Shown in pieces: positions 1 through 64,000 of a stretch of 64,000 nt of DNA (the first letter of the stretch is position 1; every line of letters begins with the position of its first letter). A model generated the notes under the pieces. That model was given only the letters and a program-made list of their open reading frames with translations. It searched no databases and was not told the DNA's origin. The stretch covers positions 30,744 to 94,743 of the forward strand of contig CAJWEV010000005.1 of assembly GCA_913031575.1 (NCBI GenBank). Direction: 5' to 3'. This DNA comes from an uncultured Halieaceae bacterium. Its GTDB lineage: Bacteria; Pseudomonadota; Gammaproteobacteria; Pseudomonadales; Halieaceae. The position numbers were made by a program, and so were the translations under genes.

Positions 1-2
1 GT

Positions 3-260
3 TACATTACATTTACTGCGTCTGCTGCGGCTGCCACAAATGTTCGTTTCCGCTTCGAGTTCCAGCCCTACCCCAACGTGGATCCTGCATACGACACGGC
101 CAACGTCCTGATTAATAGCACCGAGGCCATGGAGTACACCGTCGAGCTGCCCTCTCAAGGCGAGAATACCTTCTCCTCGTTCTTACTCTATCTTGTGGAG
201 CGTGATAGCCCCGTCACCATTACCAATGTGGTGGTTTCAAGCTACATCCCTGCTGAGTAA
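3..260 (+). CDS. C-terminal end of a secreted or carbohydrate-binding-like beta-sandwich protein (5' truncated by window edge)
   Basis: Frame open from base 3 (YITFTASAAATNVRFRFEFQPYPNV...SSYIPAE*), so the listed GTG start at 78 is internal; sequence style resembles CBM/GH16-associated domains. Confidence 0.55.
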   Translation, partial: YITFTASAAAATNVRFRFEFQPYPNVDPAYDTANVLINSTEAMEYTVELPSQGENTFSSFLLYLVERDSPVTITNVVVSSYIPAE

Positions 261-277
261 TCAGATATAGCGACACC

Positions 278-306
278 TAAAGGCGGCCATCGGCCGCCTT
301 TTTTGT
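278..306 (+). terminator. Rho-independent terminator
   Basis: AAGGCGGCC-atc-GGCCGCCTT followed by a T-tract, directly after the stop at 260. Confidence 0.85.
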
Positions 307-357
307 TTTTGGATCTAACGAGAGTGTTAGAAAAGTTCTCATTGCAATGGCTTGTGG

Positions 358-1446
358 TTAAAGACCGCTTCTTGTTTTGACTATATCATCCGAGTTGGCT
401 GGCAATGAGAAACTTACGCCATCTTGTCCGACCGTGTAATCGGGAAAAATATCCTCGGCCCCATCCAAAAACAGAAGCTCCTGCCCTGGAAACACCAACG
501 GCGGCACGATGTGGTAGTAGAGCAAATGTCCGACCCCTGCATCTCTCGCTGTCTCCGCGGCTTCCTTGGGGCTTGCATGATAATCCAGAATATCAAACGT
601 AATTTTTTCCATCACTGCATTGCCATTTTTGGCTGCGGCAGCGTTCATCATCATAACCAGATTGGGTGCGAGCGCTTCATGCACTAATAGATCGACACCC
701 TTCGCGTGCTGCTCGATCACTGCGGACTTATCGGTATCGCCCGTTATTAATGCGGTCCGACCCTTATAGGAGAATAAATAGCCAACCGCAGGATCTACCG
801 GCATGTGGTCAACGCCCAAAGCATCCACTGTCAGACCACCTCCTTCAAAAACACGGATCAAATTCCCATCTGTAGGAAGCTGGAAGGGATAAGCGGTCAT
901 GCCGGCTGAGCGGTAAGGTGCTACCAAATCGCCGTGATGCTCGTGGCGGTATACGAAGTCATGGGAATACGCCGTGTTGAAACCATCCACGACAGTCTCC
1001 ACACCCGTGGGACCATGCACCGGGAGTGGCGATGGGTTCGATCCCGCGGCCCATCTAAGCGTCGCCATCTCGCCCAGCGTGTCGATGTGATCGGAGTGAA
1101 AGTGGGTAATGAATACAGCAGCAACATCGCCGACTTGATATCCCATTCGAGCCAAATTTCGAACGCCGTCAGTTCCCGAATCCACAACATATAGTTGATC
1201 ACCCGCGACCACGGCAACGCAAGGGCCGGAGGCGTTTGGTGCCGGCATCGGCCCGCCAGCGCCACAGAGCGCAACATGAAGTCCGTCGTCGAGTGACGTG
1301 AGGATATTTTCATTTATTCTGGTGTCGAGACCACGAGCCATCACTACCGCAAGAATAGTGGCTCGCTGGGAATAGGCAGCGACAGCAGCCACGATTACCG
1401 CGAACAACACTATTTTTTTCATCATGCATCTCCCTGCAGGTGGCAT
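358..1446 (-). CDS. Secreted MBL-fold metallohydrolase
   Basis: N-terminal hydrophobic signal (MMKKIVLFAVIVAAVAAY; start may be at about 1425); HFHSDHID metal motif, GDTDKS, RNase Z/arylsulfatase-like MBL pattern. Confidence 0.85.
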   Translation of the reverse strand: MPPAGRCMMKKIVLFAVIVAAVAAYSQRATILAVVMARGLDTRINENILTSLDDGLHVALCGAGGPMPAPNASGPCVAVVAGDQLYVVDSGTDGVRNLARMGYQVGDVAAVFITHFHSDHIDTLGEMATLRWAAGSNPSPLPVHGPTGVETVVDGFNTAYSHDFVYRHEHHGDLVAPYRSAGMTAYPFQLPTDGNLIRVFEGGGLTVDALGVDHMPVDPAVGYLFSYKGRTALITGDTDKSAVIEQHAKGVDLLVHEALAPNLVMMMNAAAAKNGNAVMEKITFDILDYHASPKEAAETARDAGVGHLLYYHIVPPLVFPGQELLFLDGAEDIFPDYTVGQDGVSFSLPANSDDIVKTRSGL

Positions 1447-1775
1447 ATCATGAGCAGATTTGCGGATTACATACCCAAATCAAACCCATCCCCATACCGC
1501 TCAAGTGCGACGACTAAAACTCGACTCCAAGGTCGTCCACTCACATAAATATCTGTTGTTAGTATATATGTCATAAATTAACGCCGAAAATATCATTTAT
1601 CGAGCCGGTGCCGTTATTTTGAATCTCGGGGAATAAGGCAGTCTAAAGTCCTCAAGCAAACTCAGAATCAGGCTTTACTCGCCTTGCAAGCGTTATAAAA
1701 GTGACATGAACACGCCGAAGCCGTGGTGCTTGCGTTACTATGACAGACAAGCAATGAAGTTATTACAGGCATACG

Positions 1776-2951
1776 ATGGAAAATCTTGAGACGTTTAGAC
1801 AGTACACACGCGACTGGCTCGAAGCCAACTGTCCGGAAGATATGCGTCAACCCATGCGATCAGACGAGGATCAGTGTTGGGGTGGCCGCAACTGGGTTTT
1901 TAAAAGTGAAGGCCAAAAGCTATGGCTCGAGCGCATGGCCGAAAAGGGTTGGACCGCGCCTCGCTGGCCAACCGAATATGGCGGCGGCGGTCTCTCCGGC
2001 TCCGAAGCTAAAATCCTAGGAGAAGAAATGGCGCGCATTGGCGCTCGGCGTCCGCTGAGCAGCTTTGGCTTGGATATGCTGGGCCCAGCCTTATTGCTCT
2101 ACGCAACAGAAGAACAAAAGCACCAGTACATTCCGGACATCGTCAACGGAAAGATTCGTTGGTGCCAGGGTTACAGCGAGCCAAATGCCGGATCGGATCT
2201 TGCGAGCCTGCGCACAAAAGCCGAGGATATGGGCGACCACTATCAGATCAATGGATCAAAAGTGTGGACCTCTTATGCAGATAAGGCCGACTGGATTTTC
2301 TGTTTGGTACGAACTGATTTCGACTGTCCGAAGCATGAAGGCATTAGCTTCCTGTTGTTTGATATGGCATCGGAAGGCGTAAGTACCAAGCCGATAAAGC
2401 TAATAAGTGGCACCTCACCCTTCTGCGAAACCTTCTTTGATAACGTCCAGGTGCCCAAGTCACAGCTTGTGGGCACACTTAATAAGGGCTGGGAAATTGC
2501 AAAGTACCTGCTGACCCACGAGCGCACCATGATAGGCGGCTTTGGCCTAGCCGGCGGTGGCATGAAAGGTATGGGACAAATTGCTGCAGCGAAGCGTGGT
2601 AAAAAGGATGGCCGTCTGCGCGACGCGTCGCTTCGCGCAGAAGCCAGCTCCTTTGAAATAGATGAGATGGCATTTGGTCTCACCATCGAGCGCATCACCG
2701 ACGAAACCAAGGCAGGCCAGGGAACGGGCGCATCATCCTCGATTCTTAAGATGTACGGCACCGAGCTCAATAAGCTCCGCCAGGAACTGCTCATGGCCAT
2801 TAGCGCAACCGACGCACTGAACTTTGATAGCGATAGTAAAGGTGCGCTGGTAAGAAGTTGGCTGCGAAGTAAGGCCAACTCTATTGAAGGCGGCACCAGC
2901 GAAGTGCAGCTGAATATTATTGCCAAGCGCATTCTTGGCTTACCGGCGTAA
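1776..2951 (+). CDS. Acyl-CoA dehydrogenase family protein
   Basis: WCQGYSEPNAGSDLASLRTKA, EGGTSEVQLNIIAKRILGLP motifs. Confidence 0.92.
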   Translation: MENLETFRQYTRDWLEANCPEDMRQPMRSDEDQCWGGRNWVFKSEGQKLWLERMAEKGWTAPRWPTEYGGGGLSGSEAKILGEEMARIGARRPLSSFGLDMLGPALLLYATEEQKHQYIPDIVNGKIRWCQGYSEPNAGSDLASLRTKAEDMGDHYQINGSKVWTSYADKADWIFCLVRTDFDCPKHEGISFLLFDMASEGVSTKPIKLISGTSPFCETFFDNVQVPKSQLVGTLNKGWEIAKYLLTHERTMIGGFGLAGGGMKGMGQIAAAKRGKKDGRLRDASLRAEASSFEIDEMAFGLTIERITDETKAGQGTGASSSILKMYGTELNKLRQELLMAISATDALNFDSDSKGALVRSWLRSKANSIEGGTSEVQLNIIAKRILGLPA

Positions 2952-2962
2952 GGGGAAACGAC

Positions 2963-4078
2963 GTGGTAATGATTTTGAATGAAGAGCAACAGCTCCTCAA
3001 AGACTCGGCAAAAGCATTCCTCTCAGAGAGTGCGCCGATTTCCGCGCTGCGCGCCATGCGAGACGCGGGCGAGGACCACATGCCTGAGCTCTGGACAAAA
3101 ATGAGTGAAATGGGCTGGCCCGGCATTGTAATTCCGGATGCCTATTCTGGTCTCGAGTTCGGCTACGTCGGTGCAGGTGTAGTGCTTGAAGAAATGGGAC
3201 GTGCGCTTGCGCTCTCCCCCTTCCTAAGCTCAGCAGTTGTTGCAGCAAGCTTGATTAATCAGCTAGGGACAGAACAACAAAAAGAAAAGTATCTGCCCGG
3301 CATTGCCTCTGGCGAGTTAACCGCAGTATTGGCTGCCGATGAAACGGGCTACTTCGACCTTAGTTCGATTGAAACTACAGCCACCGCATCCGGTGATGAC
3401 TATGTGCTCTTCGGCAATAAGCGCGGTGTGATCGACGGCCACAATGCAGATTTGCTTCTCGTTGTTACCGGTGGAGACGAAGGCATGAGTGTCTTCGCAG
3501 TAGAAAGTGGAGCTTCAGGCATTTCGTGTGAGACCCGTCTGATTGTCGACAGTCAGCGTGCCGCAGACATCACTCTCGATAGCGTGACGGTCGATGGCGA
3601 TGCCCTCCTGGGTACTCTCGGTGGTGCCTCGGACGCCATGGAATTCACCATTGATGTGGCGGCTGCGTGCTCCGCCGCTGAGATGCTTGGGATTTCTATT
3701 GAAACCTTCGAACGCACGGTCGGTTACCTCAAAGAGCGTGAACAATTCGGCAACAAGATTGGTACCTTTCAAGGGCTCCAGCACCGAGCGGCACAACTAT
3801 TCGCGGAAATAGAAGTCAGTAAGTCGGCCGTCTTGGCCGCACTTCAGGCACTCGACTCCAACAGTGAAAAGCGTTCTGTCCTTGCTAGCATGGCAAAAGC
3901 TAAGTGTTCGAAAGTCGTCCGCAATGCCACCGAGGAAGGCGTACAAATGCATGGTGGCATCGGTATGACGGATGAGTTCGATATTGGCTTCTTCATGAAA
4001 CGTGCGGCCGTCTGCAGACAAGCTTACGGCGACTATCACTTCCATGCCGATCGATTTGCTAGCCTACGTGGATACTGA
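2963..4078 (+). CDS. Acyl-CoA dehydrogenase family protein
   Basis: ERTVGYLKEREQFGNKIGTFQGLQHRAA, MHGGIGMTDEFDIGFFMKRA; 11 bp after the previous ACAD. Confidence 0.92.
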   Translation: MVMILNEEQQLLKDSAKAFLSESAPISALRAMRDAGEDHMPELWTKMSEMGWPGIVIPDAYSGLEFGYVGAGVVLEEMGRALALSPFLSSAVVAASLINQLGTEQQKEKYLPGIASGELTAVLAADETGYFDLSSIETTATASGDDYVLFGNKRGVIDGHNADLLLVVTGGDEGMSVFAVESGASGISCETRLIVDSQRAADITLDSVTVDGDALLGTLGGASDAMEFTIDVAAACSAAEMLGISIETFERTVGYLKEREQFGNKIGTFQGLQHRAAQLFAEIEVSKSAVLAALQALDSNSEKRSVLASMAKAKCSKVVRNATEEGVQMHGGIGMTDEFDIGFFMKRAAVCRQAYGDYHFHADRFASLRGY

Positions 4079-4136
4079 CTGATCATAAAAGCGAAAAAAC
4101 CCGCGTCGACCGCAGATTTTTTATATCTATTTAACG

Positions 4137-5192
4137 CTAGCGAGTTGATGCAAGCAGTGCTGACTCTTCGTCACTCATCTCGGCAGGAATGGCCTCAAAT
4201 AACGGCGTAGACAGATAACGCTCACCCGTATCAGGCAGCATTGCCAATATAACTGACCCTTGAGGCGCGGTCTCGGCAACTTCCAAGGCTGTGGTCAATG
4301 TTGAACCCCCTGACACCCCGGTGAGAATGCCCTCATTAGCTGCGAGGTGCTGCGCCATTACCATTCCTTTCATGCCGTCCACGGGTCGAACCTCATCAAA
4401 AAAAGCGCTATCGATTCCTTCCTGAAGTACCTTAGGTATGAAGTCGGGTGTCCACCCCTGAATCACATGAGGCTGCCAGGCAGGATGGCTGCCGGTAGGC
4501 GAATCATCCTCATTGCGTTCCTGCAAGACACCCGAGCCCACCAACGCGGCGTTATGCGGCTCTGATAGGATGATCTTGCAGTAAGGGCGCTCTCTTCTCA
4601 GCGCTCTGGCAACACCAGTAACAGTACCGCCGGTTCCATAGCCCGTAACCCAGTAATCAAGTGCCGCGTCTTTAAAGTCAGAGAGGATTTCCTGGGCTGT
4701 TGTAGACTCATGAATATCAGCATTCGCTGCGCTCTCGAATTGCCGCGCAAAAAACCAGCCATTGTCCTCGGCCAGCTCTTTGGCCACATTGTACATGCCA
4801 ATACCACGCTCCTCTTTAGGTGTCAGTACAACCTTTGCGCCCAAGAATCGCATCAGGCGACGACGCTCGATTGAGAAACTCTCAGCCATGGTAATGACAA
4901 GGGGATAGCCCTTCGCGGCACAGACCATCGCAAGACCAATGCCGGTGTTTCCAGATGTTGCTTCCACCACTGTCTGCCCCGGCTTAAGCTGTCCCTCTCT
5001 CTCGGCAGATTCAATAATATTTAAGGCAAGCCGGTCTTTAACCGACGACAGCGGATTGAATGACTCCACCTTTACGAACATCGATACATGATCAGGGCCG
5101 GTCCGATTGAGACGCACGCAAGGCGTGTCACCCACAGTCTCCACAATGTTGTTGTAAAGCCGGCCACGTCCTTCTGTCTTGAATCTGGTCAT
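4137..5192 (-). CDS. cysK: Cysteine synthase (PLP-dependent)
   Basis: NPLSSVKDRLALNII (PLP Lys), EATSGNTGIGLAMV, GTGGTVTGVAR, PDTGERYLSTPLF. Confidence 0.85.
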   Translation of the reverse strand: MTRFKTEGRGRLYNNIVETVGDTPCVRLNRTGPDHVSMFVKVESFNPLSSVKDRLALNIIESAEREGQLKPGQTVVEATSGNTGIGLAMVCAAKGYPLVITMAESFSIERRRLMRFLGAKVVLTPKEERGIGMYNVAKELAEDNGWFFARQFESAANADIHESTTAQEILSDFKDAALDYWVTGYGTGGTVTGVARALRRERPYCKIILSEPHNAALVGSGVLQERNEDDSPTGSHPAWQPHVIQGWTPDFIPKVLQEGIDSAFFDEVRPVDGMKGMVMAQHLAANEGILTGVSGGSTLTTALEVAETAPQGSVILAMLPDTGERYLSTPLFEAIPAEMSDEESALLASTR

Positions 5193-5303
5193 CTAGTTAT
5201 CTCCCTGTCTGCCATTAATGTAGCCCGAATCCTAACCACTTGCCCATGCTCATGGGAATTCTTCAACGCCTAGCTAAAAAAGTTTACTAGGCCTTAGGTT
5301 TTG

Positions 5304-5347
5304 ATACCCCCCAGGGGTATTTGGCTATTGATACCCCTGGGGGGTAT
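5304..5347. promoter_or_regulatory. CsoR-type operator pair: two 17-bp sites in perfect inverted orientation
   Basis: ATACCCCCCAGGGGTAT (5304-5320) and its exact reverse complement ATACCCCTGGGGGGTAT (5331-5347); TATAAT -10-like hexamer at 5345-5350 overlaps site 2. Confidence 0.8.
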
Positions 5348-5372
5348 AATTCTGCTAAATCGGAGGTGAAGT

Positions 5373-5645
5373 GTGAAACAAAAAACCCGTGACAATGTCG
5401 ATAGGCGCCTCGCACGCATCGAAGGCCAAGTCAAAGCCCTGCGGCGAATGGTAGGTGAAGATCGCTACTGTATCGATATAGCTCAACAAGTCCAGGCGGC
5501 GAGAGCAGCGCTAAGCAGCCTCGAGTCCATCATTTTGGACGATCACATTGCGACCTGCGTCCAACATGCACTGGAAGGTGACAACCTCGGTGAGCGAGAA
5601 GCCAAGATCGAGGAGCTGATTAAAGTCATGAGAGGCAAGAAGTGA
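5373..5645 (+). CDS. csoR: CsoR/RcnR-family metal-sensing repressor, copper-type ligand set
   Basis: DUF156 fold pattern (RLARIEGQVKALRRMV); C33-H58-C62 has the same spacing as the Cu(I) ligands Cys36-His61-Cys65 of M. tuberculosis CsoR. Confidence 0.85.
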   Translation: MKQKTRDNVDRRLARIEGQVKALRRMVGEDRYCIDIAQQVQAARAALSSLESIILDDHIATCVQHALEGDNLGEREAKIEELIKVMRGKK

Positions 5646-6292
5646 GAAATGCGATTCTTAAAATCGCTGCCGCGTCACTCGCGATGCTCACCTGCTCGGT
5701 AGTTCAGGCTCGCCCAGTTTCTTACGCAGGTGGATGGACACTAATCGAAATTGCAAACCGCGCACAGACAGCAGGTCTAGCCCATTATTCTCTGGCGCAT
5801 AACTTTTCAGTTGGACTGCGTCATGAGTGGCAGCGCGAGGGTGATGTAAAGCTCACGGCTGTGCAGCCAACCCTACTTGTGAAACGCTGGTTTGGGCGCG
5901 ATTACCAGGGCAACTTGTACTTAACCGTCGGACTTGGAACCGCAACGGATGAGTCACCAAATAACCAAGGTTCAGAGCCAGCGTCTTTCGTCGGAGTCAT
6001 GGCTGACTGGGAGACACGCACGCTATTCGTCAGCTACGAAGCGCGTTTTCTCGAGCAAGGCGTGCTAGGTAATCACTCGATGCATGCAGCGCGTTTCGGA
6101 TGGGCTCCCTATGTAGGCGACACGGGGGAACTCCATACCTGGCTAATGCTAGAGGTTGATCGTCGTAGACATTTTGAGGACAAAACAAGCGTTACGCCGC
6201 TACTGAGATTTTTTAAAGGGCCGACTCTACTTGAGCTCGGCTATAACCTAACCGACACAGGCCCCTTGCTTAACTTTACGTACCGTTTTTGA
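5642..6292 (+). CDS. Putative outer-membrane or periplasmic beta-rich protein of the metal operon
   Basis: Signal peptide, ends LNFTYRF (C-terminal aromatic typical of outer-membrane barrels); overlaps csoR by 4 bp. Confidence 0.6.
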   Translation: MRNAILKIAAASLAMLTCSVVQARPVSYAGGWTLIEIANRAQTAGLAHYSLAHNFSVGLRHEWQREGDVKLTAVQPTLLVKRWFGRDYQGNLYLTVGLGTATDESPNNQGSEPASFVGVMADWETRTLFVSYEARFLEQGVLGNHSMHAARFGWAPYVGDTGELHTWLMLEVDRRRHFEDKTSVTPLLRFFKGPTLLELGYNLTDTGPLLNFTYRF

Positions 6293-6302
6293 CGGAGGAT
6301 TT

Positions 6303-6815
6303 ATGAATAAGACAACTCCACTTTTGATTGCAGCGATTCTTTCAGCGTCCGCCTTGGCAGATGACGGAAAACACAAAATGGATCATCACAGCGGTGCCGA
6401 GATGAATCATGCCGAAATGAACCATGACCATGGTCGTAAGCACGACAACGGTGCCGATCATGGACATGGGTCTCATGACCACGATGAAATGGCGCATGAT
6501 CATGTAGACATGGCTATGAACGCGGCCGGGATCACCCACACCGATGAAATCTCCGAGGCACTCGCCAATGGAGGCGCGCCTGTCGTAGTCGATGTGTTGG
6601 GTGTTGTTTGCGACTTCTGCGCAATGGCCATGAACAAGGTTTTTGGTAAGCGCGACGAAGTCGCTGCTATTTACGTCGACCTCGATAAGAAAACACTGAG
6701 CCTAGTAATTAACGATGGCTCCGATCTTTCTGATAAGCAAATTGAAAAGCTTGCAAAGCAGGCCGGTTACCGCATCGCAGCCATTCGCAGAGATGGTGAG
6801 GCAATGGACGGGTGA
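6303..6815 (+). CDS. Periplasmic Met/His-rich protein with HMA-like domain
   Basis: Signal peptide; MDHHSGAEMNHAEMNHDHGRKHDNGADHGHGSHDHDEMAHDH tract; then VVVDVLGVVCDFCAMAMNKVFGKRDEVAAIYVDLDKKTLSL, an HMA-like pattern with CDFC. Confidence 0.75.
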   Translation: MNKTTPLLIAAILSASALADDGKHKMDHHSGAEMNHAEMNHDHGRKHDNGADHGHGSHDHDEMAHDHVDMAMNAAGITHTDEISEALANGGAPVVVDVLGVVCDFCAMAMNKVFGKRDEVAAIYVDLDKKTLSLVINDGSDLSDKQIEKLAKQAGYRIAAIRRDGEAMDG

Positions 6816-7195
6816 ATCCCATTGATCGCAGGGTTCTGATTGGACCGACGCTGTCGCTGTTTGCTAGCACATCGACCCTGCTTTGTTGTGCCTTGCCTGC
6901 GCTCCTGATTACCCTGGGCGCGGGCGCGGTGATGGCGGGTTTGACCGCAGCGTTTCCCGGCATCATGTGGCTATCCGCTAATAAGGGCCCGCTCTTTATT
7001 GCGTCGGGTCTTTTGTTAAGCTTATCTGCCTTCATGCAATGGCAGGCGAGAAATGCACCTTGCCCTGTCGATCCAGAGCAAGCGATGGCATGCATGCGAC
7101 TGCGCGCTTTAAGCCGACGTCTCCTCGGAATATCGGTTGGGGTATATGCGACCGGCGTATTTTTTGCCTACCTCTGGCCACTTATCTATCTGTAG
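6812..7195 (+). CDS. MerT-like integral membrane protein
   Basis: Three predicted TMs, vicinal CC in TM1 (STLLCCALPALLITLGAG) and a second Cys pair (PCPVDPEQAMACMR); 4-bp overlap with preceding gene. Confidence 0.6.
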   Translation: MNPIDRRVLIGPTLSLFASTSTLLCCALPALLITLGAGAVMAGLTAAFPGIMWLSANKGPLFIASGLLLSLSAFMQWQARNAPCPVDPEQAMACMRLRALSRRLLGISVGVYATGVFFAYLWPLIYL

Positions 7196-7273
7196 ATTTT
7201 CACTGGTTCGGGCTACAGCGATGAGGGCACATCGCTATGCGCAACAATCCACGGGCAATTGGTTCTGACGGAA

Positions 7274-8050
7274 CTAAATCTTAGAGCTGCGTCTCCAAGG
7301 AATCATCACGTACAAGGCAATACCGGCGATGGCAGTGAACAGCGCCAGCACAGAAAATAGCTTTAGTAGCCAAGTGCCAATATCATCGCGATCGTCGTAA
7401 TCCATAATGTGGAGCATCCACAAGAAGTCCCATGCTCTCCAAGCCAAATTTCTCACAGCGACAATATCGCCCGAGCGAGGATCAACGTAGACCCGCAGGG
7501 ACGGATTTTCCTCGCTATAAGCGCGCCACAAAGGCAGCTGGCGGCCTCTGTATTCAGCCGCTTCCGCAGCAGTTGTTACCCACTCGGTAACATTGACTTT
7601 AATGTTCGTTTTACTCGAGACGACTGAAATCGCCTGCTTCGCCGTCAACAGAGTGGCGGGCTGACCATCAGGACTCAACCACTCTGTGAGACCTGACCCC
7701 GGGTCCGTTACACCAACAACCAGCTCGCCTGACAGTCGGGGTTTTATAAGTATTTGACTGGTAGAAGCGACGGGAAAATCAAATTCCGCGAGGTCAATCG
7801 GCTGAGTTTGAGGCGCCAAACGATGGGGCTCACCCCGCACTAGCGTTATATCAACAAAGGCGAAGTAAATGCCGCTTACGGTCCACAATAGGAGCTGGAT
7901 GGCAGTGATTACCGCCAAGCGGCGATGCCACACACGAAGGCGCCGTTGCCAGGAAAACGATACGGCGCGATAAGGCCATCTCGCTTCTTTTTCGGACGCC
8001 TCAGATATCTCGGACCCCTCAGATAGGTGGGGCACCTCAGACACCGCCAC
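7274..8050 (-). CDS. PepSY-associated TM domain protein
   Basis: N-terminal TM (RRLAVITAIQLLLWTVSGIYFA), PepSY-like repeats, C-terminal TM LHIMDYDDRDDIGTWLLKLFSVLALFTAIAGIALYV. Confidence 0.75.
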   Translation of the reverse strand: MAVSEVPHLSEGSEISEASEKEARWPYRAVSFSWQRRLRVWHRRLAVITAIQLLLWTVSGIYFAFVDITLVRGEPHRLAPQTQPIDLAEFDFPVASTSQILIKPRLSGELVVGVTDPGSGLTEWLSPDGQPATLLTAKQAISVVSSKTNIKVNVTEWVTTAAEAAEYRGRQLPLWRAYSEENPSLRVYVDPRSGDIVAVRNLAWRAWDFLWMLHIMDYDDRDDIGTWLLKLFSVLALFTAIAGIALYVMIPWRRSSKI

Positions 8051-8053
8051 GAA

Positions 8054-8656
8054 TCAGTCTTGGAAGGTTGCCGAGCTCTCGCTCTTATAGAGTGACTTCT
8101 TGGGCTTCTCGAACACCCGCTGAATCATCGGATCAAAAAACGATAGCGGGTAAGTTTCAGCATCGGGATCAAAAGCTGGCGCATCATATTTCTCAATGAA
8201 CTCGAGTGTCTGATCGTAAAGCGGATGGTCTTTGAACTGCTCCCGCATATTCTTATCAAGACCCAAGTACTCGAAGAAGTAATACCCTTGGAAAATCGCG
8301 TGATGCTTCACCATCCAGTGGTTGGCCTCACTGACGTAAGGCTGAAGCAAGACCGCAGCGATGTCCGCGTGGTTGGCGGGCCCCAACGTATCACCTATGT
8401 CATGCAACAACGCACACACAACATATTCTTCGTCCTTTCCATCTTTGTGGGCCAAGGTAGCCGTCTGTAAGCAGTGGGTGAGTCGATCAACGGGGAACCC
8501 ACCGCAATCGCCCTCGAGCAATAACAAATGATCAATGATTCGCTGGTAAAGAGTTTTAGAAAACTCCTGAACCTCGGCACCAATAATAGTCCAATCCTCC
8601 AGCGTTCCATCTTTCATATGGTGGAATTTCGCGCGCTCCGGAACAGCTGTATTCAT
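8054..8656 (-). CDS. HD-domain protein, possible PhnZ/TmpB-like diiron enzyme
   Basis: H..CLQTATLA, CALLHDIGD, KHHAIFQGYYF; length and motif order resemble HD-domain oxygenases. Confidence 0.6.
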   Translation of the reverse strand: MNTAVPERAKFHHMKDGTLEDWTIIGAEVQEFSKTLYQRIIDHLLLLEGDCGGFPVDRLTHCLQTATLAHKDGKDEEYVVCALLHDIGDTLGPANHADIAAVLLQPYVSEANHWMVKHHAIFQGYYFFEYLGLDKNMREQFKDHPLYDQTLEFIEKYDAPAFDPDAETYPLSFFDPMIQRVFEKPKKSLYKSESSATFQD

Positions 8657-8778
8657 TTTTGTCTCCTCGCTAACGCCAACAACGGTTAGCGTAAATTATC
8701 TTAACCTACTTCAACAGAATAACGTGGCCTGACCTGCTTGTTCTGCTGGACTTTGGGTGACTCCCAAACCTAATTTGC

Positions 8779-9546
8779 CTAGGCCGCCACCGATCGGCTA
8801 ATCATTTGATCGCCCTCGAGCCACTTTAATGCCTCGCGGTATTTAACAGGTGACTTGAAGCCCAACTCCGCGCGAACACTTTTCAGGGGCTCGTGCAGAC
8901 GATCTTCCCAGCGCGTGTATAGCATCCAATCGGCTGCCTCACCGATTTGTCGACCCTCGCCAATTAACTCTTTCAAGTTCAGTCCGGGCTGCTCTTTTTG
9001 GCCTTTTGTGCGACCCATGAAGATGATGAAATCGATGCCGCGAGAAGGTACCTGTGTGGTCATGAAAGACAGCAAACAGAGTTCACCTAAGGTATCTCGT
9101 CCGTAACCCGTCATCACATGCTGCAAGTCATGGATATCCCTCAAGCGATCACCCAACCAGCGCTGATCCTGTCCAATTTTTTCGAAGCGTGGTGCTTCGT
9201 GACTTGATGAAATCAGCCCGTCAGCAGACAGTCCCTCAGCATGAACAAAATCGTAATAGGCCCTTCCAATACTACCTTCAGGGAGCGCCGCGAGTGCCTC
9301 TCGATCATTTAACGCATTGACAATGTTAGGTTGCTCCTCGAGCAATGTCTGCCCTCGCTCATCATTCCTCATGTGCCTAAGCGCTTTACTCAAGGAGTCG
9401 CCCCGAAGTGCTTCGAGAACCTTGAATACTTGACCCGTATCATCTGGGTCGCGTAGCAACCGAGAAATCGCAAGTCCTGCTTGTATCGGCTTAATGCGAT
9501 TTTGCTCATACCAACGTCTTAACGAATTCAGCATATGTTTACCCAC
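8779..9546 (-). CDS. coq4: COQ4-family ubiquinone biosynthesis protein
   Basis: RDIHDLQHVMTGYGRDTLGELCLLSF matches the COQ4 HDxxH metal-site signature; start likely at 9534. Confidence 0.85.
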   Translation of the reverse strand: MGKHMLNSLRRWYEQNRIKPIQAGLAISRLLRDPDDTGQVFKVLEALRGDSLSKALRHMRNDERGQTLLEEQPNIVNALNDREALAALPEGSIGRAYYDFVHAEGLSADGLISSSHEAPRFEKIGQDQRWLGDRLRDIHDLQHVMTGYGRDTLGELCLLSFMTTQVPSRGIDFIIFMGRTKGQKEQPGLNLKELIGEGRQIGEAADWMLYTRWEDRLHEPLKSVRAELGFKSPVKYREALKWLEGDQMISRSVAA

Positions 9547-9611
9547 ATCAAAAGGTCTACGTGTTCGATGCTAACAAACCCCACCGGGTTTTCACCAACC
9601 ATTGATTATTT

Positions 9612-11078
9612 TTAGCTTGAAAAAACAGTTGGGACCAAAATCACTGCGAGTAACGTCAGCGTGGTCATTGCAATGAGATTCATCAGGATTCCTGCTCTGA
9701 TCATCTGGGGAATTGTAAGAGCGCCGGATGAAAAAACGATGGCATTGGGTGGTGTCGCAACAGGTAGCATGAAAGCACAACTGGCAGCTAATGTTATGGG
9801 CACACATAAGACCAGTGGCTCGATTCCTGATTGTGCTGCAATAGCGGCGACAACGGGTAGGAAGGTAGCAGCTGTAGCTAAATTACTGGTCAATTCCGTG
9901 AGAAACACGACAAGACCCGCCGCTGCAGCCACGAGGACAAAGGTTCCTACTCCTGCAACCGGGAGTAATGACTCTCCCAACCATACAGACAAGCCTGAGC
10001 CAGATACCTGGGCCGCAAGAGCTAGACCTCCGCCAAACAGAATTAAAACTCCCCAGGGTAAACGTGTTACTTCATCCCATTGCATTAGGCGATCAGCCGA
10101 CCCGTTGCTAGAGGGTATTACAAACAGTAGGAGAGCCGCCGCCATAACGATTCCCGCGTCACTGAGACCCTCAAGGCCAGATACATCGCTCAGCCACTTC
10201 CTCGCCATCCAAAGCAACACAACGGTAAGAAAAAGTAGCCCCACTCGATGCTCAGGGGTTTTCATTTCGCCCACCTCCTCCCGCATGCTGTTAATAACGC
10301 TTGCTACCTCGGGGCTAGCAGGCAGATTGACTCTAAAAGCAACGCGCGTCAGAACAATCCAACCAAGGGGCAGGAGTACCAGCGCCAAGGGTAATCCGAT
10401 GAGCATCCAGTCAAAAAAAGCGATCTGGATACCGTAGGTCTCTTCAATAAATCCAGCGAGCAGGACATTTGGGGGAGTTCCAATAATTGTAGACATCCCG
10501 CCGATGGTGGTCGCATACGCGAGCGCCAATAACAGGGCCACCTGAAATGTCTTTTTTTCGTCGATACTGACACCTATCGACTTTTCAATAACCATCGCGG
10601 CAACAGAGGTCGCAATTGGAAGAAGCATCATTGCTGTCGAGGTATTGGTCATCCACATAGATAACAGAGCCCCCGCCACCATGAAGCCTAGAATGAGCTT
10701 TCGCCCATCGGTTCCAGTCCTCACTAAGACACTGAGTGCGATACGTCTATGCAAGCCCCACCTCTCCACAGAAAGCGCTAGTAAAAAAGCGCCTAGAAAA
10801 AGAAATATGGTGGGATGAGCATAGCTCTGAGCGACCGCCTTGACCGGCATCACTTGTAATAGCGGAAAACTCACTAACGGAATAAACGCTGTTGCTGCCA
10901 CGGGGATTGCTTCAGTTGACCACCACGTTGCCATCCAAAGTCCCACCCCAGCCACTATCCATGCGTTGCGTGGCATCGTGTCTTGCCATCCCGCGGTTAT
11001 AAACATTGAAAGAGCTACTATGGGCCCGATCCACAAGCCTGCTTGCTTTAGACGGGAATGACCTGCACTAGATTGCAT
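9612..11078 (-). CDS. SLC13/DASS-family anion (dicarboxylate) symporter
   Basis: WMTNTSTAMMLLPIA, SNLATAATFLPV, MLPVATPPNAIVFSSG motifs. Confidence 0.88.
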   Translation of the reverse strand: MQSSAGHSRLKQAGLWIGPIVALSMFITAGWQDTMPRNAWIVAGVGLWMATWWSTEAIPVAATAFIPLVSFPLLQVMPVKAVAQSYAHPTIFLFLGAFLLALSVERWGLHRRIALSVLVRTGTDGRKLILGFMVAGALLSMWMTNTSTAMMLLPIATSVAAMVIEKSIGVSIDEKKTFQVALLLALAYATTIGGMSTIIGTPPNVLLAGFIEETYGIQIAFFDWMLIGLPLALVLLPLGWIVLTRVAFRVNLPASPEVASVINSMREEVGEMKTPEHRVGLLFLTVVLLWMARKWLSDVSGLEGLSDAGIVMAAALLLFVIPSSNGSADRLMQWDEVTRLPWGVLILFGGGLALAAQVSGSGLSVWLGESLLPVAGVGTFVLVAAAAGLVVFLTELTSNLATAATFLPVVAAIAAQSGIEPLVLCVPITLAASCAFMLPVATPPNAIVFSSGALTIPQMIRAGILMNLIAMTTLTLLAVILVPTVFSS

Positions 11079-11156
11079 GAATAGGCCCCGTACCTATGTG
11101 TCTTCCACGATATTTGTTGAGCATTAAAAACAACATAAACCTTAAGCTCGAATGAA

Positions 11157-13166
11157 TTATTCGTCTCTCAAAGATCTAACTGCCTCCGGGTTACTCCAAA
11201 ACCCACCCAAGAGGTCCGCACGAGAAATCACGTACAACGCTTCCGAATCCAATACGACACGTGTATCACCGTCCACTGACCCGGGCGTCAAGGTGACTTC
11301 GCCAACTGCTGCGATAACCGCTTCGGCAGGGGATGCTTTATCCCTAATTTCAAAAAGTGCGACGCGATCTACATGGATGCAACACAACCCATCCTCAATC
11401 CCACCTGCGGCGTAGGGCACAGTTAAGCGATCGACTGCATCACCCGCTAGGTAAGTAAACGCATAGCGATTGTATTGTGCGGGACTGTATCCCCAGTCCA
11501 GATCTGTACCGAGCTCGATAAACCCTTGAGAAATTGGCCTTGAGACATCACTAATGTTGTAAAGCTCTAGCTTAGGAACGCGGCGCTCACTCAACCCCAA
11601 ACCAAGGAGCAAGTCATCTGAGACCTCGTGCAACAGATCAGAAAAACCAGGCACCTCGAGCTCACCTACGATCGCAGGCGCGCTGGGGATCGATAGATCG
11701 ATAACGTAGAGCGGATCGATGCGCTCAAAGGTCACCATATAGGCGCGATCACCCATGAAACGGACCCCGTAAAGGTCTTCGTTGGGCTTCCCAATGCGCG
11801 CCTCGGGGTCATCACCCAACACACCTAAAACCTCGAGCTCGGGTGCATTAGCCTCCGGTCTCACAACATACAGCCGATGTCTGAATGAATCCTCTGGATC
11901 GCCCGTCCACTGAGTCGTAACCAGTCTCAGGGCGCCTGACGATTCGCTGATACGAAAATCGGCATTACCACCACTGTAAAGGTCGCCCTCCACCTTCTCT
12001 GAACCGATGTAGTCAAACGAGTCGCGGTCGAGCAAATGCACCATCGTGCCGCCTTCTTCCAAATCCCAACGAACATGAGTAAAAGCAATATAGGTCTCAC
12101 CCATATAAATCCCTGTAACGGGCTCCGAGGTACAGGCCGAACGAAGAAGCTCACCAGAGCTTTCAGAAACCGTAAGCATCGTCGTGATGGTTGAGTCGCC
12201 GGGCGCAGGCAGTGCCAGAGGATGCTCTGGATCGAGTCGATAACAACCATCTAACGTCAACGGGGATGCCAACTCACCATCAATTCTGATCTCCGGTAAT
12301 ATATCTTCGTCTGAGGCCTCTGCGAGAATCGCCTCATTATTCGCAACTTCCTCGTCGGTTTGGGGGTAGGCTATAAGACCCTCAATGTTGGGCGCATGAC
12401 GCGAGATAATATGAATTTCATCGCCCGTACGACGTGAGGTTACAAGTGCGCCTTCTATGCTTAGTTCACTGGTCAGAGTAGGGTTCTCAGGATCGGTCAC
12501 ATCGAAGCTCTTCAAGCTGACCTGCTCATCGAGCCAGCCGTCGGGTGTCATGAATCGATCCCCGTAGACACCCCACCATGCCGTGGAGAGCAGCACCTGA
12601 AGTCCTGTTTCTGACAAGTACATCCCCTCTGCATTGACACCCTCATCAAGGTCGATTACCGACTGGAGTGATGCAGTGCCTGAAGTTGGGTCGGTCAGGA
12701 ACAACTCGATCTGCGGCAGTGGCGACTCACCGGGTATCGGCGGCAGTGAATCGGTGTCGGCCAGCGGCTCTGCGATAAAACAGCAGCCACTTCGAGTCGG
12801 GGCAATCGCTAGTGTGGAACCGTTATATTTTACAATGTCGTACTCATCGAGGTTCGCTTCCAACGTGTAGGTACTAGAAAACCCGCCAGAAGAGGCATCG
12901 GCTACCGGCGCCGCTTCCAGCACAGCACCCCCGGTTGCTGAGCGGATTGCGCCTATTTGCGTCAGCTTGGCTGCATAGCTGACTAGGCCCTCTCCGTCAT
13001 TGTCGCTGCGGATCCAGAGGCCGGTCTGGTCGGGCTCAGGGGGCTCAACCACAAGGAGCGGCTCAGAGGAGCTACTACCCCCTCCACCGCAGCTGCCCAA
13101 AAGCACGAACGCAATGTTTGAGAAAAAGAAACTTCGAATCGACACCCTACACCCCCCCCGATTCAA
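11157..13166 (-). CDS. Lipoprotein with C-terminal beta-propeller domain
   Basis: Lipobox-like LLGSC then GGGGSSSS linker; repeated YVVRPE/YMVTFERIDPLYVIDLSIPSAPAIVGELEVPGF blades. Confidence 0.75.
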   Translation of the reverse strand: MNRGGCRVSIRSFFFSNIAFVLLGSCGGGGSSSSEPLLVVEPPEPDQTGLWIRSDNDGEGLVSYAAKLTQIGAIRSATGGAVLEAAPVADASSGGFSSTYTLEANLDEYDIVKYNGSTLAIAPTRSGCCFIAEPLADTDSLPPIPGESPLPQIELFLTDPTSGTASLQSVIDLDEGVNAEGMYLSETGLQVLLSTAWWGVYGDRFMTPDGWLDEQVSLKSFDVTDPENPTLTSELSIEGALVTSRRTGDEIHIISRHAPNIEGLIAYPQTDEEVANNEAILAEASDEDILPEIRIDGELASPLTLDGCYRLDPEHPLALPAPGDSTITTMLTVSESSGELLRSACTSEPVTGIYMGETYIAFTHVRWDLEEGGTMVHLLDRDSFDYIGSEKVEGDLYSGGNADFRISESSGALRLVTTQWTGDPEDSFRHRLYVVRPEANAPELEVLGVLGDDPEARIGKPNEDLYGVRFMGDRAYMVTFERIDPLYVIDLSIPSAPAIVGELEVPGFSDLLHEVSDDLLLGLGLSERRVPKLELYNISDVSRPISQGFIELGTDLDWGYSPAQYNRYAFTYLAGDAVDRLTVPYAAGGIEDGLCCIHVDRVALFEIRDKASPAEAVIAAVGEVTLTPGSVDGDTRVVLDSEALYVISRADLLGGFWSNPEAVRSLRDE

Positions 13167-13259
13167 ATCTGTGATAATGAAAACTCAGGATACGACTCGC
13201 GAGCCTTTATCACTATAAAGCGCTCATGTCGTTGCCCGGAAGTAAACGAGATTAACTTG

Positions 13260-14633
13260 TTATTGAGGCAATACAAATATTGCTGCGAATAGGAATCCGG
13301 CTGCAGCAATCCCTGCCGCAATGAGTGCGTAGGGCAGCTGTGTCACCGCATGCTGATAGGTATTACACCCAGCGCCCTGGGCAGACAGCACAGTGGAGTC
13401 CGAATAAAAGCAAGCATGACTTCCAAAACCACTGGCCGATAATAGTGCGCCGATTACGAGCGGGATGCTGACATCGTAGGCCTGTGCGAGGGGGAAGGCG
13501 ACAGGCATGGCGATCGCTATGACACCCCAGTTTGATCCGGTGGCGAAAGACACGGCTGACATGGTGACAAACACAATGACAGGCAGCATAGTTGCATTCA
13601 TGTAAGGCTTCACTGCCTGTATGACATATTCAGTTAGCCCAATCCGCTCGTTCGCTTCTACAAAGACAAACAGAGCCAGCAGCATAGCAAGTACGGGCAC
13701 CATAATTTTGATGCCGTTAGTGCATGTATCGAACAACTCAGACAGGGGCATAAGTCGTAGCGAAGCAAAATAGACAACGGTCACCAGAATTCCGGCGATG
13801 ACCCCTCGAAGTAAATCGACACTGGGAAAAATCGTAAAAAATAAAAGCGCAAAGATAGGCAGGAAAAACGTAGACGCCCCACCATTACCAAACTCCAGTT
13901 CAACTGAGTCAGAATCAGTGGCACCCAAGTCACCCGATGCCTCAGCCAACTCCTCTGCTTTACGCATTGGACCGATACGAGGAATGAATCCCGATGCGAC
14001 CCACGGTACGAGGATGACCGCCACAATGGGGTAGAACATATAGGGGATCGACTCGACAAATAACGACAAGCCCAGCCCATCGGCGGCGACCGCATTTTTC
14101 TCCAGAAGACCTGAGAAATAAGCGCCCCAGCTTGAAATGGGCACGAGGAGACATAACGGAGCTGCGGTGGAATCGATCACATAGGCCAACATCGCCCGTG
14201 ACGTTTTAAACCGATCAGTCACAGCCTTCATGGTCGCTCCCACCGTCAGCGAGTTTAAGTAGTCATCTAGGAAAATAAAGAGCCCTAGCACCCATGTTGC
14301 AAACAAACTCTGGCCTTTTGAGCTGAGCCGCTTTAACAAAAGGTTGCCGAATGCCATCGAGCCCCCACTCCGGACCAGCAACGCTATGAACACACCATAA
14401 AGCGCGCAAACCAGAATAATCCAGGCTACGTCTTCGTCACGCAGTACCTCAAGTGACACCTTCGCTAACGTGTCTGCAAATCCGATACCGTCCATCAGTA
14501 GGAACGCGAAAATCGCCCCCGCGATAACCGATTCAAGAGTGCGCTGAGTGACTACCGCCAGCACTAGAACCAAGGCCGTAGGCAGCAGACTGACAATTCC
14601 GTATTCCATAGCCCCCATAGCCTCTTCGAACAA
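13260..14633 (-). CDS. NhaC-family Na+/H+ antiporter
   Basis: FLDDYLNSLTVGATMKAVTDRFKTSRAMLAYVIDSTAAPLCLLVPISSWGAY is the NhaC signature. Confidence 0.88.
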   Translation of the reverse strand: MFEEAMGAMEYGIVSLLPTALVLVLAVVTQRTLESVIAGAIFAFLLMDGIGFADTLAKVSLEVLRDEDVAWIILVCALYGVFIALLVRSGGSMAFGNLLLKRLSSKGQSLFATWVLGLFIFLDDYLNSLTVGATMKAVTDRFKTSRAMLAYVIDSTAAPLCLLVPISSWGAYFSGLLEKNAVAADGLGLSLFVESIPYMFYPIVAVILVPWVASGFIPRIGPMRKAEELAEASGDLGATDSDSVELEFGNGGASTFFLPIFALLFFTIFPSVDLLRGVIAGILVTVVYFASLRLMPLSELFDTCTNGIKIMVPVLAMLLALFVFVEANERIGLTEYVIQAVKPYMNATMLPVIVFVTMSAVSFATGSNWGVIAIAMPVAFPLAQAYDVSIPLVIGALLSASGFGSHACFYSDSTVLSAQGAGCNTYQHAVTQLPYALIAAGIAAAGFLFAAIFVLPQ

Positions 14634-14747
14634 CTTCGCTTCGGTTCAGTCTACAGGGCAACACCGTAAATATTCACCTCAACTTGAAGTTTTGATCTCG
14701 AACCGCCATCCTCGCGCGTCTTTTTATACTCGCGGGGGCAAATCGCT

Positions 14748-15764
14748 CTGAATTCAACAAAAAACAGTGATACACGCCTCGCCGTAATCGGCGGAGGCTC
14801 ATGGGGCACGACACTGGCATCGTTGGTCTGTCGCAATGCTCACGTCAGGCTGTGGGCGCGCGACCAAGACGTAGTGAATGAGATTAATGATTCGAACATC
14901 CATACTCGATATCTCGATGGTCTAAATCTCAATCCCCTGTTGAGGGCAACGACTAGCCTCGCAACTGCCATGACCGAGGCGCATGCTGTTTTTATGGCTA
15001 TTCCCTCGCACAACTTTCGCAGCGTTTTTGAGCAGGCAGCGCCATTGATTCCTCGCGGCGCTCCCATAATTAGCATGACTAAGGGTCTCGAAGCCACAAC
15101 ACAAAAGCGGATGACCGAAGTGATTAAAGAGTACTGCCCTGATCATCCGGTGGGTGTTCTTACTGGGCCGAATCTGGCGAGGGAAATCCTCGAAGGGAAA
15201 GCGGCAGCGAGCGTACTTGCACTTGACGACGCATCGGCCGATTGGTTGCAGCCCGCACTCAATGTCGGCTTATTTCGGGTCTACCGAAACGACGATGTGG
15301 TGGGATGCGAGCTCGGTGGTGTATTGAAGAATATCATTGCCCTGGCGGTCGGACTGGGAGACGGTCTGGGTGCCGGTGACAACACGCGAGCCGCTCTTAT
15401 CACGCGAGGTCTCGCAGAGGTCACGCGATTAGGCACCGCATTGGGCGGACGCGCAGAGACCTTCGCGGGACTCGCCGGAATGGGCGATATGATCGCGACC
15501 TGCACCAGCCCTCAAAGCCGTAATCGCCACGTAGGAATCCGGCTTGCGGAAGGCAAAACAGTACAAGAGATCACCGACGCCATGAATATGGTGGCAGAGG
15601 GGGTAAAAAGTGCACCGACAGTGGTCTCGCTGGCGAACCGCCACGACATCGAGGTACCTATCTGCAGTGAGATTCATCGCATTTTGGAAGGCAAGGCCGA
15701 TGCAACTCGAGTCTACCGAGGTCTTATTAGAGTTGTTGCGGGTACGGAATCAGAGCCGGGTTGA
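14748..15764 (+). CDS. gpsA: NAD(P)-dependent glycerol-3-phosphate dehydrogenase; non-canonical start inferred
   Basis: RLAVIGGGSWGTTLA precedes the ORF-track TTG start at 14823, so the ORF must begin upstream; no ATG/GTG/TTG occurs in frame between the stop at 14685 and 14823; CTG at 14748 has GGGGG 9 nt upstream. Confidence 0.8.
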   Translation: MNSTKNSDTRLAVIGGGSWGTTLASLVCRNAHVRLWARDQDVVNEINDSNIHTRYLDGLNLNPLLRATTSLATAMTEAHAVFMAIPSHNFRSVFEQAAPLIPRGAPIISMTKGLEATTQKRMTEVIKEYCPDHPVGVLTGPNLAREILEGKAAASVLALDDASADWLQPALNVGLFRVYRNDDVVGCELGGVLKNIIALAVGLGDGLGAGDNTRAALITRGLAEVTRLGTALGGRAETFAGLAGMGDMIATCTSPQSRNRHVGIRLAEGKTVQEITDAMNMVAEGVKSAPTVVSLANRHDIEVPICSEIHRILEGKADATRVYRGLIRVVAGTESEPG

Positions 15765-15819
15765 CGTGTCACTAAGGACGGCGTGTATTAATCAGTCGAT
15801 AATTCTTGAGGCGCGGACA

Positions 15820-16638
15820 ATGCAGCAGAGCCATTTGTTTTTGTCTATGTTGCTGCTGTTAACAGTGATGGGCTGCAGTACAAGCCCCACTGGCAGAAGC
15901 CAATTTCTGATTGTTTCTCCAGAGTCAGCCATACAGCAATCGCGCGGCGCCTATGTGCAAGCAGTCGAGGCACTCCGTGACGAGCATGAGATATCCCAGG
16001 ACAGGCTACTGGAATCTCGGGTTCGTCGTGTTACCGGCAGAGTGGTAACTGCAGCCGCTGAGAACTTCCCAAAGTCCGCTAATTGGAACTGGAGTGTCGT
16101 GATTGTTGACGATGCAGACACTGTTAATGCCTGGTGTATGGCCGGCGGCAAAATGGCGGTCTATACCGGACTTTTTGAACAGCTAGAGCTTACCGATGCT
16201 GAGTTCGCTCAAATCATGGGGCACGAGATTTCTCATGCCCTCGCAGACCATACGGCAGAAAGGATGTCGCGAGCGCTGGCAATCCAACTCGGTTTGGTGG
16301 CTGTAAATGCGGCCACCGACGGCAGCCGCAGCGCGGGACAAAATGCGGAAGTCTTGGCGCAAGTAGCTCTTGAGCTACCCAATAGTCGAGTCGCAGAGCG
16401 TGAGGCCGACAAGCTCGGGATGCGACTGGCGACACTTGCCGGATACGACCCTGAGGCTGCCGTTACGCTATGGCAGAAAATGGAGAGTCTAGGCGACAAT
16501 AGACCACCTGAATTTCTCAGCACACACCCAGCACCCAATCACAGACAAGCGCGGCTTCATCAAATGATCCCAGCGATGCGTGACTTAAATCCCACGGGCA
16601 GCAAACTGCCCGCTACCGCAATCATAATTATCGACTAG
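15820..16638 (+). CDS. M48-family metalloprotease lipoprotein
   Basis: ORF-track start 15610 overlaps gpsA; ATG at 15820 gives MQQSHLFLSMLLLLTVMGCSTSP lipobox; HEISH zinc motif. Confidence 0.88.
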   Translation: MQQSHLFLSMLLLLTVMGCSTSPTGRSQFLIVSPESAIQQSRGAYVQAVEALRDEHEISQDRLLESRVRRVTGRVVTAAAENFPKSANWNWSVVIVDDADTVNAWCMAGGKMAVYTGLFEQLELTDAEFAQIMGHEISHALADHTAERMSRALAIQLGLVAVNAATDGSRSAGQNAEVLAQVALELPNSRVAEREADKLGMRLATLAGYDPEAAVTLWQKMESLGDNRPPEFLSTHPAPNHRQARLHQMIPAMRDLNPTGSKLPATAIIIID

Positions 16639-18590
16639 GTTCTGCGATATAGCTCAAATTGAGCTAATACATCAGCAATAACTTGGGCCTCAGTGAGCCC
16701 CCATAGGCAGTAGCCAGCAGAACCTGAGGATAAGTGTACTTCTGTAACCGATGTGGACCCCTCAACGGGAAGCAAAACCTCATCTGCGCGCGTTTCAGAG
16801 GGCGCGCGCCCACCCTGAGGCGACAGCTTCACCGCATAAGTAAAGCCAGATTCATCTTCAGCTTCAGCGGTCAGTGCAATTGATCCATCAGTATCAATAT
16901 TGTTGGTAACAGCTGCAGCAACACCATTTTTACTTAGTTCAGACGCAAACGCCGACAGTGCAGGAAGCACGGTCTCGTTCTGGAACGCAAAAACCGCCTC
17001 GTCCGAGGGTGCTATTAGCAGCGATCCCAATCGAGACTGCCAGTCGACGTCGACATCGGTATCAAAACTCGTTGAAGCTTTAACAAAACTCGATTGCATA
17101 TCTGACTGAAGCGATCGCTGAAGACCCCAAAGAGCGCCTAACAAAATTAGTGAGAAAGGAAGCGCGCTTGCAATTGTCGCAGTTTGTAGTGCCTGTAATC
17201 CCCCGGTTATCAAGAGCGTTGCGGAAATCGCAGCAATGATGCCTGTCCATAAGACACGCTGAAAAATGGGCGAATCGTCAACGCCACCCGACGCCATCAT
17301 GTTAAGTACCAGTGCGCCACTGTCGGCAGAGGTCACAAAGAAAATAACGATCATGATCAAACTCAGTAGCGAGAGATAAAAAGTACCAGGCAAATAATCG
17401 AGAAATAGGAATAAACCCAGCGGCTGATTATCAACGACAGCGTCGCCAAACACCGATTCACCAGCATGAATCAGTTCGATGGCGCTACCGCCAAAGACAT
17501 TCATCCAGAGCACAACAAACAAGGTGGGTGCCAACATCACTCCGATCAAAAACTCTCGAATCGTCCGCCCACGTGAAATCCGTGCAATGAAGATACCAAC
17601 AAAAGGCGCCCAACTAATCCACCAGCCCCAGTAAAAAATGGTCCAGCCGCCCAGCCATTCGGTGTCTTCGTACGTGAACAGGTTCGTCGAGGTAGTTATT
17701 AGGTTCGCAAAGTAGTAACCGAAGTTCTCCAGCGTGCCACCCAGAATCAGCGCCGTAGGTCCTGCCAATAAAACAAAACACAGCAGGGCTATCGCAAGAA
17801 ACGAATTGAACTCAGAGAGTCGTTTAATTCCAGAGTCCAGACCCAACGCTACAGACACTGCTGCCATGGCCATAATCGCGACGGTAATAGCAATTTTAAT
17901 GACACCTGACTCTGGAACACCAAACAGGTGATTAAGTCCCGTGCTTAACTGCTCGACGCCCAGCCCCAGGCTGGCAGAGATACCAAAAGTGGTACACACA
18001 ATAGCAAAGACATCGATTGCTGCCCCCAAAGGCCCATAGATGCGATCACCCAAAATAGGGTAGAACGCAGATCGCAGTGTCAATGGCAAGCCACGCCGAA
18101 ACGAAAAATAAGCCAATACCAGGGCCATGAGTGCGTAAACCGACCAAGCATTGAACCCCCAGTGGAGCATGGTTAGGTTAATTGCCTGATTCTCTCCACC
18201 AGTCGCGGCGCCCTCGCCGACCGGAGGTTTCAAGTAGTGAACAACGGGCTCCGCCACACCGTAGAACATCAAGCCAATCCCGACCCCGGCAGCAAACAGC
18301 ATGGATAGCCAAGAGAAAAGACTGTAGTCAGGCGCTGAATTGTCGGGGCCGAGACGTATCCTGCCCACGCGAGAAAATGCCAGCGCGACGGATGCCACCA
18401 ACAGTACGGCCATCACGATTCCGTAAAACCAACTTGCGTTCTCCACAATTGCAGCCTGTAGTATGCCCAATGCTCTGCTGCTGGCGTCGGGAAACCCTAA
18501 AACAATGGCCACCGTACTCAGCAAAAAGGCGATAGACGGAATGAATACGGTGCGGTCAACGACAAAACCACGATCGGAAAAGTTCAACAT
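16635..18590 (-). CDS. BCCT-family (betaine/choline/carnitine) transporter
   Basis: GVGIGLMFYGVAEPVVHY, GWTIFYWGWWISWAPFVGIFIARISRGRTIREF. Confidence 0.93.
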   Translation of the reverse strand: MLNFSDRGFVVDRTVFIPSIAFLLSTVAIVLGFPDASSRALGILQAAIVENASWFYGIVMAVLLVASVALAFSRVGRIRLGPDNSAPDYSLFSWLSMLFAAGVGIGLMFYGVAEPVVHYLKPPVGEGAATGGENQAINLTMLHWGFNAWSVYALMALVLAYFSFRRGLPLTLRSAFYPILGDRIYGPLGAAIDVFAIVCTTFGISASLGLGVEQLSTGLNHLFGVPESGVIKIAITVAIMAMAAVSVALGLDSGIKRLSEFNSFLAIALLCFVLLAGPTALILGGTLENFGYYFANLITTSTNLFTYEDTEWLGGWTIFYWGWWISWAPFVGIFIARISRGRTIREFLIGVMLAPTLFVVLWMNVFGGSAIELIHAGESVFGDAVVDNQPLGLFLFLDYLPGTFYLSLLSLIMIVIFFVTSADSGALVLNMMASGGVDDSPIFQRVLWTGIIAAISATLLITGGLQALQTATIASALPFSLILLGALWGLQRSLQSDMQSSFVKASTSFDTDVDVDWQSRLGSLLIAPSDEAVFAFQNETVLPALSAFASELSKNGVAAAVTNNIDTDGSIALTAEAEDESGFTYAVKLSPQGGRAPSETRADEVLLPVEGSTSVTEVHLSSGSAGYCLWGLTEAQVIADVLAQFELYRRT

Positions 18591-18814
18591 GGAGCGCTAC
18601 TCGATAGAGTGTCAACGGAGTGTAACAGTAACTGTCTCACAAGCCTGTCCCCAGTAAATTAAATGAGCAAAAAGCACTTTGCGTATTAACTAATTACACT
18701 TAATTTTAATATTAATAATAAAAACAATAAGTTAAGTACTATTTCGATCGGGCTATACCATTGAAATACTTTGAGCTAGAATCGTTCAACCACTCTAATA
18801 ACGGAAAGATCCCT

Positions 18815-21670
18815 ATGTTTCTTACCAAACAGTTTGGCAAGCGTCCTCTGTCGCTCGCCGTGGCTGCTGCTATTGCACCGGCCTTTGCGTCCACAGCACT
18901 CGCGCAAAATCCTCAGCTTGAGGAGGTCGTAGTTACTGCGACGAAGCGTGCTGAAAACCTTCAGGATGTTCCGGTCTCGGTTAATGCTCTATCCGGTGAC
19001 GCGATGCGATCGCAGAACATCCTGACTTTCGACGACTACGTTGAATTCTTACCAAATGTCGTTAGCGCGGGTATCGGTCCAGGTCAACGAGAAATCTATA
19101 TTCGCGGCTCAGCATCTGAGCAATCATCTATTACAGTTGCGCCGGCTCAGGGCTCAGCACCTGGCGTGGCACTTTATTTTGATGAAATGCCTGTTTCGTT
19201 CGGCGCGAGGAATCTTGATGTATATGCAGCAGACTTAGCGCGAATCGAGGTGTTATCTGGCCCACAGGGGACTCTATTTGGTGCCAGTTCGCAGTCCGGA
19301 AATATGCGCTTAATCACTAATAAGCCCAACCCTGATGAATTCGAAATGAGTCTGGATATGGGCCTTAGCTCGACACGAGGTGGTGCAAACAGTAATAGCC
19401 TTGAGGCAATGATCAACGTCCCTATGGGCGAGCAAGGCGCAGTTCGCTTCGTAGCTTACTCAGATAACCAAGGCGGATGGATCGACAATCAAGTGGGTAC
19501 GTTCACGCCGAGCGGAACGGTTATCGACAGAAACAATTCGGCTGGCTATGGGCCATTTTTTGGCTCTTTCGATCAAACAACCATCCAATCTGCAACGAAC
19601 GGTAATGTTGCCAAAAAGGATTGGAACGAGGCTACATACGATGGTTTCCGTGTTGCTGCGAGCTACGACTTCAACGACACGTGGAGTGGCCTAGTTACGC
19701 ATATGTCGCAGGAGATTGATGTAGACGGCTCCTTCCTTATCGACCCAAGCTTGGGTGACAGTAGTGCTCAGAAATACGTGCCGGAATCAAACATTGATGA
19801 GTTCGATATCACAACATGGACGCTGGAAGGTGCTATAGCAAACCTAGACGTCGTTTATACCGGTGGTTATATTGATCGAGAGGTCGATGCGCTGATTGAC
19901 TACACGCACTACAACAATGGTGGCGGTTACATCACCTACTACCTCTGTAGTGGAAATATCTACTCAGCTGATCCATCGACCGCTCGTAATACGTGCTTTG
20001 ACCCCACAAAGCAGTACGCCGACGTATCAACGAATGAGCGAACGACTCACGAGCTGCGAATAAGCAGTGACCCTGACAACCGTCTCCGTTGGATGGCGGG
20101 CGTTTACATGAGTGATGTTGATACGACGCACGTAGGGGAGTTCCAATATTTCTCCACTAACGACGCGTTCAGTGAGCATATCGTGAACTACTTCGGCTCG
20201 GGTGCTCCTTTCCAGGTTGGCAATACAACCATTCCGGGTACCGCAGGCACCAACACAACCGGACCGCGAAGCCCACTCACTACGTTCTATAATGACTTCA
20301 CTCGTACAGAGGAAGAGACGGCTTTCTTCGGTGAAGTTGCCTTTGATATCAGTGACGATCTAACCGTGTCGCTAAGCGCGCGACGCTACGATCTAAAGTC
20401 GCAGCTACAGGGTGCGTCTAATTTCTCGTTCGGTTGTCGTTATGGTGCACCATTCACTGATCGAGAGACGCCCGCGGGAGCAGGCTTTGGCAACGCACTG
20501 GTTACAGAGGACGGTCGCTGTAACAGCAACGCCTTCAGTAACGACGTGACTGCACGCCTTTTAACTCTTGGCGCCTATGGCGCTTCAGGTGATGACAGCA
20601 TTATCTTGGGTGCGACGAGTCCAAACGGTGCGCGTGACATGTTCCGTGGTGGTGGTAGTAACGCCGCAACGCTCGCTGCCATACAAAACGGCAACCTTGA
20701 CATTAGTGATGTCTCTGCTGACGGTTCGACAGAAGAAGAGGACACTATTGTTCGTTTATCAATGAACTACAATCTGTCAGACGATGTAATGGTCTACGGT
20801 ATCTATTCCGAGGGCTATCGTCCAGCAACTCAGAACCGTAACGCCGGTCAGCTCGCCGCAAATCAATCCGGGGTTTATGAGGGATATGTGGTTCCAGCCG
20901 TGGCCGTTACAGACACATTGGAGAACATTGAGTTCGGCATGAAGGGCGAGTTCCTCGATCGCACACTGCGATTGAATGCTAGTTACTACATGACGGAGAT
21001 CACAGACCTGCAAGTTTCACGTTTTGACCCTTCAAATGTGGCCTTCTTGGTCTTTATGGAGAATGTGGGAGACGCTGAATCAAACGGTGTTGATCTTGAT
21101 TTCCAGTGGGCCGCAGGAACAAATCTGCTGATCTCGGGCGCTGCCAGTTTCTTGGATACCGAGATCACTCGACTAAATCCACAGCTTCAAGGCGTGGCAG
21201 TGCCCGTTGGCTCTGAGCTTCCACTCGCACCCACCTTCTCGGGTAACTTGCGAGTACGCTATGACTTCGATACGGACTGGTACGGTATGGACGGCTACCT
21301 TACTGGTGCCATAACATACCGTGGTAAGTCGGTTGCAGGGATCGTCGGAAGCGCAGCATTCATGGACGATACGGCAGTCCTTGCCTACGGGAGTGAATCT
21401 GGCCTAGATCAGCAAGATGAAGGTGGAAACTTCGGAACCGTCAACGATTCAACTGGTGCACTGCCCGCAAACTCACGTTACGTTAACGAGGCTGCGACAA
21501 CACTCAACTTTAGTGCAGGCCTCACCAAAGACGCGTGGTTAGCTGAAGTCTATGTTCGCAACCTTACGAATACGCGGGGCGCCGTAGTTCAAACAGCGGG
21601 TAAGTTTACGCCCGAGGCAACTGTCAACCGACCTCGAACAATGGGAATCAGACTGTCTTACCGCTTCTGA
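18815..21670 (+). CDS. TonB-dependent receptor (TBDR1)
   Basis: Signal peptide from ATG 18815, LEEVVVTATKR TonB box, plug RIEVLSGPQGTLFGASSQSGNMRLITNKP, ends MGIRLSYRF. Confidence 0.93.
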   Translation: MFLTKQFGKRPLSLAVAAAIAPAFASTALAQNPQLEEVVVTATKRAENLQDVPVSVNALSGDAMRSQNILTFDDYVEFLPNVVSAGIGPGQREIYIRGSASEQSSITVAPAQGSAPGVALYFDEMPVSFGARNLDVYAADLARIEVLSGPQGTLFGASSQSGNMRLITNKPNPDEFEMSLDMGLSSTRGGANSNSLEAMINVPMGEQGAVRFVAYSDNQGGWIDNQVGTFTPSGTVIDRNNSAGYGPFFGSFDQTTIQSATNGNVAKKDWNEATYDGFRVAASYDFNDTWSGLVTHMSQEIDVDGSFLIDPSLGDSSAQKYVPESNIDEFDITTWTLEGAIANLDVVYTGGYIDREVDALIDYTHYNNGGGYITYYLCSGNIYSADPSTARNTCFDPTKQYADVSTNERTTHELRISSDPDNRLRWMAGVYMSDVDTTHVGEFQYFSTNDAFSEHIVNYFGSGAPFQVGNTTIPGTAGTNTTGPRSPLTTFYNDFTRTEEETAFFGEVAFDISDDLTVSLSARRYDLKSQLQGASNFSFGCRYGAPFTDRETPAGAGFGNALVTEDGRCNSNAFSNDVTARLLTLGAYGASGDDSIILGATSPNGARDMFRGGGSNAATLAAIQNGNLDISDVSADGSTEEEDTIVRLSMNYNLSDDVMVYGIYSEGYRPATQNRNAGQLAANQSGVYEGYVVPAVAVTDTLENIEFGMKGEFLDRTLRLNASYYMTEITDLQVSRFDPSNVAFLVFMENVGDAESNGVDLDFQWAAGTNLLISGAASFLDTEITRLNPQLQGVAVPVGSELPLAPTFSGNLRVRYDFDTDWYGMDGYLTGAITYRGKSVAGIVGSAAFMDDTAVLAYGSESGLDQQDEGGNFGTVNDSTGALPANSRYVNEAATTLNFSAGLTKDAWLAEVYVRNLTNTRGAVVQTAGKFTPEATVNRPRTMGIRLSYRF

Positions 21671-21696
21671 TCGGTCAAGCAAGCGTAGTACCCTCC

Positions 21697-21729
21697 AAAG
21701 GGCGGACAATACAATGTCCGCCCTTTTTT
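21697..21729 (+). terminator. Rho-independent terminator after TBDR1
   Basis: AAAGGGCGGACA-atacaa-TGTCCGCCCTTT plus T-tract. Confidence 0.9.
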
Positions 21730-21757
21730 ATTTCTTAGCCGCCAAGAAAGTATTGTC

Positions 21758-23755
21758 GTGATAGAAGAATCAATTCAAAAAGCACGGATTGCCATAGGAA
21801 ATGGCGCATTCGACGAGTCGAGGCATCTGCTCGATAGTGTCCTTGACTCCGAACCAGATCACTTCGAGGCACGGTATACCCTCGCTGTCCTTTTGCGTGC
21901 ACAAAAACAGCAAAAAGAGGCAAAGCAACTATTGACGGTATTACTTCAAGAGAAGCCGGATTTCGGGAGAGGCTTTCAAGAGCTAGCACTTTGTGAGCTG
22001 AGTCTCGGTAGTGAAGGTTCAGCGATTAAAGCATTTGAAAAAGCAGTAGAGTTTGACGCCTCGCTTCTAGAAAGCTGGCGATTTTTAGTCGCCGCCTATG
22101 AGCGTAAAAACGACAGCCGTCTCGCGCAAGCCACTCACCAATTAGAATTCTTAAAATCACTCCCAAATGAGCTTCGGACAGTCATTAGTTATCTCGCTAG
22201 CAACCGGATAGCGGATGCAGAGCGGCTCTGCCGATATTTCATGCAACAAAATAAAACGCACATTGAAGGCATGCGCCTGATGGCTGAAATTGCTACTCGC
22301 ACCGGCGTTTTTGATGACGCGGAATTCTTATTAGAGACAGCATTAAAGTTAAAGCCGACGCATATCGAGGCAGAGATACAACTTACTCATGTATTACTCC
22401 GTCGACAGCGTTTTCATAAGGCCTACGATCACGCCAAAGCACTCTACGAAAAACATGAGTTCCCTTCACCCCAGGTCCTCGCTCTTTATGCCTCGGTCTG
22501 CTTCGGTGTAGGAGAGATTGATGAAGCGATTGGTGTTTATCAGCAGATGATCGAAGCCGCACCTGACGACCCGGCGCTTAAAGTATCGTTGGCACATATA
22601 TACAACGCGACTGGTGAATCATCACTTGCCATCAACCTTTTCCAAGAGGCGCATAAAATAAAACCCAGTTTTGGTGATGCATTTTGGAGTCTGGCAAATA
22701 CGAAGTCGTATCGTTTTACTGCCGCCGAAATCGACTCCATGATGTCCGGACTAGACGATAAAAGCGTATCCAAACTAGATAAAATTCAGATTCATTTTGC
22801 GCTCGGTAAAGCAGAGGAAGATAAAGGCGAGTATGCAGCTTCGTTTGAGAACTACCGGCGTGGCAATGCCCTGAAGCTGGAGACTTCAAATCACAGCAGA
22901 GAGCAGCTGGATATCCGTATCTCTTCGCAAATAGAGATCTGCACGAAATCCCTATTCGAACGTCTCAAGAACGTGGGTCATGATGCGCCTGATCCCATCT
23001 TCGTAGTAGGTTTGCCGCGCGCCGGATCGACATTACTTGAGCAAATTCTTGCCTCCCACTCTAAGGTGGACGGCACCATGGAACTGCACGATATTTTGGA
23101 TCTGGCAAAGCGCTTGCGCGGTCGAGACAAAGCCGGTGATCCAAGCCCACGTTACCCTCGCATTTTAGGCGAACTACCAGAGTCGCGCTTTGACAAATTT
23201 GGGAAGCAATTTATCGAAGATACGCGGATCTACAGAGGATCAGCACCCTTCTTCATAGACAAAATGCCCAATAACTTTTTCCACGTTGGACTCATAAAAC
23301 TCATCCTACCCAATGCGAAGGTAATTGATGCGCGACGACACCCAATGGCTTGCTGCTTCAGCGGTTACAAGCAGTTATTTGGCGAGGGACAGGAGTTCTC
23401 TTACGGGCTGGAGGAGATTGGAAACTATTACAAGCAGTACGTCGATCTAATGAACCACTGGGATGACGTTCTGCCGGGCTTTGTCTTGAGAGTTCAGCAT
23501 GAGGACGTCATCAAAGATCTCGAGACTCAGGTACGTCGTATTCTCGACTTTTGTGGGCTCGATTTTGAAGAGCCCTGCGTAGAGTTTCACAAGACAAAAC
23601 GCACTGTAAGAACACCCAGTGCAGAACAAGTGCGCCGGCCCATCAACACATCAGGAGTCGACCAATGGCGCAACTTTGAAGAGCACCTCGACCCACTCAA
23701 GCACGCTCTGGGCCCCAAACTGCTGGACGCCTATGGGATAGACCCTCCCAAATGA
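21758..23755 (+). CDS. TPR-repeat sulfotransferase (TPR-ST1)
   Basis: Many TPR units, then VVGLPRAGSTLLEQILASHSKVDG (PAPS 5'-phosphosulfate loop) and RRHPMACCFSGYKQLF (3'-phosphate motif). Confidence 0.88.
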   Translation: MIEESIQKARIAIGNGAFDESRHLLDSVLDSEPDHFEARYTLAVLLRAQKQQKEAKQLLTVLLQEKPDFGRGFQELALCELSLGSEGSAIKAFEKAVEFDASLLESWRFLVAAYERKNDSRLAQATHQLEFLKSLPNELRTVISYLASNRIADAERLCRYFMQQNKTHIEGMRLMAEIATRTGVFDDAEFLLETALKLKPTHIEAEIQLTHVLLRRQRFHKAYDHAKALYEKHEFPSPQVLALYASVCFGVGEIDEAIGVYQQMIEAAPDDPALKVSLAHIYNATGESSLAINLFQEAHKIKPSFGDAFWSLANTKSYRFTAAEIDSMMSGLDDKSVSKLDKIQIHFALGKAEEDKGEYAASFENYRRGNALKLETSNHSREQLDIRISSQIEICTKSLFERLKNVGHDAPDPIFVVGLPRAGSTLLEQILASHSKVDGTMELHDILDLAKRLRGRDKAGDPSPRYPRILGELPESRFDKFGKQFIEDTRIYRGSAPFFIDKMPNNFFHVGLIKLILPNAKVIDARRHPMACCFSGYKQLFGEGQEFSYGLEEIGNYYKQYVDLMNHWDDVLPGFVLRVQHEDVIKDLETQVRRILDFCGLDFEEPCVEFHKTKRTVRTPSAEQVRRPINTSGVDQWRNFEEHLDPLKHALGPKLLDAYGIDPPK

Positions 23756-24378
23756 TCTTTTCCTCCAGCAAGAAATTTATCTTTTTTGCAGTCCCGAAAA
23801 CCGGCACCCATGCGGTTAGAGAGGTGTTGCGGCCTCTGATGACTAGCGGAGACTGGGAGCAACAAATGTTAACTGGGCGCATGCGTTCACCTATTCCAGA
23901 GCTAGCTAAAATTGGCCACGGTCATATTTCCTATCAGCAACTTACCCGCGCTATTGGGCAGGACGAAATAACGAACTACTTCAGTTTTGCGATCGTTCGT
24001 CATCCAATCGAGCGCTTTATGTCAGTGTGCGCCTTCCTCGCTCGAACAGATCAAAGCTATGTTGATGATCCCGTGAGGTGGGCCAAACGTGCCTTTGGAT
24101 TTGAGCGCTTTCGTCAACGCATTCTGGTGCGTCCACAATCCGAATTACTCATCAACGAGCGCGGCGAACTCGCGGTTTCTTTTATAGGTCGATATGAGTT
24201 ACTGGAGAAAGATTTAAGCGTGATATGTGAGCAACTTGGAGCCCCTCACCCTCAGCTAAAACGAAGAAACGTAACGCCAAACAAAAAGCCCGAAATCTAC
24301 ACTGATAGCGACTTCGTAAGCGAGTTAGCGGCGTTTTACAGCGCCGACTTTAGTTTGCTGGGCTACGACCGGAGCTGA
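23752..24378 (+). CDS. Sulfotransferase-family protein (ST2)
   Basis: AVPKTGTHAVREVLRPL and FAIVRHPIERFMSV PAPS-binding motifs; ATGA overlap with TPR-ST1. Confidence 0.82.
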   Translation: MIFSSSKKFIFFAVPKTGTHAVREVLRPLMTSGDWEQQMLTGRMRSPIPELAKIGHGHISYQQLTRAIGQDEITNYFSFAIVRHPIERFMSVCAFLARTDQSYVDDPVRWAKRAFGFERFRQRILVRPQSELLINERGELAVSFIGRYELLEKDLSVICEQLGAPHPQLKRRNVTPNKKPEIYTDSDFVSELAAFYSADFSLLGYDRS

Positions 24379-25318
24379 ACTCTACAACACGCCGCGGGCG
24401 CAAAGCTGCGGCAAGAATACGTTGGTTTATAATGGGGTTAATACCCACCTGGTTCGACGAAGTCACCAGTACGCGCGGGTCCGGTGCCAACTGAGCAGCT
24501 GTTCGTTCAATAACGCCTCTGTAGAGCGGAAACGCTGATTCACTGAATCCATGTAAGCTCCATATCTCTCGCCAGTCATGGACTAAGTCGAACAGCAGAT
24601 GCCTGTATCGAAGCATCATGCCTCGATCATTCGCTATATTTGCTTCACAGTCCCGCAGCACTTGCTCGACGATCGCCAACATTTCTCCAGGCGACATCAC
24701 GGGAGCCACAGGGAACTGCTCTGTACGAAGTTCAGGTGCTAATTGCAGGTCGAATTTAATGTCTACGGGTGCTGAGTTATTTGCCGATCGCACAATACGC
24801 CAAAATCGAGATGAACCGGCAAGATCTATTACTAAGTGCACCCGCGATAGGTTACTGTCGTTCGTCACTCGGTGGCGACGCCAGGAATCGAACAACCAGC
24901 TTTGACCAACCGCCATATGCACCGACTCGCCTCCACAATAAAAAATGACAGAGGGGTCCGTCACTATAGGCACGTGAATGCGAACTCGGCTGACCCAATG
25001 ATAGTTAAAATCCACGTGCTCAGCGACTTGCGCGCCTGGCGCTAAACGCATAAGCCGCGATCTCGCCACGACCTCACCAAATGATGCGACGGTCTGATGC
25101 AAATAGGGACTTTCGCGAAGTGCTCGTGTTGCCTGCATCGCACCGTCAAACGCATGGTTCATTTCACCGTTGACTGAAACCAGTGGCACGGCCGAATTAC
25201 CCGGCAGTCCTGACGGGTGATCGAGCCAGAAATCCTGAGGTAAGGCTTCAACTTCACGCGCAAGCAACTGGCTATCAAAGCGCCAGGGTAGCTGAAGAAA
25301 AGGCTGATTAAATTCCAT
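24350..25318 (-). CDS. Aspartyl/asparaginyl beta-hydroxylase-family dioxygenase
   Basis: EHVDFNYHWVSRVRIHVPI...QSWLFDSWRRHRVTNDSNLSRVHLVIDL; ORF track extends to 25405 but MEFNQPFLQLPWRF at 25318 is the likelier start. Confidence 0.8.
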   Translation of the reverse strand: MEFNQPFLQLPWRFDSQLLAREVEALPQDFWLDHPSGLPGNSAVPLVSVNGEMNHAFDGAMQATRALRESPYLHQTVASFGEVVARSRLMRLAPGAQVAEHVDFNYHWVSRVRIHVPIVTDPSVIFYCGGESVHMAVGQSWLFDSWRRHRVTNDSNLSRVHLVIDLAGSSRFWRIVRSANNSAPVDIKFDLQLAPELRTEQFPVAPVMSPGEMLAIVEQVLRDCEANIANDRGMMLRYRHLLFDLVHDWREIWSLHGFSESAFPLYRGVIERTAAQLAPDPRVLVTSSNQVGINPIINQRILAAALRPRRVVEFSSGRSPAN

Positions 25319-25427
25319 GCCGGCATTACGCCATAAAGCCAAAGAAGATGACAGGCTGCATCCAATTTCAATTGAATGCTTAGGGCTCAAAGCATAAACT
25401 TGCACGCCTTCGAGGACGACGACAACT

Positions 25428-25907
25428 ATGCAAAACGGCGACTTACCCGATCACGTACTCGTGGCATTGCGGCGAATTATCCGAGCGACAGATTTATACT
25501 CGCGAAAGCTCGGTAAAAAAACGGGGTTGACGACGCCTCAGCTAGTCATCATTCAAGCCGTCGGCGATCTAAAAGACCCTACAGTCTCTGACGTTGCAAA
25601 GGCCGTCAGCTTAAGTCTGGCGACCGTCACCACTATACTCAATCGATTGGAGCGCAATGGCATCGTTAACCGGGTGCGATCGTCTGTGGATAGACGCAGA
25701 GTCATCGTCACCCTAACGGAGGAGGGTCAGGGCCTGAAAAGCTCGGCGCCAAAGCCTCTGCAAGACAGCTTTGTCGACCGATTTTCGCGATTAGAAGCTT
25801 GGGAACAACACCTTATCGTCGCCTCGCTAGAGCGCGTTGCGGCAATGATGGATGCAGATGACCTAGATGCCGCGCCGCTTCTCGCTAGTGGTGACTCCGT
25901 CGTTTAA
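25428..25907 (+). CDS. MarR-family transcriptional regulator
   Basis: LTTPQLVIIQAVG, VSLSLATVTTILNRLERNGIVNRVRSSVDRRRVIVTLTEEGQ winged helix. Confidence 0.9.
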   Translation: MQNGDLPDHVLVALRRIIRATDLYSRKLGKKTGLTTPQLVIIQAVGDLKDPTVSDVAKAVSLSLATVTTILNRLERNGIVNRVRSSVDRRRVIVTLTEEGQGLKSSAPKPLQDSFVDRFSRLEAWEQHLIVASLERVAAMMDADDLDAAPLLASGDSVV

Positions 25908-25920
25908 GAATCGAGCAAAC

Positions 25921-26826
25921 TTACGCGTCGTCCGATTGAATCAAGGACCTCATCACAATCGAAAAATCATCTCGACCTAAGCCAGCAGCTTGAAGAGCTT
26001 TATAGACCGCATTTGCACGACGTCCGAAGCCAGCGTCAACTGAAGACTGCTCAGCCAATTCGATGGCAAGGCCCAAATCCTTTGCCATCAAGTCCACCAT
26101 AAACCCAGGCTTATAATCGTCACCCGCGGGCGCACCTTCCATAACACCGGGCCAAGGGTTATACACCTGAAGCGACCAGTTGTTGCCCGAACTCGCCTTC
26201 ATTATCTCTGACTGGACCGCGGGATCTAAACCATTGGCAGCGCCGATGGCCAGTGCCTCGCAGGTACCAATCATATGGATAGCCAACAACATATTATTGG
26301 CTGCCTTGGCCACCTGCCCCGCACCATCAGATCCAGCGTGAAAAATCTTTTCCTCACTTCCCAATGCCTTAAGGACTTCTTTTGCACGGATAAAGGCCTC
26401 GGCACTACCACCGCACATAAAAGCCAGCGTTCCAGCCTGTGCTGCCGCGACACCACCTGAAACGGGCGTATCCATAAAATCAATACCATAGTCGCGCGCG
26501 GCCAAATGAAGTTCGCGGGCTGTGGGCGCGTCAATCGTACTCGCATCGAGCACTAGCGTTCCCGCGGGCAAACCAGAAAAAACACCTGCATCACCGAGCA
26601 TGACTGACTTGACGTGCTCACCTGCCGGCAGCATGGAGAAGACCACATCAGCGCCCTCACCAGCCATGGCAGCAGAGGGAGCGGCTACCGCGCCAGCAGC
26701 AACCACATCGGTCAATGCCAACTCTGACAAATCAAATGCCCTTACCGCCCACCCGGCTTTGAGTAGGTTTTTCGCCATGGGACCGCCCATATTCCCAAGG
26801 CCGATAAATGCTACCGTTGGCATCAA
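25921..26826 (-). CDS. mmsB: 3-hydroxyisobutyrate dehydrogenase
   Basis: FIGLGNMGGPMAKNLLKAGW, FMDTPVSGGVAAAQAGTLAFMCGG, GAGQVAKAANNMLLA. Confidence 0.92.
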   Translation of the reverse strand: MMPTVAFIGLGNMGGPMAKNLLKAGWAVRAFDLSELALTDVVAAGAVAAPSAAMAGEGADVVFSMLPAGEHVKSVMLGDAGVFSGLPAGTLVLDASTIDAPTARELHLAARDYGIDFMDTPVSGGVAAAQAGTLAFMCGGSAEAFIRAKEVLKALGSEEKIFHAGSDGAGQVAKAANNMLLAIHMIGTCEALAIGAANGLDPAVQSEIMKASSGNNWSLQVYNPWPGVMEGAPAGDDYKPGFMVDLMAKDLGLAIELAEQSSVDAGFGRRANAVYKALQAAGLGRDDFSIVMRSLIQSDDA

Positions 26827-26859
26827 ATTTCCTTTTAGAATTATATTAGTAAGTACTCA

Positions 26860-27978
26860 CTACCATGGGTAATGCATATTAGGTCCGCCATCGGGCTCTT
26901 TGAAAAAGGATTCGAGTAAGTCCTGAGGAACGTCCTGAACGGCATCAAACTGCCACTTAGGCTGTCGATCCTTATCCACTAGCAGCGCTCTCACACCCTC
27001 TGCAAACTCAGGGTGTCGCATAATATTGGCACCCAAACGCAACTCGGTATCGAATACTTCTTTCAATGAATAATCGACTGAATTATTTAGCTGCTTAAAG
27101 ATCCAGGCAGCAGCCAGCTTCGAACCGTGAGCAAATCCATCACGCGCCTTCTGCAGCCAAACATTGTCGCCGTTATAAGCTAACAGGCGGTCCGATATCT
27201 CGACCAAATCATCGCCCGACATAAGCGCATCAATCTCTGGCATCAACGGCTCAATGACACCGGCCGGCAGCTCTGCAGTTGGCGTCATTCCTAAAATAGC
27301 GTCGACAACCACTGTATTGGCCTGCGGGTCATCGGTCCATTCAGCCACTGACAACGCTGCCATGACCTCATGTCGCTGCTCGTGCGCAAGAAAAACATCG
27401 CCCAAATTTGCAAATAGCGCATCCGCTGCGTTGATATGAGCTGAGGTCAACGACAAGAAACGCCCGATCATTCCTGGCGTCCGATTCAAGAAGTAACTGC
27501 CACCGACGTCTGGGAAAAGCGCAATCGTAATTTCCGGCATGCCGATGCGGGTGCGCTCACTCACGATACGATGGCTGCAGCCAGCCATGACGCCCATGCC
27601 ACCGCCCATCACGACGCCATGCCCCCAACAGATCACGGGTTTAGGGTAAGTAAACAGCACATAATTCATCTGGTACTCGCGCGCAAAAAAGTTCTCTGCG
27701 TAAGTACAGGGACCACCGGGATTTTCGATAGAGGACCTACGAAGCTCATGAACGTCACCACCCGCGCAGAAGGCTTTCTCTCCCTCACCATCGATGTATA
27801 CCGCAGCAATAGAATCGTCTTCGGCCCACTCAAGGAGCTTAGCAAGCATGATTTCAATCATCTCAGCATCGAGGGAATTAAGAATTCGGGGCACGTTCAA
27901 GGTCAATCGACCCACCTGGCGATCACCCTCGCCCAGGGTTGAAACTACTACAACTTCTTCGCTCATCGATTCTTCCAC
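26860..27978 (-). CDS. Enoyl-CoA hydratase/isomerase family, likely 3-hydroxyisobutyryl-CoA hydrolase
   Basis: CWGHGVVMGGGMGVMAGCSHRI, MPEITIALFPDVGGSYFLNR; 372 aa as for HIBCH proteins. Confidence 0.87.
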   Translation of the reverse strand: MEESMSEEVVVVSTLGEGDRQVGRLTLNVPRILNSLDAEMIEIMLAKLLEWAEDDSIAAVYIDGEGEKAFCAGGDVHELRRSSIENPGGPCTYAENFFAREYQMNYVLFTYPKPVICWGHGVVMGGGMGVMAGCSHRIVSERTRIGMPEITIALFPDVGGSYFLNRTPGMIGRFLSLTSAHINAADALFANLGDVFLAHEQRHEVMAALSVAEWTDDPQANTVVVDAILGMTPTAELPAGVIEPLMPEIDALMSGDDLVEISDRLLAYNGDNVWLQKARDGFAHGSKLAAAWIFKQLNNSVDYSLKEVFDTELRLGANIMRHPEFAEGVRALLVDKDRQPKWQFDAVQDVPQDLLESFFKEPDGGPNMHYPW

Positions 27979-28751
27979 TCTGGCGCACGCTTTTCGAGAA
28001 AAGCGTTTACGCCCTCCTTTTGATCTTCAGTTGAAAATAGCGCGACGAATTCGTTGCGCTCTGCCACTAATCCGGCACCAATCATAATGTCTCGCGGGGA
28101 ATGAATAAGCCTTTTACACGCGGCAATCGATGTTGGACTTTGATCTGAGGCACGCTTGGCCAAATCAATGGCTTTTGCGAGTGATGCGCCCGGTTCAACA
28201 ACTTCCTCTACCAAACCTAATGTAATGGCTTTTTCGCCCGACACACGCTCGCCACAGAGAATCATACGCTTTGCCCAGCCTTCACCTACAAGCTGCGCCA
28301 GACGCTGGGTTCCCCCTGCGCATGGAAGAAGCCCAACACGAGCCTCGGGCAAGGCGAATACCGCATGCGACTCAGCAATACGAATGTCACACGCCAACGC
28401 TACTTCCAGACCACCGCCCATGGCGTAACCATTAATTGCAGCGATCGAAACGCCACGATAATCCGCCAGAGTCTCAAATGCGGCGCCAAAAGCATCGCCC
28501 ATAGCACCCGCAGCGGCCGGATCACCATTGGAAAACTGGTTCAAATCAGCGCCAGCCGAAAAGAACTTCTCGCCTTGACCCGTGATAACCAAGGCACGCA
28601 CGGCAGCCATGCTATTAAGCTCATTCACAACGGCCTCGACCGCTGAAAGGCTCTCGAGATCCCAGGTGTTGGCCGCGGGGTTGTTGATCGTGACGATGGC
28701 AATCCCGTCCTCGACTGACACCAACACCTTTTCACTTGGACTGATACTCAT
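27963..28751 (-). CDS. Enoyl-CoA hydratase
   Basis: INGYAMGGGLEVALACDIRIAES, ALPEARVGLLPCAGGTQRLAQLVG. Confidence 0.9.
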   Translation of the reverse strand: MSISPSEKVLVSVEDGIAIVTINNPAANTWDLESLSAVEAVVNELNSMAAVRALVITGQGEKFFSAGADLNQFSNGDPAAAGAMGDAFGAAFETLADYRGVSIAAINGYAMGGGLEVALACDIRIAESHAVFALPEARVGLLPCAGGTQRLAQLVGEGWAKRMILCGERVSGEKAITLGLVEEVVEPGASLAKAIDLAKRASDQSPTSIAACKRLIHSPRDIMIGAGLVAERNEFVALFSTEDQKEGVNAFLEKRAPEWKNR

Positions 28752-29908
28752 TGGATAACCTCCAACGCGCCATCCATCAGCGCATGTCGCGAAACAATGA
28801 CGCGCATAATCTCGTTGGTGCCTTCTAGAATCTGGTGAACGCGTGTATCACGAACATAACGCTCCATCGGATACTCCCGAATATAGCCATAGCCGCCAAA
28901 CAGCTGCAGCGCGTCATTACAGACCTTGAATCCGGCATCGGTGGCAAAACGCTTCGCCATCGCGCAATAGGTCGATGCGTTGGGATCACCGTTATCAAGC
29001 TTACTGGCCGCAAGGCGAATCATCTGTCTCGATGCAACCAGCTCGGTGAGCATATCGGCGATCTGAAACTGTGTGTGCTGAAACTCGGAAATGGCTGTAT
29101 CGAACTGCTGTCGGTCTTTCACATAGGCAGTAGCATCGACAATCGCCTGCTGCGCCGTACCCACAGAACAGGTTGCGATATTGATTCGGCCACCATCTAG
29201 CCCTTCCATGGCAATGGAAAACCCCTGGCCCTCTTCGCCCATTCGATTGGCCGCCGGGACGCAAACGTCATCGAAGCTGATCTGGCGTGTGGGCTGCGCG
29301 TTCCAACCCATCTTGCTCTCTTTCTTGCCGTAAGTGACTCCCTGTAGATCTGCAGGCACCAAAAACGCGGTGATGCCTCTGGCTCCGCTATCTCCCGTGC
29401 GCGCCATGACGACAAGAACGTCCGTATCACCCGCGCCCGAAATGAAAACCTTACTGCCATTGAGTCGATAGCTATCACCCTCTCTCGTCGCTGTGGTCCG
29501 CAGCGATGCCGCGTCTGAGCCAGCACCGGGCTCGGTAAGACAATAGGAAGCCAAAGTCTCACCGGCGACCAGTGATGGACACCAACGATCGACAACTGAT
29601 TGCCGACAATATTTTCCGATCATGGCGGTCGCCATGTTGTGTATGGTCAAAAAGGCGGCGGTCGTTGTGCAGCCTCTCGCGAGCTCTTCGACAATGAGGC
29701 TGGCATCCAGCCGCGACATTCCCAAGCCTCCGGCCTCTTCCGGGGTATACATCCCCATAAAGCCGAGATCGCCCGCAGCCTTCAGGGCAGATTTTGGAAA
29801 CAGTGATGACTCGTCCCAATGAGCTGCATTGGGACGAAACTCTGCCTGAGCAAACTCTCGGGCGCTGGCAACATAAGCGCTTTGCTCTTCGCTTAGCTCA
29901 AACTGCAT
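28748..29908 (-). CDS. Acyl-CoA dehydrogenase (isobutyryl-CoA dehydrogenase-like)
   Basis: YCLTEPGAGSDAASLRTTA, YPMERYVRDTRVHQILEGTNEIMRVIVSR; operon context with HIBCH/mmsB. Confidence 0.9.
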   Translation of the reverse strand: MQFELSEEQSAYVASAREFAQAEFRPNAAHWDESSLFPKSALKAAGDLGFMGMYTPEEAGGLGMSRLDASLIVEELARGCTTTAAFLTIHNMATAMIGKYCRQSVVDRWCPSLVAGETLASYCLTEPGAGSDAASLRTTATREGDSYRLNGSKVFISGAGDTDVLVVMARTGDSGARGITAFLVPADLQGVTYGKKESKMGWNAQPTRQISFDDVCVPAANRMGEEGQGFSIAMEGLDGGRINIATCSVGTAQQAIVDATAYVKDRQQFDTAISEFQHTQFQIADMLTELVASRQMIRLAASKLDNGDPNASTYCAMAKRFATDAGFKVCNDALQLFGGYGYIREYPMERYVRDTRVHQILEGTNEIMRVIVSRHALMDGALEVIQ

Positions 29909-30040
29909 GAAAAGACCTCACAGTAATCCGTCGAGGCACGTATTGATTCATTTTATCCATGGCCCCTGTCGGTGCTATTGTGACGGTAGACAGCAAGGCG
30001 CGCAAAAGAACGCGAAATTTATTCATAATTTTTAATAATC

Positions 30041-30868
30041 ATGTCCAAACTCACAGCCATTACATCCGATTTTGCCAGAGCCATCGAGCATCTGGGTACA
30101 GAACATTTTGTCCCTGCTATCGCAGATGTATTGTGTGGCTTTGTCAATGCTGACGACGCCACCGTCATCGTCTACGGTCACGAGGAACTGCCGACCATTA
30201 GCTTCGCAAGGCCGCTGGCCGGGAAGGAAGAAAGCTCTCTCGCCACTTATCTCACTGGACCCTTTTTATTGGACCCGTTCTACCGTGCGGCGGCCTACGA
30301 TCATCAGTTTGGTGTTTTTCGTCTTGCAGATCTCGCGCCCGCGAGTTTCCGGAGTTCAGAGTATTACAAGAACTGGTACAAACACTGTGGCTATGAGGAC
30401 GAATGCGGGCTACTCATTCGTCTTGCCAACGAAAACTTTATCAATATCTCCATTGGTCTGACCTCCGAAGGGGCCCGCTTCAGAATTGGGCAGGCGAAAT
30501 TACTCACTAGCATTTACGAGCTGACGGCCTCGCTCTGCCGCCGACACTTCCTAGAAATATTGGAAGCACAAAAGAAAACGACGCTTCGCGAGCGCATGCA
30601 TCGATCGCTTGCAGCATTTGGTGCGAGTGTGCTCACCCGTCGAGAACGGCAGGTGGTCGAACTGGTCTTACTCGGCCATAACACCCGATTAATTGCAGAA
30701 AAACTCGGCATCTCGATTGAAACGGTAAAACTGCATCGAAAACATGCTTACGCCAAATTGGATATCAGTTCGCAGGCAGAGCTTTTCTTCCTATTCATGG
30801 AAGCACTATCTCACTGGTCCGGCGATCCTGACACCGACCCGCTAATTGCCTATCAAGGTGGTCGGTAA
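30041..30868 (+). CDS. LuxR-type HTH regulator with GAF-like N-terminal domain
   Basis: LTRRERQVVELVLLGHNTRLIAEKLGISIETVKLHRKHAYAKLDISSQAELF. Confidence 0.9.
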   Translation: MSKLTAITSDFARAIEHLGTEHFVPAIADVLCGFVNADDATVIVYGHEELPTISFARPLAGKEESSLATYLTGPFLLDPFYRAAAYDHQFGVFRLADLAPASFRSSEYYKNWYKHCGYEDECGLLIRLANENFINISIGLTSEGARFRIGQAKLLTSIYELTASLCRRHFLEILEAQKKTTLRERMHRSLAAFGASVLTRRERQVVELVLLGHNTRLIAEKLGISIETVKLHRKHAYAKLDISSQAELFFLFMEALSHWSGDPDTDPLIAYQGGR

Positions 30869-30870
30869 CC

Positions 30871-32433
30871 ATGACTGAACTCTCTCTAGCCGATGGCTTT
30901 GCGGCGCTAAATCGCGGCGATCTCGCCACCGCTGGCGAAGCATGCAAACAGGCATTGGAAGCCGATAAAAAGCTTGTCCCCGCTCATTTCCTAGTGGGCC
31001 TCGTAGCTCTGGAAGGCAAACAGCGACAGGTCGCCCATGAGGCATTTAAATCGGTCGTAACGCTCGACCGCGACCACGCGGCAGCCTGGGCTCACCTTGC
31101 AAAACTCAATGTGGGTGAAGGCAGAATCGCAGCTGCTGAATCGGCACTACGCGAAGTCAGAAGAATTCAACCGAACGACCCTGTAGTAATAGAGCTTACC
31201 GGCACGGTACTTAATTCATTGGGAGAATATGAAGCCGCGGAGCTGTTGTTTGAGCGTGCGCATCAGATGGTACCCAATAACTCGTCTGCATTGATGAATT
31301 TAGGGAACGTGAGAGTCTTCTTAGGGAAAATTGATAATGCGGTCGCCCTTTTTAGGGAGGCGATTTTGTTGGAACCCGATAGTGCTCAGTGCCACTGGGG
31401 GCTTGCCAATTCTGAAAAAGCAAAAGACGACACTCACATTAAGACCATGCAGGGATTAATTGATTCAGGAAGACAATCAAAGAGGTCGCAAGGGTTCTTG
31501 CATTACGCCATAGGCAAAGAAAATGAAGATTTAGGCAACTGGGCTGATGCCTTCGCAGCCTTTACTAAAGGCGCACAGGCCCGACGGGAGACCGTAGAGT
31601 TCAACGAAGCGGATGAAATTGCGATGTTCGAGGCAATCAAGTCAACCTACACAGCCGACTGGCTGACGACTCGACCACCGGGTATACCCGATCCATCGCC
31701 CATTTTCGTTCTCGGCCAACCTCGCACCGGTACGACACTCATTGAGCGCGTAATTACCAGTCACTCAAAAGTCCTCTCGGCGGGCGAGCTGCAACAATTT
31801 GGACTCGCTGTTCGCCGTGCGGCTCGGCATAACGAGCCAAAGCGCTTTTCACGAGACCTTTTTTTAAAAGCAGCTGATATCAATCCTTCGAAGATCGGCG
31901 AAATGTACCTTAAGGCTACCGCTAAACAACGGGCCAAAAAACCCTTCTTCGTAGATAAGCTCCCTGTCAACTATCTCACGTTACCACTCATTCTTGCGGC
32001 ACTTCCCAATGCGAAAATAGTTCACCTTGTAAGGGGGCCCATGGATGCCTGCTTCGCTAGCTTCAAGCAGCTATTTGCTGATGCTTATCTCCACAGCTAC
32101 GATCAAGGAGAGATGGCGCGGCACCATGCACGATACCGCGATCTCATGGCGCACTTCCATTGCGAGTTCCCAGGCAAAATCATCGACGTGAGTTACGAGG
32201 ACACCGCACGGGAACTTGAACCCAACGCAAGAAAATTGATTGCCGCATTAGGAATCGATTGGGAGGACGCATGTCTAAACTTCCATAAGAGCAGCGCAGG
32301 TGTCGCCACAGCGAGTTCAGTGCAGGTCAGAGAGCCCGCACACACACGATCAATCGGGCGGTGGCGTCGATATGAGACCGACCTCGCTCCCATGGTAAAT
32401 GAGCTTCACCGTTTGGGGGTTCCCTTAGATTAG
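30871..32433 (+). CDS. TPR-repeat sulfotransferase (TPR-ST3)
   Basis: TPR units then FVLGQPRTGTTLIERVITSHSKVLSAGEL and HLVRGPMDACFASFKQLFADAY; 2 bp after the LuxR gene. Confidence 0.88.
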   Translation: MTELSLADGFAALNRGDLATAGEACKQALEADKKLVPAHFLVGLVALEGKQRQVAHEAFKSVVTLDRDHAAAWAHLAKLNVGEGRIAAAESALREVRRIQPNDPVVIELTGTVLNSLGEYEAAELLFERAHQMVPNNSSALMNLGNVRVFLGKIDNAVALFREAILLEPDSAQCHWGLANSEKAKDDTHIKTMQGLIDSGRQSKRSQGFLHYAIGKENEDLGNWADAFAAFTKGAQARRETVEFNEADEIAMFEAIKSTYTADWLTTRPPGIPDPSPIFVLGQPRTGTTLIERVITSHSKVLSAGELQQFGLAVRRAARHNEPKRFSRDLFLKAADINPSKIGEMYLKATAKQRAKKPFFVDKLPVNYLTLPLILAALPNAKIVHLVRGPMDACFASFKQLFADAYLHSYDQGEMARHHARYRDLMAHFHCEFPGKIIDVSYEDTARELEPNARKLIAALGIDWEDACLNFHKSSAGVATASSVQVREPAHTRSIGRWRRYETDLAPMVNELHRLGVPLD

Positions 32434-32539
32434 CGCCGGAGTATACTTAACGCTAAGCAAACGAAGCTTGAGACTTTTACACAAAAATAATGAGCAGATT
32501 TTGATAAATCACTGCTCTGCGCCACTCGAGGAAATCACT

Positions 32540-34933
32540 ATGTCGAACGTTTTTGAGACGAAAAACAGGGCTAAACTTGCACTACCATTAGCTGTGTCGG
32601 CAGCGCTCATAAGCACGGGCCCGGCGGTTGCACAAACACTAGAAGAAGTTATTGTTGTGGCCACTAAACGAGAGCAGGGGGTCATGGATGTACCTCTAGC
32701 GATTACAGCGCTGTCGGGTAACTTTATTGAAGAGACAAATCTCAACGATGTTAAAGACCTGATTTCCTATACCCCAGGCGTGAGCGGAAACTCGCAAGAC
32801 AGCTACATCGACGCGGTAAGCATCCGAGGTGTTCGAACACAGGACTTTGGTGTCGGTGGTGATCCATCATCGGCCTTTTTCAAGAACGACCTCTATGAAG
32901 GTCGAAATGGTTCAGCTGTAACGAGCCTATTCGACGTTGAGCGCGCTGAGATCCTTAGAGGACCCCAGGGCTTTCTGTTTGGACGTAACTCGATTGGCGG
33001 TGCATTTAGCGTCCACACTCGCAAAGCAGAAATAGGGTCGAGCGATGCCTTTATCGACTTCGACTTTGGGCAGCGAGAGCATGCTGTATTTGAAGGTGCT
33101 ATCAATATTCCGATAAGTGATAGTTTTGCAATGCGTCTAGCGGGGTACGGGTCACACGAGGACGGCTTCGCAGAGAATGTTTTCTCCGGCAACGATGAAA
33201 TCAACCACACGAAAAAGGCAATCCGCTGGTCGACCCGCTATGAGTCTGATGCACTCTCTATCGATACGGTTGTCGACTGGGAAGATCGGAAACAGTCCGG
33301 ATCGATGTATCGCGCGATTGATAGCGGCGATATCTGGGACGCACTTGATGGTTACATTGTAGATGAGACAGCTATCGGCGGTAACGATAAGCAAATTGAC
33401 TCAGATCTTGAGGGTGGCGATGCCGACGTCGGCGATCTAATGACCGTTGGGGTATTTGTAGAGTACGACTTGGGGTTCGCAACACTAAACTCAAATACGG
33501 GCTATAAAGACCATGACTACTATTATTCTGAGGATTACGATGGCACCTCACTGAATATCAACAATTTCCAGTTCGACCAGTCGGGACAATACTTTCAGCA
33601 GGAACTGCGACTCACAAGTAATGGCGATGGGCCTCTTAACTGGTATACCGGTATCTCATATTATGACGAGGACCTCGACGCTGAGTTCGCTGCGATAGGC
33701 TCTGAGGACCTGATGTGCCAATATTATCTTAACTATTACGCTGAGACTTACGGCTATGAGTTCTACAGCGGTTGCTCTGACTACTACAGTGATTTTTATC
33801 CCAGCTCCGACGGTAACCTTGTCGAGACTGGAATGCTTAAGGGTAAGTACACAGGGTGGGCGACTTACGTCAACCTAGACTATCAGGTCACCGATGATCT
33901 TATAGCGTCAGCGGGAGTACGCTACACCAAAGATGACAAAGACTTTTCCATCTTAGTGCCCGAGCCAGACAGTTACTTAGGTCCATATTTTACCTATGGA
34001 TTTGCGACTGCCGAGTACATTCAAGACTCAAAGTCGTGGAACGACACAACGGCGCGACTGGCCCTTACTTGGACGCCCAACGATGACGCAATGTTCTTTG
34101 CAAACTACACGCAAGGCTTCAAGTCGGGTGGTTTTGGTAGTTTCTGGATTGAAAATGCCCAAGGTGTGCCGCCAGAGGTGGCTCAAACAGGCATTACACA
34201 AGCAGATGGTTTCCGCCCAGGAACATTCAAACCGGAGCAGATGGACTCCTACGAAATTGGCTTCAAAACTAGCTATCTCGATGGAGCTGGTAATTTCGAT
34301 CTCACGGCGTTCGTTTATGACTACACTGACGCGCAAGTAATTCAATACGTTGATGTGGGTGATACTTTCTCTGCCAGGGTTTTAAACGCCGGTAAAACTG
34401 ACGGAATGGGTTTTGAAGCATCGACTACAGTTGCTATGAGCGATTACACAACACTTTATGTATCGATGGGCTATCTGAATACCGACGTTACCGGCTTAGG
34501 AGATCCAGATCTCGACGATGGCGTCAACGAATCCCTCTGCAGTATCGACGTAGATCAAGAGGGTGATGGAAGAGGCTGTGAGGGAAGTCGAATATTTTGG
34601 GCCCCGAAAGTAACGGGCGCTGCGAAAGTCGATATCAATGTGCCTGTAGACAACGGAACGATTGCTACCAGTTTCGAGGTATCTTACGAAAGTGAGCGTG
34701 GCGGTGCTTGGGAAGGCAATCGCGAGGGCATTATAGGATCATACGCGGTAGCAAACTTTCGCGTAGGCTACGAGTCAGACAACAATTGGTACGTTCAGAT
34801 CTACGCTGAAAACTTAACCAATGAGTTCACATGGGACGGTTATAACGCTAATGGTGGCATCATACCCTCTCACTTCTTTGGTCCAATGCGCCCAAGGACA
34901 GTTGGAATACGCACGGGTATGAATTGGGACTGA
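32540..34933 (+). CDS. TonB-dependent receptor (TBDR2)
   Basis: Signal peptide from ATG 32540, LEEVIVVATKREQG, EILRGPQGFLFGRNSIGGAFSVHTRKAE; ends GIRTGMNWD. Confidence 0.92.
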   Translation: MSNVFETKNRAKLALPLAVSAALISTGPAVAQTLEEVIVVATKREQGVMDVPLAITALSGNFIEETNLNDVKDLISYTPGVSGNSQDSYIDAVSIRGVRTQDFGVGGDPSSAFFKNDLYEGRNGSAVTSLFDVERAEILRGPQGFLFGRNSIGGAFSVHTRKAEIGSSDAFIDFDFGQREHAVFEGAINIPISDSFAMRLAGYGSHEDGFAENVFSGNDEINHTKKAIRWSTRYESDALSIDTVVDWEDRKQSGSMYRAIDSGDIWDALDGYIVDETAIGGNDKQIDSDLEGGDADVGDLMTVGVFVEYDLGFATLNSNTGYKDHDYYYSEDYDGTSLNINNFQFDQSGQYFQQELRLTSNGDGPLNWYTGISYYDEDLDAEFAAIGSEDLMCQYYLNYYAETYGYEFYSGCSDYYSDFYPSSDGNLVETGMLKGKYTGWATYVNLDYQVTDDLIASAGVRYTKDDKDFSILVPEPDSYLGPYFTYGFATAEYIQDSKSWNDTTARLALTWTPNDDAMFFANYTQGFKSGGFGSFWIENAQGVPPEVAQTGITQADGFRPGTFKPEQMDSYEIGFKTSYLDGAGNFDLTAFVYDYTDAQVIQYVDVGDTFSARVLNAGKTDGMGFEASTTVAMSDYTTLYVSMGYLNTDVTGLGDPDLDDGVNESLCSIDVDQEGDGRGCEGSRIFWAPKVTGAAKVDINVPVDNGTIATSFEVSYESERGGAWEGNREGIIGSYAVANFRVGYESDNNWYVQIYAENLTNEFTWDGYNANGGIIPSHFFGPMRPRTVGIRTGMNWD

Positions 34934-34950
34934 AGCGCCTGCTATAAACT

Positions 34951-35505
34951 CTAAGAGTCGGCCAGCAATCCTTTTCGGTGCGTTGGCCGAGACGTTTCTG
35001 GAGACAGCCAAATTGCAATAAAAGCGGGGGCAAAATCTGGATCTTCCACACTACCCACCCAGGTCCCGTTGTAAAAAAAACGGCTGACGCCTTGCTCGTC
35101 GACATCAAACGCGATTCTGTCGCCCTTTTTGACGTCCGGCCACATCGTCAAGACCGCCGCTTCCCACTCCGATCGTCGAGGATCTTCAAAGTCCAGATGG
35201 TCCCATTCCTTCGCCGTCTGCTTTGCTAGAAAGCTGCCAGAAATGTTGCGTTGATAAGTGAGTTCAAACCGGAACGAGTGACGGGGATCATTCCATTGAC
35301 CGGTTTTCGTGAATAACTTGGAGTTAAAGACCGTAAAAAATGCGACGCGGAGCTGCGAGCTACCAACAAGCGTTAACGGCCGTGCTTGCCCTAGGGTCAG
35401 CACTTCCGGCGCATAAATTGCTGTCTCAGAATCGTCATTCTGGCCAAGACCTAAAAGCGGGATGCCACAGAGACACCAGAATAACAATACTTGAGCCCTG
35501 CACAT
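34951..35505 (-). CDS. Chalcone isomerase-like family protein
   Basis: Signal sequence, LRVAFFTVFNSKLFTK, ELTYQRNISGSFLAKQTAKEW, RFFYNGTWVGSVEDPDFAPAFIAIWLSPETSRP. Confidence 0.72.
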   Translation of the reverse strand: MCRAQVLLFWCLCGIPLLGLGQNDDSETAIYAPEVLTLGQARPLTLVGSSQLRVAFFTVFNSKLFTKTGQWNDPRHSFRFELTYQRNISGSFLAKQTAKEWDHLDFEDPRRSEWEAAVLTMWPDVKKGDRIAFDVDEQGVSRFFYNGTWVGSVEDPDFAPAFIAIWLSPETSRPTHRKGLLADS

Positions 35506-35999
35506 TACGCTGCCGCGAGCTCCCGCTGACTAAACTTCACCATAAGTGGCAGCATCACCATCCACAGCGGTACCAGGATTAACATCGTGGTGACGTCACC
35601 AAGCGGTAATGTGACAGCGCCAAACTTAGCTCCAGCCAAGTAGTTAGCAGGTGCTATCGCACCCAAAATAATGGGCCGCCAGCTGCTCTCAGACAAAAAC
35701 GCCATGGCTCTCGGCAGCACCGTTGGAAAGACGAACCACAGGCATATCATCCACAGAGGAAACAGCGGTGCACTAAAATCATAAACACCGATCATGGCTA
35801 GGGTGAAATCAACACCAATACCAAGAGCGGCACACGGCAGCACTCGATTAAGTTCTGAGCGAATATCTGCGACCGCCGCGTAATGGAAGGCTATGAGCGC
35901 GGCTGTCAACAGCATCCAGTCCTCTCTGCCGAGCACACAACTGAACCAAGTGATCTGAAACCACACGGCGTTAAACCAGGTTTTTTCTATCAACGTCAT
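35505..35999 (-). CDS. DUF2878-like membrane protein
   Basis: Four to five TMs; WFQITWFSCVLG, YLAGAKFGAV pattern; 1-bp overlap with the downstream gene. Confidence 0.65.
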   Translation of the reverse strand: MTLIEKTWFNAVWFQITWFSCVLGREDWMLLTAALIAFHYAAVADIRSELNRVLPCAALGIGVDFTLAMIGVYDFSAPLFPLWMICLWFVFPTVLPRAMAFLSESSWRPIILGAIAPANYLAGAKFGAVTLPLGDVTTMLILVPLWMVMLPLMVKFSQRELAAA

Positions 36000-36042
36000 G
36001 TGGCTGATACGGCATGACCCCGTTTAGGGATTGCCCGCGCCG

Positions 36043-37410
36043 TTATTTTACGTTGTAAAACGCTGCCGTCTTATCCAAAGCCGAGGTCAATTTTAATACC
36101 ATCGCGTCGACTTCTTCAGTTGATGTTACAAACGGTGGTGACATGATCATCGCATCACCCGTTTGTCGCACCATCAGTCCGTTTTCAATGGCTCTATCAC
36201 GCGTGTACACGGCGCCTCCAGACTCTGGTGCCAAACGCTCCCGGGATTCCTTGTCTTGGACCAGTTCGACCGCAGCGACCAAGCCTTTTGATCTCACCTG
36301 ACCTACAACTGGATGATCTACCAGCGACTCAAGCGCTTGCGAGAAGTAGGGTGCCAAGTCGTTAGCAGACAATTCGAGAATCAGCGTATTTTGAAGTACA
36401 TCCATCGTTGCAAGCCCAGCCGCGCAGGAGGCTGGGTGACCCGAATAGGTCAAGCCATGGGCAAACTCGCCACTATGACCCAGCAAGACGTCGGCTACTT
36501 TGTCACTAACCAAGCTGCCGCCAAGCGGCATGTAGCCATTAGTGACTGCCTTCGCAAACGTTATTAAATCGGGCTGCGTTTCGTAAGTTTGGAAGCCAAA
36601 TAGATTTCCAGTCCGGCCAAAGCCACAAATAACCTCGTCGGAAATAAACAAAATATCGCGCTCGTCCAGAATCTTCTGAACCGCTGGCCAATAGGTATCA
36701 GGCGGAATAATTACACCACCCGCTCCTTGAATAGGCTCAGCAATGAATGCGGCGACATTGTCCTCGCCGAGCTCATCAATTTTCCTCGCCAACTCATTTG
36801 CAGCCCATAGCCCAAACTCGTCGGGACACATTTCGCCACCTAACTCGAACCAATAAGGTTGCTCGATGTGACGGATGTAGTCCAACCCCTGGGTTTGCTC
36901 GTGCATAGTGCTCATACCGCCTAGCGATGCTGCTGCGATAGTGCTGCCGTGGTAGGCATTCTTCCGGCTGATGATCAGCCGCTTACTCGGCTTACCCAAA
37001 AGCTCGTAATATCGATGCACAAATTTGATCTGTGTGTCGTTCGCCTCAGATCCAGAGTTTGTGAAAAAAACCTTGTTAAAGTTGGCTGGCGCCATGTCAC
37101 AGAGACGCGTCGCCAGCTCGACGGCAGGTTGGTTAGAGCATTTGAAGAAATTGTTGTAAAACGGGAGCTCCATTAACTGATCAGCCACCGCTTTCTTGAT
37201 GCCGTCCTGGCTGTAGCCAAGGCTGCAACACCATAGACCGGACATCGCATCTTGAATCTTGTTGCCGTCGGAGTCGTATATGTAAATGTGCTCGGCGCGG
37301 CTGACAATGCGACCGCCATTTGCCGCGTAATCACGAAAATCAGTGAATGGATGCAAATGATGCTGTTGATCAAGTTGTCGTAGCTGATTCGTTTCTAGGG
37401 TCGCATTCAC
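36043..37410 (-). CDS. Class III (omega) aminotransferase
   Basis: [49 protein letters not shown] (PLP Lys). Confidence 0.92.
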
Positions 37411-37510
37411 GTTGTCATCTCCAGTTGATGATTATATTGTCCACAAGCATGCTCGACAGCGCCTTACCCCGATCGGGTAAGAGCGTTCTTATGCAGGGAA
37501 ATTCCAAAGA

Positions 37511-38599
37511 ATGTTGGTGAATGAAGAATACAGGGAACTCATCTATCCCTGGGGACGCAAGAGTCCCGTTGGATACGGTGAGCCGCTCGAGGTCGCGCCC
37601 GGGGTCTGGTGGGTACGATTTGAGATGCCTGGCGGGCTCGACCACATAAATATTTGGTTACTCGAAGAAACAAACGGGTGGACAGTTGTAGACACCTGCA
37701 TGAAGCTCGACAGCGCCAAGGCGCAGTGGGAGTCGCTTTTCACAGGGTTTATGCAAGGAAAACCCATTGTCCGTGTCATTTGTACCCACTTGCACCCTGA
37801 CCACATTGGGTTGGCAGGGTGGTTATGCGAGCGCTTTGATTGCGAAGTGTGGATGACCCGCAGTGAATACTTGAACGGCAGCCTGCTGCTGAGTTACTCC
37901 TCTGACGAAGTGCCGAGTACAGCGGTACAATTCTACAAGCGCGCGGGCTTCAGTGATGAAATGATGTCGAGCTACCAACAGCGTTTTGGAACCTTTGGGA
38001 AAATGTCGGAACCGCTGCCACATAGCTATCGACGCATTGTGGACCTTGAGACGATTAATATCGGCGACCATCATTGGCAGGTGGTTATCGGCCAGGGCCA
38101 CTCTCCCGAGCATGCCTGTCTGTATTGCCCTAGCCTGAAGCTCATTATTGCTGGCGATCAAATTCTTCCAAGGATTACGCCCAATGTATCGGTATTCCCC
38201 ACTGAGCCAGATGGCAACCCACTGGAATATTGGTTGTCCTCAAACACTCGTCTACTCGACATTCTGCCGGAGGACCTACTGGTACTGCCTGCTCACCAGT
38301 CGCCATTCAAAGGCGCGAGAACACGTCTCAACCAAATCATAGACAGCCACCGTCAATCGCTTGCCAGGCTCTATAACAACTTGGCTGAGGCGAAGACCGT
38401 TCCAGAATGTTTTGTGCATCTTTTCAATCGGGAGCTGAAAGAACATGAAGTGCACTTGGCCACAGGTGAAACCATTGCGCACCTGAACTACTTGATGCAA
38501 CGCGGCAACGTCACTCGCGACGTGAATGCCGATGGGCTCTACACCTTTACCGCCAACCCGAACTCGGAATTCATCCACAAAGATGACGTCGCTGCTTAA
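37511..38599 (+). CDS. MBL-fold metallohydrolase
   Basis: CTHLHPDHIGLAGWL, GQGHSPEHACLYCPSLKLIIAGDQILP. Confidence 0.9.
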   Translation: MLVNEEYRELIYPWGRKSPVGYGEPLEVAPGVWWVRFEMPGGLDHINIWLLEETNGWTVVDTCMKLDSAKAQWESLFTGFMQGKPIVRVICTHLHPDHIGLAGWLCERFDCEVWMTRSEYLNGSLLLSYSSDEVPSTAVQFYKRAGFSDEMMSSYQQRFGTFGKMSEPLPHSYRRIVDLETINIGDHHWQVVIGQGHSPEHACLYCPSLKLIIAGDQILPRITPNVSVFPTEPDGNPLEYWLSSNTRLLDILPEDLLVLPAHQSPFKGARTRLNQIIDSHRQSLARLYNNLAEAKTVPECFVHLFNRELKEHEVHLATGETIAHLNYLMQRGNVTRDVNADGLYTFTANPNSEFIHKDDVAA

Positions 38600-39512
38600 C
38601 CGATTCATTGCGCGAGCAGCGCGCTATTTCTACCTTCGCCGCCACCAAAAGCTATGGTACGGCCTTCCGCTGGACGCTATTGGAGTCAGCAATCTCTGTG
38701 TAGAGCTCGACGGCCGTCAGGTAGGGTTGCGCATGTACCATGGCAATGCAGATAAGCCCATGGTGATTTATGCGCACGGCGGCGGCTTTGTTGTGGGCAA
38801 CCTCGAGACTCACGATCGATTTTGCCGGGCGCTAAGTCTAAATAGTGGCTGCAGCATCATTTCGATCGACTACCGGCTTGCCCCAGAGTACGTCTTCCCC
38901 GCAGCGCATGATGACTGCCTGGAAGCGACACAATGGGTACTCGACAATTTAGATAATCTCGCACCTAATAACGGTTTGTTTATCCTTGGGGGCGACAGTG
39001 CTGGCGGAAACCTCGCCATCGCCACGACACTTGCGCTTCAAGGGCGTTATGGCATCGCCGGCTGTCTTGCGATCTATCCCGCCACCCAGCACTACATTAG
39101 TGATTTGCCCTCTTACACCGAGCACGCCAAAACGGGTATTGTGCCAGCGCGACATATGCGATGGCTCTGTAATAGGTATCTAGATGGGATGGCACCGGCT
39201 GATCCAGCGTTGGAGCGAATGTTCCCGGGGCGGCGTACAACGCTCAACCAGTTCCCCAGGACACTCATAATTACGGCCGAACGAGACCCAATTCGTGACG
39301 ACGGTGCTCGGTTTGCCGTGAGGCTTCACCGATCAGGTTGCAAAATAACCTACAAACACCTGACACACGCGAGTCACGGATTCGTATGCTCTGAGGGCGA
39401 CTCAGAGCATTTTAGAGAAGCCGTGCGGATTGCAAGCCAGTGGCTAGCAACACCGCTTATTCTGAAATCGCCTCAAGAAGATTTAGAATCTCCGACTTCT
39501 CAAGCTGTCTAG
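38583..39512 (+). CDS. Alpha/beta hydrolase (HSL-like esterase)
   Basis: YAHGGGFVVGNLETHD, LGGDSAGGNLAIA; ATG at 38583 preferred over track start 38526. Confidence 0.9.
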   Translation: MTSLLNRFIARAARYFYLRRHQKLWYGLPLDAIGVSNLCVELDGRQVGLRMYHGNADKPMVIYAHGGGFVVGNLETHDRFCRALSLNSGCSIISIDYRLAPEYVFPAAHDDCLEATQWVLDNLDNLAPNNGLFILGGDSAGGNLAIATTLALQGRYGIAGCLAIYPATQHYISDLPSYTEHAKTGIVPARHMRWLCNRYLDGMAPADPALERMFPGRRTTLNQFPRTLIITAERDPIRDDGARFAVRLHRSGCKITYKHLTHASHGFVCSEGDSEHFREAVRIASQWLATPLILKSPQEDLESPTSQAV

Positions 39513-40662
39513 GACAGAAATAGCCATCGCCCTCATCCATGGCCGCCTCGGCAATATCATCAAATTTGTTGCGCTTGATGCGTGGATCCGTGGGGGCAAT
39601 GCCAACATCGGCAATCAGTTTTTCGACTTCCGCAACGAAGGCCCGTGCCCGCGTCTCAGGATGGCCCGAATCTGAAATACCGGTTGCCACAGCAAGCTCA
39701 GCTAATCGATCGACCGCCGCATCTCCGTAAAGCGTCAGTACATGCGGTAGCACCAGCGCATTCGCTTGGCCGTGGGGTATACCGAAATTGGCGCCTAACT
39801 GATGCGCAATAGCGTGCACATTGCCGACGTTTACCTGATTAATTGCAACGCCTGCGTTATAAGCCGCAAGCGCCATACCTTCTCGAGCATCCATATTACC
39901 GGGCTCCTCACAGGCCATTCGAAGCCATCGAAAAACGCCTTGAACGGATATACGACCCATTTCAGTCCGGTTGCCACGCTCCCAGGTTGAGATGTAAGCC
40001 TCGACGCCGTGTGTTAACGCATCAATACCTGTCGCCGCTGTAATCGATTTGGGTAAACCAACCATAAGACAGGCATCTAAAGCGACTGCCTTCGGATGAA
40101 TGGCTTCACCACCGATGATCTCTTTCTTGTGTAAAGCCTGATTCGTAATAACAGCGCCCATAGTCGCCTCGCTGCCTGTGCCCGAAGTCGTTGGAATTAC
40201 AAACAGCGGCGCCGCTTCATCAGGACCATTACCCATGCCCGCCCACTTGGTCATATCGCCGTCGTTACACTTCCTAAACGCAATAACTTTTGCGCAGTCG
40301 ATTGACGAACCGCCGCCAACGGCAAGGATGGCGGTCGCACCTGATTCCTTCAGAATGCGCGCACCTTCCTCCACGTGCCCATAAGTCGGATCAGGGTCTA
40401 CTTTATCGTACCAAGTCACTGATACGCCCTCACGGTTGAGGCCCGCAACGGCCTCGTCTGCCAAGCCGAGCTCTCGGAGCGCTCTGTCCGTTACAACCAG
40501 AACCGAGGTATGGCCTAACTCGACAATACGATCGCACAGACGAGCGCAACTCGCTTTACCGACAAACGCCATGTAGTTGCCTTTCGGCTTTCCTGCAATG
40601 ACTTTTGCCATTGCAAAAAAGATTCGATTTTTTAGCTTACGAAGAAGCATTGGTTTAGCCAT
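39457..40662 (-). CDS. Iron-containing alcohol dehydrogenase
   Basis: AVGGGSSIDCAKVIAF, PTTSGTGSEATMGAVITN, GNVHAIAHQLGANFGIPHGQANALVLPHVL; start MAKPMLLRK. Confidence 0.92.
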   Translation of the reverse strand: MAKPMLLRKLKNRIFFAMAKVIAGKPKGNYMAFVGKASCARLCDRIVELGHTSVLVVTDRALRELGLADEAVAGLNREGVSVTWYDKVDPDPTYGHVEEGARILKESGATAILAVGGGSSIDCAKVIAFRKCNDGDMTKWAGMGNGPDEAAPLFVIPTTSGTGSEATMGAVITNQALHKKEIIGGEAIHPKAVALDACLMVGLPKSITAATGIDALTHGVEAYISTWERGNRTEMGRISVQGVFRWLRMACEEPGNMDAREGMALAAYNAGVAINQVNVGNVHAIAHQLGANFGIPHGQANALVLPHVLTLYGDAAVDRLAELAVATGISDSGHPETRARAFVAEVEKLIADVGIAPTDPRIKRNKFDDIAEAAMDEGDGYFCPRQLEKSEILNLLEAISE

Positions 40663-40763
40663 GATTTGCCCCTGACTTTGCCGCAACCGGCCATTAGCCG
40701 CTATGCTCGCCAAATTGTTGTATTTATTTTTAACAGTAACTCGAGGATCGATTAAGCGCCACT

Positions 40764-41738
40764 ATGTCACACCAGTATATTCATATAGAAGACTCTGAAA
40801 CCCTTGAGCTGAGAGAGGCCGGAGACCTAAGCTGTGCCGGCGACGAAGTTGTCATCGATGTGGCTTATGCGGGTATCAATAGAGCGGACGTACTGCAGCG
40901 TGCGGGATTTTATCCGCCGCCTGAAGACGCAAGCCCTGTCATGGGACTCGAGGTGTCGGGGACGATCCGCATAGCAGGCGAGCATAGTGGCTTCGACACG
41001 GGTGAGCGGGTCTGCGCGCTGGTTCACGGTGGCGGCTACGCGACACAGGCCATGGCCAAGGCCGCGTGCACGTTGCGAGTGCCTTCAGCGGTCGATATCA
41101 AAGTCGCAGCGTGTCTGCCCGAGGCATTTCTAACAGTCTGGTACAACGTTGTTGTGCGTGCTGGGCTGAAAAATGGTGAGACCTTGCTGGTACACGGTGG
41201 CACCAGTGGTATCGGCAATATTGCAGTACAGCTAGGTAAAGCGATGAACTGTCGCGTCATTGCGACGGCAGGGTCTTCGGATAAGTGTCAGCTACTTGCC
41301 GATATCGGCGCCGATCTTTGCCTGGACTACAAAAAGGCACCGCTGTCGGAGCAGTGCCTAGAGCACGGTGTGTTAGGAGGTGTAGATGTGGTGCTTGATA
41401 TGGTCGGCGGTGATTTCGAACAATTTAATCTTGAATGTCTTGCCGTAGATGGAAGAATTGCCTGCATCGGACTCATGCGCGGCGGTCAGGCCACAATCGA
41501 TCTGACACAGCTACTCATGAAACGGGCAACATTGACCGGAAGCACCTTACGTCGCCTGACACACGAGGAGAAAGCGCGATGTTTCCGCGAAGTTGATCAA
41601 CAACTCATGCCGCTAGTCGAGAGCGGTCACGTGCGCCCGCTCATTGACAAGACGTTCGACTTGAGGGATGCCTTTGCTGCACAGACCTATATGTCTTCAG
41701 GTGCTCATGCTGGAAAGCTGTTGTTGAGTTGCAGGTGA
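40764..41738 (+). CDS. NAD(P)H-quinone oxidoreductase / zinc-type MDR family
   Basis: GINRADVLQRAGFYPPP, LLVHGGTSGIGNIAVQLGKAM. Confidence 0.9.
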   Translation: MSHQYIHIEDSETLELREAGDLSCAGDEVVIDVAYAGINRADVLQRAGFYPPPEDASPVMGLEVSGTIRIAGEHSGFDTGERVCALVHGGGYATQAMAKAACTLRVPSAVDIKVAACLPEAFLTVWYNVVVRAGLKNGETLLVHGGTSGIGNIAVQLGKAMNCRVIATAGSSDKCQLLADIGADLCLDYKKAPLSEQCLEHGVLGGVDVVLDMVGGDFEQFNLECLAVDGRIACIGLMRGGQATIDLTQLLMKRATLTGSTLRRLTHEEKARCFREVDQQLMPLVESGHVRPLIDKTFDLRDAFAAQTYMSSGAHAGKLLLSCR

Positions 41739-41776
41739 GCCGGATCGACAGCCTCCCGTGGTGATCAAGTAGCAGG

Positions 41777-42289
41777 TTAATCCCTCTGATCCGATCCACT
41801 ACTTAGCCACCAGAATAATAAACCCGAGACCGCACCTGTCGCAGCATGAGCAAACAGCCCCACCGCTGTCCGGGTCGAGGCGACAACCACGCCACCGGAT
41901 CCCGTCACCGCATCAAAGGCCAAATAGAGTGCCAGCAGCGACAGTGCACCAAGGCTTGCGTGCGTCGTGAGCGCAACAACAGTCGTGACTGCTCGATTTC
42001 GGAGTAAACGACTCAGTATCCAAAAACAGAAGGCATGTAATACGAGATACAAGGGTAAATAAATTGTCCCCAGACCCACCCACTCTCTGGCGATCATATC
42101 CAGTCGGTCTGATAAGCTGACCTCAATCCCAAAACCAACCAATGTCGCTGCACTCACCGATGCATTGATCACAATGCTCAAGCTGTAACCCACCAAAACT
42201 GCCACGAGCAGACTTATCACCGACCGCATATCAACATCCAATTCTTCACTCCACACACGCCAGAATCTTGCGCTATAGTCAGCCGACAA
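41777..42289 (-). CDS. Hypothetical integral membrane protein
   Basis: ORF with about four hydrophobic segments; no recognised family. Confidence 0.5.
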   Translation of the reverse strand: MSADYSARFWRVWSEELDVDMRSVISLLVAVLVGYSLSIVINASVSAATLVGFGIEVSLSDRLDMIAREWVGLGTIYLPLYLVLHAFCFWILSRLLRNRAVTTVVALTTHASLGALSLLALYLAFDAVTGSGGVVVASTRTAVGLFAHAATGAVSGLLFWWLSSGSDQRD

Positions 42290-42310
42290 TCCAGTTTAGG
42301 AACACACCCC

Positions 42311-43396
42311 ATGTTTTCATATCCTTATTTTCAAGCACTGATCATTGCTGCGCTTTGCAGCGTGAGCTCCCTTTCGCTTGCTGCACTTCAGATGGAAACC
42401 ATCGCCGAGGGTTTAGACACGCCTTGGTCAGTGGCAGAACTACCAGACGGGGGTTTATTGGTAACCGAGCGGCCAGGGAGTATTAAGCATGTTGCACCCT
42501 CGGGTGAGATTACGGCGATAACAGGCGTTCCTGAAGTCTTCGCCAAAGGCCAAGGAGGGCTTTTCGACGTTGTTCTTCACCCCAACTTTACCGCTAACAA
42601 CACGGTTTTTCTCGCCTATGCCGCAGGTTCAAAAGACAGCAACCGAACGACGGTGGCACGCGGAGTTCTGGAGGGAGGCGCACTGACCGACGTCGCGGTT
42701 ATCTTTGAAGTAAGCCCGACCAAGCGTGGGGGTGGTCACTTTGGAGGTCGTATGGCCTTTTTAGCAGATGGCACCATGCTTCTCTCAGTAGGCGAGGGTT
42801 ACACCTTGCGTGAAGATGCACAGAAAACAGGCAGCCAGCTTGGCAAATTACTGCGCATGACCGAAAACGGAGAGGCACCTGCCGATAATCCGTTTGCAGA
42901 CGCGCCCTATGTTTACAGCTACGGCCATCGAAATCCACAGGGCCTGATCGTAGACGAGGCAACGCAGTCAATCTGGATGACCGAGCACGGACCGAAGGGT
43001 GGGGACGAGCTCAACCGTATAGAAGCCGGCAAGAATTATGGCTGGCCTGCGATTACCTACGGTGTCGACTACTCAGGTGCCATCATCTCTCCCTTCACAG
43101 AAGCTCCCGGTATGGAACAACCGGTCACCTACTGGGTCCCCAGCATTGCGACCTCGGGACTCACGCTTTACACAAGCTCGGCCATGCCGAGCCTCACAGG
43201 TAAGTTACTCGTCGGCGGGCTCAAGTCAAAAAATGTGGTCGCAGTTGACGTTGCGGGCGACACGCCTGTCTTAAGCGAGCCATTTCCGGATCTAGAGGCA
43301 CGTGTCCGTGATGTCCGAGCTCTGAGCGACGGATCGGTCGCCGTTGTCGATGAAGCCGGTGGAAAAGTCATCCGAGTCAGCATAGAAGGAGACTAG
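42311..43396 (+). CDS. PQQ-dependent sugar dehydrogenase-like (soluble aldose dehydrogenase) protein
   Basis: Signal peptide; EGLDTPWSVAELPDGGLLVTERPG, YSYGHRNPQGLIVD, WMTEHGPKGGDELNRIEAGKNYGWPAITYG. Confidence 0.92.
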   Translation: MFSYPYFQALIIAALCSVSSLSLAALQMETIAEGLDTPWSVAELPDGGLLVTERPGSIKHVAPSGEITAITGVPEVFAKGQGGLFDVVLHPNFTANNTVFLAYAAGSKDSNRTTVARGVLEGGALTDVAVIFEVSPTKRGGGHFGGRMAFLADGTMLLSVGEGYTLREDAQKTGSQLGKLLRMTENGEAPADNPFADAPYVYSYGHRNPQGLIVDEATQSIWMTEHGPKGGDELNRIEAGKNYGWPAITYGVDYSGAIISPFTEAPGMEQPVTYWVPSIATSGLTLYTSSAMPSLTGKLLVGGLKSKNVVAVDVAGDTPVLSEPFPDLEARVRDVRALSDGSVAVVDEAGGKVIRVSIEGD

Positions 43397-43417
43397 AATA
43401 AAGATGAGGAGCGGTGC

Positions 43418-44788
43418 TTAACTCGCAATGCGCTCCAACTTTCTCGCCTTCTCATCGACCTGCAATCTACCCACAGGAGCCCACTTGCGGCGGACACCTG
43501 GCGACGGGGACAGATAGAACAGGTCTCCGTTAATACCTGTAAAAGTCAAGGGGACACCGCTCTCTCGAGCAATATCCGCATTGGCGTCGATATGACGTTT
43601 TTCCCCGTGTACAGGAATGCTTAATCGAGGCTTTAAGGTTTCATAAAGATCCTTTAACTCATCCTGACACGGGTGTCCCGATGCATGGAGCGTCATTGCG
43701 GTATCATCCGCATGGATAACGCTCACGCCCCGATCCTTCAAGCCTTCGATCAGTCGGTGTACAGCTTCCTCGTTACCAGGAATCGTTTTCGATGAAAAAA
43801 TCACGGTATCACCCTCGCCCAACGAGAGGTGTGGGTGTGTATCCATCATTAGTCTATGAAGCGCTGCGCCAATCTCGCCTTGGGTGCCGGTTGCAACAGC
43901 CAGCACTTCATTCTCGGGCAGATACCCCAAGTGCTCTGCATCAATGATCGGAACCTTGGGTTCGAATACACCGGAATGCTTGGCAGATCGCACCATAATG
44001 TCCAGCGAGCGCCCCAGCAATCCGACACGACGCTCCGAGGCGTGGGCCGCACGAAATACGCTTTGGACCCGGGCAACATTACTGGCAAAGCAGGCAACGA
44101 CGATCCGCCCCTTCAATGATGTAACGAGCTTTACTAAAGCATCGCCAACCTCACCCTCGGTCGGCGATCTGCCAGGGGTTATCGCATTCGTTGAATCACA
44201 AATAACGGCGTCAATACCCTTCGCAGCAATGGCTTTCCAAGCGCTGGGCGACCAAGGCGATCCAATGACAGGTCGCGCATCTATTTTCCAGTCAGCGGTA
44301 TGCAGGACCCGAGTACCCTGCGACTCAAGCAGGAGTGCACATGTTTCAGGCGTCGAGTGCGTTATGGGTAGCCAAGTAACGTCGAACGAACCAATGGTGC
44401 GAGTGTCACCCGGCATAACCTCGATCAATGGCTCTGGTGGAGGTGCACCCCGCCAGGCCGCTTTTTTTCGAAGGACGGCTGCAGCAAATGGCGTCGCGTA
44501 AACGGGGCACTGAAGTTCCTGCCATAAATAGGGGATGGCACCGAAGTGATCCTCGTGTGCATGCGTCACCACCAAGCCGTCCAGCTGATCACGTTGACTC
44601 GATATAAAGGTTGGATCCGGCATCTGAATAGACGGTCTGCCGCGGTGATCCTCATTTGCCTGCTCAAACGTGATACCGCAGTCCACCATCAACCAGCGGC
44701 CCTGCGACGAAAAAAGATTTAAGTTCATGCCGATCTCGCCACAGCCACCCAGTGGCAGGAAAGAGATCGGTGACGGGTCGTTGCTCAA
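43418..44788 (-). CDS. RNase J-like MBL/beta-CASP family protein
   Basis: LPLGGCGEIGMNLNLF, VTHAHEDHFGAIPYLW, CDSTNAITPGRSPTE, HASGHPCQDELKDL. Confidence 0.85.
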   Translation of the reverse strand: MSNDPSPISFLPLGGCGEIGMNLNLFSSQGRWLMVDCGITFEQANEDHRGRPSIQMPDPTFISSQRDQLDGLVVTHAHEDHFGAIPYLWQELQCPVYATPFAAAVLRKKAAWRGAPPPEPLIEVMPGDTRTIGSFDVTWLPITHSTPETCALLLESQGTRVLHTADWKIDARPVIGSPWSPSAWKAIAAKGIDAVICDSTNAITPGRSPTEGEVGDALVKLVTSLKGRIVVACFASNVARVQSVFRAAHASERRVGLLGRSLDIMVRSAKHSGVFEPKVPIIDAEHLGYLPENEVLAVATGTQGEIGAALHRLMMDTHPHLSLGEGDTVIFSSKTIPGNEEAVHRLIEGLKDRGVSVIHADDTAMTLHASGHPCQDELKDLYETLKPRLSIPVHGEKRHIDANADIARESGVPLTFTGINGDLFYLSPSPGVRRKWAPVGRLQVDEKARKLERIAS

Positions 44789-44812
44789 AAGGACAACCTG
44801 TGGACTAAAGGG

Positions 44813-45967
44813 TCACCAACTATAGCCAACTCTTAGGTTATACGACTGATCAATAGCTTTTTTCCCTGCAGCAGCTGCGCCGTCGTAATCGACAGTAAAC
44901 TCCGCAGCTGCTTCGAGGCCAAAAAAGAAAGGAAAGCCGAAGCCAAGAGTGGTATCCAGGATAAGACTGTTATCGTCACTGACGTTTAAAATACCAACGT
45001 GCGTTAGATACACCTTCGAGTCACCGCCGAGAATTTCACTTTCTCCCGTAAGGTTCCAGTTAGCACCTAAATACTCCTTGTCTTGCGCGTTGAAAAAATC
45101 GGTATCCACCCAGACAAATCCGAGTTCACCATCAAGCTTGCCCCAAACACCATCAAATAACTTTCGGCCGTAATAAGGACCTAGATAACTTCGCAACCGA
45201 ATGTCGGCAAATTTGTCGGCCTCTACCGATGCGTTGACACCAAGGTAGTGATTGGTCCAATCCCGAAGGTAATAGTCGTATTTGGTCACCAGCTGCCAAT
45301 TATCTGCAGAGGGTTCACGCGAACGAACTATTTCATTGGCACCCCCGTCACCTTCGGTCTGGACAGAAACAACAGAGGTATCCTGCTCCAAGTTAGCCCG
45401 CAAGGTGATTCGGTCGCGAGTACTGTCGAACTGCGTGTTAACTGCAATATCAAGTTGATCGGAGTCCGTGTTACCGCGTGCAAAAGTAAATGCAGCAGAC
45501 GCTAAACCCTCCCAGGCATAACCTTGTCCCATCTCCCATGGCTCTGGATTAAGCTTGTCGACGTCGGCTAGCTTTATAATTTCGCCATCTGACAAGGCCA
45601 TGATCCCGGAGGTGACCATCATCGGCGCAGTTACGACGCGACGACCATCTTTTAACAACAGAGTCGACGCCTCACGATCATCGGCAGACGCCTGAATATC
45701 CTTGATTAAGGCCGTGTCAATTTTTAAGTCGCGGCTGAAGCTTGTGGATATTGTGATTTGGTCACCTCGGTAATCGACGATATCGGCGACAATGGAAGAG
45801 CCATCGTGTAGCACAATGCGTGCATTGGTGAGCGCGTTGGCGATCGGAGACAAAAGTAGAGCCGTCAGACATAAACCCAAGAAAAAGGTCATTCTTAACG
45901 ACCAATCGAGAGATCGATATGTGTATCGCGGTACTATCATCATCTGGTGGGTCTGCATTAGAGTCAT
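44813..45967 (-). CDS. DUF481-family outer-membrane protein
   Basis: ARIVLHDGSSIVADIVDYRGDQITI N-domain; WEGLASAAFTFARGNTDSDQLDIAVNTQFDSTRDRITLRA...; ends NLRVGYSW. Confidence 0.8.
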   Translation of the reverse strand: MTLMQTHQMMIVPRYTYRSLDWSLRMTFFLGLCLTALLLSPIANALTNARIVLHDGSSIVADIVDYRGDQITISTSFSRDLKIDTALIKDIQASADDREASTLLLKDGRRVVTAPMMVTSGIMALSDGEIIKLADVDKLNPEPWEMGQGYAWEGLASAAFTFARGNTDSDQLDIAVNTQFDSTRDRITLRANLEQDTSVVSVQTEGDGGANEIVRSREPSADNWQLVTKYDYYLRDWTNHYLGVNASVEADKFADIRLRSYLGPYYGRKLFDGVWGKLDGELGFVWVDTDFFNAQDKEYLGANWNLTGESEILGGDSKVYLTHVGILNVSDDNSLILDTTLGFGFPFFFGLEAAAEFTVDYDGAAAAGKKAIDQSYNLRVGYSW

Positions 45968-46017
45968 CGAGAAGCTGAGCCACTCTCTACGCTAAAACCT
46001 AACGCGGAGCGCCCAAT

Positions 46018-47382
46018 ATGCCGGAAAGTCATAAGGATACCAGTTGCGATTTATTTGTCATTGGCGCGGGCTCAGGCGGCGTCAGGGCCTCGCGCATTGC
46101 CGCTAGCCTGGGAGCAAAAGTCATTGTAGCGGAGGGGCTCTATTTGGGAGGTACTTGCGTCAATGTTGGCTGCGTTCCAAAGAAGCTTTACGTCTACGGC
46201 AGCGAATTCGGCAAGGCTTTTAAAGACGCCGTCGGCTTTGGTTGGCAGGTAGGTGAAACTACCTTTGACTGGGCTACGCTTCGAGAAAATAAATCTCGAG
46301 AAATAAGTCGATTGAACAGTATTTACGAGCGTCTACTCGATGGCTCGGGGGCTACGACGCTGGAGGGAATGGCGCGCTTGGTGGATGCCCACACCGTCGA
46401 GGTCAATGGAACTCAATACCATGCGGACAAAATCCTTTTGGCAACAGGATCATGGCCAACGAAACCGGATTTCCCCGGCAATGAGCACGCCCTTACTTCT
46501 AATGAGATATTTGACTTGGCATCGTTCCCCGAGCGCCTTTTGGTGATCGGTGGTGGCTATATCGCCACCGAATTCGCAGGCATTTTTAACGGGCTTGGTT
46601 CGCACGTAACGCAGCTCTACCGAGGCGACCTCTTCATGCGCGGATTCGATGGAGACATCCGCAGCTTTGCCGCCGAGGAGATTCGTAAGACAGGCGTAGA
46701 TCTTCGATTCAATACCAACATCGAATCGCTGACTCGGATCAGCGATGGCTACGAGGCCACGCTGACGGATGGCAGCACGTTGGTCGTTGATACGGTTCTG
46801 TGCGCGACTGGTCGCCACCCAAATACTGATGGTCTGGGCCTGGAGCACACTAGGGTTACGCTCGATAGCAGAGGCTTCGTTAAAGCAAATACGCAATTCC
46901 AAACCGGGGAGCCCAGTATTTTTGCCCTAGGTGATATGACAGGCGGTCCTCAGCTCACGCCAGTTGCAATAGCCCAAGCCATGGCGTTTGCTCACACCCA
47001 GTTTGGGAACGATCCGAAAACTATGGACTACGAATTCATCCCCACCGCCGTATTCTGTCAGCCGAATATTGGCACCGTTGGGTTGACCGAAGAATCAGCG
47101 CGAGACTTGGGACTAGAACTCCAGATATTCAAATCAGACTTCAAACCCATGAAACACACCTTGAGCGGGCGCGATGAACGGACCCTAATGAAGCTGATCA
47201 TCAATAAATCGACAGATCGGGTCATCGGTTTGCATATGGTGGGCCCTGACGCGGGCGAGATTTGCCAGGGTATGGCCGTCGCAATGAAGGCTGGCGCCAC
47301 CAAAGCGCACTTTGATAGCACAGTTGGAGTCCACCCAACGGCGGCGGAAGAGTTCGTGACGATGAGGACTCCCAGCTCGTGA
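46018..47382 (+). CDS. gor: Glutathione-disulfide reductase-like flavoprotein
   Basis: [20 protein letters not shown] redox-active motif, [36 protein letters not shown]. Confidence 0.92.
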
Positions 47383-48134
47383 TGGACTTGGTTTGGTGGG
47401 AAATAGCTGTACTGATTGTCGCTGGCTTTGGCGCTGGTTTGGTGAATGTCATGGCGGGTGGTGGCTCAATCCTGACAGTTCCTATCATGATGTTTTTAGG
47501 CATGCCGGGACCTGTTGCAAATGGCACCAATCGCATCACTATCGTCGCACATAATGCCTCCGCCATCGTTACCTACCTTCGCCATGGCGTACCCCACGCC
47601 AGGCTTTGCGTTACCTTGACCTTGGTCGCTATTCCACCGGCACTATTGGGTGCTTGGCTCAGTACGAAACTGAATAATGAGCAGTTCGAAGGCCTCTTGG
47701 CCATCGTCATGGCAGCTATTTTGATCTTGATGCAGGCACCCCAAGCCAAGAAGCAGAGCGATGCTAATAACGAGCCTAGAAACCTACCCCTCGGCCACGT
47801 ATTAATGGCCATCGCGGGGTTTTGGGGTGGCTTCATTCAAATAGGCATGGGTTTTGTCGTGTTGCCAATCATGCACAGGGTGATGGGCCTGAATATTGTG
47901 GACACCAACATCCTCAAGGTGTTCATCATCTTTACGTACACCCTGTTGACGGTGTTTGTATTTGCTGCGACAAGTGATGTTCTCTGGCTGATTGGCGCCA
48001 TCGCCGCCATTGGGAATGTTGCTGGCGGCATGGTCGGCGCACGACTAACACTCTCACATGGGGAACAACTGATTCGCAGGGTACTGACCATCGCCATCAT
48101 CGCAATGATCATAAAGCTGTTGTTTTTCTCGTAG
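47379..48134 (+). CDS. TauE/SafE-family sulfite exporter-like permease
   Basis: [48 protein letters not shown]. Confidence 0.88.
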
Positions 48135-48235
48135 AGGGCAATGCAAATTCGTTCCGCAGGGTCACCGATCGAGCTGCCAAAGCTGATACCAACAAAATTG
48201 CATGAAACATCCGGTTTTTGCTAGGACGTCTTGGC

Positions 48236-49183
48236 TCAGTTTGCGCCGAGTCGCGCGGGCAGATCGCGACCCTGCAAGCCCGCAAATAAATTGGCGAGGG
48301 CAAGTTCAAACATGGCACGTCGGGTGCGCGCGGTCGCACTGCCAACATGGGGTAGCAGCACACAACCCGGGAGCTCGCAAAGTTCGCTGGCTAGGGGCAA
48401 GGGCTCCTCGGTATAGACGTCTAAGCCAGCCCGCAAACGCCCAGATTTGATCTCAGCAACCAACGCTGCTTCATCAACGAGCGCACCGCGTGCTGTATTA
48501 ATCAACATTGCGCCATCTTGCATCATTGCGAGCTCTTGTTGTCCAATCATCCCTACCGTTTCGGGTGTCAGTGCAATGTGCAGCGAGACAATGTCAGCGG
48601 TTGAAAGCAGTGTGTCGCAATCGACAAACTCGATACCCTGAACAGATCTCACTGTTCGATTCCACGCAATCACCCGGCAACCGAAGCCGCTCAATCGAGC
48701 AGCAACGGCTTGCCCGATGGGACCGAGTCCAATAAGGCCTACCGTCGCCCCAGTGAGGTCAGTCCCCAAGAGTAAATTAGGCTTCCAACCGTCACTCCAA
48801 GCACCGGATCGGATCAGCGCATCACCCTCAGCAACCCGTCGCCCCACGCCTAACATGAGCGCGAGCGTAAGATCGGCCGTGCTGTCAGTCAGCACTCCGG
48901 GGGTGTGCCCGATGATGACACCATGCTCCACCGCTGCACCGACGTCGATATGATCAACGCCCACTGAGACGGTAGAAATAATTTTCAGTTGCGAGGCGTG
49001 CATAAGCACCTCACTGCTAATAGGGCAGGTCAACGTAGTCAAGATAGCGTCAGCATCGGTGGTCCAGTCGATCAGCACCGATAGTGGCATGCCTTCTTCG
49101 CTTTCCCAGCACTGGAGCACCGCGTGCTTTGAAATCATTTTCTTCGCCACATCCGGAATAGGAAATGTAACGACAACTTTCAT
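48236..49183 (-). CDS. D-isomer-specific 2-hydroxyacid dehydrogenase
   Basis: GATVGLIGLGPIGQAVAARLSGFGCRVIAWNR, INTARGALVDEAALV, EEPLP. Confidence 0.92.
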   Translation of the reverse strand: MKVVVTFPIPDVAKKMISKHAVLQCWESEEGMPLSVLIDWTTDADAILTTLTCPISSEVLMHASQLKIISTVSVGVDHIDVGAAVEHGVIIGHTPGVLTDSTADLTLALMLGVGRRVAEGDALIRSGAWSDGWKPNLLLGTDLTGATVGLIGLGPIGQAVAARLSGFGCRVIAWNRTVRSVQGIEFVDCDTLLSTADIVSLHIALTPETVGMIGQQELAMMQDGAMLINTARGALVDEAALVAEIKSGRLRAGLDVYTEEPLPLASELCELPGCVLLPHVGSATARTRRAMFELALANLFAGLQGRDLPARLGAN

Positions 49184-49184
49184 C

Positions 49185-50384
49185 TCAGCTCAGCTCCAAT
49201 CGATTAAATTTTCGCGCGGCCGTAAAAGACCAGATGACCAAAAACAGTACCATGAGTGCACTACCGAACCACGCAGTATTGAAGTCTCTCGAGTTCAGCA
49301 ACGCGGCGGCAAACAGGGGTCCAACGATACGCCCCGTAGACGATGCCGATGCTGTCATCCCCATCATTCGCCCTCGATGGCTCGGGTCCACAATCTCTGA
49401 GGCAATGGCATTCAGAAGCGGCAGACACACGGTTGAACCGCAGAATGCGAAAAAGATCATTGCGGGCATCCAAGGCGTGATTTCAGCAGTGGCCACCACA
49501 AATAATGAGATCGCAAATGTCACCGAGCCCACTCGCAATACGTTCATATGACCAAACAACTTAGTGAGTATGGCTAATAAGCCGCCTTGCAGCGTAATCA
49601 TTGCGACACCCACAACGCCAAAAAAGTACCCTACATCTTTGGGACCCCATGTAAATGCATCGGCCACCCAAAGCGGAAAAAGATAGATGATGGAGCTGAC
49701 TGAGGAAGTATGAGTAACGTACTGCATGAGTAGCAGCCTGTTTTGCTTAGGCCGAAGTACGGGCACTGGAACCACATCCTCTGCCGCATCTGAACGTGGC
49801 GATGCAGTCTTAACCATCTTTGCAGGTAACATAGTGTGAGCGCAGACCGCCGCCACAAGCGACATTACTGCAGCGGTGTAAAATGGCAGCGCAAAACTTT
49901 TCGAGTCACCCGTCAACAGCCCACCCAGGACTGGACCCGCGATCAGTCCAAGACCGAACGCCGTGCCCACCAAGCCCATGGCCTTTGCACGTCGCTCTGG
50001 CGGACTGAGATCCGCCATTAATGCGGTGGCTACCGGCAAGCTACCTGCGGCAAGACCGGACAATGCACGCCCGAAATATACCTGCCAAAGCGTACCGGCC
50101 ATGGCGGTGACTATATAGGCTAGACAACTGCAAAGAAGTGCCAAAACAAGCGCCTGTCGCCGTCCTGACTTATCGGAAAGCTTTCCCCAAGCCGGCGATA
50201 CCAAGGCTGCACCCAAAGCATAGGTAATCATAATGAACGCAACGTCTGTTGAATCGCCGCCTAAGCTGGGAGCCATGAAGGGAAGCAAAGGAATGACAAG
50301 CCCAAAGCCAACTAAATCGATAACGATAACGAGGAAGACAAGCCATATCAGAGGGCTATGGCGCGAGGACGTATCGGAAACCAT
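49185..50384 (-). CDS. MFS transporter
   Basis: 12-TM pattern, GKLSDKSGRRQALVLALL, GRALSGLAAGSLPVATALMADLSPPERRAKAMG. Confidence 0.9.
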   Translation of the reverse strand: MVSDTSSRHSPLIWLVFLVIVIDLVGFGLVIPLLPFMAPSLGGDSTDVAFIMITYALGAALVSPAWGKLSDKSGRRQALVLALLCSCLAYIVTAMAGTLWQVYFGRALSGLAAGSLPVATALMADLSPPERRAKAMGLVGTAFGLGLIAGPVLGGLLTGDSKSFALPFYTAAVMSLVAAVCAHTMLPAKMVKTASPRSDAAEDVVPVPVLRPKQNRLLLMQYVTHTSSVSSIIYLFPLWVADAFTWGPKDVGYFFGVVGVAMITLQGGLLAILTKLFGHMNVLRVGSVTFAISLFVVATAEITPWMPAMIFFAFCGSTVCLPLLNAIASEIVDPSHRGRMMGMTASASSTGRIVGPLFAAALLNSRDFNTAWFGSALMVLFLVIWSFTAARKFNRLELS

Positions 50385-50944
50385 TAACTCTCGGTCCAGC
50401 GATGCGTATCCGGGGCGTCGAGTCCAAATAAATCCAAAGCCCTACCGACACTGTGATTCACAATGTCATCCAGACTCTTCGGATTTGCATAAAACGCGGG
50501 AAGTGGCGGCGCTATGACTGCCCCCATTTCCGTGGCAGCCACCATATTGTTCAAATGCCCAAGATGAAATGGTGTTTCTCTAACCATCAGCACTAGACGA
50601 CGACGCTCTTTCAAGGCGACGTCAGCTGCGCGCGTGAGAAGCGATGAGGTAACGCCAGAAGTGATTTCGCCGAGGGTTCTAATGGAGCAAGGTGCAATCA
50701 ACATGCCAAGACTTTTAAATGACCCGCTGGCGATCGATGCACCCACGTCGCGAACTGAGTGCACCTCACACGCCAGGGCTTTTACCTCCCTGGCTGATTG
50801 GTCTAGTTCATAGTGAATCGTAAGCTCAGCTGACTTCGACATTACGAGATGCGTTTCAATATCGAGCACCCTCAGCATCTCGAGAGCCCTGACACCATAA
50901 ATAACACCTGACGCACCACTGATACCGACTACAATACGCTGCAT
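50384..50944 (-). CDS. ubiX: Flavin prenyltransferase UbiX
   Basis: VVGISGASGVIYGVRALEML, LLTRAADVALKERRRLVLMVRETPFHLGHLNNM; TAATG stop/start overlap with the MFS gene. Confidence 0.95.
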   Translation of the reverse strand: MQRIVVGISGASGVIYGVRALEMLRVLDIETHLVMSKSAELTIHYELDQSAREVKALACEVHSVRDVGASIASGSFKSLGMLIAPCSIRTLGEITSGVTSSLLTRAADVALKERRRLVLMVRETPFHLGHLNNMVAATEMGAVIAPPLPAFYANPKSLDDIVNHSVGRALDLFGLDAPDTHRWTES

Positions 50945-51038
50945 AGTTTTTACTCAACTCCGAGCGCTAGAGTATACAAGTAGACGGCATACGACCGAAT
51001 AAATCATCTTATTTTGGTTATACTACGCGCCGGTGAAT

Positions 51039-51055
51039 ATGATACTGTGTATCAT
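51039..51055. promoter_or_regulatory. Zur-like palindromic operator candidate
   Basis: ATGATAC-tgt-GTATCAT perfect 7-bp arms, 53 bp upstream of the small ORF at 51108. Confidence 0.5.
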
Positions 51056-51107
51056 TAATGGTGTAGTTCTGTGTTCTATAAATGGTTAGCAATAAAAACA
51101 AAATCTT

Positions 51108-51371
51108 GTGAAAATTAAACGGCTCATTTCTGCTCTAGCTATCGTTCTCGTCATAGGTCATATGGCGCACGCGGCAGCCCACGAGGTCAGTGCCTATGAG
51201 GCGCACGAATTCGTCGACTACTGTGGCTGCAGTAACGCCGCAGCGGCAGTTGACGCACCGCTTACATATTGCGAACCACAAAAACCGGCTACTTACGACG
51301 TAATTACGACTGGCGTCACACTCTCAACTCACTTCAATAACTATTCATCAAGAGCTCCACCGAAAAAATAA
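51108..51371 (+). CDS. Small exported Cys/His-containing protein of the TBDR operon
   Basis: Signal peptide MKIKRLISALAIVLVIGHMAHAAAHE, then VDYCGCSN...TYCEP; 46 bp upstream of the TBDR. Confidence 0.5.
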   Translation: MKIKRLISALAIVLVIGHMAHAAAHEVSAYEAHEFVDYCGCSNAAAAVDAPLTYCEPQKPATYDVITTGVTLSTHFNNYSSRAPPKK

Positions 51372-51405
51372 ATAAATTCCCCGGCGATTTATTTATTTAT
51401 TTTTT
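51363..51405. promoter_or_regulatory. AT-only hairpin between the small ORF and the TBDR ribosome-binding site
   Basis: AAAAAATAAATAAAT (51363-51377) and its exact complement ATTTATTTATTTTTT (51391-51405), 13-nt loop, directly abutting AGGAG (51406-51410). Confidence 0.6.
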
Positions 51406-51417
51406 AGGAGCTAATTT

Positions 51418-53736
51418 ATGGCACGTTATGCCTTACCTGTGGTTGCGCTTATCGCCGCGCCACTTGCATTTTCACAAGATTCGACGCTCGAAGAGATCGT
51501 AGTCACATCAGCATTTACTCACCAAGTTCAGGGACAAAATGAAAGTTCCGTAATCGTCATCCCCGGAGATGACATCGCTGAAAACTTAACGCAATCATTA
51601 GGCGAGCACTTAAGTTCAACAGCCGGTGTCTCATCAAATAACTTTGGCCCCGCCGTAGGACAGCCCATTATTCGAGGCTTGGGCGGTAATCGAGTCAAAG
51701 TCCTCCAAAATAACCTGGTTGTGAGAGACGTCTCAGGTATTGGACCCGACCATCCCGTAGATATTGACCTTAGCAACGTAGAACAAATCGAAGTTGTTCG
51801 TGGTGCGGCCGCACTATTGCACAGCAATGGCGCTAGCGGCGGCATCATCAACATCGTGGACAATACGATTGCAAGGACTGATATCGAAGAAGCTGCCACT
51901 TACTTATCCGCTGAGCAACAAACCGGCAATGAAGGGGAAGGCTTCAGTGCTGGACTAAAGCGCAACATCGGCGGCTTCAACATCAATTACAGTTTCAGTG
52001 GCTTCGATGCGCAAGACTATGAAATACCCTCGGGCGCCGTGTTTCACGATGACCACGAGGAGGGTCATGACGAAGACCATGACGAAGACCATGACGAGGG
52101 GCACGAAGATCACGACGAGGACATGGGTACGCTTGCCAACTCTGACTTCGAGACAAAAACTCATCGCTTTGGTATTTCAAGGACTGGAGAGTGGGGCTAC
52201 CTAGGCGCTTCATATCAAGATAGTAGCTATACCTATGGTATTCCTTTCCATGGAGAGCATGGACACGAGGAGGGTCATGACGAAGATCATGATGAAGACC
52301 ATGGCGACGAGCATGAAGGTGAAGACCACGATGACCACGAGGGTGAAGAACACCACGATGAGCACGAGGGCGAACGAATCGTGTCTCAAACAGATTCGAC
52401 CGTTCTCAGTCTAGCCGGTCAGTTAAACCTAAATAGCGGACTTGTCCGCAACATTCAGTTCAGTGTCCGTGATACTGACTACGAGCTATTAGAGCAGCAC
52501 GCCGAGGGCGAGCACGACGGTCACGACGATGAAGAGCACGAAGAGCACTCGGAAGGACCCACGCTCTTCTCCAATGACTCCACAGAGGTGCAGGTCGTTC
52601 TAAATCTAGGTTCCGACGAACAACCACGCCGATTAGTTTTCAACCAGGTTTCTGAGAAAGTATCAGTCCTTGGTGAAGAGGCGTTCATGGAACCGGTTAA
52701 GTCCAACGAGACGACAATTGGCGCCTTCGCCGGCTTCAACGTGTCAAATTTCGATATCGATGTCGGCGTTCGTTGGGACGATGTCGAGCGCAAAGGAACT
52801 ATTCGTGAAATGCATCACGAAGAAGATCACGATGAAGACCATGAGGGTGAAGATGACCATGAGGGCGAGGAGCACCACGAAGAGCATGAAGGCTTTGAGC
52901 TAGAGCCCTTCACCTTCAGTGATCAGTCTCTCAGCACTGTGGTCACAATTGGCAGAGGATTAACTGATTCTCTATCAGCTTCATTGAACATGGGACTTGT
53001 CACACGAACACCGTCTGCGATGGAACTCTTCATGAATGGAGAGCACCTCGCCGTTGCTCGGTATGAGGTCGGAGATGCAAATCTCGATGCGGAGGAAGCC
53101 CAAAACCTTGACGTCAACCTGCGCTATGACGACCAAACTTGGTTCGCTAATGCATCAATTTTCCGAAACAGCGTCGATAACTATATATATCTGCGCGATG
53201 AGACAGAAGAAGAGCATGAGGAGCATGAAGAAGCTGGTGAAGAGCACGGTGAGGAGCACCATGATCACGGTGATTTGATGCTCGCTGAATACATGCAGCA
53301 GGACGCAACTTTCAATGGTTATGAAATTGAGATTGGTCGACGCTTCAATGTAGCAGGCGGTCAACTTGAGGTGCGCCTGCAACGCGACCAGGTCAAAGCT
53401 GACTTCTCGGGAGGCGGAAACGTCCCCAGAATTACGCCCTCAAGAAATGTTTTTGCTATGGACTACAGCCGAGGTCTATCTAGTGCAATGGTCGAAATTC
53501 AAGATGTCGATCGTCAAAACTTAATCAGTGGTTTTGAAACGCCGACGTCTAGCTATCGGATGGTGAATGCCCGGCTGTCCCATAGTATTGATCTTGGAGA
53601 CGGTGCCGTACTTACGGTCAGTGCTTTCGGACGTAATCTAACTGATGAGATTGCCCGACGTCATACGTCGTTTGTAAAAGATGACGTGCCGCTTGCGGGA
53701 CGCAACATTGGGATAAAGGCGAGCCTGTCGTTCTAA
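51418..53736 (+). CDS. TonB-dependent receptor with five His/Asp/Glu-rich inserts (ZnuD-like, putative zinc uptake)
   Basis: Plug IIRGLGGNRVKVLQNNLVVRDVSGIGPDHPVDIDLSNVEQIEVVRGAAALLHSNGASGGIINIVDN; ends GIKASLSF. Confidence 0.9.
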   Translation: MARYALPVVALIAAPLAFSQDSTLEEIVVTSAFTHQVQGQNESSVIVIPGDDIAENLTQSLGEHLSSTAGVSSNNFGPAVGQPIIRGLGGNRVKVLQNNLVVRDVSGIGPDHPVDIDLSNVEQIEVVRGAAALLHSNGASGGIINIVDNTIARTDIEEAATYLSAEQQTGNEGEGFSAGLKRNIGGFNINYSFSGFDAQDYEIPSGAVFHDDHEEGHDEDHDEDHDEGHEDHDEDMGTLANSDFETKTHRFGISRTGEWGYLGASYQDSSYTYGIPFHGEHGHEEGHDEDHDEDHGDEHEGEDHDDHEGEEHHDEHEGERIVSQTDSTVLSLAGQLNLNSGLVRNIQFSVRDTDYELLEQHAEGEHDGHDDEEHEEHSEGPTLFSNDSTEVQVVLNLGSDEQPRRLVFNQVSEKVSVLGEEAFMEPVKSNETTIGAFAGFNVSNFDIDVGVRWDDVERKGTIREMHHEEDHDEDHEGEDDHEGEEHHEEHEGFELEPFTFSDQSLSTVVTIGRGLTDSLSASLNMGLVTRTPSAMELFMNGEHLAVARYEVGDANLDAEEAQNLDVNLRYDDQTWFANASIFRNSVDNYIYLRDETEEEHEEHEEAGEEHGEEHHDHGDLMLAEYMQQDATFNGYEIEIGRRFNVAGGQLEVRLQRDQVKADFSGGGNVPRITPSRNVFAMDYSRGLSSAMVEIQDVDRQNLISGFETPTSSYRMVNARLSHSIDLGDGAVLTVSAFGRNLTDEIARRHTSFVKDDVPLAGRNIGIKASLSF

Positions 53737-53766
53737 CCAATGCTCCGCGAAGCTACAATAAAACTG

Positions 53767-53799
53767 AAAAGGGCTGACAAAACGTCAGCCCTTTTTTTT
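53767..53799 (+). terminator. Rho-independent terminator
   Basis: AAAAGGGCTGAC-aaaac-GTCAGCCCTTTTTTTT. Confidence 0.92.
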
Positions 53800-53809
53800 G
53801 GCTTTCTGG

Positions 53810-54196
53810 TCAGCTAACTGCCTTCAACTGCTCCAGCATCTCACCCATCTGTTTCCAGACAGCGTTCACCGCTTTGAGTGGTCGGACCATCACTTTGAAT
53901 TCGACAATTTGATCACCAGCAAAGGTGATGATGTCCACGCCGTTCACGAAGATTCCATCCACCTTCACTGTGAACTCCAGGACAGCATGATTATCCTGAA
54001 CCACCTCTCGCACGTACCTAAAGTCCTCATAGAGTGCCTTGTTAGCGGCCCGTAAATAGGCATAAGTGATATCGCGGCCCTCCTGGGGGGTATGAACCAC
54101 AGGTGATATAAAAGTACAGTCTGGGTGAAGCAAGTCATAGAGGGCCTCCATATCCCCCTCTTTCATTACATGGTGCCACCGCTCTAATCCGTTCAT
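53810..54196 (-). CDS. SnoaL/NTF2-like family protein
   Basis: MKEGDMEALYDLLHPDCTFISPVVHTPQEGRDITYAYLRAA... VLEFTVKVDGIFVNGVDIITFAGDQIVEFKVMVRPL. Confidence 0.78.
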   Translation of the reverse strand: MNGLERWHHVMKEGDMEALYDLLHPDCTFISPVVHTPQEGRDITYAYLRAANKALYEDFRYVREVVQDNHAVLEFTVKVDGIFVNGVDIITFAGDQIVEFKVMVRPLKAVNAVWKQMGEMLEQLKAVS

Positions 54197-54250
54197 ACAA
54201 GCTCCATTTTTTTATACTGCTTATCTTAGCAGGAGTAAGATTTCAAAAGA

Positions 54251-54628
54251 TTAAGGTTGCGATAGCGATGCATCATAGTCCCTCTGCGCCTTCACCCTAA
54301 TCTCATAAGCTGCTTGACCACGCAGTCGCTCTGACGAGCGCATCCGCAAATCCCGGCGACGTCTTTGAGCAGCGGCTAACTGCTTGGCAAAAAACGAGGC
54401 TTGATACTCACCTGCCAAGAGCAGGTCAATTAGTGCGATATCAATACCAAGACGATACGCAATCCGGCTGGGTCTGATTCGGTTCGCATGAAATTCCGCA
54501 ACCAGACGAATCTGCTTTGCCTCACTGAGATCACAGTCGCGTGAATAACCCAGGGGCGGATTGGGTGCTCGGCTGCTGTTATGTTGGATTGTCACGAAAG
54601 AAACATCCTGCCAGTTATCAGCGCCCAC
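54251..54628 (-). CDS. Conserved-looking hypothetical with HTH-like segment
   Basis: ORF of 125 aa; EFHANRIRPSRIAYRLGIDIALIDLLLAGEYQ; family not recognised. Confidence 0.45.
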   Translation of the reverse strand: MGADNWQDVSFVTIQHNSSRAPNPPLGYSRDCDLSEAKQIRLVAEFHANRIRPSRIAYRLGIDIALIDLLLAGEYQASFFAKQLAAAQRRRRDLRMRSSERLRGQAAYEIRVKAQRDYDASLSQP

Positions 54629-54711
54629 AACGCAGCGTGAGTGCCCGACTTATTTCAATATCAACTTGAGCAAAATACAAGGTTTGCTGTAAAAACCCTA
54701 GTCAGTTCTGA

Positions 54712-55689
54712 TTGGTTTTGGGGGAAACGCAGATGGGCGCTATAAAGATGCCTTATCCGGCGATCATTGCGCATCGAGGCGCCTGTGGTTATCTCCCAGA
54801 ACATACATTACCCGCCGTAAAACTCGCGCACGCGTTCGATGCACACTACATCGAACAAGATGTGGTTTTAACATCAGACGACGTGCCAATAGTGCTGCAT
54901 GACGTAACACTTGAACTCACAACCAATGTAGCAACTTTGTTTCCAAAACGGCATCGAGGCGATGGGCTCTTTTATGCCATTGACTTCACGCTCGAAGAGA
55001 TAAAAGCACTAAACGCACATGAAAGGACAGACAGTCTCGGTAACACTGTGTTTCCGGGCCGTTATTCGGGTACGGGGGTTGAATTTAAGGTACCAACCTT
55101 GGCCGAGGAGATTGAAACCGTTGATCGGCTGAATCAGGCATCGGGTAAACGGGCAGGTGTATATATCGAATTGAAGCGCCCTGAGTTTCACGAGCAGGAA
55201 GGCGTAGACATCTACCAAGCCGTCCTAGACGTTCTGACGACATTCGACCGACTTGGCGAAAACGCCGATACAGTAATCCAGTGCTTTGATCCAGAGACAC
55301 TAAAACGCTTTGCCCATGAAGGAATTTTCAAAGGGCCACTTGTACAGCTCGTCCACACTGAGAGTATCGCCAACTGGCGTGGTAACTTCGAGGCCATGCA
55401 TACATTGTCAGGGCTCAAAGAAGTCGCAAAGTATGCACATGGAATCGGCCCTGACGTAAATCTTTTGGAAAATAAGTCTGGCAGCCCCTCCGAAATGGTC
55501 GTGGCAGCCAAAAAACTTGGTCTTTTTTTACATCCCTACACGCTGCGAGCAGATTCGGAATCCATACCCGGTGTAAACTTCGAGGACTTGCATGAAAAGC
55601 TATTCAAAAAGCTAAAAGTAGACGGCGCGTTCACGGATTTTGCCGATCAAACACGCGAACTACTCATACACATGGGGAAAATTTCGTAG
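54712..55689 (+). CDS. Glycerophosphodiester phosphodiesterase
   Basis: IIAHRGACGYLPEHTLPAVKLAHAFDAHYIEQDVVLTSDDVPIVLHD; start may be 54733. Confidence 0.93.
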   Translation: MVLGETQMGAIKMPYPAIIAHRGACGYLPEHTLPAVKLAHAFDAHYIEQDVVLTSDDVPIVLHDVTLELTTNVATLFPKRHRGDGLFYAIDFTLEEIKALNAHERTDSLGNTVFPGRYSGTGVEFKVPTLAEEIETVDRLNQASGKRAGVYIELKRPEFHEQEGVDIYQAVLDVLTTFDRLGENADTVIQCFDPETLKRFAHEGIFKGPLVQLVHTESIANWRGNFEAMHTLSGLKEVAKYAHGIGPDVNLLENKSGSPSEMVVAAKKLGLFLHPYTLRADSESIPGVNFEDLHEKLFKKLKVDGAFTDFADQTRELLIHMGKIS

Positions 55690-57146
55690 TGTCAAACAAC
55701 GCCATCCGCGTGCACCGAAGAACAAAAATTGTCGCTACAGTGGGGCCGGGGAGTGATAGCGAAGATATGATAGGCCGCCTCATTGCTGCTGGGGTGGATG
55801 TGTTTAGGCTGAACTTTAGCCACGGTTCTTTAGAACACCATCAACGCATCGCTGAACGCATACGACGACAGGCGAGACATCATGATCGGTATGTGGGTGT
55901 TCTCGCGGATCTCCAAGGCCCCAAGATTCGAATTGCCGGCTTTGAGACAGGGAGTGTGTCACTCACCGCAGGTGACTCATTCTGTTTGAGCCTCACGGTC
56001 GATGGCGCAAAAGGTAATTCGTCAGCGGTGGGCATTGAATACCAAGACCTTCCGAAAAGCGTAGAAGTCGACGATGTGCTCCTTCTTGATGATGGGAAGA
56101 TGCAGCTTCGAGTAGATAGTGTCTCCGATTCTGACATCGACTGTACTGTGCTAATTGGTGGGGTACTGAGTTCTCGCAAAGGCGTTAATAAACTCGGCGG
56201 CGGTATTGCAGCGCCAGCATTAACAGGAAAAGACAAGGCTGATATTCGGGCTATGGAGGCAATTAAGCCCGATTTCGTTGCAGTTTCTTTTGTCGCAGCA
56301 GTTCAGGATATTGAAGAAGCCAGAGGCCTCCTCCACGAGGCGAATGTTGATGCAGCCATCATCGCAAAGATCGAGCGTGCTGAAGTTGTCGCTGATCGCG
56401 ACCTACTCGATAGCATCATCGACGCCTGTGAGGGGGTGATGGTGGCGCGGGGCGATCTGGGCATTGAAGTGGGTGATGCCGAGCTTATTGGTATCCAAAA
56501 GGATCTCATCTCTAGGACACGTAAACGCGACCGAATGGTCATTACAGCAACGCAAATGATGGAGTCGATGATTAGCAATTCGATGCCAACGCGTGCTGAG
56601 GTGTTTGACGTAGCAAACGCTGTTCTGGACGGCACTGACGCAGTAATGCTTTCGGCCGAGACCGCCGTTGGATCGTACCCAGTAGAGGTTGTGAGAGCCA
56701 TGGCAAATGCAGCGGTCGGTGCGGAGAGTCATCCAGTAGCCAGAACCTCGCGTTACCGGCAGGACAGAGAGTTTAGATCGACACAAGAAACCGTGGCGCT
56801 CTCGGCAATGTATGGTGCCAACCACTTTCCCGGTGTGCGGGGTATTGCTACTCACACGGAAACAGGTGCAACACCCATGCTTATGTCTCGATTGAGCTCT
56901 GGCCTTCCCATTTTCGCTCTAAGTCGAAACCCTGAAACCTTGCAGCGCCTCGCTTTATGTCGTGGGGTCATCCCACTTTATTTTGATATCACCGCCTTTG
57001 ATACGCGGGATGTGGATTCGCGAACAATGGAGTTTTTAAGCGATGCCGGATTTGTCACCAAAGGCGACCACATCTTGATGACCATGGGCACCTTAATTGG
57101 AAAAGCCGGAGCTACAAACTCCATAAAGCTCTTTTCTATCGGCTAA
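55689..57146 (+). CDS. pyk: Pyruvate kinase
   Basis: RTKIVATVGPGS, FRLNFSHG, VMVARGDLGIEVG, ITATQMMESMISNSMPTRAEVFDVANAVLDGTDAVMLSAETAVG. Confidence 0.96.
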   Translation: MSNNAIRVHRRTKIVATVGPGSDSEDMIGRLIAAGVDVFRLNFSHGSLEHHQRIAERIRRQARHHDRYVGVLADLQGPKIRIAGFETGSVSLTAGDSFCLSLTVDGAKGNSSAVGIEYQDLPKSVEVDDVLLLDDGKMQLRVDSVSDSDIDCTVLIGGVLSSRKGVNKLGGGIAAPALTGKDKADIRAMEAIKPDFVAVSFVAAVQDIEEARGLLHEANVDAAIIAKIERAEVVADRDLLDSIIDACEGVMVARGDLGIEVGDAELIGIQKDLISRTRKRDRMVITATQMMESMISNSMPTRAEVFDVANAVLDGTDAVMLSAETAVGSYPVEVVRAMANAAVGAESHPVARTSRYRQDREFRSTQETVALSAMYGANHFPGVRGIATHTETGATPMLMSRLSSGLPIFALSRNPETLQRLALCRGVIPLYFDITAFDTRDVDSRTMEFLSDAGFVTKGDHILMTMGTLIGKAGATNSIKLFSIG

Positions 57147-57329
57147 AACGAACGATTTACGCGATAAAAAAGCTTACCGCCATAAAAGGTTCATTAGACC
57201 TTAGGCGACACAGGGCATATAGTGTTGATTCGCGAGGTGATTCGCCGACGTTGCTACTGCTTCTTTTGCGTTCTCTTAGTGAGTTTGTGCGTTAGCACAG
57301 TTACATTTTTAAACGATAGGTAAAACAGT

Positions 57330-57536
57330 ATGTCTACAGTTACAGGTACCGTTAAATGGTTCAACGAAACCAAAGGTTTCGGTTTCATTGAGCAAGAAGG
57401 CGGACCCGACGTGTTCGTGCACTTCAGTGCTATTCAAGGCGATGGCTTCAAAACCCTTGCAGATGGCCAAAAAGTTGAGTTCACAGTCACAGCTGGCCAA
57501 AAAGGACCGCAAGCAGAGAACGTAGTTCCTGTGTGA
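57330..57536 (+). CDS. Cold-shock domain protein (CspA family)
   Basis: [34 protein letters not shown]1/RNP2. Confidence 0.97.
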
Positions 57537-57543
57537 AATTTTT

Positions 57544-57589
57544 CCCACACAAAAAAGGCCGCTTTGCGCGGCCTTTTTCCTTATGTGGG
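57544..57589. terminator. Bidirectional-type terminator between csp and the convergent TPR gene
   Basis: AAAAAGGCCGC-tttgc-GCGGCCTTTTT inside an outer CCCACA/TGTGGG stem. Confidence 0.88.
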
Positions 57590-57596
57590 CGCGCGC

Positions 57597-58943
57597 TTAG
57601 CCCAAGTCTTTTGCGAGTTCTTCCAAACGTCTTTCTTCGCTTGTGATGTACTTGAGCCACTGGTCAGCATAAGACCTTGCGCGCTTGTCTTTCCTGGCAT
57701 CGCGGAACGCACGACGAGCAGAAGTAAAATCACCCAGATTGAAGTAAGCCATTCCCAACGCCAAACGAGCTTGATCAGGACGCTTAACACCACCTCTATC
57801 AAGACCACGCTTTAGTGCTTTAATTGCCTCTTCGTTTTTATCAACATCGAGGTAGACATTACCGAGGCGCGCATAAAGTTCGCCCTTCTCTGACTTAGAT
57901 GCCGCCGCTTCCAACATTGGCAAGCTCTTAGCCACTTCCTGTGCCTGGCGCCATGCCACTCCGGCGAGCTCGTAGTTTTTTGATTCCTCCTCAACGATAT
58001 TGTCAGCAAAGCCTTTTTCCATAGCTAGTGCTGCTGGAAAGGGCACCTCAGCCTGGAGATAAAGCTGCGAGAGCAATACGATGTCTTGACTGCGGTCGAG
58101 GAGATTCTGCTCGTAGGTAGCTTCCAGCAATGCTAGTTGACGTGCCTCATCTTTTTCTTCGGAATACAAGTGCGATGCCTGCACCCAGTACTGCTTTTTA
58201 GGGTAGTACATGATCAGCAACTCGAGGACATTAAGCGCTTCACGGAAGTTTTCCCGGTCATAGTGGATAAAACGGGCGAGGTTGTACCACTGCTCTTTCG
58301 GCAACTTCCCTGCGGCTTCCTCACGATCGATAGCGGTTTGGATGTTTGAAAGACTCTTGTCGTAGTCCTTAAGCTGGAAATAACCGTTTGCCAGAAGTAC
58401 ATAAGCATTAGTACTGGGCGTCTCAGTAACCGCCATCCACTTATTCAGCGTATCAATACCCTTTAGCCAGTTCTCCTGAAGGAAATAAAGCTGCGCAACT
58501 GTATAAAGAGTGTTGATCTCAAGCGCGAGTGGAATTTCAGGCCGCTGATCAATGACTTTCTGGTAGTAATTGAGCGCACCATTATAATCTTCAACCGCAT
58601 ACCTTAGGTAGGCATACGTGTTGTAAACGTTAGCTAACTCGTAGCGGTTGAGCTTACTCTTCTTGCTGGTGGCATCCAGCATGTCGTTGAGCACCGCTTC
58701 GGCTTCAGTGTACTGCTTTGCCTCTGCAAACACCTGAGCTTCGGCAAGCTTTTCATAGATGTTGTTTCTAAGAGCGGGTGTCTTTCGAGTCTCACGCTCC
58801 TTTTTGGGCGCATCCTGCGCGGCAGCGGTCGACACAAAACTAACGTCGAAGGCCTGATCGGCAGCAGCAACAAGCACCAGTACAACGCTCATTTTACAAA
58901 TACGAACAACTAGCTGACGGAAGAACTTAGAAACAAAACGCAT
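57597..58943 (-). CDS. TPR protein of the TonB/ExbBD energising locus
   Basis: Signal/TM, repeated TPRs, last gene of the TonB operon. Confidence 0.8.
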   Translation of the reverse strand: MRFVSKFFRQLVVRICKMSVVLVLVAAADQAFDVSFVSTAAAQDAPKKERETRKTPALRNNIYEKLAEAQVFAEAKQYTEAEAVLNDMLDATSKKSKLNRYELANVYNTYAYLRYAVEDYNGALNYYQKVIDQRPEIPLALEINTLYTVAQLYFLQENWLKGIDTLNKWMAVTETPSTNAYVLLANGYFQLKDYDKSLSNIQTAIDREEAAGKLPKEQWYNLARFIHYDRENFREALNVLELLIMYYPKKQYWVQASHLYSEEKDEARQLALLEATYEQNLLDRSQDIVLLSQLYLQAEVPFPAALAMEKGFADNIVEEESKNYELAGVAWRQAQEVAKSLPMLEAAASKSEKGELYARLGNVYLDVDKNEEAIKALKRGLDRGGVKRPDQARLALGMAYFNLGDFTSARRAFRDARKDKRARSYADQWLKYITSEERRLEELAKDLG

Positions 58944-59563
58944 TATCGGCGACCTCCCTCTAACTCGTATGTGAACTTGTTTTGTACCCCAGCCACTTCA
59001 ATAGCCTGACCATCCACGACACGGGGCTTATACTTGAATTTGAGTGCTGCCTTAAGTGACGCCCGCTCAAAGATACCCTTAGGTGAACAGTCCGTCTCAT
59101 TCTCGACATAAGGGTCTCGAATGGCGCCTGTTGTCGTCACGGTATAGGTCACAATACAGTAACCCGTGATGCCTCGGGTCTGTGCGCGTCGCGGATAAAT
59201 TGGGGCCACCTTAACAATAGGCAAATACTCACCGTCACCCGATGACAGGCCAGAGGCATTGATGCTGACGTTAACAGCAACAGTAGGTGCCATATTCGCC
59301 ATGCTCATCTCAAGGTCCGTATCAAAGTCCAACGGCTCCATATCGGGTGGTGGCTCGTCAGGGTCTTCCACCTTCTCAGGAAGTACTTCTTTCAAGTTGG
59401 TTTCAATCACCTTGTCGGGCACAACGATGTCGGCAATCTTCCGCGTTTTGACGTCCTCTTGCTCAAACTGCGTGTCAATGAGGCTTTGCATCAGATAGAA
59501 CAGTCCTAAAGCGATGGGGACCGCTGCGACTGCTCCAAAAATAGATCGTAAGGTCGCTGGCAT
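58943..59563 (-). CDS. tonB: Energy transducer TonB
   Basis: N-terminal TM, Pro-rich DEPPPDMEPLDFD, VAPIYPRRAQTRGITGYCIVTYTVTTTGAIRDPYV. Confidence 0.92.
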   Translation of the reverse strand: MPATLRSIFGAVAAVPIALGLFYLMQSLIDTQFEQEDVKTRKIADIVVPDKVIETNLKEVLPEKVEDPDEPPPDMEPLDFDTDLEMSMANMAPTVAVNVSINASGLSSGDGEYLPIVKVAPIYPRRAQTRGITGYCIVTYTVTTTGAIRDPYVENETDCSPKGIFERASLKAALKFKYKPRVVDGQAIEVAGVQNKFTYELEGGRR

Positions 59564-59567
59564 TATA

Positions 59568-59987
59568 CTACTCGTCTATCGTAGAGAGGCATGGAGGAGC
59601 TGTGAAAGTAGATCTCAAAGAGTCGAATAATTCCTCGACGACGTATCCGGGGCTGTCATAGTCAGCCTGAATAACGATATTTGCTCGAGGCGTCTCGTCC
59701 TTTGCCGCTTTAGCTAAAAAGTTAGCCCGCTCCAGTTTAATGGGATTTTTGTTGTAGTGAATCTTGCCCTGATCGTCCACTGCAAAAATAATTGTCCCAT
59801 TAGGGCACGCCTCTGTAGTAGTTGCCCCTGGCTTATCAATTTCAACGCCTGGCTCTTTGACGAACGACGACGTAACGATAAAAAAGATCAGCATGATAAA
59901 AACAACATCAAGCATTGGCGTTAAATCAATTTGGCTTTCATCCTGCTGGGAAGTCGTGGACGCGCCAGCCTGGTCTCGTAAACTCAT
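59568..59987 (-). CDS. exbD: ExbD/TolR biopolymer transporter
   Basis: IDLTPMLDVVFIMLIFFIVTSSFVKEPGVEIDKPGA. Confidence 0.93.
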   Translation of the reverse strand: MSLRDQAGASTTSQQDESQIDLTPMLDVVFIMLIFFIVTSSFVKEPGVEIDKPGATTTEACPNGTIIFAVDDQGKIHYNKNPIKLERANFLAKAAKDETPRANIVIQADYDSPGYVVEELFDSLRSTFTAPPCLSTIDE

Positions 59988-59990
59988 AAG

Positions 59991-60398
59991 TTAACCCTTG
60001 TCAGTGGCCCAACTAACGTTGTACTGACCTGCCTCTCTAGCCGCGTCGGCAACATCAGCCACGATTCCCGTTGTCGCCCCTTTAGCGACCTTTATGGTCA
60101 CGGGAGCCTCAGGGTCTTCCGCCAACAATCTCTGGATATTTGCACGAACGGCTCGCACATCAACGCGACGGTTTTCCATCCACAACTGGTTATCAGACGA
60201 TATCTCGACAACAATACTTACCGAGTCATTAGGGTCCTGGGGTTGATTGTCATCAGGGCGGTTGATTTCGAGTCCAGCTTCCTTCAAAAAAGAAGCAACT
60301 ACGATGAAGAAAATAAGCATAATAAAGACGACATCCAACATAGGCGTCAGGTCAATTTCCGCTCCCTCTTCCTCGCGTTGTTTGGCTATTTTTCTCAC
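59991..60398 (-). CDS. exbD: ExbD/TolR biopolymer transporter (second copy)
   Basis: IDLTPMLDVVFIMLIFFIVVASFLKEAGLEINRPD. Confidence 0.93.
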   Translation of the reverse strand: MRKIAKQREEEGAEIDLTPMLDVVFIMLIFFIVVASFLKEAGLEINRPDDNQPQDPNDSVSIVVEISSDNQLWMENRRVDVRAVRANIQRLLAEDPEAPVTIKVAKGATTGIVADVADAAREAGQYNVSWATDKG

Positions 60399-60420
60399 TT
60401 AGAATTCCTCGGTTGATCGA

Positions 60421-60939
60421 TCAGTGATCAGAAGTCAGCTGATCTTCTAACAACTGCTGCTCACGCGCTGCCATTCTCTGAAGCTGAGTATTAGCAAATA
60501 AGCCTGACAATGCCGATACCATGCCTGCCATAGTCGGGATAGTAGAGCGCTCCACACCACCAGCCATTGACTTGGCATCACCACCCCCGGTCACTGCCAT
60601 CACGTTAAACACTTCGATCATACCCGTCACCGTGCCCAAGAGCCCTAACAGGGGGCAAAGGGCAACACAGGTCGCGATGAGGCTCATATTGTCATTGATA
60701 TAAGCCTTACTTTCTGACAGAAGCTTTGCGCGAATCTGCTTCGCATTCCATGACTTTCGCTCCGCTCGGCCTTCCCAATTGCTAATCGCAGCTAATCGAT
60801 CGGCCTTCCAACCGCCTCCGAGGAAGTAGATGAAGCGCTCAATGATTAGGGTCCACATAAAGAAAACAAGTGTGGCAATGATCCAAAGAACATTCCCGCC
60901 CTTTTCCATGAACGCCAAGATGGTTTCGAACAATTCCAT
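60421..60939 (-). CDS. exbB: ExbB/TolQ/MotA proton channel
   Basis: LLGLLGTVTGMIEVFNVMA, STIPTMAGMVSALSGLFANTQ. Confidence 0.92.
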   Translation of the reverse strand: MELFETILAFMEKGGNVLWIIATLVFFMWTLIIERFIYFLGGGWKADRLAAISNWEGRAERKSWNAKQIRAKLLSESKAYINDNMSLIATCVALCPLLGLLGTVTGMIEVFNVMAVTGGGDAKSMAGGVERSTIPTMAGMVSALSGLFANTQLQRMAAREQQLLEDQLTSDH

Positions 60940-60968
60940 CGCCTTCTACTCCGTGCTCAGACCGATGC

Positions 60969-62390
60969 TTAGTTACCCGCTGCCTCAGCGCGCTCAGCAA
61001 CAATACCTGTCGCCTGCTCGTTGAGAATGTGGATAACCTTCTGAGCACGCCCATTCACGACAGTGTGTAGAAGTACGGTGGGTATCGCTACCAACAGACC
61101 CAGTACCGTAGTGATTAAGGCGCTCGAAATACCGCCCGCCATCGCCTTCGGGTCCCCGGCACCAAAAATCGTAATCGCCTGGAAAGTAATGATCATACCG
61201 GTTACCGTACCCAATAGACCCATAAGCGGCGCTACCGCGGCGATAATCTTCAGTAGCGTCAAGCCCGACTCCAGCTTTGGCGTTTCACGAAGAACAGCCT
61301 CGGCCATCTTCAACTCAAGCGTTTCAGTATCAATGTTTGGATTCTCTTGGCTTACCAGCAGCACTCGACCCAAAGGATTATTTGCATTGGCCTCGCCTGA
61401 CTTAAGCTGACTGTTGACCGCCGCGCCCGTCATAGTCAGCATCACCACACGAATAATTGCCAACAAGAATGCAAAGATGCCCACTGCTGTAATTGCATAC
61501 CCAACATAGCCACCTTGGTGCCAACGTTCCTCAAGATTAGGCGTGTCAATGATCGCCGCTAGGAACGATCCACCTGTGGGACCCGTGGGATCAATACCAA
61601 ATTGACTCAGGCCATTCGTCGCATCAGCCAAGGCTGCTGCGTTGCCGACGGCACCGCCACTAGGCTGCCGAGGCAATTCAGCAAGCTTTTCGTTGCCGTA
61701 CGAGAGGTAATTGCCATCGACATCTACAATATTGAAAGCACCGACACGCACCACTTCCCTTTGCGCTATCTCACCTGAGGGCGTGGCAACGTCCGCAGTG
61801 AAGCGCGAAACAACACCTTGCTGCGTGACTTCGTTAAGCATCTCATACCAAACACGCTCAATTTCCTCGATCTGAGGCAGCTGATCGGTGCCACTCATCT
61901 TGGCAATAAGTTCTTTAAGGAAGCCCTCGCGATTTGGGAATTCAGAACTTACCAACGATACCTCAATATTCGACGCCAAGTCGCCAGATGCCGCGGTTAA
62001 ATGGCCAAATAATTCTGCCAACGATCCAAGGCGCTCTTTCAACTGATCTTGCTTCGCCGCGATGAGGAGTTCGTTATCCTCAAACTTCTTCTCAAGACGC
62101 GCAGACCGGCGCTCTTCAGCGGCACGCTCGCGCTCAGCTCGGCGGAGCTCTGACTGCTGATTCGCTTTGTCTTGCGCGAAGCGCTGCTCGCGCGCGCGGT
62201 TCTCTCCTGAGGCTCGAGACCGGCCCTGCTTGACCAGATTCAAGAGGTCGCTCATATTTTGTGCCGCCACTTCCTGTGGCGTGGGACCCGCTGGAACTTC
62301 AGGCGCGGCCGCATCATTCTGTGCTAATGCAACGCTAGCAAACAAACCCGCAACTACTAGAGTCGTTGCTTTCAAAAACTTAGCATTCAT
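60969..62390 (-). CDS. TtpC-like long MotA/TolQ/ExbB protein with periplasmic coiled-coil N-terminal region
   Basis: Signal peptide, Arg/Glu-rich coiled coil, then APLMGLLGTVTGMIITFQAITIFGAGDPKAMAGGISSALITTVLGLLVAIP. Confidence 0.88.
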   Translation of the reverse strand: MNAKFLKATTLVVAGLFASVALAQNDAAAPEVPAGPTPQEVAAQNMSDLLNLVKQGRSRASGENRAREQRFAQDKANQQSELRRAERERAAEERRSARLEKKFEDNELLIAAKQDQLKERLGSLAELFGHLTAASGDLASNIEVSLVSSEFPNREGFLKELIAKMSGTDQLPQIEEIERVWYEMLNEVTQQGVVSRFTADVATPSGEIAQREVVRVGAFNIVDVDGNYLSYGNEKLAELPRQPSGGAVGNAAALADATNGLSQFGIDPTGPTGGSFLAAIIDTPNLEERWHQGGYVGYAITAVGIFAFLLAIIRVVMLTMTGAAVNSQLKSGEANANNPLGRVLLVSQENPNIDTETLELKMAEAVLRETPKLESGLTLLKIIAAVAPLMGLLGTVTGMIITFQAITIFGAGDPKAMAGGISSALITTVLGLLVAIPTVLLHTVVNGRAQKVIHILNEQATGIVAERAEAAGN

Positions 62391-62391
62391 C

Positions 62392-63174
62392 TTAGTTGGC
62401 CTCCGGTGCCGAGATAGGCATGTTCAAGAGTTCAATAGTCGCCTGTTTCTTGGCGATGCGGACCGCTTTTCGGACGGCCGCTGAGTAGTCGGCAGACGAG
62501 AGGGGCTCCCAGTTACGGTTGCTATTGTTCCACGCACGCGTCTCAGCGCCGTCGGTTGTCTGAGCAACAAGCGCAACGCGGCCGATTCGGAGAACGTCAA
62601 CCTCGCGTGATGCACCATCAACTTCAATTGTGTCAGAGTAAGATTCAATGCCGCGGCCATATTGAAGTTCAATCGAATAGAGTTCGAGTACCTGGCGAAA
62701 CGCCTCTGCTGACGTTACATCGGAACGATCAAGGTTAGCTCGAACCGCTTCAATATTGCCCTTTCGGGTGTCGAGATCGAATGGCATGTCGAGATCGATG
62801 AACTGATCCAAGCCATCGAGCATTCGGGTTACCAGCGGTGGAATCTGACGTTGGATAACAGCAGCATCCGAAATAGACTGATCGATATCAGAAATTCTGC
62901 GCTCTTGATTCGCTATTTGACGATCAAGGCGCGCGTTGTAGACACGGAGGCCCTCAACTTGCTTCATTACAGTCTTGTAATCATTCAGGAGGTCGCGTGT
63001 TTCATCTGCCAAGCGATCAATTTTGTTCTGCGAGGCGCGCGCTTCTGACGTGCGCTCCTTGCCCACTTGCATGATGGCTTCGAGAGAATCAGCACTAGCA
63101 ACTGTTGCTCCGCCTGCAGAGCTGACGGCAATAGTCGCTGCGCCTAAAAGTGTTTTAAGCCGAGTGATAGTCAT
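62392..63174 (-). CDS. DUF3450-family periplasmic protein
   Basis: Signal peptide, coiled-coil, EVDVLRIGRVALVAQTTDGAETRAWN; upstream of the TtpC-like gene. Confidence 0.82.
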   Translation of the reverse strand: MTITRLKTLLGAATIAVSSAGGATVASADSLEAIMQVGKERTSEARASQNKIDRLADETRDLLNDYKTVMKQVEGLRVYNARLDRQIANQERRISDIDQSISDAAVIQRQIPPLVTRMLDGLDQFIDLDMPFDLDTRKGNIEAVRANLDRSDVTSAEAFRQVLELYSIELQYGRGIESYSDTIEVDGASREVDVLRIGRVALVAQTTDGAETRAWNNSNRNWEPLSSADYSAAVRKAVRIAKKQATIELLNMPISAPEAN

Positions 63175-63365
63175 GGGGTTTGTATTTCCTCACGCAAAAG
63201 AGTCCGTGGTCCACAGGTGGTCCGTTTGTCGTCGTTACGATAAAAGCCCGGTCGTAGATCTATTTTATGATGCTTTGGATCCGACGACAGGGTTTCGGAC
63301 TCTATAGCGTAGTTTCTTGTAGTGCAATGTCTGACGGAGGCTAATCGTGCCTAAATCCAGAAATA

Positions 63366-63896
63366 TTAGGGCGTTTGAGTATTTTCAAGCTCAATAACGG
63401 AAAAGTTGTGGCTGTTGCGCTCACTAGCTGAGACCTCAAGTCGACTCAATTGCCGCCACGACGCAATTTGCTCAAGATCAAAAAAGGCATCACCGTGGAT
63501 ATTTCCATGAACGCGCGTGAGAAACACTCGCGACGTAAATGGCAGCGCCTGACGGTAAACCTCCGCACCACCGATCACCATGACACTGTCGGCCCCATCT
63601 ATCAGCGCCTGATCCCCTGCGATATAAATGGCCTGCTCCATCGAGTTCGCTGCCGAAACACCCGGCGCTTGCCAGGCAGTGTCACGTGTCAAAATGATAT
63701 TGAGCCTCCCCGGCAGGGGGCGGCCGATTGACTCGAAGGTTTTGCGGCCCATGATGATCGGCCGACCCATGGTTGTCCGCTTGAAGTGCTGAAGATCGTC
63801 TGGAAGATCCCACGGCAGCGCGTTCCCCAAACCAATGACACCGTTGTCAGCTACCGCCACAACAATTGTGACTGGCAAACTCTCAGACTCTCTCAT
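63366..63896 (-). CDS. folA: Dihydrofolate reductase
   Basis: IVVAVADNGVIGLGNALPWDLPDDLQHFKRTTMGRPIIMGRKTFESIGRPLPGRLNIILTRD; ATG at 63896 just after the thyA stop. Confidence 0.96.
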   Translation of the reverse strand: MRESESLPVTIVVAVADNGVIGLGNALPWDLPDDLQHFKRTTMGRPIIMGRKTFESIGRPLPGRLNIILTRDTAWQAPGVSAANSMEQAIYIAGDQALIDGADSVMVIGGAEVYRQALPFTSRVFLTRVHGNIHGDAFFDLEQIASWRQLSRLEVSASERNSHNFSVIELENTQTP

Positions 63897-63897
63897 A

Positions 63898-63999
63898 TTA
63901 AACTGCCACGGGTGCAAAAATATTGGGCTGCGGATCGTAACCAACCAACTCGAAGTCTTCGAACCGATAGTCGTATAGCGAGTCTGGCACTCGGTTTAT
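63898..63999 (-). CDS. thyA: Thymidylate synthase, C-terminal end (truncated by window edge)
   Basis: Reverse strand reads [33 protein letters not shown], the canonical ThyA C-terminus; absent from the ORF track. Confidence 0.93.
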
Positions 64000-64000
64000 T

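Follow-up and report, generated by a model that had tools for sequence, protein, structure and literature searches.

The window analysed here, a stretch of 64,000 nucleotides from an uncultured Halieaceae bacterium, contains a set of three closely spaced genes on the same strand. They encode a LuxR-family regulator, a protein composed of a TPR superhelix and a Sulfotransfer_3 domain (TPR-ST3) and a TonB-dependent receptor (TBDR2). Wherever phmmer gave a strong match in a related locus, a luxR homologue precedes the TPR-ST3-type gene by 0-4 bp. Neither a RaxX-like small precursor nor a peptidase-type ABC exporter was seen in the TPR-ST3/TBDR2 operon, where the neighbours are the LuxR regulator and the TBDR. 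Residues of TBDR2 are counted from the ATG at 32540, its likely start (the ORF tool begins at the TTG at 32468). Coordinates of these genes, of a second receptor locus in the window and of comparable features elsewhere are collected in Table 1.

Table 1. Features discussed in the text, given as feature, position (in the window, or in the locus named before the colon), strand, and evidence or remark.
LuxR-family (GerE HTH) regulator	30041..30868	+	Pfam GerE 3.6e-14; first gene of the set
TPR-ST3	30871..32433	+	Pfam Sulfotransfer_3 1.9e-42 and TPRs; TPR superhelix and Sulfotransfer_3 domain
TBDR2, TonB-dependent receptor	32540..34933	+	Pfam Plug 7.8e-15, TonB_dep_Rec barrel 2.4e-26
DHDYYYSEDYDG	33509..33544	+	TBDR2 residues 324-335; end of strand 7 and predicted extracellular loop 4
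EDLMCQYYLNYYAETYGYEFYSGCSDYYSDFYPSSDG	33704..33814	+	TBDR2 residues 389-425; predicted extracellular loop 5, candidate sulfation segment
TBDR1, receptor with a TPR-ST partner	18761..21670	+	at most 6 Tyr in 27 residues, in an early loop
TPR-ST (TPR and Sulfotransfer_3) adjoining TBDR1	21758..23755	+	Pfam 9.2e-49
Sulfotransfer_2 protein, 208 residues	23752-24378	+	2.9e-13; directly 3' of the TPR-ST of TBDR1
Aspartyl/asparaginyl beta-hydroxylase (PF05118)	24350-25405	-	Pfam family
PF05118 beside TPR-ST/TBDR pairs, further examples	L026:1216-1839, L028:1141-1698, L046:5617-6201, L047:3916-4590
Members of the ~306-residue family	L026:5635-6552 (-), L028:1702-2643, L052:11809-12759, L068:11918-12853
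SAR86-cluster receptors with the densest loops	L053:1-1284, L108:4866-7232, L063:3753-6080

TBDR2 has everything we required of a TonB-dependent receptor, that is a Plug domain, a 22-strand barrel and a signal peptide, on the combined evidence of Pfam, the structural model and folds in the PDB (the signal peptide was judged by eye). The AlphaFold2 model, built on an alignment of 46 sequences, consists of a plug and a 22-strand barrel (pLDDT 83, pTM 0.84). It places the Tyr-dense segment 389-425 between strands 366-388 and 426-449, and loop 4 (333-341) between strands 314-332 and 342-360. Sidedness of the loops was obtained from the number of strands and from the short turns on the periplasmic side (311-313, 361-365), and by this count the segment 389-425 is extracellular loop 5. 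The confidence within the loop, which includes a predicted helix at 389-404, is only modest (pLDDT about 50-70). The sequence-only reading from which this analysis started named a membrane-strand or periplasmic location as its own refutation; since the segment is predicted by the model to be an extracellular loop, the claim held.

That reading had singled out DHDYYYSEDYDG and EDLMCQYYLNYYAETYGYEFYSGCSDYYSDFYPSSDG as acidic, Tyr-dense segments of TBDR2 and proposed them as substrates of TPR-ST3. Both peptides and their coordinates proved exact to the base and in frame. The count of 10 Tyr in 27 residues is correct for QYYLNYYAETYGYEFYSGCSDYYSDFY, which in addition has no Lys or Arg, and the two cysteines are present as Cys393 and Cys412; the disulfide by which they would cap the loop remains inferred. 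The word "acidic" was justified only in part, because acidity is moderate (7 Asp/Glu in the 37 residues of the loop), and the near-absence of Lys/Arg is the stronger signal.

In the simplest case, such a segment would be a chance low-complexity run of Tyr without function. Extracellular loops of TBDRs vary quickly and are often rich in aromatic residues, which favours this explanation. It is nevertheless contradicted by shuffles, by conservation and by the control TBDRs presented below, to the point of being very unlikely. Only 3 of 20,000 composition-preserving shuffles of TBDR2 reached 10 Tyr in 27 residues (shuffle mean 5.5). Among eight close homologues (66-90% identity), Tyr residues of the loop are 97% identical versus 84% for its other residues, and two of the eight carry a 10-residue insertion that adds further Tyr. 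In the distant partner receptors of HTCC2207 and MOLA455, 8 Tyr are preserved together with the two Cys, and the counterpart of DHDYYYSEDYDG is kept there as NYYYLEDFDG.

TPR-ST3 has no signal peptide that we could see in its sequence. Its AlphaFold2 model (pLDDT 91) is matched by Foldseek to the TPR superhelix of OGT (1w3b) and to TPST1/2, TPSTs being its best sulfotransferase matches. By sequence, the TPR half matches the TPRs of OGT at 1e-23, which satisfies our demand for an OGT-homologous superhelix; binding of peptides by it is inferred. As a search profile we used the sulfotransferase domain alone (A5), and a profile of full-length TPR-STs (A1) was dropped after it drew in unrelated TPR proteins. 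When the catalytic-domain profile was compared with the PDB, TPST1 (9e-16), tick TPST (4e-15) and TPST2 came out as the main relatives, and the same search returned CurM (4gbm, 1.4e-13) and SULT (1e-3). By these matches the domain is nearer to the TPSTs than to SULTs or to enzymes that sulfate carbohydrates.

TPSTs operate with a 5'-PSB Arg, a catalytic Glu, a conserved Lys and a 3' Ser. We looked for a counterpart of each in TPR-ST3 and all four were found, namely R285, E306, K363 and S482, every one of them invariant in 39 homologues. With motifs named as in PMC9372746, GQPRTGTT (containing R285) aligns with VPRSGTT of TPST1, the motif for the 5'-phosphosulfate of PAPS, and E306 aligns in HMMER with the second Glu of GEETR, the catalytic base of TPSTs. 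K363 (in DKLP) corresponds to the conserved Lys of the TPST NKDP or (D/N)K(x)P region, and S482 (in TASSVQVREP) to the Ser of the 3'-phosphate motif STDQVxKP. The TPST-like fold and the conservation of catalytic residues are thus shown. The genome also harbors an APS kinase gene, found as two pieces at contig ends.

The pairing of the two genes is shown as well. A TBDR lies within 3.5 kb of 117 of the 123 TPR-STs that had enough flanking DNA or for which a TBDR was found. We also sampled 398 genomes of the phylum, scoring only two TBDR candidates in each. Of the 41 TBDRs that match the partner profile strongly (>=600 bits), 40 adjoin a core TPR-ST (>=417 bits), and both kinds of gene occur in one and the same set of 34 genomes. 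The one exception, L284 (genome G387), has the nearest TPR-ST of its genome about 9 kb away. Like L244, it is an orphan TBDR belonging to the partner clade, and these two keep 5-6 Tyr. TPR-STs in clusters without TBDR and without Tyr-rich neighbour occur in L258, L260 and L263.

Several side observations concern the limits of this linkage. Genome G144 contains, on different contigs, the partner-clade TBDR without adjacent sulfotransferase (L244) and a core TPR-ST without TBDR (L245), possibly the halves of a split pair. The more divergent TPR-STs (L258, L260 and L263 together with L139 and L143) come in groups of at least two, mostly without adjacent TBDR or Tyr-rich neighbour, and the wider TPR-ST family must therefore have other substrates. 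Further, two TBDRs of another clade (L130:7519-10455 and L132:7688-10597), situated 79-84 bp from a different sulfotransferase of ~465 residues, have no Tyr cluster (maximum 4 in 27).

If the receptors are substrates, their Tyr density should depend on the neighbouring gene; the sequence-only reading held that equal density in TBDRs with and without an adjacent TPR-ST would refute it. The genome (a MAG, 79% complete) contains five Sulfotransfer_3 genes, all of them TPR-STs and all beside a TBDR, and 20 TBDRs in total. The maximum number of Tyr per 27 residues is 10, 11, 9, 9 and 6 in the five partner receptors and 3-6 in the other 15. Across genomes, in a sample of 80 named loci around TPR-ST relatives and stretches from further relatives, the maximum has a median of 7 among 107 partner TBDRs and of 4 among the 102 others (p about 1e-28). 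A density of 7 or more Tyr in 27 is reached by 63/102 neighbours of TPR-STs and 1/101 other TBDRs, of 8 or more by 43/102 and 0/101, and of 7 or more within the loop region by 65/112 and 0/105, respectively. Partners are thus far denser and the claim held. Gene-level p values, however, ignore shared ancestry, and because only about 6 independent contrasts are available, they overstate the evidence.

The clusters are specific to Tyr. Their composition is Y 22%, D 10.6%, F 4.0%, R 2.5%, K 0.6% and W 0.3%, which makes them Asp-enriched and depleted of basic residues. Partner and other TBDRs differ in Tyr (p=1e-28) but not in Phe (p=0.28), and no other amino acid tested is comparable, with no change in Ser or Asn and only slight differences in Thr and Asp. 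Partner TBDRs do show a slight enrichment of Trp at some place in the protein (p=4e-4), yet the cluster itself is depleted of it. The densest stretch falls at 0.37-0.52 of the protein in partners (5-95%), whereas in others it may be anywhere (0.16-0.96), and partner loops differ in length and sequence while remaining Tyr-rich. Asp or Glu precedes just 18% of the cluster Tyr (position -1), and many Tyr are not directly beside an acidic residue. A strict acidic-flank consensus is consequently too strong a description; Tyr density without Lys/Arg is the clearer one. The densest loops we saw, with 13-16 Tyr in 27 (e.g. YTYDYTQYVYYYGYDYYAAYYYDYDYY), belong to partner receptors of the SAR86 cluster.

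A different explanation of the same gene pairs remains possible. TPR-STs might sulfate a small molecule or polysaccharide (siderophore, surface glycan or signal) that is imported or sensed by the TBDR, the Tyr loop being an unmodified ligand site. TBDRs import ligands, and genes in their neighbourhood often act on the ligand. The match of CurM-type small-molecule sulfotransferases to our profile, the slight enrichment of Trp in partner TBDRs and the existence of TPR-STs without TBDR or Tyr-rich neighbour speak for it as well. Against it, the cluster consists almost purely of Tyr, Phe staying at its background level and Trp being depleted. A generic aromatic ligand-binding surface is therefore disfavoured, and depletion of Lys/Arg is the opposite of what a binder of a sulfated (anionic) ligand would need. 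Furthermore, TPSTs are closest among the solved structures, the TPR half is similar to that of OGT, which modifies proteins, and the loops stay Tyr-rich despite their variation.

Another objection is that a Tyr-rich lineage of TBDRs just happens to be co-inherited with TPR-STs, without any functional link to Tyr. In its favour, 92 of the 107 partner TBDRs fall into one clade and phylogeny-aware contrasts are few. We consider it unlikely for the following reasons. Receptors of that clade are only about 30% identical, yet Tyr-dense. TBDR2 belongs to a separate clade with 11 relatives (8-12 Tyr), nested among TBDRs that have no sulfotransferase and possess 2-5 Tyr (one has 6). As its clade differs from that of most partners, the pairing and the Tyr loop arose at least twice. 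The HTCC2207 and MOLA455 receptors, members of the TBDR2 clade, are paired with a different TPR-ST subfamily and their Tyr loops are still present. In a third group, L266 and L267 have 8-9 Tyr beside a divergent TPR-ST, and their relatives without sulfotransferase 2-4.

The third group also includes less favourable cases. Close relatives of L266 and L267 that do have a sulfotransferase (L246, L248, L268, L269, L281 and L283) contain only 3-4 Tyr in the region; here a divergent TPR-ST subgroup adjoins TBDRs without a dense Tyr cluster. Another relative, L285, has 6 Tyr. The loops of L246 and L248 keep an acid-flanked EYSYE, and its weight as evidence is undecided. For the contrasts, one neighbour of L127 was recoded as not sulfotransferase-adjacent, because it is a second TBDR that lies farther out than the true partner. 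Of the about 6 independent contrasts, 2.5 are concordant and 0 discordant at threshold 5, the remaining 3.5 showing no difference. With the threshold at 6, about 1.7 are concordant and 1.0 discordant. There are no contrasts against the association at two of three thresholds, and with at most 6 contrasts the phylogeny-corrected test has low power.

Additional enzymes accompany some of the pairs. The TBDR1 locus contains two different sulfotransferases, the TPR-ST and the Sulfotransfer_2 protein. Genes of the PF05118 family were found in 23 of 139 TPR-ST loci versus 2 weak matches in 101 other loci, and their product may possibly be a second protein-modifying enzyme acting on the same receptors. 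One might go further and suppose that modification concerns residues other than Tyr or is a work of several enzymes (e.g. with Asp/Asn beta-hydroxylation by PF05118 proteins), TPR-ST doing only a part. The distribution of PF05118 supports such an account; nevertheless, Tyr is overwhelmingly the enriched residue, Ser and Asn being unchanged and Thr and Asp only slightly shifted, and we find this account highly improbable. A family of ~306 residues (starting ..VVRGSxQGESHGGxYLIDL..) adjoins TPR-ST and TBDR in 18 loci and occurs in 0 loci without TPR-ST; no relative of it was found in Pfam, NCBIfam or PDB.

We suggest that TPR-ST acts in the cytoplasm as a TPST-like protein-tyrosine sulfotransferase, which sulfates the surface loop of its partner receptor before export. 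This is inferred without any biochemistry, and we lean towards it rather than regard it as established. The proposal of the sequence-only reading, sulfation of the TBDR2 Tyr segments by TPR-ST3, is thereby supported as a hypothesis, sulfation itself being inferred. A possible course of events is as follows. The TPR superhelix would bind unfolded TBDR2, or a loop of it, as the TPRs of OGT bind their substrates. The TPST-like domain would then move sulfate from PAPS to several Tyr of the future extracellular loop 5, possibly also of loop 4; Tyr as the acceptor is an inference. This would take place in the cytoplasm, where PAPS is present, ahead of export, and the timing is again inferred, with a precedent in RaxST, which sulfates in the cytoplasm before secretion (PMC9372746). 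TBDR2 would next be exported by Sec/BAM and its putatively disulfide-capped sulfotyrosine loop displayed on the cell surface, where it may change ligand capture or recognition of the receptor. Every such surface function is inferred, the options being ligand capture, specificity and hiding of the receptor. The same scheme may extend to TPR-ST/TBDR pairs of Alpha- and Gammaproteobacteria.

A bolder reading, which we would at present rather doubt than accept, is that Proteobacteria possess a widespread, undescribed system of outer-membrane modification. Dedicated TPR-fused sulfotransferases would put multiple sulfotyrosines on one extracellular TBDR loop, joined at some loci by an Asp/Asn beta-hydroxylase and by a third family of unknown function, and would so tune the specificity for ligands or the way in which phages and bacteriocins recognise the receptor.

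Many Proteobacteria, then, pair a receptor with a Tyr-packed loop with a TPST-like enzyme, which suggests sulfation of their own receptors, a process almost unknown in bacteria. The review PMC9372746 describes only the RaxST/RaxX pair of Xanthomonas as bacterial tyrosine sulfation. According to an unpublished observation that it mentions, genes for extracytoplasmic proteins are frequent neighbours of bacterial TPST genes; this remark fits the TPR-ST/TBDR pairs, but does not describe them. We found no earlier description of a TPR-sulfotransferase with TonB receptors in the literature searched, most subscription journals being outside its scope. What is new here is the TPR-fused architecture and the candidate class of substrates, whereas TPST-like chemistry is known (cf. 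RaxST). If TPR-STs do sulfate receptor loops, Tyr sulfation would be common among Alpha- and Gammaproteobacteria of marine and freshwater habitats, and would affect proteins that determine both uptake by the cell and the phages or toxins able to bind it. A large unassigned enzyme family would receive a function, the almost fixed link of TPR-ST and TBDR would be explained, and a supply of modular bacterial tyrosine sulfotransferases would become available. The hypothesis is directly testable, and cultivated hosts include Caulobacter, Sphingomonas, Colwellia, Alteromonas and HTCC2207.

Both partners can be compared with known systems. The nearest solved folds to TBDR2 are the siderophore receptors FyuA, PiuA, Fiu and FhuA (Foldseek; FyuA 7.7e-41). 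FyuA shares the plug and 22-strand barrel (TM-score 0.70-0.87), but receptors of this type are only 15-16% identical to TBDR2, which is set apart by its Tyr-dense loop 5 with the presumed Cys-Cys cap. TPST1 and TPST2 (PDB 5WRI, 5WRJ, 3AP1-3) share the catalytic domain and its motifs with TPR-ST3 at ~20% identity, although TPR-ST3 has no Golgi anchor and carries an N-terminal TPR superhelix instead. The putative substrate context differs as well: candidate loops for TPR-STs, whose activity is inferred, are Tyr-dense and basic-depleted, but not strictly DY as for TPSTs. In OGT and SPINDLY, a TPR superhelix is fused to a protein-modifying transferase as in TPR-ST3; their transferase domain is, however, unrelated and uses a sugar donor, whereas TPR-ST3 would use sulfate from PAPS. 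RaxST of Xanthomonas is a bacterial, cytoplasmic, TPST-like enzyme that acts on RaxX before export (PMC9372746). Its description includes no TPR half, and its substrate is a small secreted peptide, while the candidate substrate of TPR-ST3 is a large, Sec-exported outer-membrane receptor encoded in the same operon.
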